Shown: piece after piece, positions 1 through 64,000 of the stretch | How the letters are laid out: the number at the start of each line of letters is the position of its first letter | Numbering within the stretch: the first letter of the stretch is position 1 | Origin: Aphelenchoides besseyi | Lineage: Eukaryota; Nematoda; Chromadorea; Rhabditida; Aphelenchoididae | Length of the DNA stretch: 64,000 bases | NCBI GenBank assembly: GCA_024699855.1 | Contig: JAMPIQ010000001.1 | Span: 11,036,001-11,100,000 of the forward strand | Direction of reading: 5' to 3' | The notes under the pieces: generated by a model | Databases searched by the model: none | What the model saw: the letters and a program-made list of their open reading frames with translations, nothing else | What the model was told of the DNA's origin: nothing | Position numbers and translations under genes: made by a program

Positions 1-29
1 CAGTCAAAACTCTCAGACAAACTACTTAC

Positions 30-418
30 TCTCGCTCCTTCGATGATCGCTTCGAATCCCGATCCACACAAACGATTCGTCGTGACGGCCGGCGTCTCAA
101 TCGGAACTTCCACTCGCAGACCGACGGTACGCGCCAAATAAGCGGCATCTTTGGACGATTGAATCACGTTTCCTAAACCAAAACTCAACGATCGGAACCA
201 AAATCGAACTCACCGAAAATCACGTGGTCGATCTTCTCCGGTTTGATTTGCGCGGATCCGATTGCTGCACGAGCCGCATGTTCGGCCAAATCGGTGGCTG
301 TTTTTGACTTTAACGATCCGCCAAAGGTGCCGAATGCCGTTCGTTTGGCGCTAACAATGAAAAGATCTGAAAATACGATGAAGAAACTTCAACGAAACCA
401 CGAACCTTTAGCTCCCAT
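30..418 (-). CDS. 3-ketoacyl-CoA thiolase, N-terminal part (runs off the left edge)
   Basis: Thiolase catalysing the last step of beta-oxidation or acetoacetyl-CoA interconversion. Three exons are visible: 406-418 (start codon), 214-366 and 30-172, with a donor at 29 leading out of the window. The reading frame is continuous across both introns. The N-terminal thiolase fold motif VSAKRTAFGTFGGSL and the active-site cysteine motif NRLCGSGFEAI are present, followed by IIEGA. The spacing resembles the ACAA2 branch (acetyl-CoA acyltransferase 2). No long targeting peptide precedes the conserved core, as in ACAA2, where the N-terminus itself acts as a mitochondrial signal. The gene lies 367 bp downstream of panB on the same strand, so co-transcription is possible but not shown. 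The family is secure; the exact isozyme is inference. Confidence 0.9.
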
Positions 419-784
419 TCCCGTATGGCGTTCTAAAGCAACTGCTGAAAATGAAGGTCGTGAATTCAAAAATAACAACTCGAGAGTTCAACGCCAATAA
501 AACAAAATGGCAAAACACATTTCTCAACCGAAACAACTGAAGTCGAGAGTTTGTTCAAGTCGACGAAATTTCTTCGTCCATCGATTGCGATTTATCCGAC
601 TCAAAATCATCAACCTAATCATCATATTCACAAGCTACTCAATTCTTCCCGACTGCCAATTTCAACTGCACTGATCGACCTCATGAAAACCCAACGCTCG
701 GCGGCGAACTTCGTAGTTTGTAGCGGACGCGATCTTCGCTCCTCCTTCGAAGTCGGGTAAAACAGTTTATTTCGGAAAAAACAA

Positions 785-1777
785 TCAATGAAACGTGTAC
801 TCATGTGACGGAAAGTCGCCGTTTCGAACCTCGCAAACGAACTGATCAATCGCCGATCGAATCGAATCGCGACCGTTGAGAAAGTTTTTCACGAACTTCG
901 GACGCTTTCCGGGCGTTATTCCCAAAATGTCGTGAATCGGAAAAAACGAATTTAGAGCTTTTCGCTCTTAACTCACCACCAAGACCTGGCCATCGCAATG
1001 AACTCCAGCACCAATGCCGATGGTTGGAATTCGAATCGATTGAGTGATCTGTTGTGCCAGTGTCTAAAAAACCACTTAACGGTTTCCAATAAACTCAAAC
1101 CTCTGGAACACATTCCAAAACCAACAACGAAGCACCGGCTTCTTGAACCTTGAAAACTCGAGTTTACAAGATTTCAAAACGCAAACTCACAGCTAAGGCT
1201 GCTTGACGAATTTGTTCACTTGCATCGCTGCTTTTGCCCTGAACTTTGTAGCCACCTAATGCATGAACGGATTGAGGAGTTAGACCCAAATGTGCACAGA
1301 CGGGAATCGATCTTTCGACCAGAGCGCGAATTGTCGACAAAACCAACGGCGCTGAGCCTTCTAACTTGACCATTGCAGCATTTCCTTCCGACAAGAATCG
1401 AACAGAAGCATTGACTGCCGATTCAACACTCATCAAACTTCGGAATGGCAAATCAGCAATCAGCAACGTGGATTTGAGCGAACGAGAAACCGCCGAGCAA
1501 TGGTAAATGATATCATCGGCCGTAACTGGCAACGTACTCGAGCGACCTAAAGAATAATATCATTAGCTAACAAATTAAACTCTTCACCTTGAATGACCAT
1601 TCCCAATGAGTCACCAACAAGAACCAAGTCGACTCCTGCTTCTTCCATATGATAAGCAAAAGACGAATCGTAAGCGGTTAACATAGTGATCTTTTCCTTT
1701 CGATTTTTCATTTCCAGAAGCCGTGGAACGGTGACCGGTTTTCTCGGCTGCTCACCCTTCTTTCCATCAACATACAT
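785..1777 (-). CDS. panB: 3-methyl-2-oxobutanoate hydroxymethyltransferase (ketopantoate hydroxymethyltransferase)
   Basis: PanB transfers a hydroxymethyl group from 5,10-methylene-tetrahydrofolate to 2-oxoisovalerate, the first committed step of pantothenate (vitamin B5) synthesis. Five exons: 1588-1777, 1191-1546, 1101-1148, 977-1063 and about 785-931. The product is close to the usual 260-280 residues. Visible family motifs in order: LTAYDSSFA and VGDSLGM (metal-binding aspartates), [37 protein letters not shown] (catalytic glutamate), IGIGAG, CDGQVLV, then KRPKFVKNF and the typical EYTFH end. The first three introns are ordinary short GT-AG introns. The last junction (976 to about 932) lacks an AG acceptor: the coding sense resumes at GACATTTTGGG straight after ATTCAC. 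Animals normally lack PanB and obtain pantothenate from diet, so this is a strong horizontal-transfer candidate that has acquired introns. It sits head to tail with the thiolase. Confidence 0.93.
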
Positions 1778-2564
1778 TTTGGTAAATGACTGCTTTTTTG
1801 CTGTCCATCTTCTTTCATTTATACGCCCAAACGAGTAAACATGTTGTCTTTATCTTCGCACCTACGATGATAAGATTCAATTTTTGAGGTCATTAGGGAA
1901 CGTGCAATTGACGAAATCGCACAAAACTTCTTGTCTCCACCTCCTTTTTTGCCTACACATTGCAATAGACGTTCTTTGTTGCCATTCGAGTAGATTGCGG
2001 AAACCCAAACGATTGTTTTGGGAACTGAAATTCATATGATCAGCGTTCCAATATCGAAATGCTGATAAGAATTCGTGTACAAACCACTCTCTTCTACAAC
2101 TGAGATGAGAAGGAGTGACTTCGGGATGTTGGAAGTGAAATTGATGACTGCGGGATTGCTGCATAGTCCTGATGAGCAGAAGTAACACACATCATTTTAG
2201 TCAAAAAAACGACACTTTTCTTCAAACTGTTTCGATAACATGAATCAAGATTGAATGATAACTGTCGTTTTTCCTTGTTGAGCTACTTGAATAGTCGAAG
2301 AAATTTCTATGATCACCGTGACCATCAGGCAACTCAACGAGTTCTTTGTCATTTGCTAATTAGCTGTAAATTTCTGTATTTATTTGTGGGACCAACAACA
2401 AATTCGCAGAATCAACCTTGAAAATCGGTGATGTACATACGATACAGAGTATCAGCAAACCTGACAATAAAGTCAAATTGGAGTTTGATTTGTCAAGTTC
2501 TCGCGTTTGTCTTTTGGTTAAACTAATTAGTCTCGAGCGTATTGTTCTGCGCTATCATTTTTAG
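1778..2564. other. Intergenic, upstream of panB; no confident gene
   Basis: A minus-strand open frame at 1877-2188 (about 100 codons) lies upstream of panB but shows no recognised domain, no convincing splice signals and no similarity I know. I treat this stretch as the panB 5' region. Confidence 0.5.
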
Positions 2565-3548
2565 CGCGTACATCCTGGGCAACTTGCAATTCGGCTCAAA
2601 GCTCTTCAACAATTCTGCAATGCGGTCAGGGGTAAACGTTGATTACAAGTCCAAAGTTTTGGTTTAGGAAACCGCCGAATAGAGGAAATCGAGTTGAGAG
2701 ATTTCGATCGATCGACTGCAGAAGAAATGCTGTTGGATCGATTGCCGGATCGAATCGTCAAAATATCCTGCCCATATCAGAGAACCACTTTACTTTTTGG
2801 TCGTCGATGTTTGATCGACACTATGGATGTATACAACCTCGACTAGGAGATAGCATCTGTGAGTTTTTTCTTTGAATCTTTTGTCATTATATTTAGATTT
2901 CAATCGCTTGTTTCAAGTTAATGCACGCAAGATATCGTTGACTTCGTACACGTCCAGCAACCTCGATGCTCCGTGCGTTCAAAAGCAACATTTCGATAAT
3001 CAGAGCTTCTAGATTCAAACGAAAGGAATCGATCGAAGTAATCGAAATCGACATTTCGTATCTTTTTCATTTGGTTCCACTACTTTGGAAGTCCAAATTG
3101 CGACAACATCATTCGGCTGTTTTCCGCAACTTACGTACGATCTATGACACACCGAAGACCCGACTAGAAGCGCAGTTGGAAGCCTAAAACATACAAGTAA
3201 ACTTCCATTCGCGTTTATTGATTTGGTTTGAAGTTTAGCATGAAAATTTAGAACAAGCTTATCAAAAAGGTTTGTCTAAACTTCGAGATATCATCGATTA
3301 GGCTGAAAATGTTGGACTCTCGACCACTGATGTTTTTCTTATCTTCCAAGATACAGACGCTGAAATAACAGAACTCGAGTTTCTACGTTTAATTTCCGGG
3401 TACAATCAATGGGACGATGTTTCCGAGCTGTTCAGCTTTTTCACTTCCCAAGGGCAAGAACTTCAGAATACGAAAGTCGATGATAAATGTAGTTCCCGAC
3501 GAGCTACAAAAACGTCGAAATTGTTACACAAACGATCTTTTTCTGAGT
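2565..3548 (+). pseudogene. Unassigned exon-like segments with in-frame stops
   Basis: Several segments look like exons on the plus strand. One follows TTTTTAG at about 2564, runs to a GTAAACG donor at 2638 and continues after GGTTTAG (about 2674) in frame as an acidic, leucine-rich peptide (EEIELRDFDRSTAEEM...) that stops at TAG near 2843. Another follows TTTAG at about 2898. A third, 3239-3548, reads as a long acidic peptide (TDVFLIFQDTDAEITELEFL) but contains a TAG at about 3298. The frames do not join into one product. I do not recognise the protein. A decayed gene is the simplest reading; a real gene with unusual splicing is possible. Confidence 0.3.
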
Positions 3549-4155
3549 GACATTAAATATGTGAATCGTTCAGGCAGTCGATCGATTCAATAAGAATTGA
3601 ACTTAAGGACTATTGACTCGTGATCTTATTAGATTGAGAAAATCATCGTGTAAGGTTTAGCAAATTTTTTGTCTACTTCCTCACAAATAAAATCCACTAT
3701 TTGCTTAGTTAATCTCGGTTTATTAGAAAACGAATGATACAACTTGAATTCAACTTAGTGTAGTAGGAGTGGTAGAGAAGAAGAAAATTGGGCTGTCCTC
3801 CTGCTGGTTGAGAGACGAATTTTTAAGAGTGAGCTCAATCGACGAAGTTGGATTGACCATCATGATTAGAGTGGGCAGGATCTAAAGATTGAATACGAAA
3901 GATAGGTAAAGTTCCTAACGAGACGTTACAATCGTAAAGAGCTCGTGGGCAAAAGATGTTCAAACTCCATCAATTCAATAAGAGCCAAAGTATTTATCTC
4001 GTCATTTTCACTTACTTGCAATTGCTAATCTGTCCTACGGTCATATTTATGATTTCGTGCCTTTGGGTTCTTTTTTAGTCTTACAATGTAGAGCATCATT
4101 GGATCGCAAAGAACATTTATTTACAACAAAATTCTTTGGTAAAGCTTTTAAAAGA

Positions 4156-5325
4156 TCAATTGTACGGCATATCATGACCATGCGAGGCTGTGAACTGTGG
4201 TGGAAAATTCGACCATTGGTTTTCAATTGGAGTGTTGTGTTGTTGACCGTAGTACTGACCGTACGGTTGTGGTTGATAAAATGCATGAAAGTCAGCGGGA
4301 TAACCGGCAGGTTCTTCCTAAAGAATCAGAATTAAAATGCAAACTCAATCAGTAAACTAACCCATTGGTTCATTTGGTTTGGTGGCGAGTTTTCGTAGGC
4401 CCGTGGGGCGTGAGTCATCAGTGGATATTCGTTGCAATAGACTCCCGACTCGGGGCTTTGCGAATTGCCAGAATGTGGTGGTGAGACTTGAAAGCGTTGG
4501 CTCAACTCGGACGATGAGGTTGAAGATGCGGAGAGTGGAATTTGTCCGTTGTGTTGTGGAAAATCGAAAGACTGATGATTCGATTGCGAGATCTCAAGCT
4601 GCAATGCCTCTGGCGGCGATTTGCGTCGTTTGGCCGGCCAATCCTCAACCATCTGCTCGTTCTCGAGTCTAGCTGATGGGAAGAACGGTGGTGGGCGAGC
4701 GAATTGATCGTGAAAGACGGGAGGTTGTTGCCAATTCGGTTCGTTTAGTCCGAACTGATCAGTTTTGTTTCTGAACGCGGAAATTGCTAATGGAGATCTC
4801 AATGCAAACTCACTTTTTGTTCGCTTTTTCTTGTGCTTGTTGTTGTGCTAACGAAGGAACCAAGCCATCGGACATCTTTTTCGGCTTCTTTCTCGGTCGG
4901 TACTTATATCCGGGATACTCTTGTTGATGCAGTAGTCGTAGTCGTTCGGCTTCTTCCACAAACGGACGTTTCTGCTCGTCCGTCAGTTGTCTCCACTGAG
5001 CACCCAATCTCTTGCTGATCTCAGCATTGTGCATGTCCGGTTGGTTCTCGCAGATTTTGCGACGTTCCTGCTGCGACCAAACCATGAAAGCGTTCATTGG
5101 TCGTTTGATGTGTGTGGGCGACTTCTTGCAATTCGTGGCATCCGTGTAGGGTGTTGCCGAAGATCGCTAAAATGAAAGTTTAGTGGCGATCGAGTCGTTG
5201 AATCTTACCGCTTTGATCGGTCCTTGTGGTTGAAGCTGTGGTGGAGGTGGAAAGTCATCCGGGAACTCGGGTTGCCAAAGTTGATTGGAATCGAAATTGA
5301 AGTTCATTTCGCCGTTGAAGTTCAT
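4156..5325 (-). CDS. SoxC-type HMG-box transcription factor (sem-2/SOX4/SOX11-like)
   Basis: A sequence-specific nuclear transcription factor. Four exons: 5209-5325, 4814-5166, 4362-4770 and 4156-4317, all with ordinary GT-AG junctions, ending in TGA. The HMG box starts with [14 protein letters not shown], then [13 protein letters not shown] and [14 protein letters not shown], which is the group C/D signature rather than group B or E. The region after the box is rich in Pro, Gln and Ser, with a basic cluster [10 protein letters not shown], and ends in a Gln/Tyr-rich tail ([11 protein letters not shown]), typical of Sox activation regions. The start is the first ATG after an acceptor-like CATTGCAG at about 5341, suggesting trans-splicing. 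C. elegans has one SoxC gene, sem-2; orthology is inference. The long empty region upstream (5.4-8.9 kb) could hold its regulatory DNA. Confidence 0.93.
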
Positions 5326-8300
5326 CGTGAAGTTTGAGCCCAAAAGCTGCAATGAATGAAAATCTTTTTAGTTTTCAACTCCTTTTCACCGCCCAAATCT
5401 CCACGGATTAGCCGAAAGTAAGGCGTGGCCAATAAGCGAAACGTTCTTTACGTAAAGAACGCGATTAGCGGTTTTAAGAGATTAATCCGGTTAAGCAGAT
5501 TTATCAAATGAGCTAATTTGTGACGAACATCAAAACTCTTGAAGATTAGTTGCAAACGCTGTTGGCGAGCAAGTTGCACGTGAACTCAAGTTCAAATCGG
5601 AAGTTTGAGCGCCTCGAAGCCGAGTTTGCTGCTGCGAGCTGGCCGCCTTATCAGCAGTATAGAAGGTGATCTTATGGGATTAACGTTTGGAGAATTTCCA
5701 CCGTTAATCCTCAGGAGAAGATCGTCAGCCAATGATGACGATCATTTGGACTGACGTTCGCGGATTTGCAACATTTTGCAATTAAAACGAACGTCAATTC
5801 GTGCGATCTTTGAGAACGAAAGTTTGCAGCTCGGAATAACGAAGGATGGAAAGTGAAAGCCTCGACAGCAACGCAATAGTCGAACACAAAGAACACCAAA
5901 ATGATGACATTGTTGAAGATCATTGGAAACATTAAGAATCAGAAGTGAACGATAACCTAATCGAAGCACATGACTTCAATTTTATCAACTGTGCACTTGA
6001 TCGTCAGCGGTTGGGCGCGAAAGAAATGTTGAGGCAGCTGGAGTTGAAGAGAAGCGGTCACTAGCATCGCTTAGAAGTTCAAGTTGCGTGATTCAGTTAA
6101 ATCGTAAGTTTTTTAGGCGGTTGAAGCATCGAGAAGCGTCTTTTGCTTTGACGTTCCAATCGAATGTTAAAAAACGCGGTCTTTTTGGGTTGGGAGTAGT
6201 CGTCAATTGTTGCAGAAAACTGATAAGCAAACATCACAATTTGTAGCCCTTCAGGTGAATTCTCTTTTTGAACAAGCATCTTAGACCCAAGGTTCAGTTT
6301 TAAGCGCGTATGCACAAAGTTCCAACAAGAAACATCGTGACTACAATTCCGGACCAGAAAAATTGAACAGTACGATTGTGGTCGAGAATCGTCATTCTCG
6401 TGGTCCGAAGCTGCCAGAAAGTTTCGAACGTCAAAAGCCGAGTTGATAGCCGTGGATTAGCGGATTGATTAGACTCAATTATCCGCTCATGATTAACACG
6501 AACGTAAAACGCAATGACGACAAAAACAGTCAAGATAATCCCGAGGAACGTCAATGGCCGCGACTTTTTGGCATCAGCAGCAAAATCTCAACGTCAACAT
6601 TCCGTTCCACTTCTTGAGGCCGATGACCTACGATCTCGAAAGGCGCGCAGGTGAAATTTTTCGACGTGAGACGTCGCCAAAGAAGAAAACGGGATTCCAT
6701 TTCGGTCACGCTTCTGCGCGAATGAAGAAGATGCGCACGATTATTTTTGTTTTTCGATTAACCGAAAATCGTTTCGAATTTTGACTTGTAGGCTTCGAGG
6801 ACCACGAGTCTTCCGGTCAATTAAGCGTTTCCGTTGCAAATTATTTAACCAGTTGAACTGCTGAGCACACGCGAAGCGTGCGGGGGAAGAAGATGCGCCG
6901 CACTACGGTAAGCGCAGTGATTGAGTTAAGACGCGATGTGAAAATCGAATTGGCGATGCTCGAAATTAACTCGATTAATTCGCTTTGTCCCATCTTTTAC
7001 GACCATCTACGGCTAATAAACAAACTTTCAAAGATCATAAAAAACAAAGGGGCTTTCTTTTTTGAAATTCGATCTGCACAATAGGGTTAGGGAGAGGTTG
7101 GGCGCGTGGCAGATGTACGACCCGAAGAAAAAACGCGGAAACACCGGAGGTGAACTTGAAGACGCAACTTCTGAAAGTTGCGCGATCACCTGCGGATTCC
7201 ATTTCCAAGGCCTTTCTCGTCCTGTTAATCCACTTTTTTCGTACTCAAAATGCGCTAAATTTCTGGGGACGCTTCTCTCTCTCGATCCACGCACGTTTTC
7301 TGCGCGGTTCCGCTTCATCTGAAGACGCAAAAACATCATTCGCGCAGACGATAGAGAAGGGTGGAGTTGCGCAATCGCGGTTGGAAGTCGTGAAGATCGA
7401 CGGATTGATCAACTGGAAACAAAATCAGCACTTGCAATTCTCTCAACCCAATTTGCCCCCAAGATATGAGGTGATCAGTTGGGGACCAGCGGTCAACAGA
7501 TGGACGGAATGCCAGTCGAGGTTGTGAACGGTTGCGCGGAATTTCAATGTGAGTAATTTGTCTTCACTGCGGGATTGTCCATTCAAAAAAAACGCCGCCA
7601 AGAAGATAAACGAGGTCAGGAAAAGAGAATGCAAAGTTAATTGGACTAACCGCGGCTTATCGTCGTCCACGCGAATTAAACCGCGCGATCAGGTGGAAAC
7701 AAATCCCGGGTGGCCAAAAAAGTTGTCTTTGCGTCACGCACGGCTGCAAAACCCCAACTTCTCCTTTGGGATTCACCTGTCCATTCAACGTGCGTGTGCG
7801 CGGAACAACGAGCAATAAACGTTTTTGTTGTGGACGTTGGCGATAAAAGCGGACGCAAACAAAAAAAGTAAAAACGCAAAAACACGAAACAAATCGACGG
7901 GATCCGCCAAAATGGGAAGCGATAAGCGTTCCTTCCTCCACCGGGACTCACGCACAAAGAAACTGATAAGCGTAATTAAAATTGCGTGGTTAAAATTAGA
8001 CTTTCGATTCCCGAATTGACCAAGACGAACAAAAGAAATCAGCTGTTGGGGCCCCAAAAACGGTTCGAGTGTTTGATCACCGCAAAACGCAAACAAGCAG
8101 ACAAAAGCGGATGCGAATGATAACAACCGGTGTGGATTGTGATTTGCTGTTTTAGCTCCGCCTTCGAAAGGGAAAACGGATTTCTAGAAGCCGAACCACG
8201 GGTAACAGCAAACAAGATTGCGCGATGGTTAATGGACGAGTACAAAGAAGCTCATATGCCCAACTAACACTTTAGGCACGAAAGAATACAAAGAGATTAC

Positions 8301-8951
8301 GTAACAGTAAGTGTTGCTGATTGGATTGGAACGCGAAGTTGCCAATCGATTACGACAATCGCCGTTTGTGCGCACCGTCTGCCTTCTCGGATGAACAGCC
8401 AAATAGGTGGCCGCGACGATAAGGATCGTATGAACAGCACGAAGAGTTGCCAATCCGTCGACGAAACGATGCAGCCGTTCGGAAGCGTCGTCGAGCGGCT
8501 GATAAGCGCCGCTTCCGAGCTTCAGGAACTAAAGTTCTCACTTTCGTCCGGACGGTCAACGCGAAATTAAATTTTAATCGATAAGTGACCGTCTGTGTCA
8601 TGGAAACCGAAAGTTTTGGACGGTTTGTAGTATCGCAGCTGAATTCGGACAAAGGAATTTAAAGCAGAAATTGAAGTCCACCTGTCAAAACAGCATCCGT
8701 GATTAATCGAGGGTCGAAAACACATTGTCCGGAATTATTAATCACGTCAAGAGATCCCGGGTGGTCCGCCAGAAAACGGACCACCGTATGCGCGGTGTCA
8801 TGCGTTTCGAGCGCGCTCGTTTCACGCCAATCGACCGGAAACACGAATGCGCGTCCTTCGTTTTTATTTGTATCGTTTGTTGCGCACGTCGAATTGCATC
8901 GTTTTTTTTATTCACCCGCAAAATTACAACACTAGGAATGGCACAAGGAAC
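5326..8951. other. 3.6-kb stretch without a confident gene, probably upstream regulatory DNA of the Sox gene
   Basis: Only scattered short open frames occur on both strands. The best is minus-strand 6300-6590, which would encode two hydrophobic stretches (FLGIILTVFVVIAFYV and FFWSGIVVTMFLVG) but has no upstream ATG in frame; it could be a small two-TM protein missing its first exon. Another, 8659-8844 minus, has no known motif. The stretch 6600-8650 is rich in CGCGAA/AACGCG-like words and lacks recognisable splice-signal series. I see no repeats or transposon features. Confidence 0.5.
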
Positions 8952-9813
8952 TCATTTGGATCGGAAAATGCGGTCGGCCAATTGGGGAGCGAATCTCAGT
9001 TTCTCCAACGTCAACTTGAAAAGGTACTCGAAGATTTCGGCCCTGAAATCCGTCTGAGGTCAAACTTCCAGCTGCTCACTCACATGATTTTCGTTTCCTC
9101 CCACGAGCTGCCGAAGTAAAACGCCCCGTGATTGCGCACCAAAATGGCCGAACAGTTCGGATTCTCCAGCATTACCCGTTCGATTCGCTCTTTGAACTGC
9201 AAGTCGCAATCAAATTGATAGGAAAGACGACAAAACGAACCTCCGGGCAGCTTTCGCTCGGCGCGTTTTCGATGACCGGAATTACACAGGTTTGCGTGTT
9301 GGTCAACTGGCAACCGGTGGACCTGTCGGCAATGCCCTTCAGCATCTCTTCGTTACTCAGACGAACGTGATCATATGATTGCGACAGGAAAGAAGCCATC
9401 AAGTTGGCATCGATGCTGTGCGTGTGAATCACCGCATTCAGCGGTCGATTCGGATTCTGTTTCTCTGAAAATCCGCAGTCAAAAACAAATATGTGTGAAA
9501 GGGTTCTTACCGTGAGTTTTAAAGATCGTCCAAAACAAGTTCACACACGACGAGACGACATTCGGCTTGGCCGGAGCCACGATCAGTTGGTTCTGTGGAT
9601 CGAACATACCAATATCTTCGCTAAAACAACAATTCAATGTCAAACTTTTAAACTTGTAACTCACGACTTGATGCGATCCTTTTGAACGCCCGATGGAGTG
9701 ACGAACGTGAATCCTTCGGCGTTTCGAATGCACATCGCCCCGCCGGAACCGTAGACCCAACCCAAAGTGTAGAATTGACGCATCAGCTCGGAAATCAACT
9801 GCGCATTGTCCTC
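8952..9813 (-). CDS. Methylthioribulose-1-phosphate dehydratase (MtnB / APIP family)
   Basis: MtnB dehydrates 5-methylthioribulose-1-phosphate in the methionine salvage pathway; it is a zinc enzyme of the class II aldolase fold. Exons: 9665-9813, 9511-9620, 9241-9464, 9084-9196 and 8952-9042, with consistent phases and TGA at 8952-8954. Motifs: FYTLGWVYGSGG (family GWVTGTGGG), TPSGVQKDRIK, VIHTHSIDANL (zinc-binding His-x-His), FKERIERV and ILVRNHGAFYFGSSW (third zinc histidine and the conserved HG..W.W-like end). The upstream boundary is unusual. The first clearly MtnB exon begins after TTTTTTCAG at 9814 without an ATG at the expected place, and only 32 nt separate it from an open BED-finger exon in the same frame. 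It is either an internal exon of a BED-MtnB fusion or the 5' exon of an SL-trans-spliced downstream cistron starting at an internal ATG. Confidence 0.9.
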
Positions 9814-9845
9814 CTGAAAAAACGCGTCGATTAGTTCGCTTTAAC

Positions 9846-10684
9846 GGCCAGTCCTCCCACCAACTGCTGAGAGCCGCCAGCCGCGGAATTTGCCAACAGA
9901 AACGCAAAATCCACAACCGCATTATCCTCCTCTTCAGGCGGGAACTCGGTGCTGTTGGACATGCGCAGAAGCGGGAAAGAATTTTCGTTTTCGAGCGGCG
10001 CAAAATCGAAAATCGGCTCCTCACGTTTCTGACCGTTTTGCTTCAACGGCATCTCTTGCGGTTCCTCCTGCATTATCTTCTCGTACTGGTCCAAGTGCTT
10101 GCGCATGAAATGTTTGCGTATATTCGACGCATGCGTGGACGAGAGACGATCCGTACACAACGTGCAACGCTTATTCACAACATAGTTCCAAAAACTCGAA
10201 CGACGCACCATCACTAAACGCAGAGAATAAAAATCGAAACGTCAAAACCAAACGGCAGCGACACAAAACCCCCGTCTCTCCACTTTCGTGTGTTTCGGAT
10301 ACGCCAACCGCACGCTCTCGTTTCCAAGAGAAACGCGAAAATTTTTGGAAACGTTGAGTCCAAAAAAGACCGCCGGCAAGAGCACAGAATTCGTTCTATC
10401 CGCCGCTCGTCCGACGTCGCTGAGCGGAAACGTGAGCAAAAACGGTAAAAAGAAATCGAATACGCGAAAGCGGCGGGGATCCAAAAGAGAGACGCGAAAA
10501 GACGTTGCCGTCGTTGGCGCACGGATTCCGCCTCCGAGAGACTCACTTGTTTCGTTGGCGACTGGAAACTGCAAGTGGAATCGATCGGCCCATCCGAGTC
10601 CTCTTCGTCGTCCATCTCGTGCGTCAGTCCATTGAAGCTTCTCGTCTTGACCATCAACTCACGATAAACTGACGGATGAAGCAT
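9846..10684 (-). CDS. BED-type zinc finger exon(s), possibly the N-terminal part of the MtnB protein
   Basis: Exon 9846-10213 encodes one BED-like finger near its start: VRRSSFWNYV, then CTLC, then HASNIRKHFMRKH (C-x2-C...H-x4-H with the aromatic residues of the BED fold). An acidic, low-complexity linker follows. BED fingers bind DNA and are common in chromatin factors and domesticated transposases. A further exon-like segment, 10547-10684, starts at an ATG (MLHPSVYRELMVK...) and ends at a GTGAGT donor, but its phase does not fit the BED exon across the roughly 330-nt intron. Either a small exon is missing or translation starts at 10211. If the exon ends at 9846 with a GTTAAAG donor, a 32-nt intron joins it in frame to MtnB; read through, it stops at TAA 29 nt before the MtnB acceptor. 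Confidence 0.6.
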
Positions 10685-11399
10685 CTGAAGGTGTCGTTTT
10701 GCGTTGCAGGCCTCAAATCACGTATAACGGAAACTCGGAATGTAAACTTACGGTAATGTTCTTCGGCGAATACGAGCAGTGCGGACATTTCCCAGTGCTG
10801 AACTCTCGCTTGAATATGGATCGTGAATCTGCTGTTGTCTTCTGCTTATATCCGGACATCGAGAGATTAATCGATGATTCCGATCGATTCACAGCGACTC
10901 ACAGCAAACGAAGCGAAATGCGAAGAATCGATTTCTACTGAAGGTTCCAGATTTCTCGCTGTTAAATCAACTTTTCGCCGATCAACTGATAACAAAAAGA
11001 ATCGAAAATGCTGTCAATTTGATGGAACACTATGAAAGACACTTCGGACTTTGTAATTTAACTTCAAAGGTCGACGCTTGAAAACTCTCATCTCCAAGCG
11101 ACCACTGAGATTTTGAGCATTGAATTGAAAGTTCGATGCCGTTACTACTTGAAGACGATTGATTTCAATCGACATCATAAAACTAACAGAATTCCTAACC
11201 TAGAGAAACCTTTCCGGAACTTGTCAACTCAGTTCAGATGTTCATTTCGAGCTCTTCACTTGAATATCAAACGTGTTGTTCTGTCGGATTGGTCGGACAA
11301 CGCAGTCTCCGAAAAAAGAACGAATTGATTTTGTTTTCGAATTGCCGCCGAATCGTTTGTCTGCGACTGCCAGTGAGATCAGTTCGTTCAGTTGCAAGG
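10685..11399. other. Intergenic between divergent genes
   Basis: Separates the minus-strand BED/MtnB unit from the plus-strand two-TM gene. Short open frames only; probably a shared promoter region. No motif is recognisable by eye. Confidence 0.45.
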
Positions 11400-11999
11400 A
11401 TGAGCGACAACGATGCGACTTTGTGTCCCAAGAAGTGAGTTGCGATTTCGCTACGCTTCTTTTTTCGACGTCGCCATTTCAGAAGCGTCGACAAGAAAGA
11501 CGGCGGCGGAGACGCCAAGTTGACGCAAATCGACGCGCAGACGCAGACACCGAAAAGCGTCGGATTCCGTGGACTGTTAGGACGTTCGATTCTGTTGCTC
11601 GTCTTTCTTGGCTTCTTGTCCTGCGTCATTTGGCATCAAAAAGCCGTGGAGCAGATTTCGCCTATTTCCGAATTTTCGAATTTCACGTTCTCGGCTTTCG
11701 ACGCACTTCTCCGCGATTTTATCTCGCGCTCTCCGGACGAACCTGATGGAATGGAAAAGAAGTTGGAATTCACTCAACAACAATTGAAGTCAGCTAACGC
11801 ACGTGTCCGACAGCTTTTGGTTCAGAACTCGAAGCTGACGACTCGCAATGGTGCGTTGTGGATCGTTTTGTGTTGCGTCTCGTTGTTGGCGGTCGTTTTG
11901 GTGAGTTCACGAAACCCATTGGTTCTGATCAACTGGGGTTTTTAGAACCTAACACTCTTCACCACCATCAAGAATGCGGAGTCGGATGTTCAGTGTTGA
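11400..11999 (+). CDS. Small two-TM protein with a coiled coil, unassigned
   Basis: Exons 11400-11434, 11484-11900 and 11946-11999; both introns are short GT-AG and the frame is continuous to TGA. About 168 residues: a polar, Lys/Asp-rich N-terminus, a hydrophobic segment (SILLLVFLGFLSCVIW), a luminal or extracellular stretch of about 60 residues ending in a short Gln-rich coiled coil (EFTQQQLKSANARVRQLL), and a second hydrophobic segment (LWIVLCCVSLLAVVL) near the C-terminus. I do not recognise the family. It lies 85 bp upstream of a GT14 glycosyltransferase on the same strand, with a polyadenylation signal and an acceptor-like site between, so the two may share a transcript. A role in the secretory pathway is inference from the topology only. 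Confidence 0.6.
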
Positions 12000-12040
12000 T
12001 AATCGTGCTTTAATTTAATGTTTTTTCCGTCGTTATTTAA

Positions 12041-12060
12041 AATAAAACGAGTTTTTCCAG
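12041..12060 (+). promoter_or_regulatory. Intercistronic poly(A) signal and trans-splice-like acceptor
   Basis: AATAAA at 12041-12046 is followed within 15 nt by GTTTTTCCAG ending at 12060, 24 nt before the ATG of the next gene. This arrangement (3' end signal, then a pyrimidine-rich acceptor with no upstream donor) is what nematode operon junctions look like. The call is inference; no spliced leader is visible here. Confidence 0.5.
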
Positions 12061-12083
12061 ACGATCTGTCTTTAAAATCTTCA

Positions 12084-13705
12084 ATGGTCTCAACGTCTCT
12101 TTGCATTTTCTTGGTTTCTCTAACCATCGTATACGTTTATCTTTACGCTCGCCAAAACTACAAACCTCCTAAAGTGTTGAATAAACCCATGTCATGGTAC
12201 AATGGCTCATACGGTAATTGGCCAGTTGTTTTGTAGCTACGATTCCTCTGCAGATTTTCCACTTGTTTTTCGCCGACCACCAGAAACCGTAGACGTTCAA
12301 TGCGACCTGATCTTCGCCAACGATCCTTGGTACTTGGAGTGGTATCGAAAGCGACGGATCAAATTCGACGATCCGGACGACTTGTCAATGAGTTGTCTAG
12401 CAATCCGAACGCGAAACTACTTCGCTCGAGAGCCTCAAAGCAAAGAAGAAGCCGAGTTTCCGATCGCCTTCTCACGAGTCGTTTACAAAGTTTGTTGTTC
12501 ATTCGACTCGATTTTATTTTCTTTTTTGGGATTACATTTTCACGGAAATGGAATTAGCAGCCAACTATGCGCCCCAGAATCTCTATTGCTATGTGATCGG
12601 TGGTGGGGCGTCGACGAAATTTCACGATCGAATACGAACATTGGCGGCCTGTTTGCCGAATGTATTCGTTGTGGGGCAAGTGGAAGTCGATTCCGCGGGT
12701 TTCGGAATGAACAATGCGACTTTACGTTGCTTCGAAAAGTTGTCCGTTCAACGTCGCAATCACAAATGGAAATACGCGTTTGTTTTACAAGTGAGTTTGC
12801 ACCAAAAACTTAAAATTTCGGTCGATTTTCGAATCATGATACAACAACGAAGACGAATGCCGAGATCGTGCGTATTCTCAAGTCACTCAAAGGCGCCAAC
12901 GACGTCGAGTTGAATCCGCTAATGCAAAATTTGGGCGACGTTTCGAACGTCAATTGGACGTTCACGGCGTTGGAGTTGTTCAAACGTCGCAAACTGAACC
13001 ATCGACTTCACAACAACGCGCTTCCGGAACTTTTTTTAGCAAAAGGTTACGCGGCGGCTGCATTGACCCGTGGATACGTCGACTTCGTGATTCGGGAATT
13101 GAATCTGACAAAACTGATCGCCGTCTTGTCACCTAAAGGTGCCTATGGAGTGGACGAATACGTGTGGCCATCACTGCACATCACTCCCGCACTGAACATT
13201 GCCGGTGGAATGACGGCGAGTTGTGTGCTGAACAAAATAGCGAATCCATTCGTTACACGGTGAGTTTATCACCCACCACATAAACCTTTAAAAGTTCAGA
13301 TTCGCCAAATGGTCTGAAAACTGTCTTTCCGGTTATCATCGTCATTCTCTTTGCGTGATGGGAGTCGAGGATTTGAGTCGAACGATCGCACCGTTGAAGC
13401 AAATTTTCGTCAACAAATTTCTTCCGACTTTCGATTTTGGTGCGGCGGTTTGTTGGTACGAACGGATTTTCGGTATCTGAAAACTCTTCGACTTCTAATC
13501 GTCTTTCAGAGCGCACCCACGGCCTCCGCGAAGTGAGTGATCAGTTGGACGAGAGCTTCTATCGCCGTTTGCCGCATGTGAGCCGTCAGTTTGTTTTAAT
13601 TGCCGATCCCTCAGCTTTCAGGCCCGCTATCAGAAACTGAAAGACGCCAACGGAGTGGTCAGCGAACAGAAACTGCGGGATTTCGAGTGCCGAATCGACG
13701 ATTGA
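12084..13705 (+). CDS. GT14 family beta-1,6-N-acetylglucosaminyltransferase (core-2/I-branching enzyme type)
   Basis: A type II Golgi membrane glycosyltransferase that adds branching GlcNAc (or, in related GT14 enzymes, xylose) to glycans. A short cytosolic tail is followed by a signal anchor (SLCIFLVSLTIVYVYLYA) and the catalytic domain. Motifs typical of the nematode GT14 expansion: FPIAFSRVVYK, DYIFTEMELAANYAPQNLYC, FHDRI, NHDTTTKTNAEIV, GANDVE, YGVDEYVWPSLH, HRHSLCVMGVEDL and DFGAAVCWYE. Most junctions are GT-AG, including an acceptor at 13307 and the last two introns. Two introns are irregular. One runs 12490-12529 and ends GG, with coding resuming at GATTAC; the other runs 12791-12831 and ends CG, with coding resuming at AATCATGAT. 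Both positions are fixed by the conserved protein motifs, and neither intron contains a usable AG. The ATG at 12084 is preferred because it follows the acceptor at 12060. Confidence 0.88.
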
Positions 13706-14907
13706 AACTCGCAACTTCTTCACGACTTCATAGTCTGTTTATTTGAAACTTTTTCACGAATAAACAAATTGTCTTTCGGCACACGAGCTTTCCGAAGCTC
13801 TTTCATTGAGATGTTGGTTAAGCGAAGAGCATGTGAGAACGATCGGGAACCCCACGAGACTCCGAGATCGTTTTTTCGGTTTCTTTTACCGTAGAAGTGA
13901 ATGAATCGTTTCGAGTGCAAAGCGATTTCCCTTTTAATCAATTGGCAACTTTTTTCGATCGCGTCTGCCGGTGGAACCTCTCGGAGGACACAAAACGGCG
14001 CGTTTGGGGTCCCGATCTTGGCCGTCGTTTATCTTCGGCCCCAATCATAAATTCCGCTTGTCAAGAGACGAAGATTTTTGAAGGCCAAAAGGTCGCGAGC
14101 GAATCGGCAACAAATCCGCGAAACTACTCTGTAAATGGCGCTTTTTTTGAGTTTCAAAGTGATTTCGAGTTGCGAAACCAAAAACTTTTTCGTGCCCATC
14201 GGTCATCTTTCCCGGACCTCTACGCGGACAGGCGCGTTGATTGGCGCGACGGCGGCTGTCGCTCTCGGACGCTTTCTGACCAGTCGGCACACTTTTCAGA
14301 GGTCAATCCCACCGGCCAGACGTCCTTCTCGACACCAACAACTGTCGCGCTCCTCCATTTCGAAGAGAACACAGTCTACGGTTTTTACGTTTTGCGTGTG
14401 TTTTGTAGTTGGCGATTTGGAGGCTTCGAAAATCGATTTCTCGGCGGCCATCGATCGTTCCGCCCCGTCGCTTTTTGAATCAAAAGCAGCGAAATGCCGC
14501 CGCAGAAATCGGCCACAGGCGTCTCGGACGATTTTCTTTACGGGGAGGAGTCGAAGAGAAGCGATACGAATTTAGCGGGGTCCGCGTTTTGCTCCGCTTC
14601 GATCAGTCTCCGGGTTGTTTGAACGCATGAAAAGACGACTCACGGCACGTCGTGTCCCCAGACCGTTGATTTTGATTCACGTGCATAAATTTTCGAACAG
14701 GACGTGCGCAAAAGCGGACGTTCATCTGCGCGCAACGTGTTCGTTTTGCGCGACGTTTCGAAAACGCGCATTCTCTTCATCGACCTTGTTTTTGTAGGGT
14801 TATCTACACGCAGATTCCCGAAGTTGAAACGAATTTCGGGAGTCCGAAATTCGAATTCGAACTCTTAATTTGGCGCAAAATCGCCGCCGCGTTTCCACAT
14901 CGTCGAA
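13706..14907. other. 1.2-kb intergenic region upstream of the collagen gene
   Basis: No reliable gene. Overlapping open frames exist on both strands (for example 13897-14478 plus) but lack start context, splice signals and recognisable domains. The sequence is rich in CGAA/TTCG-like words, as is the region 6.6-8.6 kb. Likely promoter or enhancer DNA of the collagen IV gene. Confidence 0.45.
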
Positions 14908-17900
14908 ATGCCGAAACGCGGACGTCTCGGCTCCATAGCCGCACAACGGACCTTATGGTAAGGAGGCCGCAGAGATGGATTGTTAAACGTTGGCGAGTTT
15001 TTCAGGCTTCTCATTGGCACAACCTGTTTCTTGTTCTTCGTCGTTGAAAACGTCCAATCCGTGAGTTGTCGTTAACGTTTCTTCATGAGCGTGTGGTCCA
15101 TTTGGCTGCGTCGATGTTTTGAATCATTTGGCGGTAGTCGGAGCCAATGGACGAGTTTTTGTTATTGTCCACGTTGTAGTCGTGAATCAGCGAAGAAACG
15201 ATTGCAACGCCGATTGGCGTTTTTAACAGCGATTTTAATGAGAAGAAAAAACGTCTGTAGGCCGCGAAAAAGTGCAACAGGTGTTTTCTCTTGATCGTCA
15301 CGAAGAATCTCGATGGAGAAAATTTACGATTTGTGTTTTCAGCAAGCGACATGTCGCGATTGTACCTCTCGCGGTTGTTTTTGTGTTGGCGAAAAAGGAT
15401 CAATGGTGAGTTATGATTGGAAACTTTTCGTGCCAACCCTTGGACATCATTCGACAACTGACGTTTTGGAGAGTGAAGAAAGACGAATGAATCATCAATT
15501 TTGCAGGGAACTCCGGGACCTCAAGGGCCGCCGGGAGTAGCAGGTTAATTCAGAAAGGAAATCGAAAGCAAAAACGCAAAAATTTTACAGGAATTCGCGG
15601 GTTTCCAGGACCCGAAGGACTTCAAGGAGTGAAAGGCCAAAAAGGAGCTCAAGGTCCAGCCGGACCCATGGGTCATAAGGGAGATCGAGGCCCGGTTGGT
15701 GTGCCCGGGTTTCCCGGTTCGATTCAATTCGTCGACATCCCAAATAACTGCCTTTTGCTTCAGGAAATGACGGTCAAAGCGGAAGACCCGGAGAAGTGAG
15801 TTGAAAAAGTCGATTTGCCTAAATCAATTCTATTTATAGCCTGGACCTCAAGGAGCTCCCGGTTGGGACGGTTGCAATGGGTAAGTTTAAAGCAAACGCT
15901 ATGTCCGAAATTCCAATTGTTCACATGTTCGATTCTAATCGCTTACATTTGTGTTTAGAACTGATGGACTGCCGGGATTACCCGGACCTGCAGGTTTGAT
16001 TTCTAAGCAATAATTGCAATTAAATAACCGATTTTAGGACAACCTGGATTACCCGGTAACTTCATATTTGATGGACAATTGGACGAGAGTTTTTAAGGTT
16101 TTCCCGGTCCTTCTGGTTTGCCAGGCGGTTTGTTTTGAAGCAATGTAATAACGAGTGCAATCTGTCTGTTTTAGCCAAAGGTGAACCAGCAATCGGATAT
16201 ATCGGTGCAACGGGCGAAAAAGTGAGTATCGTGTTTTGTTGACCTCAAATAACTTCGTCTCAAAGGGAGATTCTGGTCTTCCCGGTCTACCAGGTTAATT
16301 GGCTGCTAAGTTCTCGTGATCCTAATCATTTGCAGGTGTTCACGGGCAGCCTGGACGAGATGGTTTACCAGGTGAGTTCACGTTCTTTCAATCATTTAAT
16401 GGAAACAAATTTATAGGAGAGAAGGGTGATCGTGGTGATGCTGGATTACCAGTAAGTTGTTGTCCACTGTACAGGACACATTGTGTTTGTAGGGACCTCG
16501 TGGACCGCCCGGTGAAATTGGTTTGTTTATGTTTGTTCAATGCAAACTAGTAATTGAAATGAGTTTAGGACAACCCGGAAATCCCGGAATCGGATCAATC
16601 GGACCGAAAGGAGATCCCGTGAGTTTAACACAAAACATCACAGCACCACAGCCACTGTCTTGATGCACTCGGAGGACGCACATTTTTGCACTGTTGAACA
16701 CGAAACAAAAATTCTGACCACTCGCTTTTGTAGGGCGATCAAGGACAACCGGGGCTTCCAGGTGTGTTTATTTGCTACGAATTCATTACGTCGTTGTTTA
16801 GGACCTCCCGGACCTCACGAGTTTCAAGACAGTGGTCGTGCTTCAGTAATCGGACCACAAGGTCACGATGGAATGAAAGGCGCAAAAGTACGTTTGAATT
16901 GATTGATTTCTGCGCGTTTTCAGGGCGATGTTGGCATGCAAGGTCCTCCAGGTAAGTGCACAAACATCGTTCTATTCGGCTTCAATAAAATTTTAGGACT
17001 TCCCGGACCAGTGCCACATACCGGCTCGAAAGGCAGCATTGTTGGACCGGAAGGATATCCCGGTTCTAAAGGCGACAAAGTTTGTTTATAGCGCGCGCAT
17101 TCAATTGATTAATTCAACAACTAAACTCTCGAATTCAGGGTGAACCCGGGGATGCGGGACCAAGAGGCTACGATGGTAAAGAGCATCGAGGTCTCGTATC
17201 TAAACGTTTTGTTTAGGAACTCCGGGCTTTCCCGGACAACCGGGGTCTGTGATTTAATGATATTTTGTTCACCGTCTTTTATTTAGATCACCGGGAATTC
17301 GCGGTGAAAAAGGTTTACCGGGACCGGCGGGACCTCGAGTATGTTTTTTAGATTGACTTCAAAGACATATATTTAAAGGGCAAAGAAGGAAAATCAGGTC
17401 TTCCTGGACCGCCCGGCTACAAAGGTGTGTTGTTGTGTGATTTATTGAGGCACATAAGTGTATTTTTAAAGGAGATCGTGGTGTTGATGGAATTCCCGGC
17501 TTACCAGGTAACAAAGATCGACTTGTTGTTTGTTTAAACTCTTGAATTTAAGGACCAATTGGTCAAAAAGGAGAACAAGGCTATCCGGGGCAATTCGCTT
17601 CAATTGGATTTTATTTTCTAACTCTGGAGTGTTTAGACGTGATGGCGCAAAGGGCGAACGTGGACCGGCAGGTTTGTTTGAATCAATTTCTTACGCTCAT
17701 TCATTTAATTTTATAGGATTACCGGGTGGTGGAGAGTTTTCGGATGGACCACCGTAAGTTTACTTATTGGTTTTTGTAACTCAATTTATAATTTCAGAGG
17801 ACCACCCGGATTACCAGGGTTTGTTTTCAATTCGTTGTTTCTGAACTTAGATACTTGAAGACGACAAGGAAATCCGGGTCCAGTCGGTAATGACGGCTAC

Positions 17901-20900
17901 CCAGGAGCAATGGGTTTGTTTTTGTGCTTGTTCATCTTCGAAATCTTCGATTTTAGGACCGCCCGGACCGCCAGGTTTCAAATTCTCGTGGTTGTTGCGT
18001 TTGCTTAACTCGCTTTTTAGGACCGGCTGGTGGAGTTGGACTACCGGGATTACCAGGACTTGGTAAGATTTGATTGTTGTAACGAGAATTTATGAATTTC
18101 ATTCATTTCAGAAGGATTACCGGGACCGAAAGGGAAGTTTGTTAAACTAAAGCATCTACAAATTTTTTGTTCTTACAATAACGCAACGACTTTAGGAGAC
18201 AAAGGCGACGGAGGGTAAGTGACAATGGGGAACGTTGGAATAACTAATGGACTACAGAATTCCGGGAGCTCCAGGCGTTCCAGGTAATAACTGATCATGG
18301 GCTTTAAACTAATCAAGTTAAAGGACCACCGGGATTAAATGGACCTCCAGGACCAAAAGGCGGTAAGCAAAACGAATCAATACAGTCGATAAACATGAAA
18401 TTAAGAACCGGGTCTTCGCGGAAATCCTGGTTTGAGTATTCCGGGACTACCGGGCAAAGACGGACGGTAAACAAAAGTGAAGTTCACAATCGAAGACTTT
18501 TGATTTCAGACCGGGACTTGATGGATTGCCGGGACGAAAAGGTTTAGAATCATAACGTACTCGTTGAACTTCAACATGTTGTTATTTAGGTGAACAAGGT
18601 TTAACGGGATCACGAGGTATAAAATTGAAAATTTTCAATAATATGCAATTCGAATTGTTTAGGACCACCAGGAGATTCATTGAATGGATTGCCGGGACCG
18701 CCAGGAGAAAGAGGTCGGTTTTCAGATTCATCGATAGTGATCAGTTTGTTTTTAGGACCACCGTGAGTTCAAAATGAAATGTTTAATTGCTTGTTTAAGT
18801 GGACCAAAAGGTTATGATGGACGCGATGGTGCGCCGGTAAGTTTAGAATCAGTAATTCGGTTAATCAATTTTGTTTTTTTAGGGATTACCAGGGTATGAA
18901 GTCCGAGTAGACTTCTTTTAACCATTCGAACATTTCAGTTATCCGGGAGCAAAAGGTGACTCCGGTGGCAGTTGTTCGGTTTGTGCTCCAGGAGCTAAAG
19001 GAGAAAAAGGAAATGCGGGATATCCAGGTACTTGCAACTTCACAAAACAATTTAACTTCTGTTTAAAAGGATTGCCCGGCCCTCAAGGTGAACGCGGACT
19101 ACCAGGTTTGTGATTTGGAGCAAACGAAAAGCATTAAACTCCGCGTATTTAGGAATTCCCGGTCCTGCCGGTGATGCTGGAGATGACGGGTTGCCAGATA
19201 AGTTTTTTGTTACAATGAATCCGATCTCATTAATTGAATTTCACGACCCCCCGGACAAAATGGTCCACCGGGATTGCCAGGAAAAGGTTTGATTCGATAA
19301 TAATAACGAAAATTAATGACTGCCTTTTAGATGGACTTCCGGGGTAATTGCTATCATTCGGATTATGAAATTTGTTGTGGTTTAGAGTTCCCGGACAAAA
19401 AGGTGAACCCACGAATTTGGTACTGCGACCCGGACCACCAGGGTTTGTAATGAAGTAGCAATTCATGAACAATTGTATGTTTTCAGATACCCAGGAATGA
19501 AAGGAGAACCCGGTACTTGATTAGTTGACTGTAATCGTTGAGTTGACTTCAATCATTTAGGATTTCCGGGCCAAAACGGTGCACCAGGTCTACCAGGAAA
19601 AGGTAATGTTTGATGGAAATTTGATGTCGATTAACAATCAATTTAGATGGACTACCAGGCGCTCCAGGTAGATTTCGGTGAAGTTGAATGAATAATTAAC
19701 ACCTCTTAAGGACTTCCTGGTCCGATGGGTGCAAAGGTGGGTACACAATCACGTGTTCGCTAATTGGATTTGTATTTCAGGGAGAACCAGGTTGAAATGA
19801 AACAACCGAATAGCTAACACGACAACGATTTAGGAGAAAACGGATTTCCGGGAAAACCAGGACTTGGCAAGTTTAGAAAAGTCAATTCGAATCAGTAATT
19901 GGACTATTTTCAGATGGACTTCCAGGGTAATTTATTCGATTGAATTTTGGTTGATTGTTTGGGATTTAGAATGCCGGGAATTAAAGGTGAAGCCGGTTTT
20001 GGAGTACCGGGATTGCCAGGTAATTATGTGACTATCGAATTGACTAATCGACGTGTTTAGGACTTCCGGGACCGAAAGGTTTGATGAAAATAGAATTCCA
20101 ATGTTTAGGTTCGATCCTTTAGGTGATGCCGGACTTCCGGGTTTGCCAGGTTCGACTTTTACACGTGGTTCGAGTTGATTATCATTTATTTTAGGATTAC
20201 CGGGAGAACAAGGCCCAATGGGACCACCACCGTCGAGAGATTTGCTTCAACCAGGCGAACCAGGTAAACTTTTTGAATCAAATCCAACACTCAATCGTTT
20301 TTTATTTCAGGACCACCAGGTAATTTAAAAGATCACTTGACGAAGAGACTTATTTCTATTTAAAACACTTATTTCAACTTGAACTTTAAGGTCGAGATGG
20401 AGAACCGGGTAAAGCGAACGCGTTACTTCGAGTTTATTGACACAAATTTAGGAATGAAAGGCGAAGCTGGATATCCGGGGTATTCAAATCGATTAGCATC
20501 AACTAATCAAGCGAATTCAGATTGCCTGGGATTGATGGTTTGCCGGGGCCGGTTGGATTCCCAGGTATCATTGCATGGAGTTAAATTTTTAATTTCATTT
20601 GTTTAGGTCAAAAAGGCGAAGCTGGACTACCAGGAGTTCCAGGCACTGTTTTGAATTGGTTCAATTCGTTCAATTCACTTCGTTTTAGGTCGTCCGGGTA
20701 ACGAGGGTCTTCCAGGACAACCGTAAATTTGATCTCGATTAATATTCTTATAAACTCGTTCAATTTCAGAGGATTACCGGGTGAAAAAGGAGACGCTGGA
20801 CTTCCGGGGTATGTGTTCGATTCGAACGTATAGTTTCAATTCGAATTCAGACGCGACGGACCGAAAGGAAATAGCGGAATTCCAGGTGTTTCGATTTTGA

Positions 20901-23900
20901 TTGGCAATTAATCCGACGAATTTTAGGGCCACCGGGATTGAATGGACCTCAAGGTTTGTTCATATTGATGAAATTGAAGTACTTTCTTCTAAAGGACCAC
21001 CGGGTGTAAATGGTTACCCAGGAGCCAAAGGTAATCGAACCTACGTTGAAAACAATTATAACCTAATGAATTTGAAGGAGAGTCTGGAGAACCGGGCTAC
21101 GGGTTTGGATTATCGTTAAGAAGCATTGTAAGAGATCGATATTTAGAGTGCCAGGATTCCCAGGAATCAAAGGAGAACCAGTGAGTTTTTAAAGACGGTT
21201 TTTTGTTCTAACTCAACTACTTGCAGGGAATGCCGGGACCCGAAGGTCAAAGAGGATTAGATGGATTACCGGGTTCGTAATTGACTGACATCTAATTGAC
21301 ACAACTCTGCCTTTTTGTAGGATTGCCTGGAGCTAAAGGTGCTAGTGGATTGCCAGGGTTTGTTTCGTTTATTTTTGGTTTCAATTCATCGGCTTAGACC
21401 ACCGGGGTTGCCAGGAATCAACGGCGAGAAAGGAGATCAAGGATATCCGGTAATTGAGAGTTTGAAGCCATAAAATTACTTTTAATTGTAGGGCGAACGA
21501 GGACTTGACGGATTACCGGGTATGAGTTTTGATATTTTGAAATTCTTTCGTTTTTAATTAACACAATGATTTCGATGCTCATCTTCAGGATTGCCCGGTG
21601 CTAAAGGTTTGTTCAGCAAATTCAAATTGAATTCATTGATAATGATTAGGAGACGCTGGTTTGCCCGGACCGGCCGGTATTCCAGGTACATAATTGTGAT
21701 GCGTTTCAAACTCTAAACCTTAATACTATAGGACAAGGATATGCCGGAGCAAAAGGCGAACCGGGACTACCAGGGTTTTGAATCGATTCATCAATTGTTT
21801 GATTACACATTTCTTTTAGATTTCCGGGACAAGATGGCGTTCCAGGGTTTGATTATATTGTCGAATTTGATTGATTGCTAATCAATAAATTTGCAGTTTG
21901 CCTGGAGCCAAAGGAGAATCGGGTCAACCAGGTTTTTGGTTCTCAAATTTTACACAGCTAACTATTATGTTTAGGTTATCCGGGAGCACCAGGAATGAAA
22001 GGTAGTGATTTGGAAATTAATGATTAATCGTTTTCTAATCATTCAACAATCTTCAGGCGAATTGGGAGCACCAGGGTTTGTTTCTGTTCACTTTTTTGTT
22101 GTTAATCAATTCAATTTATAGATTTCCGGGTCAAAAAGGCGAACCGGGACTACCGGGGTTTTGAATTGAAGTGCGTTCAAGTCGTTTAAACGATACATTT
22201 AGATTGCCCGGACAACGTGGAAATGATGGCTTACCGGGACTTAAAGGTAGTTTTTTTGTATAATTCCCTCAATAATAAACAATATTCAGGGGAATTGGGA
22301 CTTCCAGGTTTTCCTGGCGAAAGAGGTATGGGTTTCGAAACAAAGAGCCCAATATAATGTTATTATTTTCAGGAGTTGATGGATTACCGGGTAACATGAA
22401 ATCTATGAGCGTCAACTAATTGTTTCATTAGGCCAAAATGGACTACCAGGATTGCCAGGACCAAAAGGTTTGAAGCAATCGATTTCATTTAATTAATTAA
22501 TTCGTTAGGAGACAGCGGATTGCCAGGATTACCAGGGTACTTGATGCAATTATTTGATGTACTTCAACTCTTAAACTTTTAGACCCGAAGGTTTGCCCGG
22601 TCCAATGGGACCTGAAGGTAAGCGAATGATTTCAAATTTGTGCATCCAAATTCTTTTAGGACCACCTGGATTACCTGGACCTGAACCAGTTCGTGAAGCT
22701 TGCCAAAAAGGTGCTTCAGGATTACCAGGGTTTGAAGTTCACAACAATCAATAATCAATCATCGTTTTTACAGAGCCCCGGGATTGCGTGGAGAAAAAGG
22801 AATGCCCGGATTGGATGGACCACCCGGTTTGCCAGGTAAGTTATTGAATGCATCAATTCAACACATTCACTTAATGATTTAAGGAGTTCCTGGATTGCCC
22901 GGAGCTAAAGGAGAATCAGGTACGTCCCTATTTGCATATCAGCAATTTTATCCTTCTTACTTTCAGGTTACCCTGGAGCCCCAGGAGCAAAAGGTATTTT
23001 CTAATTGATTATAGTATTCTCAATTCTTCCCACTCTAATCTTCAGGCGATGTTGGACAACCTGGATTACCTGGTAATTTGCTGATGAATTTCAGTCCTCA
23101 TTCTTTTCTATAGGTTTCCCTGGACTCGAAGGAACACCAGGACTTCGTAAGTCTAATTATTTCACAAAATTTAATCCATTTAATTTTTTAGCTGGTCCAC
23201 CTGGTCAAATCGGAGCACCCGGTGCAAATGGACCGGCTTATCGTGATGGTTTTGTTGTTGTGACTCACTCACAAACTCCGACGATTCCTCAGTGTCCGCA
23301 AGGCACCCAGAAGTTGTGGGACGGCTACTCGTTGTTGTATATCGAAGGAAACGAAAAAGCCCACAATCAAGATCTTGGACATGCCGGTTCTTGTTTGCCT
23401 CGTTTCAACACGATGCCATTCCTTTTCTGCGACTTCAACGACGTCTGCAATTACGCATCACGTAATGACAAATCCTATTGGTTGGCCACCGGTGCCGCTC
23501 TACCAATGATGCCCGTATCGGAAGGCGAAATCGAACCGTTCATTTCGCGTTGTTCGGTCTGTGAAGCACCGGCCAATGTTATCGCTGTAAAGTTTCGGCT
23601 TTAAATCAACCAAAAATCATTCGTTCAGGTTCATTCACAATCCATTCAAATTCCGAACTGTCCGACCGGTTGGTCGTCGTTGTGGATCGGTTATTCGTTC
23701 GCAATGCACACGGGTGCCGGCGCTGAAGGCGGTGGTCAATCGTTGAGGTTGGTTTGGAATACACACGACCAAATCAAATGTTGCCGCTTTCAGTTCGCCA
23801 GGATCGTGTTTGGAAGATTTCCGTACCACGCCGTTCATCGAATGTAACGGCGCACGTGGAACCTGTCATTTCTTCGCAAACAAGTTCAGTTTCTGGTTAA

Positions 23901-24052
23901 CAACAATCGAAGAAGGTCAACAATTTTCGGTAAACGAATCTTTACTATCACCTCAGCAAACGCTATTGCAGATTCCGGAGAGTCAGACCGTGAAGGCCGG
24001 CAATTCGCGATCGCGTGTGTCGCGTTGTCAAGTTTGCATCAAGAATCGTTGA
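14908..24052 (+). CDS. Type IV collagen alpha chain (alpha-2/let-2-like), about 100 exons
   Basis: A basement-membrane network collagen. Exon 1 (14908-14957) and exon 2 (15006-15060) encode a signal peptide ([18 protein letters not shown]). Exon 3 (15343-15405) gives the Cys-rich 7S start ([16 protein letters not shown]). A long Gly-X-Y domain follows, with interruptions and the hallmark GWDGCNGTDG near 15870. [10 protein letters not shown] Cys pair lies near 18990, and an EACQKG near 22700. The NC1 domain starts in exon 23192-23586 ([21 protein letters not shown]) and continues in 23629-23747, 23794-23929 and 23972-24052, with all 12 NC1 cysteines (six per half) and the ending [14 protein letters not shown] count about 100 exons; most introns are 40-50 nt and split a glycine codon after its first base. 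Introns at 17590, 19867 and 20643 use GC donors; 19198-19244 is AT-AC; the donor at 18133 is irregular. Four exons are only 7-11 nt. [15 protein letters not shown] and CEAPA suggest the alpha-2 class. Poly(A) signal at 24159. Confidence 0.95.
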
Positions 24053-24158
24053 TGAAGAAGCCGAATTGAGGAAAATTGTCGAATCAGTTATTCTTTCTCA
24101 CAATCATTCGTTTCGTTTATTTTTGCTTTCCTATCTTCCCAGTAGTTCAACACCAAGA

Positions 24159-24164
24159 AATAAA
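24159..24164 (+). terminator. Polyadenylation signal AATAAA of the collagen IV gene
   Basis: AATAAA about 107 nt after the collagen stop codon; a second AATAAA lies at 24420. No coding feature follows on the plus strand before 24.5 kb. Confidence 0.5.
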
Positions 24165-24519
24165 TGAGCTCAAGGGTTGAGCCTCGACTTCAATCATTGA
24201 GTTTCGTTCTTCTCTCAACTCATAGTCCGAAAACTGCCATTTTATGTTTTCCGCTTTCGTACGATCATTGCCATTCGATCCCAATTTGCTGCCATTCAGT
24301 TTTCTTTACTAACAAAAACACGTCTTCTTGCCACAAATTCGTTGCGCATTTCTTCACCAAACTCCCGTTTAATAATAGTATTTTTGTTTCGTCTTGAACA
24401 CACCAATCTTCCTTTGTTCAATAAACAAGTTCAAGTTTGTGAAGTCAAGAATGAACTGCGAGTAGTGCTTTCGGTCTCCAGAAAATCAGTTGCCATGAAA
24501 CTCTACTGATTGAATAGGA

Positions 24520-25321
24520 TCATTCAATACAATTGTTATAAACGTCCATCGATGGGATTGAACGATCGTCTTGCAACGAACAATCGTATTCACTGTAATC
24601 GCTAAACCAAATTTCCCTAACCACTTGATCTTGTCGCGAATTTCGAGTTCTGTTCGTCTGAATTCCATTTTCAGAATTTCCGACAACACTCGACTTTAGA
24701 GCTTGTTCAAAAATCGTTGGAGTGACCGTAAACCTCGCAGTTTGAAAACAATGACCAAGTAACACCGACATCGTTGCAGTCTCTGCAGAGTTCAGCGAAT
24801 CGCTCAACTTATTGATTTGAACAAAAATCGCATTTGGGACTTCAATGCTCGTTCCGGCTATTCGTACAACGTCTTTACCCGCAAGTCCCGACGTGCTCTA
24901 TTATTTTGGTGCTACTGAACTTTTAAGTTGTCGAGCTGCTCTACAGGAAAGCGGATCAGTTGAACACCTACGACATTCATGACAACTTTCCCACTACTAC
25001 CAAAAGCGCCACAATCTGAAAGCTTCTGATTTCACTTTTTTCTATTTTAACTCACCGTCTTCACGCACGGATGGACAATGTGCATGACGACGACAAGTTT
25101 GATTGGCAATCCACGAATCAGCAGAATTTGTGTCGAGAATAAAATTGAATTTCTGAGCTTCGGTTCCAATTTCGATTTCCACTGTAAAATCGTTTGCTGT
25201 GAAATCGAACTAAAACCAACTGGTCAATCCTCTATCACGAGTATTTAGCGGATCATTGCTTTTCAATTTGATCAACGGACACTAATGTTCCAGCAAAAAG
25301 TACGAAGAAATGAGTTTTCAT
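24520..25321 (-). pseudogene. Aspartic protease (pepsin A1 family) relic
   Basis: Reading down the minus strand: a signal-like start (MKTHFFVLFAGTLVS), then in another frame a classic propeptide (PLIKLKSNDPLNTRDRGLTSWF), an in-frame TAG, and then the start of the protease domain (DFTVEIEIGTEAQKFNFILDTNSADSWI). The active-site triplet is DTN instead of DTG. After a GT-AG intron the frame breaks again; GLAGKDVVRIAGTSIEVPN and LLGHCF match the pepsin-family stretch between the flap and the second half, followed by a long tail to TGA. No second DTG is seen. The propeptide, first lobe and order of blocks are clear family evidence; frame breaks, stops and the lost glycine argue for a pseudogene. 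A homopolymer assembly error explains at most part of this. Confidence 0.55.
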
Positions 25322-26546
25322 TTCGAATATCAACTACAGACTTCAATCCACTTTTATACTCCAAGGATCATTGTGGTTTCATGGCTATCAGTCAAAACAA
25401 TGAGAAGCCGAGGAAGGGAATTTTAAGCAAAATGTTTTCACGTTGGTCGTTGTTATGCTCCGCAGAAAACGGTGTTTGTCATTGCAGTTCTTTTTTGCAC
25501 ATCATTCGGGTTTTGTACGTTTCAATCCACGAACTTCCGACTGAAATTAACGTGTTTAATGATCTGCAAGCCAACTCTTCGGCTATTGAAAGCATTCTTA
25601 TCTCAACAAATGGTTAGTAAACTTATGAGATCGAAGTGCCTGAGACGGTAATCCACAATTTCCATTCATACTGCTAAATTGAAGGTTAAGAAAGTGCGTT
25701 TCAGCTTTCTCTTATCAACTTCAATTTACTCTCGTAGATTTTGTAGTGCATTTCGCAATTCGGAAGATGTAAGTTGATTTGTCAATCTCAAATGGTCACT
25801 ACTTGATTTAGGATTTAAACTTTCCAGTGAACATCAAGTTGAGTTTAAACATAAGTTTAGCTCAAAGCGTAGAGACCATTACCAAACTGCTCAAGTGAAA
25901 TTAATTGCATTAGACAAAGTTTTTTGTGTTCAAAGGTTGATTCTTATCACTTGATCAATGCGAACGTTTCGAGTAGAATGACGTGAGTTGTTCTTTAGAG
26001 TTCTTATCGCTTTCGACTTTTCAGAAATTGCGGTCAATTTCCGATGAAGCAAATTGTCGTCCACTAACGTTCAATTGTCTTTAATGACAACAAACGATCA
26101 CAAATTGAGTTCAAATTCTCACATTAAAGTTATCAACTTGTCGTGAATTATATTGTTGTAGTTTATGGCGGCTATCAAACAGGTAGACAGCATAATTAAT
26201 ACCTACAGATTGTGTTGATAACATTGTTTATAACCGTTGAAGTCGCAAATTTGAGATGTTTATAAACAAACTGACAATGAAGATCTTCATTGTGATTCAA
26301 TGTTGTGTCTTTTACTGACGACAACATTCTCAATATCGTCCTGCTTCAGACAATAACCAACGATTCAAGCATCCTCTTCAATTGAAACTCACCGAAAGGT
26401 TCGACAAACAACAACTATCGGCAATGGTTTAAAGACATGATGGGATGTCCAGCTGTCTGTGAAGTAACAACTCAAGTACAAGTAGCATACAAATAAACAT
26501 CCTATTTCCATTTCACGCAACCAAATACAAACTTTATTCTTCATCT
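25322..26546. other. 1.2 kb without a recognised gene
   Basis: AT-rich. One plus-strand open frame (25285-25617) overlaps the antisense of the protease relic and has no motif. Nothing else supported. Confidence 0.4.
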
Positions 26547-27500
26547 TCACATCAACACGTTGACAATCAAAATAAACAAGAACTTCAAATCGAGAAGCCA
26601 ATGAACGGAAGATGATGACTCAAGAAACGCGGGAGTACACTTCATTGGTTGAGTGCACTCGACCGGTCGTAAGTACGAAAGTGCGTTGCAGACCATCACA
26701 CGATCGTGAATACTTGTAGTTTTGCAATCTGAGTCGCTTTTCATGTAACGGCGCAAACATTCGTAGTAATCGGCACTGAAATCAAACTCCAGTTCGAGAA
26801 CTTCAATAGCAACTCACGGCTGACACAAGTGACCGAAACGCTCGGCGCTTTCTTGCGAACACAAGTGCGATTCGTTTTTTCTGATCATTGCATTCAAACA
26901 TCGTTTACCGACAGTCAGATCTAAAAATTGAAATTAAGACTTCTACCAGACAAAGGACCCACCGAGATTAAACTTCTGACCATACCACTTTTCATAGATA
27001 GGCGCAAGACAACGCATGAAGGTACCCAAGAATGCGGGTTTAAATTTGTTTTTTGCGTCATCAATCAAATGACTGAATTCTTTCTCAGTAATGTTTTGCG
27101 CCCTCAGATGCTCTTCCGTATCAGGGCCGATAGCTGCCATCTGATCAAATGTTGTTAGAACGCACATCTCCGCTGTTCGACCACACATTAAAAGTTCTTC
27201 TAAAAACAAATTGATGTCTGATTAACAAAAGAACTCACGAAATTTGGCACAATCGATTAGATCGCTGTCCAAAGAAATGCCCAGTTGTTTAACTGATGCC
27301 CATCCTTCGATGCCGCCCTTGAAAATGTCCCGTCCGACCATATCGTATACACACTGCTTTACTTGCTCAAAAATTGAACATCAACAACCACTGATGTCGG
27401 GACTTACGTTCAGTTGTTCGCGACTGCAAACGTTCTCCTGGCCAGTCACTAACGAAACCAGAACCCCGAGAGTCCAAACCAACAATCGACCACTTATCAT
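26547..27500 (-). CDS. Secreted or GPI-anchored Cys-rich protein, unassigned
   Basis: Five exons: 27408-27500, 27240-27356 (approximate inner edge 27239), 26963-27199, 26818-26920 and 26547-26775, with GT-AG junctions and matching phases. A signal peptide (LLVWTLGVLVSLVTG) is followed by about 220 residues with regularly spaced cysteines (for example CVYDMVGRDIF, DCAKFQELLMCGRTAEMC, LYSQ-free helical stretches, ECLRRYMKSDSDC, CNALSYL, VECTQPMKC). The C-terminus is a Ser cluster followed by a hydrophobic tail (HWLLDLKFLFILIVNVLM), which resembles a GPI-anchor signal. The pattern of helices with paired cysteines recalls nematode-specific secreted families (DUF19-like), but I cannot confirm membership. 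An extracellular location is well supported; function is unknown. Confidence 0.65.
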
Positions 27501-27768
27501 TGAACAAACTCTTCAAATGACCACCAAGCAATCGCAACGGAAAATTTGAATGTCTACCAAAACTGCTCCCCTTTTATTCTTACCACAAGTAAATAAGCGG
27601 TCGGCCCCCCTTCGAAGGGGCCTCCCTTCAATTAACACAAAACGTTTATGCCATTTTTTACCAAACAATTTCAAATGCTTACACTATGATAGTCTAAAAA
27701 GAGGACAAAAGCAAACCTTTTTAACAACAACAGAATTTTATATTAACAAAAAACATTTACATTCATGT

Positions 27769-28378
27769 TCAATCAAGGGATCGACGACAGCTGGGCGCGC
27801 GGACGTTCTGGAAATGTCCGTCATTTTCGGACAAAAATTCGTGGCCCAACTCAATGTGTTCGACTTGAATCATCAAATTAACAAAACGCCCTTGAACATG
27901 CACTTCTTGGCGTGGAGACATGACCGGCGGAGATTCATTGAAGCAAAGATTCACTTTAACGTTGCTCTCAACGATCGAACCGATGTGTCGCAGGCCGAGA
28001 GCTCGAGGAACATTCGAGACGAATCCACGTGTTTTTGAAACAGACATTGTAGTGTGAAACGTATAAAGATGTAGAAACCTCACTAAATTTGCCCATGGTC
28101 ACACCAACGAGATTCAAATTTATCAACGGAACTTGTTCAACCTCAACTTGCGCTCCATGGTCCGTAATTGTCGTTGCCGCTGACAGACAAACTTCGTGAG
28201 CGAATTGACCGTTATTGAGCCCTTTGGCAATGGACGAACATCGCAGAAAGTCGATCGTCATGATGTGATTGTTCATCAGCTCCGCGACTGACGCGAGTCG
28301 CCAAGTTTCGTCAGCCAGTATTTTGCAAACTTCGTCCATCTGCACACAGCCCCAACACGGAGTAGATCTCGATGCCAT
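27769..28378 (-). CDS. Unassigned two-exon gene
   Basis: A long open first part starts at ATG 28378 (MASRSTPCWGCVQMDEVC...) and includes ETWRLASVAELMNNHIM and LINLNLVGVTMGKF. A GTGAGG donor at about 28081 can join a second exon that begins after CCTCGAG near 28002 and reads LGLRHIGSIVESNVKVNLCF ... FLSENDGHFQNV to TGA at 27769. The phases agree (one base left over, two supplied), but the acceptor is weak; the first exon's frame can also read on to a stop at 27968. No domain is recognised. No signal peptide or TM segment is evident. Confidence 0.35.
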
Positions 28379-28864
28379 TGTTCGTACGACGCACAGCATT
28401 CACTTAGTAATGCAAAGTTTATCAGGTCTGTAATATAAAATACAATTACGAACTTCGAATCAATCCGAAGCTTACATCGTAAGGTCGCCGGGATCTAACG
28501 CTTCCAAAACTTCCTCGTTTCCATCTTCTACTAAACATTCTTGTCGATTTGTTTTCGCCTAAACTCAACTTAACTCTTCGTTTAACATCTCTCGAGATCT
28601 TGCTATCTCATCAACGAAAACAGCGACCATTACAAAACCGCGTACATCTTTCCGATCTCGTTGTTTCAATTTCCCAACGATTTCAATCATTTTTAAATCG
28701 CTCAAAACCATTAACGTTTGTTGTCATCAACCGCGTAGAACAAACCAATTCTCCTTTTCAAAACATTTCGCAAAGAATGAAAACAGCGACTTTCACTTTT
28801 CGATTCCGTGAACATTTCTTTGCACACAATCTACCAAACGAACACCACCAACAAATTAGCATAA
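28379..28864. other. Intergenic region with no supported gene
   Basis: AT-rich; short plus-strand open frame at 28549-28893 without motifs. Confidence 0.4.
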
Positions 28865-29275
28865 GTGAATGGAGACAGCTCATTTCAAAATAAATGTGCA
28901 CAAACCGGTCGCACACAGACAGACGCTACTCAATTATTTAGTGTGGAAGGAGGAGGAGTGGAGTCGTTCTACAGGTTAAACAGTCGCGCTCTGACTGAAG
29001 ATCGTGATGGCTACCACTTCACTAAAAAATCTCAACTTCCAAATCGTCCGATTAATCGATGGTTAACGCTTATCGACTACTTCAACGAAGTGAAGGACGA
29101 AGACACCAATTTTAAATGGGCTATTAATGGCACACCGAATGTGGGTCGAAAGATAAGCTGCGACCTTCCCATAACCGCGAGATCAACGCTTGTAATCGAT
29201 GCAATAAATGGAATTGATCGTTGGAATAGCCCATTGTCAGGCGTTCCCAAATGCTCCGCTTTTTTACAACCGTAA
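28865..29275 (+). CDS. Possible coding exon, unassigned
   Basis: A continuous frame of about 135 codons with reasonable composition (ALTEDRDGYHFTKKSQLPN, RPINRWLTLIDYFNEVKDED, NGTPNVGRKISCDLP) ending in TAA. There is no ATG in good context at its 5' end, so it would be a terminal exon of a gene whose upstream exons I cannot identify. No domain is recognised; it could be a chance open frame. Confidence 0.25.
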   Translation: MNGDSSFQNKCAQTGRTQTDATQLFSVEGGGVESFYRLNSRALTEDRDGYHFTKKSQLPNRPINRWLTLIDYFNEVKDEDTNFKWAINGTPNVGRKISCDLPITARSTLVIDAINGIDRWNSPLSGVPKCSAFLQP

Positions 29276-29641
29276 ATCCGTTAACCATGTGTTATGACAT
29301 CATTGTTCCCAAAAAATTCAACTTATTTTTCCTCTTCTGGAGTAAATAATCTGTTTACATAAGTCTACTTTTTGCCCTTTTATTTAAATCCACATTATAT
29401 CCCCTTTTTCGATTTTTTTCACCTTGGTTTTTAAAATCATACTCTACTTGTTCGATCATTTTTTTATTAATAAAGAAGACAAGATAAAATGAGCAAATTT
29501 ATTTTACTCCTGCAAGTTTGTCTTCTCTGTCGGCAAAAACTGACGTGGTGAGTTGAAATTGGCCGTTCAATTCAACGGCTCCAGTTTCCAGAACACTCAC
29601 AACCTCCGATTTCCTATGTACCGGTGAATCGCTCTCACGAA

Positions 29642-30808
29642 ATGCTCAATCACAATCGACAGTCACGTTCTTTAGCTTCGGGATCCTTATTTCACATCAA
29701 TTTGTCTCCTATTAATGAAAACGTGCCATCTAGCACCTACCCAACTCTAACGGCAATCCAGGCCGAGCCATTGATTGTTGAGTTGCCTTTAAACTTGATT
29801 TCAACTCGTTAGTCATTTCCCTTCTTTCCATTTTATTATCTTTAGGGAACTCGGTCGCAGACCGAACTGACGGCTTGTACGAACACCTCATCAAAATTCA
29901 GATCTACTCCACGGTCGATGGAGTGTCGTTTAGCACCGAACAGCAACTTCGTGTTCCATCTCACAGACCGAACAGTCGAATCGAATTGGTGGAGATTTGG
30001 CAGAACGAGCAGCCACTTTACCGCAAACTCCCGAGTACCTCGACTCCTCGTTCTGTTTCTGGAATAAACTGAGGACTTTGCATTTGAAGTCGTGTGTGAT
30101 TGCACAACAAATTCGATGGTGACTCAGACATTTCTGTTTGAAGGCGAAAGAGAAACAGATTTTGGCGCGTCTTTACATCGAACATCTGAGCGAAAGTGCG
30201 GACACCACCCGTTGCCATTCGATCGAAGGCAAACGAGTGTTTTGCTTCAAACTGCCGCTGCGGACCTCCGATTTCATTTTCGTTTTTCTGCGCGTTTTCA
30301 TTTCGCTGGTCACTGATGAGTGTTCTTTCAGGAACTTCTTGAAATGTCCTTAGCTTCTGCTATGAACGACCCGAACGTTGCGCTTTGGCGCATTGATGAT
30401 TATACCGAGCAATATCGACAGTCGATAGGCAACGATCAGATGGCAAGCGAACCTTTCGTCTTCAACCATCCGGCATTTGGAGACATCGGCTTCCATTTGC
30501 GTTTTGAACCAAAACAAAAAACCGATGAACCAAGCCCTGCCTATCTCTACATGCAAATCGCAGATGCTCCATTCGACTTCTCAATTTCCATGGACTGCGA
30601 AATGTGGATTGAATCACTCGAAAAAGAACGCTATGAAGCAGAAGCAGGTAAGTAAAATCTGTTAGATTTTATTGATATGTTATCTTCAGTGAGGCGTCCA
30701 ACATTTCACGCCAACTCGTCGTCTAAAGTTTGGTGGTCATCTTTCACTGCTCAACAGAAATCCGAGTTCTTCCGCTCGCCGACGATCTTCGTTTGCCATA
30801 TCCAGTGA
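29642..30808 (+). CDS. MATH-domain-like protein (frame broken at 30030-30032)
   Basis: Exons are joined by ordinary short introns: up to 29808; from 29848 (after TTTAG) through a region rich in basic and polar residues (QLRVPSHRPNSRIELVEIW) to a donor near 30079; from about 30124; from about 30340; and the last exon from about 30692 to TGA at 30806-30808. The later exons carry a MATH-like stretch: LWRIDDY, FVFNHPAFGDIGFHLRFEP, AYLYMQIADAP, ISMDCEMWIES and VWWSSF. The frame shifts by one base in a CCC run at 30030-30032; a fourth C would restore a single frame (LYRKLP then EYLDSSFCFWNKLRTLHL). MATH domains recognise substrates, often for CUL3 ubiquitin ligases. The stop is 5 bp before the ATG of a MATH-BTB gene, so the two may be co-transcribed or were once one protein. 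Confidence 0.55.
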
Positions 30809-30813
30809 AGTCA

Positions 30814-31936
30814 ATGGGCTCGATTTCGAAGAACAGCACGTTGCGCCGTTGGAATATCACTGATTTCGAATTGCGTGCGGACTCTGCGAAGTTCCAGACT
30901 GCTTGGGAAAGCGACGAGTTTACTGTCCCGGAGTTCAAAAACGTTAAATTCACTGTTCAATTTTATCCAAAAGGAGTTACAGAAGATTCCAAGGATCGCT
31001 GTGACGTCTATTTGAGCGTCAAGGAGTTTGCTGGATATTCAAAAGTACCAGTTCAAGTCGAATTGTGGATGGAGAACAAAGAAAGTCGATTGTACAAAGC
31101 TGGTAAGTTGGTCGTTTTCTCATCATTTGACTTTTTACTTTCAGCATTCGATCACGTGTTCACAACTGTTATGGGACATGGACGACCAGCTTACATAGCA
31201 CTTGTTGATCTTCTTTCGTTTGTTAAAAAAATACCGTTTAACGTTTGTTGCAACGTTCGACCAATCATTAGTTCTATGACCATCTGTAAGACGGTTCCCG
31301 ACCAACAGCCAACTTTTGCGTCCTTCTTCAACGATCCTTACTTCTCCGACGCCGAGATACACATCGACAACCAAGTTTTCAAGGTCAGTCAGCTTCTACT
31401 GCTCTGTGACTATCTGAAGCTTCAGGTCTCACGTTTGCTGATATCTGTTAACTCCCCTGTTTTTCGTGCCATGTTCGACAAAGAAACTAAAGAAGAGAAA
31501 AGTGGAGTCATCAAGATTAGAGGCTTTGAAGCATCAATGGTCAAAGCAATGCTGCTTACATCTACAAGAACGAGGTTAAGGACCTGAATGAGATTGCTGT
31601 TCAACTTTTGCCTGTTGCTGATTGCTATCAAATCAATCCACTCGTGGTTAGTTTTGTTTTTAAATCTCTGAACTGGCGGTGTCTTAGAATATGTGCACCG
31701 ATTCAATTGTCGCCAATTTGACCGTCGGAAACGTACTTTCGATCTTGAAATTGGCGTTTGAACTTGTTCATCTGGAAAACTTTCAAGATCGTCTGTTCAA
31801 GTTTGTCCATAAAAACTACAGTGCAATTCGCGAATTGAGCGAATACGAACACTTTCTGGCCGACCACCCAAAGGTTGCAATCAAACTGATCGACGTCTTT
31901 CACTCATCCGGCTCATCATTCGAATGTGTCTATTAA
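30814..31936 (+). CDS. MATH-BTB protein (CUL3 adaptor type), one frame break at 31556-31557
   Basis: Domain order: MATH (LRRWNITDFELRAD, VKFTVQFYPKG, RCDVYLSVKEF, VPVQVELWMENKE), then a BTB/POZ domain (FASFFNDPYFSDAEIHIDNQVFK joined by an intron to VSRLLISVNSPVFRAMFDKE, then the helix pair ending AML-YIYKNEV), then a BACK-like helical tail. Such proteins bind substrates through MATH and CUL3 through BTB. Introns near 31104, 31208, 31384 and 31648 are GT-AG. In the BTB domain the frame slips by one base: ATGCTGCTTACATC needs one more T to read MLLYIYKNEV, exactly as the family expects. This is probably an assembly error rather than gene decay. The start ATG follows CATATCCAG at 30805, a plausible trans-splice acceptor. 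CDS ends TAA at 31936. Confidence 0.8.
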
Positions 31937-32250
31937 TCGTTTTTAAAAAAGCTGTTACTGATATACACCAAAATGTGTTCACTTTTTTGTTTCTGTTAAT
32001 GTAAAAACTCGTCGTCTGTTGGATTCAAATTTGATGGAAATGAACTGCTCATGAATCTCGTTGGATAGCCAAGAGATCAGTTGATTGGAAATTTCCATCA
32101 GTGAAACGAGTGTCATAAAAACAATTCAAGTACCCGCTGTGACTCACGACAACGCTCTTAACGACCGAGCAGCTCGAACTGCTCATGAAAATTCATAAGA
32201 AAAACACGACGATAATCGAGCGAACCATGCGATCGTCTTTTCAGCTCAAA

Positions 32251-34390
32251 ATGATGACCGAAAGTGCATCGTTGGAAGCCGCCGATGGACCGTTGATGTC
32301 GGTGGACGAGCAGCGAGCTCGAACCTTGCAGTCGATGAGCGACGAACAGTTGAAGTCGTTGGTTAGTGTTGTTGTGGGTGACGCGAAAATGAAATTCGAC
32401 TTGTACTCAATGATTCGACAACTGCAGTTAACTCACTGGACAATCGAGCAGAAATTTCAACCTCAATTCGATCGTTGTTCTTTCTGTTCGAAAGGCTTCG
32501 GATTCGGGAAGAGGAAGCGGAAAGCGTGTCAGAACTGTGAGCGATACACGTGTGCCTCCTGTTTATCGCATTCGATCTGTGAGTGTTGTGCCACCTTCGA
32601 GCGTTTTGGCTTACAAGCGAGAGGAATTCAACGTAAACGATTGTGATCGTACACTTCAAGTAGCTTCTTTAGATCTTGTGTTCGTTGCCTTCAAACTGTT
32701 TCGGTACTGCGAAGTTCAAGGCTTTGGATGCTGAAGAGCGAAAGATCGAAACTGATGAGTGGGAGCGATTCGCGCGTCTCGAACTTCATCTCCAACTCCT
32801 ACTTCACGCGTCAATCGAGTTGGCGGAAGTTGACTTCGTTGTTGGTGGTGAGTGAAATCGTGGGTTTCCATCGATGCGTTTGCAGATTCAAATCTGGAGA
32901 ACGCGCGACAAGAGCTGATCTTGGCATTTCTGAACTTTAGCAACGACGTCAACTCGCACTTTGCGTCGATTGATGCGGCAATATTGAAGCTGCAGAAGTT
33001 GGTTCGAGAAGAGTCGATTTGCTTGGAAACAGAAGAGAAAGAAGTGCATCAGAAGTCCTTCTTTTCACTTCTGGCAAGTGCGGTCGTCTGGATCGTGAGT
33101 CAAGAGCTGGGCTTGTGTACTTCTTCTTTCAGATCACACGGCCAAAAGACCTTGTGGTTAGAAGCCATTGGAGTCGAGAGACCATGGAAAATCATAAGGT
33201 TAGTCGTGAGTATCATTCTTCATTTTTTCTATTCAGCCATTTGTTCCTCCACTCTCCACCGAAGATCTTCGTTCTATTGAATCGAGTACGGAAAGTACCG
33301 AACTGAAACCCAACTGGTTTCTGGTCTCCAACTTTCAGTCACCACGTGGATCTTTGCGCTCTCAGTTCTCGTCGCACGTGGTCAACAGCATCACAACACC
33401 CGAGTTGTTTCGGTTTGTACTCCTTAATAGACTTAAAATGCTTGTTTTCAGTTACGGAGATCGACATCGTTCATCAGACGAGGAGACGGAGGAAACAAAC
33501 GACATGATCAGGATTGATCGTCGTCGCATCGAAGCTGTTGAAGGACAAATGATTCGAATTTGTTGTCAAGTGGCTTGCGGTTTGTAGTTCCAAGCAACCA
33601 AATTGGATCGATTGTTTAGCCGATTCATCAGCACAGATCCTGTGGTATACTCGGAACCGCCAACTTCGCGATTCACCGCGTGTTCAAGTTTATCGTCCCA
33701 AAGTCAACGAATCGAATTTGGAGATTTTCGATTGTTCATCGGTCGATGATGCAGGCGACATAATTTGTTTGGCGATTGGAGAGTTTGGAGTCGTTTCTGA
33801 GGTGTGTCGCGTGAAAGTCAAAGGTGACCAGGAAAACGAGATCTCGGATTTCGGTTTTTAGATTCGGATATCGCGGGAGAAGAACCGAATTTCATCCAAC
33901 CACTCACCGTCTCAAATTGCTCACCAAGCAGTGGATCAGCCATTCAATTCGATTTGTCGTGTTCTGGTCATCCACGTCCATACGTTTCCTTCTACCACAA
34001 CAACCTTCGAATTCAGTCCAACAGCAGACGGTCGATTTGTAAGCATCTTCGTGGTCTGCTTCACTTCTTCTTTCAGCCCACGACGACTCCAAATGGTCAC
34101 TTCGAGTCACCAACTGCTCGCCAGTCGACAACGGAACTTATGCGGCCGTTATTCGGAATCGTTGTGGACGAATTGCAAGGTCTTCAACTTCTTTTTCTTC
34201 ACATCTATCATCTCTTTTCAGTCGATTGGAAGTCAAAGTGCGAGCAATTGAGATGTCAGATAAGCCAAACAAAATGAAACAAGGAACCAAGATCGTGAGT
34301 TTGACTTTCGCTGGAGATGAAATGGAAATGCGAACTCGACGCAAAAGCATGTCGCCCTCCAATCTTTCGGTCTGTGATGTTCGTTTCTAG
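32251..34390 (+). CDS. Rab-effector-type zinc finger protein with two Ig domains
   Basis: The ATG follows TCTTTTCAG at 32244. The N-terminal helix (MSDEQLKSLVSVVVGDAKMK) and eight-cysteine finger (CSFC...CQNCERYTCASC...SICE-C) resemble the Rab-binding FYVE-like module of Slac2/melanophilin, Slp and rabphilin proteins; NCFGTAKFKAL after the finger matches the conserved FGSAKV-like end. A helical region and a Ser-rich linker follow. Two Ig domains come next: one with CCQVAC, ILWYTRNRQL and DAGDIICLAIGEFG, and a second with FDLSCSGHPRPYVSFYHN, TNCSPVDNGTYAAVIRNRCG. The C-terminal tail reads to TAG. Introns after 32830 are short GT-AG with consistent phases. One region (about 32584-32715) cannot be joined cleanly: the finger frame and the next exon's frame disagree by one step. 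A cytosolic role linking Rab-bearing membranes to another partner is inference. Confidence 0.7.
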
Positions 34391-34467
34391 TTCTGAGAGT
34401 AAACGTTCCAATGAATTCAATTTAACGGCACATGAAAGTGCCCAGTTTATTCACTGATTCAGTAGAA

Positions 34468-35200
34468 TCAATTTGCTGCACATTCTTCTTGACGACGTTC
34501 GATCACAATTCGAGCCTTCCAAATGACCCACGAGAAGAAAGCGGTCAGAGCGGCACAAGCGGAAAGAAGACACAAAGCGATTCCGATAGCCGTGTAGATG
34601 AACACACGATCCGATTTCTGTCGTTTTTCGATTTCGTCTGAACGAGTGGCCAGAACGAAGATACACGCGATGATCAGTCCAATGGAAGTGATGATTTGGA
34701 TGATCTGAAATGGACAGCTGAACTGACATGGAAACAAACTCACGCTGTAGACAATGTACGGCCACAACAACCAGGCACGTTTCATGAAGGCGCCAACCAG
34801 AAGCAGAATCGAGACCACAACGAAAATCGACGAAGTGAGAAAGTAGACGATCAGACAAACTTTGCTCCATCTCCATTCTTTTGCATTCTCCGACTCTTCA
34901 TCGTCTTCATCCCAATTCTAAATGCCGCGTGAGAACTGAATGACCGCGAAGAACCCACCTTCCAATCAGTTTTTGGTGAAACCGGCAATCGATTCCGCAA
35001 GACCGCCCACACCGAGGAGAATGCTGGTCAGTGCGATGACAATCACTCCAAGCTGAAACTCAACGCTCAGAAATTCGAATGAAGAAGCAAACCCGCATTG
35101 GAAGACAAATACACGTCTGTTCCTCCGGCGGTTCGACGGCTTTGGAGCCGCTCGTAACGTGAACCGCCGAAACATCCTCGGAAATTGGAACGCCGCTCAT
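34468..35200 (-). CDS. Multi-pass (about four-TM) membrane protein, unassigned
   Basis: Likely start at 35200 (MSGVPISEDVSAVHVTSGSK), then CICLPMRVCFFIRI leading into a hydrophobic helix LGVIVIALTSILLGVGGLAES. A later exon starts after GGCATTTAG (about 34962) with an acidic loop (NWDEDDEESENAKEW) and TM helices VCLIVYFLTSSIFVVVSILLL, IIQIITSIGLIIACIFVL and IALCLLSACAALTAFFSW, ending RRQEECAAN and TGA. The intron before IIQIITS is GT-AG. The first two segments are in different frames with no acceptable intron between them (near 35070-35085), and a second frame problem lies near an AAAAA run at about 34975. Layout resembles small nematode 4TM proteins of the LAPTM/MARVEL-like size class, but I cannot name the family. 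Confidence 0.5.
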
Positions 35201-35815
35201 TTCGCATCCAGCAGTCAGTCGAGTCAACGGAAGTCAGTGGAGCAAACCGCAGCAGAATCGAAGACAAACGAAATGAATTGGTCTCTGAATCTAAAACTTT
35301 TGCAAATCGGAACTCAAAGTTCCCAATCATTGGTTGTCGATGTGATTCTGTACTTTTGGGTAGACATCAGGTTCATCGAGCACTTCAGTCTTCGTTTCTT
35401 ATGCCCTATCCCAACCTGCTTTGAACCACCAGTAGCATCGACTTTAAGGTCTCTTACGCTCTGAAGCGAATGACCGAGTGAGAAAGAAGAAGCGCAAATG
35501 AGGAAACATAGCCAAGTTCGAGTCCTCACTGCTTGTGTCCACTCATTCGACTGGTGACTAGCAGTTTGTGCAGATGACAAGAAACCAATGGCTGAAGCGA
35601 CTACATTCCGATGTGCTTTTGCCGTCGACGAGAAACCGCTTCGACTAAAATCACCGGTTATTTCGTCTTCAGCGAATTGAGTTGTCGGATCGCCACCAAC
35701 CTTATTCAACAGTGAATTTGCATAATTTGATTGGCATCGCCGAAATCTCGCGAGTTCGTGTCATTTTCTCGCCGGTCATCCGCCGAAATCACTCGCTCAA
35801 CTGATTTCTCCGAAC
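35201..35815. other. Divergent promoter region between the multi-TM gene and GIPC
   Basis: A minus-strand open frame (35314-35709) of about 130 codons occurs here but has no domain, and its composition is ordinary. I consider it intergenic. Confidence 0.4.
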
Positions 35816-36988
35816 ATGCCGAACGTTCAACGTCGTCGTTCCCGCTCTCGCAACGCTCGTCGTGCCAATTGGTTCAGTCGTGTGTTCGGCGGACGACAAT
35901 CGGAAACTGCTCCAGCAAACAAATCGGAAGCCTCGTCTCAAAGTGAGTTTCTCTTCCTTTCATTCAGTCCGATGACTTCAGCTCCAACACCGAAAGCCGA
36001 TGAACTCACTTTCGAATGTCAATTGGCACACGGAAGCAGAACGATGAAGATCCCGGGTGTCGGCGGCCACCAACAAATGTACAAGTCGATTGCCGAGGCC
36101 TTCAAATTGGACGCCTCGGACATTTTGTTCTGCACAACCAACACGTACAAACCCGAGATGGACAAGTTGCTCACTTCGGCCATTCCACTCAACTCGATCA
36201 TTTTCGCTCATCTTCGCGGTCAGAAGAAAGAGGTCACATTGGAGAAAGGTGCCGAGTAAGTGCATTCAAGTGAACAGTCTCAGATACTCTTCAGACTTCT
36301 GGGTCTTACGATTACCGACAACTTTGCTGGAAACTGTCTGGTCAAGCGTATTCGTGAGGGCTCGATTTGTGGTCGTGCATCTCCAGCAATTCAAATGGGC
36401 GACCACATCGAGGGTGTGAACGGCGAGTCGGTGATCGGAAAACGTCACTTCCAAGTCGCCAATATGCTCCGCAATATTCCCGTCGGTCAACGGCAAGAAT
36501 TCTGTGCTTCTGAAGTCATGTCTTTGTTTCAGCATCACTTTACGTTTGGTCTCTCCGTTGTCCAGCGGGTTTTCGTTCGTCGGTCAACAACAAGTTCCAT
36601 CGACAAGCACTCAAAAGTTGAGCGGTGAGAGCGGCAATCAAACGATTCGCTTTTTCTCGAACGGCGAAGTGGCAATCGAAGACGTGAGTTCCGTTTCTAT
36701 GTTCATTCTTTTGCTCCCCATCTTCAGGAAGAACCAGACCACGAGCTCATTGCCAAGATCAACGCCATTCTCGAAGAATACCTGGGCGTAAACGACGACG
36801 ATTTGGCGTTGAACATCTGGGAGTTGGGCCGTGACTGCTCGGACTTATTGGAGATGCGTGATCGTCTTCGTCAATCGGTCGAGTTGTCGCCCTTCCAATT
36901 TCCGGACGAACTGGTTTTCGACTTCTGGGGAGTTGTCACTGATCAGAAGGCAAAAAAAAAAAATGCCCCCGTTGCTTCTGAACAGTGA
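35816..36988 (+). CDS. GIPC PDZ-domain adaptor protein
   Basis: GIPC links membrane cargo (via its PDZ domain) to myosin VI (via its C-terminal GH2 domain) in endocytic trafficking. Exons 35816-36255, 36295-36492, 36533-36683 and about 36728-36988. Motifs: GH1 region (LTFECQLAHGSRTMKIPGV), EAFKLDASDILFCTTNTYKPEMDKLL, PDZ (LLGLTITDNFAGNCLVKRI, GSICGRASPAIQMGDHIEGVNG, then ITLRLVSP) and GH2 (INAILEEYLGVNDDDLALNIWEL, FPDELVFDFWGVV). The second intron (36493-36532) has a GC donor (CGGCAAGAAT) and AG acceptor. Basic, Arg/Ser-rich N-terminus. A candidate intron of 25 nt near 35940 would create a stop, so I read through it. Length and architecture are those of the family. AATAAA at 37024. Confidence 0.95.
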
Positions 36989-37156
36989 ACTCAAGTTACT
37001 GATATTGCCCGTGGACAGTTGAGAATAAAGTTCTGTAGAGGAGGGAGGAAAAGCATCTTTATTCTATCTAGAGTTTAATATACAAGCATACAACAAAAAA
37101 AACAAAGGCGAAGAGGGTTAGTGGAAGCAGGAAACGAAGTGAATCTGCCGGTTTAG

Positions 37157-38686
37157 TCAAGAAAGATTCGTCTGTTTGATTGCCAACGATCGAAAAGAGG
37201 AATTCAGCGGAAGGTTGCTTACAAAATGATCGTACCAGTGGGGATGGGACTGAGAATATCGACGCATCGACATCCAAATCAAATTCGTCAAACGATCAGG
37301 TCGCTTAAACAAGGACATCGTGATCGATCGATTAATCATTGCAACTCACACCACTTGGAACCTGTAGAAAACGGACTTCTCTTCAGCATCTGAGCCACCT
37401 TTTGATGCGTAGACAATCAGCCAACCGTTCGAAACTGTCAATTGTTTGACTTCTTCGTTCACTTTCAAGTTTGTTGCGTTCCATTTCAACGTTGATGAGT
37501 TGAATTCAACGATCGTCGAGACACCATTGTTCAACTTGTGCAAAGCAACGAACAGCCTGTTTTCCACTCAAACATACAGATTGGTCTAAACATGTCAATT
37601 AGATCAATCAGAGATGATGGATGACTCACGTAGTTGACTTCAAACTTTGACCAGTTCTCCTCTTCGATTTTGTGCTCCCTTTTCACTCCATCGATAAGCG
37701 AGTACTCTACTATTTTGTCGATGTAACGCGGCTCCGAACCACAAAATCTATAAAGGCAGTCGCTCTGCAGAGTCGTAAAGAACATGCGGAATGGAATGTT
37801 GATAGTGTCGGTGATCGAAACGTCATTTTCATTGAGTTCCAGTTTCAGTACGCGCATCGAGTCGAAACCTCGAGTGCACAAGAGCCGAGGGTAGTCGGTC
37901 ACGAAAACCTCCGGTTGTCCAAATCGGCGCTTTCGACGATCTTCTTGAACGTCAAAGCCGAGTCCTTGGGATCGAAAATACCAATGAACAAGATAGTTGT
38001 GGCAGGAGGATCGTAGATCTTCATGGTTCCGAACACTCGAGTGTGGTCGACGAAACACAAATTTTGCAGGCAAACTAATTGACTATCCAAAAACTGTGCA
38101 ACATTTGTCAATCAATCCTCAACATTCTGCCATCACAAACCATTTGATAACAAATAGTGTGAGTGAACTTACTTCTCCACTCCTTGAAACGCGTCCCAAA
38201 ACGAAGTGGTCGGGAAAATCGGAGATGAAAACGAAACGACCGTTGTTATCGTTTGCTCTGCACATCGAAATAGGGGAACACGAAGACATGTAGAAAACGT
38301 TTCTTTTGGTCTTCAATGACATCTCGTTGGTGCTGAACATTATGGCTAAAAGAAACTGATTAGCAATGTTGTGAACGCGTTGCTTTCGACTGCAAACGCT
38401 CAGTTTTTTGTGGAGATATTGTTGTCGAGAAAGTCGATTATGACAAACCAAAACCATTTATTGCCTCACAATAGAAGCTCATGCTCTGAAGCATCGAATC
38501 GAAAAGTAACGCTTTCAAACAATGGCAATCAACAAACCGATTACAACTACTACCATTCATAACGTCGATTGAGTCCTCGAGGGATTGTTTCCCTTTGAAT
38601 AAGGTCATTTGAAGTGAACCGACTGACCATTTGATAGCAAACAAAACATCCGTTTCGGTACCCTCCAACACAAACTCAATGCTCAT
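37157..38686 (-). CDS. Member A of an unassigned beta-rich family (paralogue at 55.9-57.3 kb); frame broken
   Basis: Exons: 38455-38686, 38173-38345, then from 38093, and others to a last exon ending near 37157. The product aligns along its length with the gene at 55907-57294: RVLKLELNENDVSITDTINIPFR versus the paralogue's matching block, VEYSLIDGVKREHKIEEENW, VEFNSSTLKWNATNLKV, and IWMSMRRYSQSHPHWYDHF near the end. Repeated short blocks of a hydrophobic strand plus a 'K-W' strand suggest propeller-like blades; that is inference. Two defects: a one-base slip at 37913-37914 (GG on the plus strand; one more base restores DNPEVFVTDYPR), and a TGA at about 37570 exactly where the paralogue has Trp. 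The slip could be an assembly error; the TGA points to possible decay. No signal peptide. Confidence 0.55.
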
Positions 38687-38775
38687 TAACTGATCACTTG
38701 CAAATGTTCTTAAGTGGTTTATTAGAAAGAAAGACCGAAATTCAAATTGTTTGACACAAAAAAGACTTCATTCGA

Positions 38776-39094
38776 TTACATAAACGTTTCGGCAATTGCT
38801 GTCTCGAGCACTTCGATTTGCTTCTTTCTAGTCGAACACGAACGATCACAAACGAGCCGGCGAGCCACGTAATCGTCCGCGGGATTGATTCCGAGTCTCC
38901 CACTCATCTGAAACCAAATGGAAATGAGATCAACGGGAATGAACTCACATTTCGAAAAAGAGTCTCCAGTTGTCTCTGCTCTTCTTGAAGCTCCACAATC
39001 TCGTCTTCCATCTCATCGCGTTGAGTCTTTGGAATCGAACAGCGGTCTCTGAAATTTGCATTGAGATCGAATATCAATATCTGGACTCAGTCAT
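38776..39094 (-). CDS. Small coiled-coil protein, unassigned
   Basis: Three exons: 39081-39094 (14 nt, starts the protein MTES), 38949-39048 and 38776-38907. The body is an acidic/Gln-rich coiled coil (DEMEDEIVELQEEQRQLETLF) followed by ADDYVARRLVCDRSC and a second helix (KKQIEVLETAIAETF). About 80 residues. The first intron (39049-39080) has an excellent TTTCAG acceptor and keeps the phase, but its donor is AT (CCAG/ATATTG). If that join is wrong, the 5' end is elsewhere. The start lies only 20 bp from the divergent start of the SH2 kinase. The size and heptad pattern fit subunits of small helical complexes, but no family is recognised. Confidence 0.5.
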
Positions 39095-39114
39095 TTTGAT
39101 TCTCATTTCTATTG
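39095..39114. promoter_or_regulatory. 20-bp gap between two divergent start codons
   Basis: Minus-strand ATG at 39094 and plus-strand ATG at 39115. Any promoter for one gene must lie within the transcribed part of the other, or both must be trans-spliced. See the two flanking genes. Confidence 0.4.
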
Positions 39115-40521
39115 ATGGACGAACAGCACAACTCGCTGACCTTCTTTCACGGCTTCTTACCGGACGACGACGTCAATCGACTGGTGCAACAGGACGGCGA
39201 CTGTCTGTTGCAATCCAAAAGCACTGCGGGAACCAAAAGAACACACTTCATTCTCGCTCTTAGAGGCTCAACGATCCGTGGGATCGAGTTTGATCGGACT
39301 GGGAACGGCGATTTCCGGCTTCTTGTTAGTTGAACTTCCGATCACACTCACGATCATCAGGAACAGAAATTTCCGAGTGTAAAGGCATCTATCGACTACT
39401 TTCAAACGTTCGGTTCGAACGCCGAGAATCTGAGATTGAAACGTCCGATTCCGAAGACTAAATTCCACTGGCACGCAAGGACATTCGACTAATCAAAAAG
39501 GTAAACGACTTCTTTCCATTTGCTTCATTCCATTCAGTTCGGCAGTGGATCTTATGGGACCGTCTACAAGGAACTACTTGTGAGGAAACCGCTGGCTGTG
39601 AAGCGTATCGATTCAAACAAAACCGGTCAGAAACTCGACGAAATGATGAAAGAGGCGCGAGTCATGCAGATAGTGAGTTCCAAAGCTAGCCAATTAATTA
39701 ATCGTTTGTCTTTTAGTACGACCATAAGAACATTGTCAAGTTTCACGACTTTGGCGTCGACCGGCCTCCCTATCTTCTGGTTATGAAGATGTGCACAGGG
39801 AGTGAACAGTCCACGAGCATTTCAGAAGTCAACTTCAGGATGGTTCAGTTGAAGATAAACTGCGCTCAAACGGTCGTTCAATCGGCGTCCCTTTCCGAAT
39901 CGCCTGGAGTTCACAAGCAGCTCGTGGTTTGGAGTATCTGCATCAAAAGTGAGTGATCGAATGAAACAAATTGGACGGGTTTCAGAATGTGCATTCATCA
40001 GGACATCGCTTCTCGAAATTGTTTGCTTTTGGGTTTGATCTTAAAATTAGCAGATTTCGCAGTGTGTCGACACTACCGAAATCAACAAAGTCGACCTGAG
40101 CAAACTCTTGAATGTTCGTTGGTTGGTACCGGAAGTTTGGCGAACTGGCGAAACCAAATTCAACACCGACGTTTATGCCTTTGGGAACTGTTCATTCGAT
40201 CTTACAGGTGTCCATATGGTTTTTGGAGTGCGAGCAAAGTTCGCAAACTCACGTCGCACGGCTATCGGATGCTAACTCCCGATGGAATGCCCGATCGGAT
40301 GGCCGTTGTTATGAAAACATGTTGGGATCATCAACCGAACAAACGACCCACCGCTTCAGAACTTCGAAGAGAACTGGACTCAATTGATAGAGTAAGTCCA
40401 AGCTCTTAATCATTAACCAACTTCTGTTCAGGCAATCGGAAACACCTTCGGACATAATCACAAGCCTCGAACGATCACCGCTCTCGACTTCTCCTGCGAC
40501 CGCAAAACCAGAGTCACTTAG
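39115..40521 (+). CDS. SH2 domain non-receptor tyrosine kinase (Fer/FPS-like nematode group), frame broken
   Basis: SH2 domain first (FFHGFLPDDDVNRLVQQDGDCLLQS, FILALRGSTIRGIEFD), then the kinase: DIRLIKK joined by an intron to FGSGSYGTVYKE (P-loop), KPLAVKRID (Lys), KNIVKFHDFG, ARGLEYLHQK, CIHQDIASRNCLLL, KLADFAVCRH, VRWLVPEVWRTGETKF, LWELFIRSYRCPYG, GYRML and CWDHQPNKRPTASEL. Nematodes have many such SH2-kinase genes, often germline-expressed. The HRD motif reads HQD and DFG reads DFA, so activity may be reduced; the catalytic Asp residues remain. The frame breaks at 39460-39462 (AAA run; one more A restores it), near 40110, and near 40180, where YAFG and LWELF overlap on CTTTGGG as if a short direct repeat had collapsed. 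Either a pseudogene or a real gene with assembly errors. Confidence 0.7.
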
Positions 40522-40570
40522 CGAAGCTATTAAAACAACCATCTTCCCGAAATAAACACTTCCGTCTGAC

Positions 40571-41459
40571 TCACCGCATTTTCTTCTTCCAGTCGCCTTC
40601 CGTGCATTTTATTCGACGATCCAAAATCTCCAGAAACTCGAAGACGAGATTCTTACCACTCGGCAGCTTCGAAATGATTCCAATCGGACGTTTCAAGGAC
40701 GCAAAACGACGAGCAGCTAAGTTCAGACGCTGGAACTCATTCGTTGCTCCAACAGTCGATGCGGTGGACGGTCGTTTCGAAGGCACTTGACGTTGTGAAC
40801 CGACTGTCACGGTCGTTGGTGGAAATAAGATGGCCGCCAACTGCTCCTGTTTCTCTACCTCTTTCTTCGTTCTCTTGATCTTCAAGTTGATTCTCCGCAG
40901 TTTCTCTTTCAAGTCGACTTCCGGGGATGAGCGCGTCACAACGACCGGACGAGGCGGCAGAACAGACTGACGATCCGAAGCCGAACGCCGTTGCCTTCGA
41001 ACTGACGATCGAAGCGGAATCGAGAAGCTGAAACAACGGGAATACCAACGAAGAAATAAACGAACTTACTCTGTGGGTTCTCGAAGTCGATGAACAGCGG
41101 GATCCGAGGGCACTCGCGAGTGACTTCTTCGCTCGACCGGTGTTGAGTTGTGAGAATCAACGTTCAAATTCAACGACCGGAAGTTGGCGTTCTCATCACC
41201 AGGTTGATGGTCGGCACTAAAAGCGGAGTAGAAGCAAAAGCTCAGTAACTCACAAGACGGTTTTGAAGTGCAGATTCACGAGCATCTCGCTCCTTCGCTT
41301 CTCTTCCTCCAAACGTCGCAATTTCAAGTCCAACGAACACTCTTCTTCGCGCTGACTACCACTCAACGTTCGTGCCATCGATTCGTTCAGTAGGTTCAAC
41401 GGTGGAGGATTTGACCCCGACCATCTTCGATGATCTTCGTCGTCAAATGACCGATTCAT
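40571..41459 (-). CDS. Coiled-coil, basic C-terminal protein, unassigned
   Basis: Start ATG at 41459 (MNRSFDDEDHRRW) follows an acceptor-like GTCGCGCAG. Features: a Glu/Arg coiled coil (LDLKLRRLEEEKRRSEMLV), an Arg/Ser-rich middle (VERRSHSRVPSDPAVH, RSSVRRQRRSASDRQS), a second coiled coil (LKEKLRRINLKIKRTKKEVEKQEQ) and a basic C-terminus (RRIKCTEGDWKKKMR). Introns at about 41215-41254 and 41028-41070 are GT-AG. About 270 residues. It lies 188 bp downstream of the secreted protein gene at 41647-42287 on the same strand, compatible with an operon. No family recognised; a nuclear or cytoskeletal role would be guesswork. Confidence 0.55.
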
Positions 41460-41646
41460 CGGAATCACAAAGAACTGCGCGACAGCAAAAGCGACGCCAA
41501 CAAGCGACGATCGAAAGTCGACGGAATGGCGGCCGTCAGTTTTCGTTCGCGGACACTTCGATCCACTTGACATTGGTAGTCGAGTTTCCTTCCTACTCTT
41601 CCACTTATCCAAATTTAACAGCTTTATTCCAACAGCCAAAACAAAC

Positions 41647-42287
41647 TCAAGGTTTCTTTGGACCACTCGACTTTCCGTCTTCCGATTCCTCGAGCGGCGG
41701 CGCCGGTCGATCCTTCTTGACGGTCCTCAGAAGACGAAGCATCTTATCATCGAGACGGTCTTTTTCGGCTTCCAAAACGTCGAGAAGACTCAACTATGCC
41801 TGAAAATAAACTCACAACACAACTAATGAACTCACTCCTCCATCATCGTCCTCTTCGTCCGAAAGAAACATCGGCGACTTCTGAACACGGGAATCAAACC
41901 AATCAAGCAAACTGACCAACCTTTCCGTGGATTTTCTCCAACTCTTCGAGACGACGTTCATATTTCACAAGAAATGCCGACTTCCTTACATGACCCTGAA
42001 GCCCAAACCCTGTATTTAGAAGCTCGCAAGAAACTCACGTCCAAATGTTCAGAACGCAAATTTGAGCGTTCACGCAACGGTTTATTCTAAACAGCAAATC
42101 AGTGTCGCGTGGGCAAGGAAGCAAATTTACATCTAACAATTGACTGGAACGCTCAGTGGGGTCACTTTCCTCCTCAAAGCCACCATGCTAAACAACGTTG
42201 ATTGCCAGTCACTTTGCAACTCACGTGTCCGGCCATCGCAACTCCAACGAACATCAACCCCAAGAAGCCAACGAACCAAAAGCGCAT
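41647..42287 (-). CDS. Secreted acidic coiled-coil protein, unassigned
   Basis: Six exons: 42225-42287, 42131-42187, 42039-42086, 41921-41995, 41836-41880 and 41647-41793, in phase throughout. A signal peptide (MRFWFVGFLGLMFVGVAMAG) is followed by HHGGFEEESDPTERS, a charged region (PLRERSNLRSEHLDG), a helix (FLVKYERRLEELEKIHGKK), an acidic patch (SDEEDDDGG), a second helix (LLDVLEAEKDRLDDKMLRLL) and a charged tail. About 140 residues, no cysteines. The last acceptor is read at GGCATAG (41794), 5 nt beyond a stronger TTTTCAG, because only it avoids a stop. Extracellular location is supported; function unknown. Confidence 0.65.
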
Positions 42288-42700
42288 TTCGCTCCCCGAA
42301 CTCTGAGAGCACAACGAGAATCAACAATCCAAAACAAACTCAAAGGCCGCAAATGATCTCAATGGCGATTTGATCGGCAGTCAACGAATTTGCATAAGAT
42401 GAGCGGCTGTTCAATCGACAGTTTCAGTGAACAAAGAAGAATACTACCGCTTAAAAAGCAACTCACGAATGTGTCTAAAGAGAAACTGCTTGTTCCATGT
42501 CGCAAAACCTTGCTCTTCGTACTTCACTGCCAGTTTTTCTATTGTTTGATTGACTATTTCAGACAAGTTATATTGAATCGACTATTTTCACGGCCTTCAT
42601 ATAAATTGCTTTTAATGTCGAAGAACAAAACCAAACAGTTGATTGCTATCTCGAGTTTGTTGCGTGTTATCCAACTTGTTATCACACTCGTAGATAACTT

Positions 42701-43852
42701 CTATCGTATTGAACAACTGGTTTTACGTTGATTGTAATTCCTCTGGCATGTCGGGCTGTTTCTACCAATGGCCGGATAAACGGTTCCGATAAATATCTTT
42801 CCGTTCTGTAGCTGCTCGTACGATTGGACGGCAATGTTGCAACCATCAATCACGGCCTAAAGTAAATGAAGATACATGTAAGCGAACACAATCACTTACA
42901 AAACACTTGTTTCCAGGACCTCTACGAGCCAAGAAGCAGGCGGTCAGAAGCGAGAAATCAAACGCGGGACTCGAATTGGCCAGGAAACTTCCGTGTGGCT
43001 TTTCGAATCCTTTCCACATTAAGTTGACTTCCGCAATGACATCAAATTCTTTGCGTATATATCCACGATCTGCAATTTTCAACGTTCACCACAGATGTTT
43101 GCGGTCACTTACAAATGAAATTTTCCGTGGGTGATCGTTCCAAATCAGCCATCACAGCCCTGGAAAAGACACATTACAACCATGTTTCAATCCCTACCAA
43201 TTGTGCATTCCCGAAACCTCTTGGTTCTTCACTTCTCCAAGGAAAACATGTTCAAAACCCGACGAATCCAATTTGCCTTTGGCACGAGAGAACGAGTCGA
43301 ACCAAAGGGACATTATCGCTTGTCTGAAGGTGTTCGGATCCTTAGCCCACGGATGATCTGTGAATTCAATTTGCTCGCTAACTACTAGGTCAATCGACTT
43401 ACTGTGTGCTCTTACAAACTCAATCAGCTTTTTAAATGGACCGGAGCTCCAAACGGCTTCGAAAAAGTCTTTTATCGCATGAATCTTGGCTTGACTTTGA
43501 ACTTCTGCGACTCCAGTTTGTGGATTGAAATATTTCCGTAGGGCCAACAACTTTGCGAAACTCGGTCGCTTAAACAGTGCGGAATTGACAGAATTAAACA
43601 AACTGAAAGAAAAACATGCTCTCACTTTTTAAAACTATTGAATCACTTGTATGGAACGGAGTCTCTTCCATTAAAATTACCCTGGTAATTAAGAGTGATG
43701 TCGCAGAATTGTGGTTTCTCGGTGTCTGCGGCGCGCATACTGTTCACCAACTGAACAATGGCGTCATCGCTGACCTTAAAATCGGGAATCGCAGTCAGCG
43801 ATTGAGCCACGGACAGGAGTCCCAATGAGCATGCGAAGAGAACTACGTTCAT
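42701..43852 (-). CDS. Secreted EndoU-family endoribonuclease (XendoU/poly(U)-specific type)
   Basis: EndoU enzymes cleave RNA at uridylates in a Mn-dependent reaction. Signal peptide (VVLFACSLGLLSVAQS), then the EndoU fold: LFNSVNSALFKRPSFAKLLAL, KDFFEAVWSSGPFKKLIEF, SLWFDSFSRAKGKLDSSGFEHVFLGEVKN (first catalytic His in EHVFLGE), GMHNW (second catalytic His), YRGYIRKEFD, MWKGFEKPHGSFLANSSPAFDFSLLTACFL and IFIGTVYPAIG. A Lys-containing segment and the C-terminal Tyr/Thr region are as in active members. Introns at 43146-43180, 43074-43113 and 42857-42897 region are GT-AG. The first intron's donor is one base out of phase: it lies in CAGGG/TAATT at 43680-43682, and a fourth G would give a perfect junction. 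Probably an assembly slip. Overall intact. Confidence 0.85.
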
Positions 43853-45291
43853 TTTGTCGCCGAATGCCACTGATGGTTGGAATGAATGGATCTGCTAAGA
43901 CGGTCATTGCTTTTGAATGCTCGGTACTTCACTACCAATCTTTTCTGCTGTTGTTCAAACAAAGTTGATTATCCAGCTGTTTTGGAAGTTTAATCAGTGT
44001 AAACTGAACTCAATGAACTGAGATTTTGCTGCATCCGTTCTTAGTTGAAACATCCGCCACAAAGTCCTGCACGAACTATTCCAGAAAGTGTTTTATGTAC
44101 ACAAAGACGGCAAACGAAAACGGGGGCTTCAACTTTGGATTCATATTTTATCACATGGTAGGTCTTTCTGCGTGCAGAAAACGCAGTGATTCTTGTAATC
44201 AAGACAAACAATTCAGCTACGTTTTCATTTTATGAACAATACAACTTTGTACGCTACACGACGAGCAAAAAAGATCTTATTAAGACAACAAGTTGGTTTG
44301 TGAAGCCCAGAATTCCGTGAAAGCTTTGTATGTGAACAAGAACAATGACCGGCTTCCTGGAACTTTTATTTGGAAGTCTGTTGTTCGCGTGTTGAGTGGA
44401 TGTTTTGCTTGTAATAGTATTTAGTAGCGGTATGTTTGTTTGATCTTGTACAAAAAGCAGGCGCTTATAACTCGATGGATAATCGGACTTTCGTTCTCCA
44501 GTTGTTTTGCACAGATCTCTGATATCCGTTAAAGTCTTGTTGTTTACTCGTTGGCTATTCGTGATCAGTGGACTTATAAGTTCTAGTGATTGCCAGTTTA
44601 CGCATAGAACTCTCTACGATGGATAGATGTCCAGTCAATCGGATCGACTCAGTAGTTAAGATGCTTAAATCGTTGAATGTTCCTTTGTTTTTCTATCAAT
44701 TTTCTTCATTCATCTGCTTGTTACTGGAAACAAACCAAGGTTTTGCAAGAAACTATCGCAATTGACGTAGCGATAGTCATAAAACGTGATCTCTTGACGT
44801 TTTGTTTGCTTATCAGCAGATGCTCGTTCTACTAAAGCGATTCATGAGCGAGATCTTACTCGTTTAATCGAAGTATGAATAAACTAAAACCAAGCTAATC
44901 TCGATCTTTCAAATCTCTAAATGTGTTCCTTTCACGTGATGATCACGATGAAGACTTCCGTTCGTTTCGGTCACGTCCAAGTGTTTTATTGAAAATTCTG
45001 CCATTCAGACGCACAACAAGATTTGTGTCTCTAAACGATCTTCGAAGCCACTTCCGGGATCACAAATCGAAACTGCTACGTCGCCGGAAAGGTTCAATCG
45101 AATGGAAATGTCTGTCTGTAAACTACGACACTCAATCGGGATGTGAACACAAATCAGCTGCGCAGTGTCCTTATAGTTGGCCTTCAATCGATTTTGTAAT
45201 GTTCGCTAGTCAGAGTGAGAGGAACAAGATCAACGCACTTTCCAACTACTACGGTCTTCTCGGTCCAACGAATCCAACAGCAGTTGGTTCG
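43853..45291. other. 1.4 kb without a confident gene
   Basis: AT-rich. A plus-strand open frame at 44923-45309 (about 128 codons; contains SLNDLRSHFRDHKSKLL and NKINALSNYYGLLGP) may be a gene or a terminal exon, but has no recognised domain and overlaps the antisense of the next feature. Nothing else supported. Confidence 0.4.
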
Positions 45292-45597
45292 TTAGTCTTC
45301 TATTCGTAGCCGTAGACAGATCACTCTCACGTCGATCTTTTTCGACGAAAAGTGGGTTCTTGTCTTGCGATTCAATCGTCGATGTTTTCGCAAGTATGAG
45401 ACTACTATAGATACAATAATAAGTGTATTTGGAAACATAGACATGAGAAAAATATTCGGAAAGTCAGCCGTCAAAATGATCGTTGTGAAAGAAGATTTCG
45501 TTAGTTTAGAATTTAAATGAATTTCATAACAACTAGGGGAATACATTTGCGAAAAGAAGCTCGGAGACTTGGTGGATCGACCCATTCGTACAACCAT
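45292..45597 (-). pseudogene. Possible 7TM receptor fragment
   Basis: A frame with one strongly hydrophobic segment (DFPNIFLMSMFPNTLIIVSIVVSYL) followed by a basic loop (RKHRRLNRKTRTHF). The arrangement resembles TM5 and the third intracellular loop of peptide-receptor-like nematode GPCRs. No flanking TM exons could be joined, so this is at best a fragment. Confidence 0.25.
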
Positions 45598-45635
45598 TTA
45601 TCTTGGCCTTTATACCTCCTGATATGAAGCCACGT

Positions 45636-46120
45636 CTAATCTTCTTTACGACGCATAAAATAGCTAACGTAATCCAAGAAAACGTCAATTCGATTCAACG
45701 TCTTATTGTCTTCAGCTGTTTCCTCGTAATTCTCGTGTTTGATTTGGACAACCTCCTTGAGGGCCGCGGATACACTTATGCCAACAAATTTGCGTTTTAC
45801 ACCAACCAAATAAGATTGTAACCACCATCTTAATTCGTTTACGAGTGCATATTCGTTTGATGGCCGTTCATGCGATCTGATTTGAATATCTTCCGTCTGA
45901 AATAGAACGAAGTTCGACACTAACTTTTAATTACAACTTACTATCATCAACACCGTCGACTTTAACGCCAACCAGAACTGTGAATATGGAGTTGAAACCC
46001 AAGGTAACACGAAGAACAATGTGATTAGAGTACCCACTTTCCGTCGACTTGCTTTTATTGACGGCCAAGCTTCTGCGGCATGATTGAAGATGCGGTTTGA
46101 TCAAAGCTTCTTGACAGCTT
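45636..46120 (-). CDS. DXO/Rai1 (Dom3Z) family decapping exonuclease-like, C-terminal part
   Basis: The last exon (45636-45901) encodes NEYALVNELRWWLQSYLVGVKRKFVGI, which matches the DXO/Rai1 block with LK-W-QS-LVG (the helix and strand after the catalytic ELK motif), and ends after ASYF-like YFMRRKED. A preceding exon (about 45942-45980; FWLALKSTVLMI) joins in phase with a GT-AG intron. An upstream segment (about 46029-46120; SLAVNKSKSTE) may be the equivalent of the ELKTS region, but the expected E-x-K is not clear. DXO enzymes remove incomplete 5' caps from RNA; nematodes have several copies. The N-terminal half was not found, so it may be truncated or too divergent to recognise. Confidence 0.45.
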
Positions 46121-46915
46121 TTCTGATGTGAATGTTCGGTTCTTCTGTCAAACTGGCTTCGAACAAGAAAATCACTCCCTTATATTTGATGCAAAGAACA
46201 AATAGGCTCTTGAACGGTTTGGGAGCAGCAATATCGACCAAAAGCGAACGTTTATGTGCCTATTTTGCCTTCTCTTTTGGCGTATAAAGTTCACAGGTTG
46301 CTTTAAATCAATGGAAAATAGTGGAAAGATCTTCTTGCTCTGGTGTCTAAAACAAGATTCGAATAGAAAAAGAGATGTAACGGTTACCTCATCAGCTTTC
46401 CGTGATTCTTTGGCCATGTCAAACAAATCGGATCCCGTTAGTCGCCTTCTTTCTTTATCGTTCAACAGACTCCGCTATCGAAATAAGTCAATTTATCTCC
46501 AGGGATAGACGTTCACATGCAATTACAAAGGCAATAATAGTCCGGAGTGTTCTAAGGTCGTCAGAATCGTTTAATGACCGGAAAGCAGCGTTCATTTGTA
46601 TCCTTCTGTTTGTGAAGTGATTCAAACGTCCTTGAAGCTTTCAAACCTAATCTCAATTGAGTAGCCAACTGATCATTAAGCCATCAAACACGAATGTGAT
46701 GGGAATTCGATCAGAGAGAAAACTCGTCTGTTCAAACAAGAACTTTTGGTCAATCAGGATCTAAACGAACTTCTCAGTTCATATGCCAACAACCATAAGA
46801 CAACAATTCTACCAACCTTATCGACGTGTTCATTCCCGACTCCAGTCGCTGATTCAAGCCGTCAATCAGCCGCTCTTTTTCGATCGACTACCTTCAGTGG
46901 CCACCTGTTAACAGC

Positions 46916-46986
46916 CGTCCTATGGTGTAAAGGCAGCACTTTGGACTTTGAATCCAACAATCTGAGTTCGATTCTCAGTAGGACGA
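46916..46986 (+). tRNA. tRNA-Gln (anticodon TTG)
   Basis: Cloverleaf by eye. Acceptor CGTCCTA (46916-46922) pairs with TAGGACG (46979-46985), with a discriminator base at 46986. D arm GTGT...GCAC. Anticodon stem TTGGA/TCCAA with loop CTTTGAA, anticodon TTG at 46948-46950. T arm CTGAG/CTCAG with loop TTCGATT. No intron. A T6 run at 46990-46995 is a Pol III terminator. Confidence 0.9.
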
Positions 46987-47070
46987 AACTTTTTTGCGTT
47001 GTGAATACCACAGTTTCAAACGTGTAATTGTAAATAAAATTGAGAATCATCCATCCATCGACTTCTAGCC

Positions 47071-47396
47071 ATGAGTCAATCGACCATTCTCTTCGTTTTC
47101 TTGGCGGAATGTTCTTTGAGTGTTTTGGGATCAGGTAAACGAACTCACTTGTCATTCCGACCGTTTCTTCAGGACTCTTCCATCACGACGCTTGGCATCC
47201 GCATCATTTGGATCATCACGACCACGAGTCTCATGGCCACGACGGAGAATGGTAATCGAAGCACGGAGACGGTTGCGGCGAGAATCACGCCGATGCTCAT
47301 GATCACGCCCACGAAGTCGGATATGCCAAAAGAGACGCTCAGGATTGGGCTCGGTTGGACTACGGAGGTCACAAGATTTCCAATCGAATCGTTTGA
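47071..47396 (+). CDS. His/Asp-rich secreted protein with an in-frame TAA
   Basis: Signal peptide (MSQSTILFVFLAECSLSVLG), a GT-AG intron (47136-47173 region), then a histidine- and aspartate-rich stretch (LFHHDAWHPHHLDHHDHE). A TAA at 47253-47255 interrupts it, but the same frame continues in the same composition (SKHGDGCGENHADAHDHAHE) to a second stop at 47394-47396. Such His-rich peptides bind zinc or copper. The continuation of the biased composition past the stop argues that the longer product was, or is, made; an intron removing TAA, a point mutation or read-through are all possible. About 100 residues in total. Confidence 0.5.
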
Positions 47397-48246
47397 CATC
47401 ATAAATAAACTTTCAGAGTCAAAAACTGACGGTCATAAAATAGAGATCAGGATAACTTGTACGCTTCAACTAATACAAAATGGGTCTTTGATAGCATTCG
47501 AATCGTACGAGTGTTTTTGTATGCTGACAAAAAGCTAATGAGATGAAATACTACAATATGTGATTCTTCGTTCGTCTTGCTTCAAATAACCTCAGATGAG
47601 AGTTGTCTTCTAATTGACCAGCAAGCCATTAAGTGTGTCCTTAAATAAACGGAAAAAAATCGAAATACAATTTTGGTTGGCGTAGAAATGTTCTCGTATC
47701 TTCGACCGTTGAATATTTTGATCATTTGTAGTGCAAAGACCAAACCTTTAAAATAACAAGTTGACTTATGTTGTTCTTAAGACGTTCAACAACTTCAAGA
47801 GTTTGTTTACAAAAACGAATAAGTGAACGCAAAAAGAACTTCAGATTTAGCTATTTCAGTTAAGATTTCATAGATTACATGTGCTTTTACAATTCAAGTT
47901 GACTGAACTGCATAATTGAGATTCGAAGTGTTGCGACAACGCAAAAAATACCATAAAGCAAACTGATCAGCTCACAAGACCCATCATTCTATTGAACGAG
48001 AACCAATCAATTTTGTTCGTTCTAGGATGTTTTAGAGTCGACATAAACAACTGTGTTTCATCGTCCCTTAGCTTCATCTTCTTTCCGGTCTTGTAATCGT
48101 GCAATAAACTCGTTTCCGTCAATGTTTTCGTTAACACTTTTTGTTTGTGTACAAAAACAAAATCAAAAGTGAAAACAAAACTTTACGATCATTCTTCGTT
48201 TTGGCGAATTGGTGAGTGATTCGTGTTGGTCGGTTGCTCCGTCCAA
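47397..48246. other. Intergenic, nothing recognised
   Basis: AT-rich spacer between the His-rich gene and the triple-repeat gene. No open frame or repeat of note. Confidence 0.4.
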
Positions 48247-50292
48247 ATGGTCCACTTCTTCATCAGATTCTTCTTGGTGTTGGTATTTGCCGTTCGTTAT
48301 AGCGATTCTGCTTTCGATCCGTGTATTCACCCGTATTTTGGTGGATTGTAGGTCGTGAATGTCTCTTTGGCTTTAAGTTCGCGTTTTCAGCGCATTCGAT
48401 GAGTGCAAAGAAGGCGAAATTTCAATCAAATGGTGGTCGAATCATTCGCTACGTTTACGGCTTGTTCCTAAGATTAAATACGATGTTAGCGGGTGACTTG
48501 CAAGCCGAAAAAACCACAAATAACAAAAAGCTTTGCAGTTTTGTTTTAAACATTAACAATTACTGTCAGCTATGGTTTGAAGGACGTACATTTCCGACGA
48601 GTTACGCTGAATGGAAATGGGAGGACGGTGAGTTCTGAAGGTTGTTTCGTTAGTGTAATTGTTTTAGATCGGGTACTTTCAGAATGCGACGATTTCACAA
48701 ACTGCGACTTGAAAATTGATACCAAAGGAGTACTTCGTCGAAATGGCCTAATGGTTCCTCGTGATCCGATTTGTTCGCACATGAATGTTCGTAATCCCAT
48801 CGGTAGCATGTGGTCTTGGACAAAGATCCGCCTCAGCGAACTGCCAAAGGGTTGGCTATTCGTCGTCGATGTTGCGGTAGGTCCGGAAGTTTGAGCAGAA
48901 ATCGATAGTGTTTTTAGGATCCACAAATCGGCGAAATCACTGAATACATGCATACGCCTTCTTGTCTCGAAAAAAACCCAAAGAGCAACGGATTGTAGGT
49001 CTCGATTAAAGACACAGTAATGTCGACTTTATTGCAGTCGTTTCATCCGCTGCAGTTTTGGTCAGATTTCACTCAAATGGTTGAAGACAAGCGAACTAAG
49101 CGCCGTTCAAATTTTCCCGCCTTCAACGACGCCAACTGCACGAGAGTAAGGAGCTTTGAGTAGAGAAATGACGAATATGATTTCCAGATTTCAAGTCATC
49201 ATCAACGATGATTGTTCGTTGTATTTTGAAGGAAAAGAGAACGAAGCAGAGCGATTCGGAAGATGGAAAATGTCCGATGGACGTAGGAGACCGCAGTTGT
49301 CGCTTTTTCCAATCGATTTCTGTTTAGAAACCGTATTAGTCAACTGCCCAGACATTTACCAGTGCGCGTTGATCATTGACAAAGACGGAGTGGTACGTGT
49401 TTGGGACGATGAGCTCTCGCACATTCCGATTTGCGATACCACGGCCGTGACTCGCAATCCAATCGATGATGAGTGGGTTTGGACGACGCTGCGTTTTGTT
49501 GAGGTGCCCGAACATTGGGTGTTGGCCACTGATGTGCCTGTAATTAAGTTTGAATTATCAAAAGTTGATATGATGGTGTTTAGACCGGCCAACCGGGCGA
49601 AGGAGACGAATATCATCCCAATCCTCTTCGCGACAAATGTATTCACTATTTACCAAATTACGATGGATTGCAAGTTTTGACACTAATGCTGAAGAAAAAG
49701 TTGTTTTAGTTCGTTCGAAGATTGTACAAATGCGGAGGTCAAGATCGAGTGGAAGAAGAGTCACGAGTTGTACTTGGTGGTCAATTACGTTTCGTTTTTT
49801 CACAAAATGGAACCCACGTAAGTATCAGTGATTATGAGTGGTGACTAGTCGAAATTCGTAGGTTCAAACTGATTATTAACGACAAGTGCACGTTGTATTT
49901 TGTCGGACAAACTCAACAAAAATCGTACAGCGAATGGAAGACAGAAAGCGGCGAGTTGAAAGCCAATCAATCGACATCATCACTTTGTTTTAGGAGAGGT
50001 TTTGTCGACTTGTCAGTTGTTGTACGGGAATTGCGACCTTAAGATCGATGTCAACGGAGTGATGCGTCGGGCACAGAACGAAGCGTCTCAAAAACCGCAT
50101 TGTCTACGCACAGTTCTTCTTCGCAACGGAATCGATGATCGTTGGGTTTGGACAAGCGTTAGAGTCGAACATTTTACGGAAGATTGGGAGCTAAATGTTT
50201 TCGTTTTTGTGAGTCAAACAAACGGAAGCGTAAACTTACTGAGCTTCTAGAATGCGACTCGCGGTGAAGGATTCGAGTATATACCTAAGTGA
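48247..50292 (+). CDS. Secreted protein made of three tandem copies of an unrecognised ~190-residue repeat
   Basis: Signal peptide (MVHFFIRFFLVLVFAVRYSDS), then three repeats. Each repeat begins with a Cys-x-n-aromatic block (CIHPYFGGF, CLEKNPKSNGF, CIHYLPNYDGF). Next comes a WW/W strand block (ISIKWWSNHSLRL, ISLKWLKTSELSA, VKIEWKKSHELYL), then an IN--C-LYFEG block (INNYCQLWFEG, INDDCSLYFEG, INDKCTLYFVG) and a W-K block (AEWKWEDG, GRWKMSDG, SEWKTESG). It ends with C--CDLKID--GV-R and NPI-D-W-WT-(I/L)R. Intron positions recur in each repeat, so the gene grew by internal duplication. Two introns (49670-49709, 49951-49993) have GC donors. Two cysteine pairs per repeat suggest disulfides; the beta-rich pattern suggests a lectin-like or similar extracellular fold, which is inference. 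I do not recognise the family. Confidence 0.75.
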
Positions 50293-50797
50293 TGACCAAG
50301 TGAGTTTGTTGTCTTTCAACTCTACAGTTAATTGTATTGCAGCATTTTTGGTTTGCGATGGAAACTTGTTTTCTGCGAAATAAACAGTTAATTCGATTAT
50401 CTTATCTGTTTTCATCTCACTCAAAACTGTCTTTGTGACAGTAAAAGATCATTCAAATGGCAAATGATAGAAATAGACGTTCGCTCAGTTTACATAATCA
50501 ATTTACGTACAGCATTGGTAGATAGAGAGCGTATATTCGATAGGTTTAGGGTTGAGGGCTTGTACTTTGCATAACCAAAAATCATCGGACGAACTTGTGC
50601 ATTTAGATAGTGCGAGCAATAAGCATTAATGACATCAATTCCGAGAAAGAAAAAACTTTAACGGAAGTGTTTTTCAGACACCAAACAAACTCAGACTTAA
50701 TCCACCTGTTACTCACAGAACTTCACGGCGAACTTCCTTTGCAATGTGTATCAACAACGACAAACTCGTAAAGCAAATTAACACTCAATAGGTTACC
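50293..50797. other. Intergenic, nothing recognised
   Basis: 500 bp upstream of the chemoreceptor start; probable promoter. No motif identified by eye. Confidence 0.4.
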
Positions 50798-51965
50798 ATG
50801 GTCTCTTGGCGTGTATTGGGCCAATGTTTTGAGTTCATAGTCGCTATCTGTTCGTTCGCGTTGAACGGAATGGTCATCTATTTGTGTTTATACAAAATCT
50901 CGAAACCAATGAAATCCTATCGTCCGATGTTGATATTCGGTTGTATAATTGACACCGTCTACACTACCATCTCATCGATAACCCACATTGTAAGTTGTGT
51001 TTGTAGCGCTTCTACACTTCTTTTTAGTTGGTTGTGGACAAATCAACGCGAATGATTTTCGTTATGGAATCTCCGTTCATACCGATAACATATCAATGGA
51101 CAGCTTTTGCAGTTGTTGTTTGGGTGCTGTGTATTCACGCAATGATCCACAATGTTTCCACGCAATTTGTCAATCGACTAAACATGTTCTGTTGGCAAAA
51201 TCGTCTATCCCAAAAGCAAATCATGTTGTTCTTCTTTGTTTGCTTCCTGTGGTCTACAGCTCATTGCATTAACATTTACTTTGTGTTCAACGAACACAAC
51301 GACCCACGAACGATTGAAGAGCTAATGAAGACGCCGATTTTCCGTGAATCGTCACTTGGACCGTACATTGCGGGTGATACTGTAGGTTTCCAGATTCCTG
51401 AGACTTAGAATACCTTCGTTTAGCTGAAACTTCCGATGATTCTTGAGCAGTTGGACATTCAACTGATCGTCACTTTTGCTTATGCTACGATCATCTACAG
51501 CGGTTACAGAATTCGAAAAAAACTTCACTCAGACTCCGCGCACCTTCAACCATCAACACTTCGAAGGTTGGTCGTGTTTATGTGTTAATGTTAACGAATT
51601 TTCAGCCAAATTCAACTTTCTCGAATCCTAACGTACCAATTAAGTTACTCGATTATGAATCCAAAACAACAAAAAACCTTTAGGCAATAATCCCTCTCTT
51701 CTCGATCATCTTTCCAGTCGCTTTGGCCGATTTTCTGCCGATGGTAAGCGTTTCTTTTGATTATCTTCCCGTCTTCATTAAACTGACTGTCGGCGTAACT
51801 CCACTGCTAAATCCACTGTTTGTTCTTCTGATTATTCCGCAATTTCGTTCCACGATTGTTAATCTTTTTCGCTTCAAATTTCTTTCTTCCATTGAACCAA
51901 CCTCAACAACCGAAGAACAAAGCGAAAGAATCAATCGAACAACGAGAACAGTTGCTTTGCAATAA
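50798..51965 (+). CDS. Nematode 7TM chemoreceptor (Str/Srd superfamily)
   Basis: A G-protein-coupled receptor presumably in chemosensory neurons. TM1 FIVAICSFALNGMVIYLCLY with LYKISKPMKSYRPMLIFGCIID into TM2 is the typical nematode Str/Srd start (K---MKSY---L). Later TM segments: WTAFAVVVWVLCIHAMIHNV, LFFFVCFLWSTAHCINIYFVF, IQLIVTFAYATIIYSGYRIRKKL, then SQIQLSRILTYQ joined to AIIPLFSIIFPVALA, and LTVGVTPLLNPLFVLLIIPQFR with a Ser/Thr-rich tail. Introns at 50991, 51382 and 51568 regions are GT-AG. The intron 51640-51683 begins TTAAGTT and ends TTTAG; the family sequence (Q-A-(I/L)-I-P-L) forces this join, so the donor is TT. About 340 residues, full length. Confidence 0.9.
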
Positions 51966-52313
51966 AAAACTTAAGATTTCTATGTCAAAAGTTCAACGAT
52001 TTTAACCAGTTCTTAACATCAATTTAACCACAAGATAAAAGCTTTTAACAAACAGAAGAATTGGATTCTGGATTCTCCTCTTGAAGTAATAACCTCAACA
52101 TCTAAGCTCCTTCGGTTTGACTAATTGACGGAAAACACTTCTAACGTCCCACAACCGAACGTCTGATTGATCTCCGATCTGATTTCGTTGAATCATGAGC
52201 GTTGGCGGTCTACAAGCATTTGAACACTGCTATTTACTAATCATTCTCGCATTTTGCTGATATTCCGAACAAACCGCCGGAATTCTCTTTGAGTCAATTT
52301 CCGATCAGAAAAC
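51966..52313. other. Short intergenic spacer
   Basis: About 350 bp between the receptor and the mucin-like gene; no feature recognised. Confidence 0.4.
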
Positions 52314-53560
52314 ATGATGGTAAGTTCCATGCTTCACCAAGTGATCGTTTGCTTATGTTCAGCTCCGACTCACTACCTTCGGATGTGCAATTGTAATAAC
52401 CATTGCTTCTCCATATGGTTCTCCACGACAACCTCAATATCCGCAGCCGAGTGAATTTCAACAATACCTATCGAATACAGAATCAAGCAGCGAAGCTTAC
52501 GGAATACCGCTCTATCCCGGTAAGTCAATTTCAAGAGTTCAAACCACTTTGATGACCAGATGGACATGCGTATCAACAACCTGCTTATTCACCTGTTAGC
52601 TATTCAACACCAGAAATTTCCACGTCGACCGAAAGAACAACTGAAACAACAACTCAATCTTCAACAACCACTTCAACGATCAGCAGCTCAACGCTGAGCA
52701 CCTCTACAGTCACAACTACATCAACTGTCACCGTGACAACCGAACAACCGACCACCACGTCTTCAACAACCACGTCTACTGGTCTGTAAAATGATCAAAA
52801 CTTTTGAAATGATTTTAGCTGCAACAACCACCGTTTCAACGACTAGTCCTTCAAGTACATCGACTTCAGCGCCGGGTTTGTTCTGTTTTAATATTTTAAG
52901 GTCCCAGATGTTTAGTTTGCAATGCTCCGAACAGCAACAGCGTTGGTTTGACTATCGATCAAGTTTCCGGCGAAATTAACGGCAACGTCAATCAAACGGC
53001 AATCGGTAAGAAATCCATCTGATATTAAGTTCTCTTCCTCAGCTCACTGTAGCAGTTGCACTCAAAGTCGACGTAACTTCTACACAAGCACCACACAAAG
53101 TGATCCCAATGGAGCCATTGCGCAAGCTCAAGTCGCCCTTACAGTTCAATGTCCAACAACTCAACTTTGTCTTTGTGGATCGGACAACGTTTGCTGCACA
53201 TCACCAAGCAGTAAGATTTCGTGAACAAAATCGATGAACTCAAATTTGTAGACGCTGCTGCACCAACTCAAATTCAATTGATTCCTCGTTGTGACAATTC
53301 GGGTAAATGCGTTTGTCAGTCGATGACCAAGTAGTTTAGGATGCGAAATGAACGCTGTAATGGAAGGAACCGCAATGGTTACGCAGTTGAATTGCGAGAA
53401 CGGTCAATCGTACACTATCGAGCGCCAACAAACTACTTCCGGTGTGAACAACCAATTGAACTCGGGTTCTTATTTTAATACCGATCGAGTCAGTTGCAGA
53501 GGTTGTGACAATATTCGCACAAACAATTGTATTGGACCTCGAGAAAATGGTTCCGCCTAA
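52314..53560 (+). CDS. Secreted mucin-like Thr/Ser-rich protein with a Cys-containing C-terminal domain
   Basis: Two ATGs then an intron (52320-52363) and a hydrophobic leader (LRLTTFGCAIVITIAS). A Gln/Pro/Tyr-rich part follows (RQPQYPQPSEFQQYL), then a Thr/Ser tract of about 70 residues (for example TSTVTTTSTVTVTT) expected to carry O-glycans, then a globular domain with about a dozen cysteines (AHCSSCTQSRRNFY, CPTTQLCLCGSDNVCC, IPRCDNSGCEM, VSCRGCDNIRTNNC). Introns are short GT-AG with matching phases and TAA at 53558-53560. Likely part of the cuticle surface, gut lining or a secretion; no specific family recognised. Confidence 0.7.
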
Positions 53561-54478
53561 TGTTCGTAAAATGAAGACGTTTAATAAACGTTTTTGCGCA
53601 AATGAAGGAATCAAAATACTCGAAATTTCGATTAGAATTCACCAAAGTTAAACAAGAAACCCGTAACAAAGTAGTGAACTCGTTTCTTAAACCGCAGCTT
53701 CGAATAGAACCGACCAGTTTTGTTTGTGATTCTTACCCACTAAACTATCAAGAGATCTATTCGCTTTCAACTGAAGTCCTAATTGTCATTTAAGTTTGTT
53801 GAGTGAAACGCCAAGATGCACAGTTCTTGATGAGTTGCATTTCTGTGTACCTTTCATTGCCGTCTACTTCACTTGGTTTTTCTCAAAAGCAATCGATTCG
53901 TTAGCGAAGAGAGTGCAGAACGTAAAAGACGACCAACGGAGATCCGAAGACCGACTGTTAATGATCAGTTATTTATTTTCGACCATGTCGGTCGGTTTGC
54001 AGTCGTTTTTGTGCTCGTTGAAAAGGTTTTAATCGTCAGTTCTGTTTGACGCCAAAACTTCTTCTCGTTGAACAAACGATCTACAAGTGCAAACGTTTTT
54101 AATAGCAAACGACCTTTCAATTCGTTTTGCTGGAAACCGTCTTTTTATTTCTACCTTTTGACCACAAGGTTGATGAACAGAACGTTGGACTTGATTATAC
54201 GAACTGTTGTGGTCATAGCTCTTCAAATGTACTCTCAGTGTTTTGCTGCTTTTTCTTGCGGGAATGAACGGACAACCGCCACACCAGATGCCAATACCTG
54301 GGTATCTTTCTGTTTATGAGAGAATAGGCGAGATGTTCTAATAACGTGTAAATTTCCACCTAAAGTTTTTATCGTGGCAAAACAGTTTTGAAATTTTATC
54401 ACGATGTTATAGTCGTGTTATCTCGAGTATTTGGTTTCTGATCGTTTTACATTTTTTTAAATTTGACTGTTCTAGACG
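53561..54478. other. No confident gene
   Basis: Open frames at 53602-53793, 53796-54032 and 54068-54319 (plus) include one with a hydrophobic stretch (FCVPFIAVYFTWFF) but cannot be joined into a gene. AATAAA of the mucin-like gene lies at about 53583. Confidence 0.35.
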
Positions 54479-55458
54479 ATGTCGTTTGAATACGGCAAGC
54501 CGGAGATTGTTAGTTGTCCGATAAGATGCTGGTACAAGAAGGTGACATCGCAAGGCATAGTAGTCAGATAAGTACAATGGAAGGGACTGAGAATCCAAGC
54601 ATCATTTGTCGTCGGAATAACATATGATCTACGTGGAAGTTATGTAGGTCCTAAACTTCAATCCGATTTGTAGAATTATTTCAGACGTACGGCGATGCCA
54701 CATGCAAATTGGAAGTAATCGACTTTAATGATATGCTTGCGATTAAGTTGCAATACAAAGCGTCAATTGAACACAGCTGCGGTTACAAGTATTTTTTGAT
54801 TGGTAAGTTTGTTTAGATTACGAATACTCGTTGAAATTTACAGAAAAATGGTCTGATACTCATCTTCTTGAGCCAAACAACGATGTTATTGTGCTCAGTT
54901 ACCCTATGCTACCAACTGACGATTCTCTTGCTCCATCGTCACTTTTTCCACCAATACTGTACTTTAAAGTTCGTCGTGTTTTTGCAAAGTCTGTATTTGG
55001 TGTCCCACATATGCATTGGCAAGACGACATGGAAAAGATGTTTGACAAGGAGAAATATTCTGATGCTGTAATCAAAACCAGGAGTGAGAAATCGTTTAAG
55101 GTAAACTCGATACTCAACTTCTAATGACCTTCAATTGCAGGTCCACAAGGCGATTATTTGTAGTCAGTCGGATACTTTTGAGGCTATGTTCCAACACGAC
55201 TTCAAAGAGAGAATCGAATGAAATTCAAATCGCCAATGCGGACGTCGAGGTCGTAGAAGCGATGTTGCGTTTTCTTTATAGTGGAAAAGTTGCAAAGATG
55301 GACGAGTTGGCTTCTCGACTTGTTCTTCTCGCCGATCAGTATCAATTAAAACACTTAACGGTAAGTCGACAATCGATTCTTAAACCCAACTTCTTTAGGC
55401 AATGTGCATGGAAGCGTTCAGTGTCATAGCGGCAAATGAGAAGACAAACTTCCAATAA
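54479..55458 (+). CDS. BTB-domain protein with degenerate MATH-like N-terminus (frame broken)
   Basis: The C-terminal two thirds are clear: DMEKMFDKEKYSDAVIKTRSEKSFK joined by a GT-AG intron to VHKAIICSQSDTFEAMFQHDFKE, then after a +1 slip ESNEIQIANADVEVVEAML, RFLYSGKVAKMDELASRLVLLADQY and, after another intron, AMCMEAFS to TAA. This is the SPOP/TDPOZ-like BTB arrangement used as CUL3 adaptors. The slip lies in GAGAGA at about 55207-55213. Upstream, a MATH-like part (TYGDATCKLEVIDFNDMLAIKLQ, YKYFLI) is recognisable, but the first exon (from ATG 54479, after TTCTAG) meets a TAA at about 54570 unless an intron starts at ATAAGT there. Divergent from the MATH-BTB gene at 30.8 kb. Confidence 0.55.
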
Positions 55459-55906
55459 AATTAAACATTTACAAGGAGTTTGAAAAGCATCAAACCGTAA
55501 ACTAACTTTGGAATCGAGCGTTAAACTTTTGATCGTCCGCAAATTCAAGAATATTTGATTCGTTCACAGCAAAACAGTTCATCTTTAATTGAAAACAGAA
55601 TAAAAAATGCGAGAATTTCGAATAACATGGGTACTTGTACTTGTTTGACTCTAATTGCATAAATCCAAACCCTTTTGTATGATGATCAACAACTTTAAAC
55701 AATATTACCGCCGTATCTTCGAAAGTTCACTCAATGTGGTGCTCAAAGTCAATACTGTATATTGGAAATTCTCAGCATCATGTTTAAACGAGTTGTTTTG
55801 TGAACACAATCGATTAACGATTGAACTCGACGACTTAAACTTATTTTAAGAAGATTAGTTAATATACAAGTTTACTGGGACAAATTTTAAAAAAGGCACT
55901 GCTCGT

Positions 55907-57294
55907 TCATTGATGGGTCTTTCGTTTCTTCTGCTGCGGTTCATAATCGTCCCACATCGAACGGAATCTTGAGGTTATCGATAAGTTTTTGTTGAATCTT
56001 TCGAAGAGTTCTCGGTGCTCGTTAGAGTATCGCCGCATTGCTTTCCAAGTTAATTCGGCCAGTGTCTCAGTACCACTAAACAAAAGTTAAATAGACGAAG
56101 ATCAAAACTTACTTCAAGCGAAATTGATACAAACTGTGAACACAGTTGTCTCCATCGTATTCGTTGTTGTAAACGATTAGATGATCGGCGGTGTGCGCAA
56201 AGTTTGACACAGTGCCTTTCACTTCCATGTTCGTTTTCGTCCATTTCATGTCGACGAGGTCAAATTGAAGCAACATCGTTGTCGTTTTGCCTTCTTCGTC
56301 AAAAGGAGCCAACAGAAGTTTGTTGTTTACCCAAATGTACTCCGATAGCTAAAAATTGAGATTTTAATTCAAAGCTAGTGTATGAAACTTACATAATTAA
56401 CCATTTGGTTTAATTGATTTCGCTGCTCGATTTTGTGTTCTTTTAACGTTTGGTCGGTCAACGAGAACTCAACCAACGTGTTTGCGTCCAATGGGTTTAT
56501 TTCATTGAAACCGTAGAGCTTGGAACCGCAAAGTCGGGGAAATCGAAGTTTACGCGGAATCTGGATCGCATTTTCCAGCCTTATATTGTCGTCATCTAAG
56601 TTGATTGTCGAAATGTTGAACGATTCTCGAGCATCCAACAGAATCGAAACCTTTTCGTCGACAAAAAGCTCATGATTGGCCAGTTGGTCGAGACGAATCG
56701 TTGCTTTGAACTTCATAACGCAGTTGTTGAAGTCGAAGGTGCCAACCGACAATGTCGTTATGTCGAGGTCGAAATGGCGGATTGTTGCCAAGAGACGACC
56801 ATCGTCCAGGAAAACGATCTTATTCAAACAAAACGACTTTAGATCGTTCATTTGAATGCCTTCGAGTGCCACAGGCAAACACTCGAAGTCGATCTTTCTA
56901 AAACCAACATAAGATATCATCTCTGATTGTAAACTTACTTCTGGGTTCCACTAAATGAGTCCAACAAGAAATACTCGGGACTGTAGCCGAGTACGTGGAA
57001 ACGATCGATTGTTGCAATCAAGTTTCCACGCCATCGGTCACCAAATCGATGAACAATGGAACGTTCCGATTGCAAAAACGTTCCATTTTTGATGAGCTCT
57101 TGATCGGCTTCAGAGCTCCAATCACTCACATTGAAGTTGCCGTTCTGGAACTGTTGATACCATCCAGTTGCTTCTTGTCCATCGATGACTTCCGGTCCAA
57201 CTTCGACGCTCACATGTTTGACGGCAGTGTCGACGTCAATTCCGTTCTTGAATTGTTCCAAGAGCATCACACGGGCAGTGAGTTTAACTTCCAT
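55907..57294 (-). CDS. Member B of the unassigned beta-rich family (paralogue of 37.2-38.7 kb)
   Basis: Intact: four exons with GT-AG introns (about 56898-56937, 56350-56393, 56072-56114) and a continuous frame from ATG 57294 to TGA at 55907. The N-terminal third is polar (AVKHVSVEVGPEVIDGQ, FGDRWRGNLIATIDRFHVLGY). The middle has repeated beta-like blocks (LLATIRHFDLDITTLSVGTFDFN, FNISTINLDDDNIRLENAIQ, LCGSKLYGFNEI, LVEFSLTDQTLKEHKIEQ). The later part matches member A (YIWVNNKLLLAPF, LLQFDLVDMKWTKTNMEV, AMRRYSNEHRELFERF) and the tail is basic. About 440 residues, no signal peptide or TM. Probably cytosolic; function unknown. It provides the template showing where member A is damaged. Confidence 0.65.
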
Positions 57295-59379
57295 GTTGAT
57301 AGACGTTTACGACGAAGAATATAGACGACAACGAATAGATTAAAAGTAACGGTTTTTACGCCTTTTTTACTCAATTTAACCAAACGATGGGCATATCGTT
57401 TGGATTTACGCTTATTAGCCTTAAAGCATTTACGCTATTTAGCCGCGAAACATTTGCGCTTTTTATTTTTCCTTTGTCTACAAATCATACTAATCCAAAG
57501 ATCTTTCATCTATTGTTAATCGATTCCGAGTCGTCATGGTTAAGACAATGTCTTATGCTAAAGATACCCGTCGATATCGACGACTACGAGCGAACATTTG
57601 GTTCGAATTCTCCTCTTATCGATTGCGTTTTTGTAGGTATTTGATTACTTTCATTCAACAAAATACGTAATTGCTTAATGTGATCTTCTGTAAAATTTCG
57701 TAAAATGTTAGAATTTAAAGGACATCAATGTGCTCAACAGTTGATGTGTGATTGGAATGCAAGTTTGTATGAACGTTAACTTCCATTTGTAAGATTAGAA
57801 CATAAACGAGGCTCTAAATGCGTCAAATTACTGAAACCCGTTGAGTTCGCAAAGCTAAAAGTTTGCCGTCGTTTCGTATTGAAGTCGTTTTTCTAGAACG
57901 TTTATTGATGACTTGATCTCAAAATGAACATTCTGTTTGAAAGTTTTGTGGGTGAAAATGCGCACGGATCATCGTTCAAAGAGCACTCGTTTTTATCTCG
58001 ATGTTCAATTTTTTCGAGAAAAACTCAAAAATTTCAATTTTGACTGCCGTCTACAAGTTTGCTAATGAAAGCAGAGCTAATAAACTTCCCGTAATCGTCG
58101 GGTTTATTCGGAGGTTTTTAAAAGTTATCGGACGAGTGAGTGGATCAGCTGGAACGGTCGAGTGGATTAAGCAAAACAAACGGAACGACCTTGTGCTTGT
58201 TTTTCGAGAGTTTCCTTTTGAGTTTGAATGATGGAAATGACGAGTCTGTTGATTCAATGGAGAATTCTTTTTGCTTATTCATAATTGATTTCAACGTTCC
58301 GATGATCTCAGCGCAATTCGTTGTCAACTTTGAATGGTCGTGAGCACGTACATAAAATCCACAGACTGACTCACCTAAACGCCTCCAGTGGCTAAGTTCG
58401 AAGACACAAAGCAAAAATTTTTTGAGGATTCCCATTCATCTATCCGCAAATTTGAAAACATTTTTTTTCGATTGGTTACCCAGCATAGAAGAACTTTGAG
58501 CTGTTAGCCTACGAAATTACTTGGTTATGTTTATCTGTTCCACTCGCGCAGCAAATTTGGTTGACGATCGTTTTTGTGCGCGCCACATTGCTCAACCGTT
58601 TGTGGGTTGATCGGAAATCGAATTGATGGTCAACGTTCTTTTGAGCGGAATAAAGAAAGTCGGGGTGGGAGGGGCTTTTATGTTCTTTTGTTGGTCACTT
58701 TCGATGAAAAGCATCCGCCACGGAGAAAACATGTTGATGGAACGGTGTTATCGGGGTCCGTCAAGTTGTTTTCCAAAGAATCATTTTTGTTTTTGATTGA
58801 TTAATTGTCGACAGTTTGCACGTGACTATTCTTTGAATTCGAAAAGTTTGCAGTTGAACCACAAATTCCAACTTGTTGCAGCGACATGATTTCATTGTTT
58901 GTCCTTCGATGATTTTGCATTTGAAATCAAAAGATCACGATCACAATATGGTTTACTGTACGTTTCCGGTCGTTCAAGATTGTGTCAGGACAACTGCTCG
59001 GAAGTGTAAACATTGAAGTGAAATCATCATTTGAACTTCGAATTGTTCAGTTGACTTTGAGTGAGAGCTCGAGATATATATTCTGAGCTGACAAATGTTA
59101 TGGAAAGTGTTAACTGAGATCCGATCAGATCGACTTGACAGCCTCGAAATAACTTCCGCTTTTCTGCTTAACAAGTCAATCAGCCGAGTTCACGAGTTGT
59201 GATCAAACACGACATGGAGTCGTTCGCGCGACTGTCAAGTGCAAACAAATCCGTTAAAATGTTCAAAAATTTCGTTGTAATCCTTATAGTTTACTTTTTT
59301 TTGCATGTCACGCGTAGGTTATCCGCGTTCGATTTGTTATATAAGTCCGGGACTGGAGTTGCTTATTTCAGATACGAAA
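57295..59379. other. 2 kb without a confident gene
   Basis: AT-rich. A possible short minus-strand start exon at 58376-58435 (MGILKKFLLCVFELSHW followed by a GTGAGT donor) has no clear partner exon. A plus-strand open frame at 59214 upstream of CLN3 (MESFARLSSANKSVK) may be 5' UTR. No repeat or RNA gene recognised. Confidence 0.4.
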
Positions 59380-60984
59380 ATGAAAACCGTAGAGTTGCGG
59401 AATCACATCGCCTTCTGGTGGTTTGGAATGTGCAACAGCTTTGCCTTTATCGTGATGCTGAGTGCCGCCAATGACATCGTACGCCAACAAACGGCTGCCA
59501 GCGACTTCCGAAACGATGATTCGGCAAATTCGACGGCAACTTGCGAAGTGAGTAGCAAATTTGTTTCGTTATTTTGACTTGTTTTCAGACGAACTCCAAA
59601 ATCGATCAGTGCAAAAACCAACCGTTGGGTTTGGTTGTTCTAGCTAACGTAATTCCGGCTTTCGTAATCAAGATGCTGCTGCCATTTGGGATACATCGAA
59701 TTCCGTTCAGTTTGCTTCATATTTTGGTTTGCGTGGCTCAAGCCACTAGTTATCTTCTGGTCGCTTTTTCTTCATCGATTCCTATGAGCTTGTTGGGCGT
59801 TGGATTTGCAGCATTGAGTTCTGGTCTTGGCGATTTGACTTATTTGGCGCTGTCTTCACACTACGGAAGCCAGATTATCAGCTCGTGGTCTAGTGGAACC
59901 GGCGGTTCCGGCATTTTCGGCTCGATTCTTTACGCCGCTCTTACAGAAAAGAATCTCATTGGTCTGTCACCACAACAGGCACTTCTGACAATGCTCATTG
60001 TGCCGGTGGTTTTCTTCTTAATGTGAGTCAATGATTGTTGTCTGAAAGCAAATCGTTTTCAGTTATTTCTTTGTGTTGACTCCCGCATCCACCGTCTATT
60101 TGCCAACTTTGAATCCAAAAACGTGGATTATTCCAACTTCCGAAATCTCAAAATTGAGTCAACGCTCATCCACAAATCAAATCGTCAATTGTGAAAGTCA
60201 AAGCGAAGACTTGGACCAACAGAAATGCGATAATGAAAAGATGTCGATTTCACATCGTCTACGCGCGATAATCGTGAGTTTTGTCGCTGATTGACTTTGA
60301 AAACTTTCGGCTATTCAGCCACTACTCAAATTCATTATTCCCTTAACATGCGTCTATCTGATGGACTACACCGTACAGCAGGGAATGGTGAGCTGTGTCA
60401 ATCGAAACCAAATATACGCTTCTTTAGACCGCGTTCCTCATCTTTGATTGCTCTAACGGTCTAACTAAAGAATCTCAGTATCGTTGGTAAATTTGAATCA
60501 AAAGATTATAATAAGATTAAGTTTAAGGTTCCAAGTATGTTACTGCTGCGGGGCTTTCTTGGCGCGGACGTTCACCAACTTCTTGGAGCTGCCGTTTTTC
60601 TTTCTTTATCTGTTCCCAATTTATGAGGTAAACACGTGCAGAAATGAACTCAAGATTAATACCATTTCAGATCTTAAACGCCGTTTTCTTCTTTTTCGAA
60701 ACGCTTCATGACTTCATTCCACACATTTCGATTGTTTTTGTTTTGGTTCTCATTGAGGGAGCGATTGGTGGAGCGTCGTATGCCAACACGTACTTTAGGA
60801 TACACAAAGAGGTAGGGTCGACAAATATTGCCGTTAGAATTCCGAGCTTCAGATCGAACCCTCAAAACTCGAGTTTAGTTTGGCCATTACGACTATGAGC
60901 GATGTGATCGGCATTTCGGCTGCTGGCCTTCTGTCGTTTTTCATTCACTCGTTTGTTTGTAATTATTTTGCCGCAAATTCATGA
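59380..60984 (+). CDS. CLN3 (battenin) lysosomal membrane protein
   Basis: CLN3 is a multi-pass lysosomal/endosomal protein of the MFS-like fold; loss causes juvenile Batten disease in humans, and it is linked to glycerophosphodiester export. Eight exons: 59380-59547, 59589-60022, 60063-60273, 60319-60387, 60428-60486, 60528-60625, 60671-60811 and 60853-60984, all GT-AG and in phase. Signature motifs: RNHIAFWWFGMCNSFAFIVMLSAANDI at the start, LLVAFSSSIPMSLLGVGFAALSSGLGDLTYLALSS, WSSGTGGSGIFG, and YQFGVF-equivalent YRWFQVCYCCGAFLARTF. The last TM helices include ISAAGLLSFFIHSFVCNYF. The start ATG follows TTATTTCAG at 59371, suggesting trans-splicing. AATAAA overlaps the stop region at 60986. 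C. elegans has three CLN3 genes; which one this matches is not decidable here. Confidence 0.93.
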
Positions 60985-61816
60985 GAATAAACTCGTTTCT
61001 ATCACTCATCAATCATACAAGTTTGTGAATACAGCTCCTGGAGTTGATGTCAAATAAACGATATCGTAAGAAAAAAACAAAACAAAGCGGTGGGCGTCGG
61101 AGCGTTCGCAAGCAGACTGAATTAAAAAGCTCAGACGCTGATCGCCTGTGGCAGTTCAATTTATGGGCGTTCTTTTTGTTTGGATTTTTAGCGCGTTTAG
61201 AAGAGACGCGACAGTAGAATCGATCTTTAGTGTTGATATTCGAGGCCTTTCCCAAACCGTCTATAAACATCTCACCCCTCGTTAAACACCGCTAAACGCC
61301 AATACCATTCGTTAAACCATCGACCTTTTCTTTTCACAATCGAGTCGCCAGCCGGATTGTTTGGTCGACCCTCATAGTTTTCTCCTTCAGTTCGCCCAGC
61401 AATTTTAAATTTCTTATCTTCGTTATTATTTTATGTTTTTGTCTTCTCTTTAGTTTTAACTCTTTGGTTTCCTCTCCTACTTAGCTTCGAGTCGTGATCA
61501 ATTAATAAAGGTTTATTAACCCAAGTTTGAGGTAAAATCAAAGCTTGGGACAATTGATCTCTTCGAAGAAGTCAAAATTCTACACGATTATGAATATTAA
61601 GTTGATTCGACTGTTTGCTTTGCAGCACTCATCACACAAAGTTTTGTGCTTTCTATCTGCACATCGAACTTTACGACCACCGTTTAAAACTTTCATTCAA
61701 CGACTGCTTAGTTCTTTTTGTTAACTCTGCGGTTTTACTGTGTCCATCATTTATCTTCAAATATCAATTGAAAGTCAACCTTGAGATTTAGATTCTTCAA
61801 CAATCAATCGACGAAA
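60985..61816. other. Intergenic
   Basis: Contains the CLN3 poly(A) signal at about 60986. No gene recognised to 61816. Confidence 0.4.
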
Positions 61817-62314
61817 ATGGATAGCTCCACAAGTTTTAAGTTAACCAAGGACAAGTACGAGGACGTGAAACCGACGATGAAGAGCATGAAAGCATTAGTT
61901 AAAAATGCTGTACTGGTATGTGAATCGCAAACGTTGAATTTGCAACGCCAACGTGCATTTTCTTTACGTTTAGACTTTAGTTATTTGATTACAATATTGT
62001 ATTTTCAAAAATAGATCAATGGTGTGATCGAAAACTTCGAAGATCAAAAGTCTGCACGAATGTGCGACTTCAATAAAGCGGGTAAAAGAACGGCCCGTGA
62101 AAGTTCGGTCGAACGCATCATGAAGCGTTCGAGGTGCGACGATCGCCATCAAGTGTGTATTGATCTTCGAGAATTCCCACTCCAAAAGACGAGTCGATGT
62201 GAAAAATTATCGTTTGAAGAAGATCGATTCCAAGTTGATAGCGTTTCAGACATTCAGCACATGGCGTGGCGAATCGTTGTTTCAAACACGGTCGTCCGAG
62301 TAGACCGTAGATAA
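61817..62314 (+). CDS. Small basic protein, unassigned
   Basis: Exon 1 from ATG 61817 (MDSSTSFKLTKDKYEDVKPTM) ends at a GTATGT donor (61916). Exon 2 starts after CAAAAATAG (62015) with INGVIENFEDQKSARMCDF and runs to TAG at 62314. About 130 residues, Lys/Arg-rich in the middle (KRTARESSVERIMKRSRC), with several cysteines. No signal peptide or TM. A nuclear location would fit the basic clusters but is inference; I do not recognise the family. Confidence 0.4.
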
Positions 62315-63052
62315 TCATAATCGGGAAGCCGCGACATTTACGTCGAATGTTTCGTGTTTTTTAAATTCGAGTAATGTCCATATATCGCGTTCGTTTGCCA
62401 GAGCAGTAAACAACCATTATTTTAGATGGAAGCTTACATATCGCACACTTTCCACAACGTACGCTGTACATTCAACAATCGTTCAATCACGTTTGCGGAA
62501 AATAATTAGTATTAGTGTTTGTTTCTACCAGCGGCCCAAGCACGGACCTTCCGAGTGGACAAGAAGACCAACGGGCCATACAACGTACATATGGGCCGTA
62601 TGTACTTCATGGTGAGCAGCAAAATCATTTTTGTTTAATGACTTTTTAAGATTAACGGAGGACATTGGAACTCGGGCGACGTCACCTTCAGTTACCACCG
62701 CACAAATCTTCCGCTATTTTTTGAACTTATCCAATCACTCTACTCGCAAAACTTTATATATATTGATTAACTTCACGTTCAGTCTTTACGGACAACCGCT
62801 GGGCAACTAGAAGAACATTCTGGAGGCCTTGGCGTTACAAATTGACCGTGGGAGGATCAAACTGATAAAGTATGTTTATTGAATGAGCGTGCCTGTGACA
62901 AGTTTATGCGGGATTATATAGTGGATCGCGGGCGTCTGGTCGGAAGTGGGCTACTCCGGCCATTCCGCGCCCACTCCACAACCCCCTTATAGACCCCGTT
63001 TTGTTTTTTGTTTTCTCTTGGTTCCGGATAAACACCCTTTCGGTTCTCGATT
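62315..63052. other. Exon-like fragments, no coherent gene
   Basis: A segment at about 62533-62610 (RTFRVDKKTNGPYNVHMGRMYFM) joins by a GT-AG intron to INGGHWNSGDVTFSYHRTNLPLFFELI (about 62650-62767). A third piece after CGTTCAG at 62781 reads SLYGQPLGN, a TAG, then KNILEALALQIDRGRIKLI. The NG...G...FF-L spacing faintly recalls doublecortin repeats, but the evidence is too weak to name. May be a decayed gene or part of the GIY-YIG gene that follows. Confidence 0.2.
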
Positions 63053-63377
63053 TTGGATTTGGCGTTGCGACGCGTCATCTTCGACGCCGCTCTTCTACCC
63101 ATCGACACCACTTCCTGCACCTTCAAGAAAATTGTCATTGCAGCGTTCTACGTTGGCAAAGGCAAGGGAGTTTGTGTTGCCGACCAATTCTTAGGTGAAC
63201 GAGATAACTACAAGTTAAGCATCGAATTAAATTATTATCACATTAAACTCGTCTTTCAGAAAACCAAAATCGGCATGTAAACGCTACATTCAAGACTTGT
63301 GGGCAAAAGGAAAGTCAGTGATTCCCTTCAAATTTTGCCCCACAAGTATCGAAAATATGGCATTCACGACCGAATAA
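63053..63377 (+). pseudogene. GIY-YIG nuclease domain fragment (LEM-3/ANKLE1-like), truncated
   Basis: The exon around 63065-63221 encodes LLPIDTTSCTFKKIVIAAFYVGKGKGV: the FYVGKGK core of the LEM-3/ANKLE1 GIY-YIG domain. It joins by a GT-AG intron (63214-63259) to KPKSACKRYIQDLWAKGKSVIPFKF and SIENMAFTTE, where a TAA (63375-63377) ends the frame just where the family continues with the conserved E..MI helix. LEM-3/ANKLE1 cut branched DNA and resolve chromatin bridges at cell division. No ankyrin repeats or LEM domain are seen upstream. Probably a gene remnant or the broken 3' end of one. Confidence 0.5.
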
Positions 63378-63654
63378 ACGGCAGCCAAGTAAACGGCCGC
63401 TGAAGAAACCACAGCCAAAGAAAAGTAGGTTAGGCTACGATATTCTAGTTTATCGTCAATTCAGCCGCTTGTCGAGATCAAAACCGAAACTGTAAGGTTC
63501 ATCAGAATATGTGCACAAGGAATGTAAGTTTCTTAAGGCGATAATCCCCATTGAAACAGCGAATTTCAGCGCTATCAAAAGGCAATGCACAGTGCGTGTT
63601 CAAAGACCTGTGGAAATTGTCGTGGTTAACAAATTCAAACAACAAATTTAACGG

Positions 63655-63974
63655 TCAACAATGAATTTCAAACAAGAAAACTTTTTCTCCACAAGAAATC
63701 GGCGGAATCAACGTCTGCAAGTCTCCATCGGAACCTGCGATCTGATTTGTTCCAACGGTGTACAATCGAGAAGTGTAGTTGTAGTTCTGTTGGGCTGAAT
63801 TTAATTGTAAGCTTCCGGTTAGAGGATCGAACTTACTCAGAGCCCTGCGAAAGTGATCCAAAGTCTCCACATTTCGTTCAGTTGCTGCAACGAGAATTCG
63901 ACCGAAATTCAGATGAGAAAACGCGTCGATCAAACGATCCGCCAACTCAACATCGTAGATCAGGTCTGAGACTT
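63655..63974 (-). CDS. Unassigned protein, 3' exons only (runs off the right edge)
   Basis: An exon begins after GTCTCAG at about 63974 (LIYDVELADRLIDAFSHLNFG, RILVAATERNVETLDHFRRAL), followed by a GT-AG intron (about 63790-63832) and a last exon (QQNYNYTSRLYTVGTNQ, GDLQTLIPPISCGEKVFLF) to TGA at 63655. The 5' part lies beyond the window. No family recognised. Confidence 0.5.
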
Positions 63975-64000
63975 CAAATTCAAATACTTTTCGAATGTCA

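Follow-up and report, generated by a model that had tools for sequence, protein, structure and literature searches.

Animals are generally regarded as incapable of synthesizing vitamin B5. What, then, is a panB gene doing in Aphelenchoides besseyi, a nematode of the Tylenchomorpha (family Aphelenchoididae), where did it come from, and can a full PanB protein still be made from it? The gene lies near one edge of the window analysed here, by which we mean the whole stretch of 64,000 nucleotides at positions 11036001-11100000 of contig C1. The answer that we favor, with a probability of about 0.72, is that the nematode would have a working PanB derived from Lysobacterales, which together with a PanC of actinobacterial type would provide a partial or complete route to vitamin B5. 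Within this explanation, we infer the enzyme activity of PanB, the splicing of its fourth intron and its role in B5 supply from sequence.

Structure of the panB gene

The gene model occupies window positions 1777-785 on the minus strand (C1 11036785-11037777) and runs from ATG to TGA through five exons that encode 277 amino acids (Table 1), exactly where a sequence-only reading of the window had placed it. A profile search of the assembly (47,386,574 bases in 31 contigs), which works exon by exon, gave three exon-level matches to PF02548 in this gene (E 1.6e-41, 8.6e-21 and 1.3e-15). These span profile positions 2-54, 48-185 and 183-258 of 259, and hence the full domain. No second panB locus was found by the same profile search of the 47.4 Mb.

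Table 1. Features of panB and of the adjoining thiolase gene, in window positions
Feature	Positions	Strand	Basis and remarks
panB exon 1	1588..1777	-	gene model and PF02548 match; ATG at 1777; carries D56
panB intron 1	1547..1587	-	gene model; 41 nt, GT-AG
panB exon 2	1191..1546	-	gene model and PF02548 match (E 1.6e-41); carries D95, K124, E126 and H149
panB intron 2	1149..1190	-	gene model; 42 nt, GT-AG
panB exon 3	1101..1148	-	gene model; carries E194
panB intron 3	1064..1100	-	gene model; 37 nt, GT-AG
panB exon 4	977..1063	-	gene model
panB intron 4	938..976	-	gene model; 39 nt, GT start and CG end; in-frame TAA within
panB exon 5	785..937	-	gene model; C-terminal part, contains the stop; conservation about that of the other exons
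thiolase gene, 5' part	1..418	-	ATG placed at 418; extends beyond the window to about C1 11034906

The predicted protein aligns nearly end to end (residues 9-277) with PanB proteins of solved structure, 1m3u (E 1.2e-80) and 3vav (E 8.9e-88). Residues D56, D95, K124, E126, H149 and E194, which we take to correspond to the metal and active-site positions of the Escherichia coli enzyme, are conserved relative to 1m3u and invariant in an alignment of 13 rows. The sequence-only reading had called the gene complete and its four introns host-like. The first claim holds for the five coding exons and their 277 codons, while a complete spliced message is putative, given that intron 4 has no terminal AG; the second holds for introns 1-3, which are GT-AG, but not for intron 4, with its 3' end of CG.

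Chromosomal surroundings

The contig that carries panB is 18.1 Mb long, and the flanking genes are, as had been claimed, ordinary animal genes: an HMG-box gene upstream of panB and inside the window, and a thiolase and a nematode cuticle collagen on the other side. The order downstream of panB is thiolase, a THAP4-like domain, the collagen (on the opposite strand), a Gfo/Idh/MocA gene and panC, with a tRNA-Asp after panC; the collagen thus sits between panB and panC. The end of the Gfo/Idh/MocA gene and the start of panC are separated by 111 nt (counted by hand), a tight spacing that would suit a nematode operon.

Searches for SL1 RNA gave at least 18 matches when 50 of 10,971 candidates were scored; the best reached 44 bits, below the Rfam cut-off of 75, and at that level the matches are only supportive of a nematode genome. 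They are clustered at about 4.36-4.86 Mb of C1 and about 0.83-0.91 Mb of contig C2, some as opposite-strand pairs about 440 bases apart. Contig C12 (48,835 bases) is of another kind. It carries long reading frames that are bacterial-looking by eye, presumably for a transporter-like protein, a SAF-domain-like protein and a dehydrogenase, and it looks like a contaminant or an associate of the nematode.

Bacterial ancestry of panB

Among the best 120 of 8000 scored matches, the closest relatives of the A. besseyi protein are from Aphelenchoides fujianensis (76-77% identity), Ditylenchus destructor (71%), Aphelenchoides bicaudatus (69%) and Aphelenchus avenae (66%), and the nematodes named among the entries of that list and of a precomputed domain list all belong to Aphelenchoides, Aphelenchus or Ditylenchus. 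Two further proteins are among the same 120: P0006, a metagenome protein that is 70% identical and was counted as nematode by its position in the tree, and P0003 (442 amino acids, with the PanB part repeated), which is 45% identical and was excluded from the trees. The bacterial matches in this best 120 reach 65%, and the named ones belong, going by their names, to Lysobacterales, save P0098, from a Betaproteobacteria metagenome-assembled genome.

Two trees place the nematode proteins together and within this bacterial order. The first contained 94 of 114 rows after 20 loci were thinned by hand; the 114 include 34 of the 120 listed proteins and leave aside locus L033, whose translation is too short. 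Its seven nematode rows formed one clade (bootstrap/SH-aLRT 100/99) that grouped with Lysobacterales at 99/99. For the second tree 12 rows were thinned by hand and seven added, giving 89 rows, one of them a rice row cut across two matching pieces. Here nine nematode rows formed one clade at 100/99, and the group that joins this clade to the Lysobacterales rows received 98/99. The identity of the bacterial sister group varies, with Rhodanobacteraceae in that position (86/39) in the 94-row tree and a placement outside both families in the 89-row tree.

Plants and fungi possess PanB, and a gene that is ancestral to eukaryotes, or that was gained from a plant or a fungus, might be considered in place of a bacterial one. 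We regard this as very improbable, judging from a tree whose eukaryotic sampling outside the nematodes is confined to plants. The plant sampling of the 89-row tree consists of two rows. Both are placed beside rows of Bacillota and Thermodesulfobacteriota and at a great distance from the nematode clade, which rules out a plant origin as far as those two rows represent plants. One further entry with a plant name, the PanB-PanC protein P0296 labelled Digitaria exilis, groups with Photobacterium and is probably bacterial contamination.

The relationships within the nematode clade do not follow taxonomy throughout. The D. dipsaci protein adjoins Aphelenchus (90/50), whereas that of D. destructor lies inside Aphelenchoides (a seven-row clade, 100/99), a conflict that makes nematode-to-nematode transfer or a mislabelled contig possible for one row. 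The D. destructor protein (P0004) is encoded on a contig of only 16 kb, and either contamination or transfer between nematodes is possible for it. In the D. dipsaci model (P0247), PanB is fused to an N-terminal part that is transposase-like by eye, and a few residues are missing where exons 4 and 5 meet in A. besseyi.

Judged by these trees, panB is a bacterial-type gene that entered by an old transfer common to Aphelenchoides, Aphelenchus and Ditylenchus; its presence in several nematodes of the Tylenchomorpha argues for an old acquisition rather than one peculiar to the A. besseyi genome. The history that we favor is that an ancestor of the three lineages acquired panB from a bacterium of the Lysobacterales, and that the gene then gained spliceosomal introns and came to be read as an ordinary nematode gene.

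The contrary possibility, that the gene reflects bacterial contamination or a chimeric contig, had been thought unlikely in the sequence-only reading, and it now appears scarcely credible, even though the assembly does contain the bacterial-looking C12. The gene has introns, it lies on a contig of 18.1 Mb with animal genes on both sides, the same exons are found in proteins of two A. besseyi lineages (see below), and there are orthologues in other nematodes. The grouping of nine nematode rows as one clade inside Lysobacterales is itself difficult to reconcile with contamination. The claim of a bacterial-type panB in an animal chromosome is thus borne out by the contig, the introns, the animal neighbors and the nesting within Lysobacterales, and the protein phylogeny that had been proposed as a check gave this same nesting, away from the two plant rows.

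The end of intron 4 and the fate of exon 5

Intron 4 (976-938) starts with GTGAGT and ends with TTTTTTCCG. When 304 GT-AG and GC-AG pairs were tried around it, the GT-CG model retained the top score (1086 versus 1048 for the next best), and the seven AG models that ranked highest among the pairs scored all lose the conserved motif CDGQVLVIHD. Retention of the intron would lead to a stop after GQVLVVS.

Exon 5 nevertheless has the appearance of a coding exon. It is open and full-length. Of its 19 columns that do not vary among 14 other rows it keeps 18, compared with 77 of 78 for exons 1-4. Its identity to the A. fujianensis protein P0001 is 74%, the lowest of the five exons (77-94% for the others). 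The corresponding values are 70% against D. destructor (other exons 70-81%) and 66% against Aphelenchus (other exons 56-88%), and exon 5 ranks lowest only in the comparison with P0001, and not in those with D. destructor, P0006 or Aphelenchus. A conserved exon behind a junction with no standard splice site points to the use of a non-AG site, and the splicing of exon 4 to exon 5 probably uses the CG at the 3' end of intron 4. Short introns of Caenorhabditis elegans can be spliced without an AG. Our literature search found no paper in support of such splicing in C. elegans; the passage recovered from PMC11347140 concerns 5' splice sites.

Database annotation of A. besseyi treats this region differently. 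Three proteins of this species that contain PanB (P0241, 618 amino acids; P0242, 631; P0293, 484) omit exon 5 and continue into the neighboring thiolase. A domain scan found PF02548 plus both thiolase domains in P0241 and P0242, and a precomputed domain list gives the same for P0293. Over exons 1-4, P0241 is identical to our model at 227 of 227 residues, while a second A. besseyi lineage is identical at 214 of 227 (94%); by eye, P0293 agrees with P0242. The three entries are perhaps not independent of one another and may come from one annotation pipeline. They bear thiolase names, so that searches for PanB by name miss them, and the gene is easily overlooked for this reason.

Taken at face value, these entries describe a real PanB-thiolase fusion protein, with panB exon 4 spliced directly to the thiolase. 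We consider such a protein improbable. The junction from panB to thiolase differs, by eye, in each of the three models, and a start codon belonging to the thiolase itself is placed 366 nt beyond the panB stop, with TTTTCAG immediately upstream. A fusion would also discard the C-terminal part, whose coding sequence is still conserved, and gene finders that require an AG would yield exactly this kind of error, in entries that perhaps share a source.

The main rival to a working gene is that panB is decaying, with the 3' end of intron 4 lost, no full PanB made and exon 5 a remnant. The CG end, the stop that follows if the intron is retained, the absence of exon 5 from the three A. besseyi PanB-bearing proteins found in the database and its lowest rank against P0001 are all in keeping with decay. 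A remnant would be hard to square, however, with a full-length open exon that retains 18 of its 19 otherwise invariant columns. Furthermore, database models of the second lineage, at 94% identity, also skip exon 5, so that the site is apparently old, and yet exon 5 has drifted little; the C. elegans precedent would provide a way in which such an intron could still be removed. On balance we regard decay as unlikely, though less so than any other alternative considered here, and prefer a working gene that is read through an unusual intron.

Since the database models of two A. besseyi lineages both omit exon 5, the odd end of intron 4 probably dates back some way and is unlikely to be an error of assembly, as far as protein entries that may share a pipeline can show. 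If this intron end is used, it would offer a natural system in which to test splicing in nematodes.

A linked panC gene of different origin

A search of the same genome for panC, which the sequence-only reading had suggested, found the gene 8.5 kb downstream of panB on the same strand (C1 11028256-11027242). It is intact, encodes 296 amino acids and is interrupted by three introns (39, 42 and 43 nt), all of them GT-AG. The protein is 100% identical over its 296 residues to A. besseyi P0121, which matches PF02569 over profile positions 2-267 of 268.

The relatives of this PanC are not those of PanB. Named bacteria among the 120 PanC matches listed are Leifsonia, Agromyces, Compostimonas and Microbacterium, which we take to be Microbacteriaceae, with identities up to 55%; PanC from nematodes other than A. 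besseyi is absent from those 120. The PanC tree holds 101 of 108 rows (seven loci were dropped by hand) and includes 36 of the 120 listed proteins, and its bootstrap was not settled. Two A. besseyi rows, on a long branch, fall with actinobacterial rows (38 rows, 100/98), and the PanC proteins of Lysobacterales form a separate clade (18 rows, 100/96). With Lysobacterales as the kin of PanB and actinobacteria as the kin of PanC, panB and panC are, by the evidence of the trees, from two different bacterial donors. A single bacterial panBC operon was considered as the source and is ruled out by these different kin. In bacteria, a panC match lay within the fetched stretch at 67 of 80 panB loci, or at 72 of 85 when five plasmid panC loci are included.

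The chance that two genes placed at random would lie this close is about 4 in 10,000 (2 x 8,529 / 47,386,574 = 3.6e-4), a figure of plain arithmetic that assumes random placement and was calculated after the result was known.

A possible route to vitamin B5

The product of panB would most likely form ketopantoate from alpha-ketoisovalerate, itself derived from valine, and methylene-tetrahydrofolate, and PanC would join pantoate to beta-alanine to give vitamin B5. Matches to class IV aminotransferases are present in the genome and could supply alpha-ketoisovalerate, and pantothenate kinase (Fumble) has matches at two places. There were no matches to PanD (PF02261) in the exon-by-exon search of the genome; beta-alanine can be obtained in animals from pyrimidine breakdown.

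The step between PanB and PanC is the reduction of ketopantoate. Searches for an ApbA-type ketopantoate reductase (PF02558 and PF08546) gave no matches in the genome, in an exon-by-exon search that a gene of small exons could escape. The one KARI_N match (E 1.2e-4, 26.4 bits) is at C12 37791-38066 (locus L020), and KARI was rejected as the missing reductase because this single match is on the contig that looks bacterial by eye. The Gfo/Idh/MocA gene that precedes panC, which presumably resembles the animal dihydrodiol dehydrogenase family, was also considered and set aside, specific evidence being absent. With no reductase found, the pathway is not closed. Reduction would have to be carried out by an enzyme outside the families searched, or else its product be taken from plant or fungal food.

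A nematode with both PanB and PanC could do more of the B5 path itself. We would put forward only tentatively a fuller version, in which Aphelenchoides makes B5 by a route assembled from two unrelated donors, with panB and panC brought together on one strand at a distance of 8.5 kb, a host reductase that is not known so far to act on ketopantoate and a PanB produced through a standing non-AG intron end. If this doubtful but possible version were true, a nematode with such a route would need no dietary B5.

Comparison with known systems

The E. coli panB gene has no introns. Its protein (1m3u) aligns with A. besseyi PanB over nearly the full length and has the same active-site residues, and the PanB proteins of Lysobacterales are closer to the nematode protein than that of E. 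coli is. The closest counterparts are those of A. fujianensis, A. bicaudatus, Aphelenchus avenae, D. destructor and D. dipsaci, which form one clade with A. besseyi PanB. The models of the other nematodes include the C-terminal part, with a different tail at that end in A. bicaudatus, whereas the A. besseyi gene is hidden in thiolase models. The listings and passages recovered by our literature search contained no report of PanB in a nematode.

For PanC, earlier nematode cases are known. Parts of PMC7696266 and PMC3511272 list it among the transferred genes of plant-parasitic nematodes, and according to excerpts of PMC9582021 the PanC of Heterodera schachtii is a bacterial gain of actinobacterial type with introns, located amid nematode genes, and the cyst-nematode protein has been shown to be a working enzyme. 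The A. besseyi case is similar in that a plant-parasitic nematode carries a bacterial B5 gene with introns and a PanC of actinobacterial type. In the account given in those excerpts (PMC9582021), however, H. schachtii encodes the last B5 step only and the early ones take place in the host plant, whereas A. besseyi also has panB, linked to panC.

The closest parallel for a pair of genes comes from arthropods. The relevant passages of PMC7738191 describe the horizontal gain of both panB and panC in Aculops lycopersici and spider mites, and also cite whitefly and nematode cases. As in these mites, a plant-feeding animal has gained both genes; in Aculops, an arthropod, the same passages give panB and panC as separate loci (aculy01g38350 and aculy04g02470), whereas in A. 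besseyi they are linked. The panB gene described here thus joins the B-vitamin genes gained by plant-feeding animals, and the occurrence of PanB and PanC in a nematode bears on how and when plant-associated animals escape a vitamin requirement. Four points go beyond the sequence-only reading, namely the unusual end of intron 4, the nearby panC with its other origin, the spread through Tylenchomorpha and the missing reductase, and what sets A. besseyi apart among the known cases is the linked panB/panC pair from two donors together with the odd intron 4.
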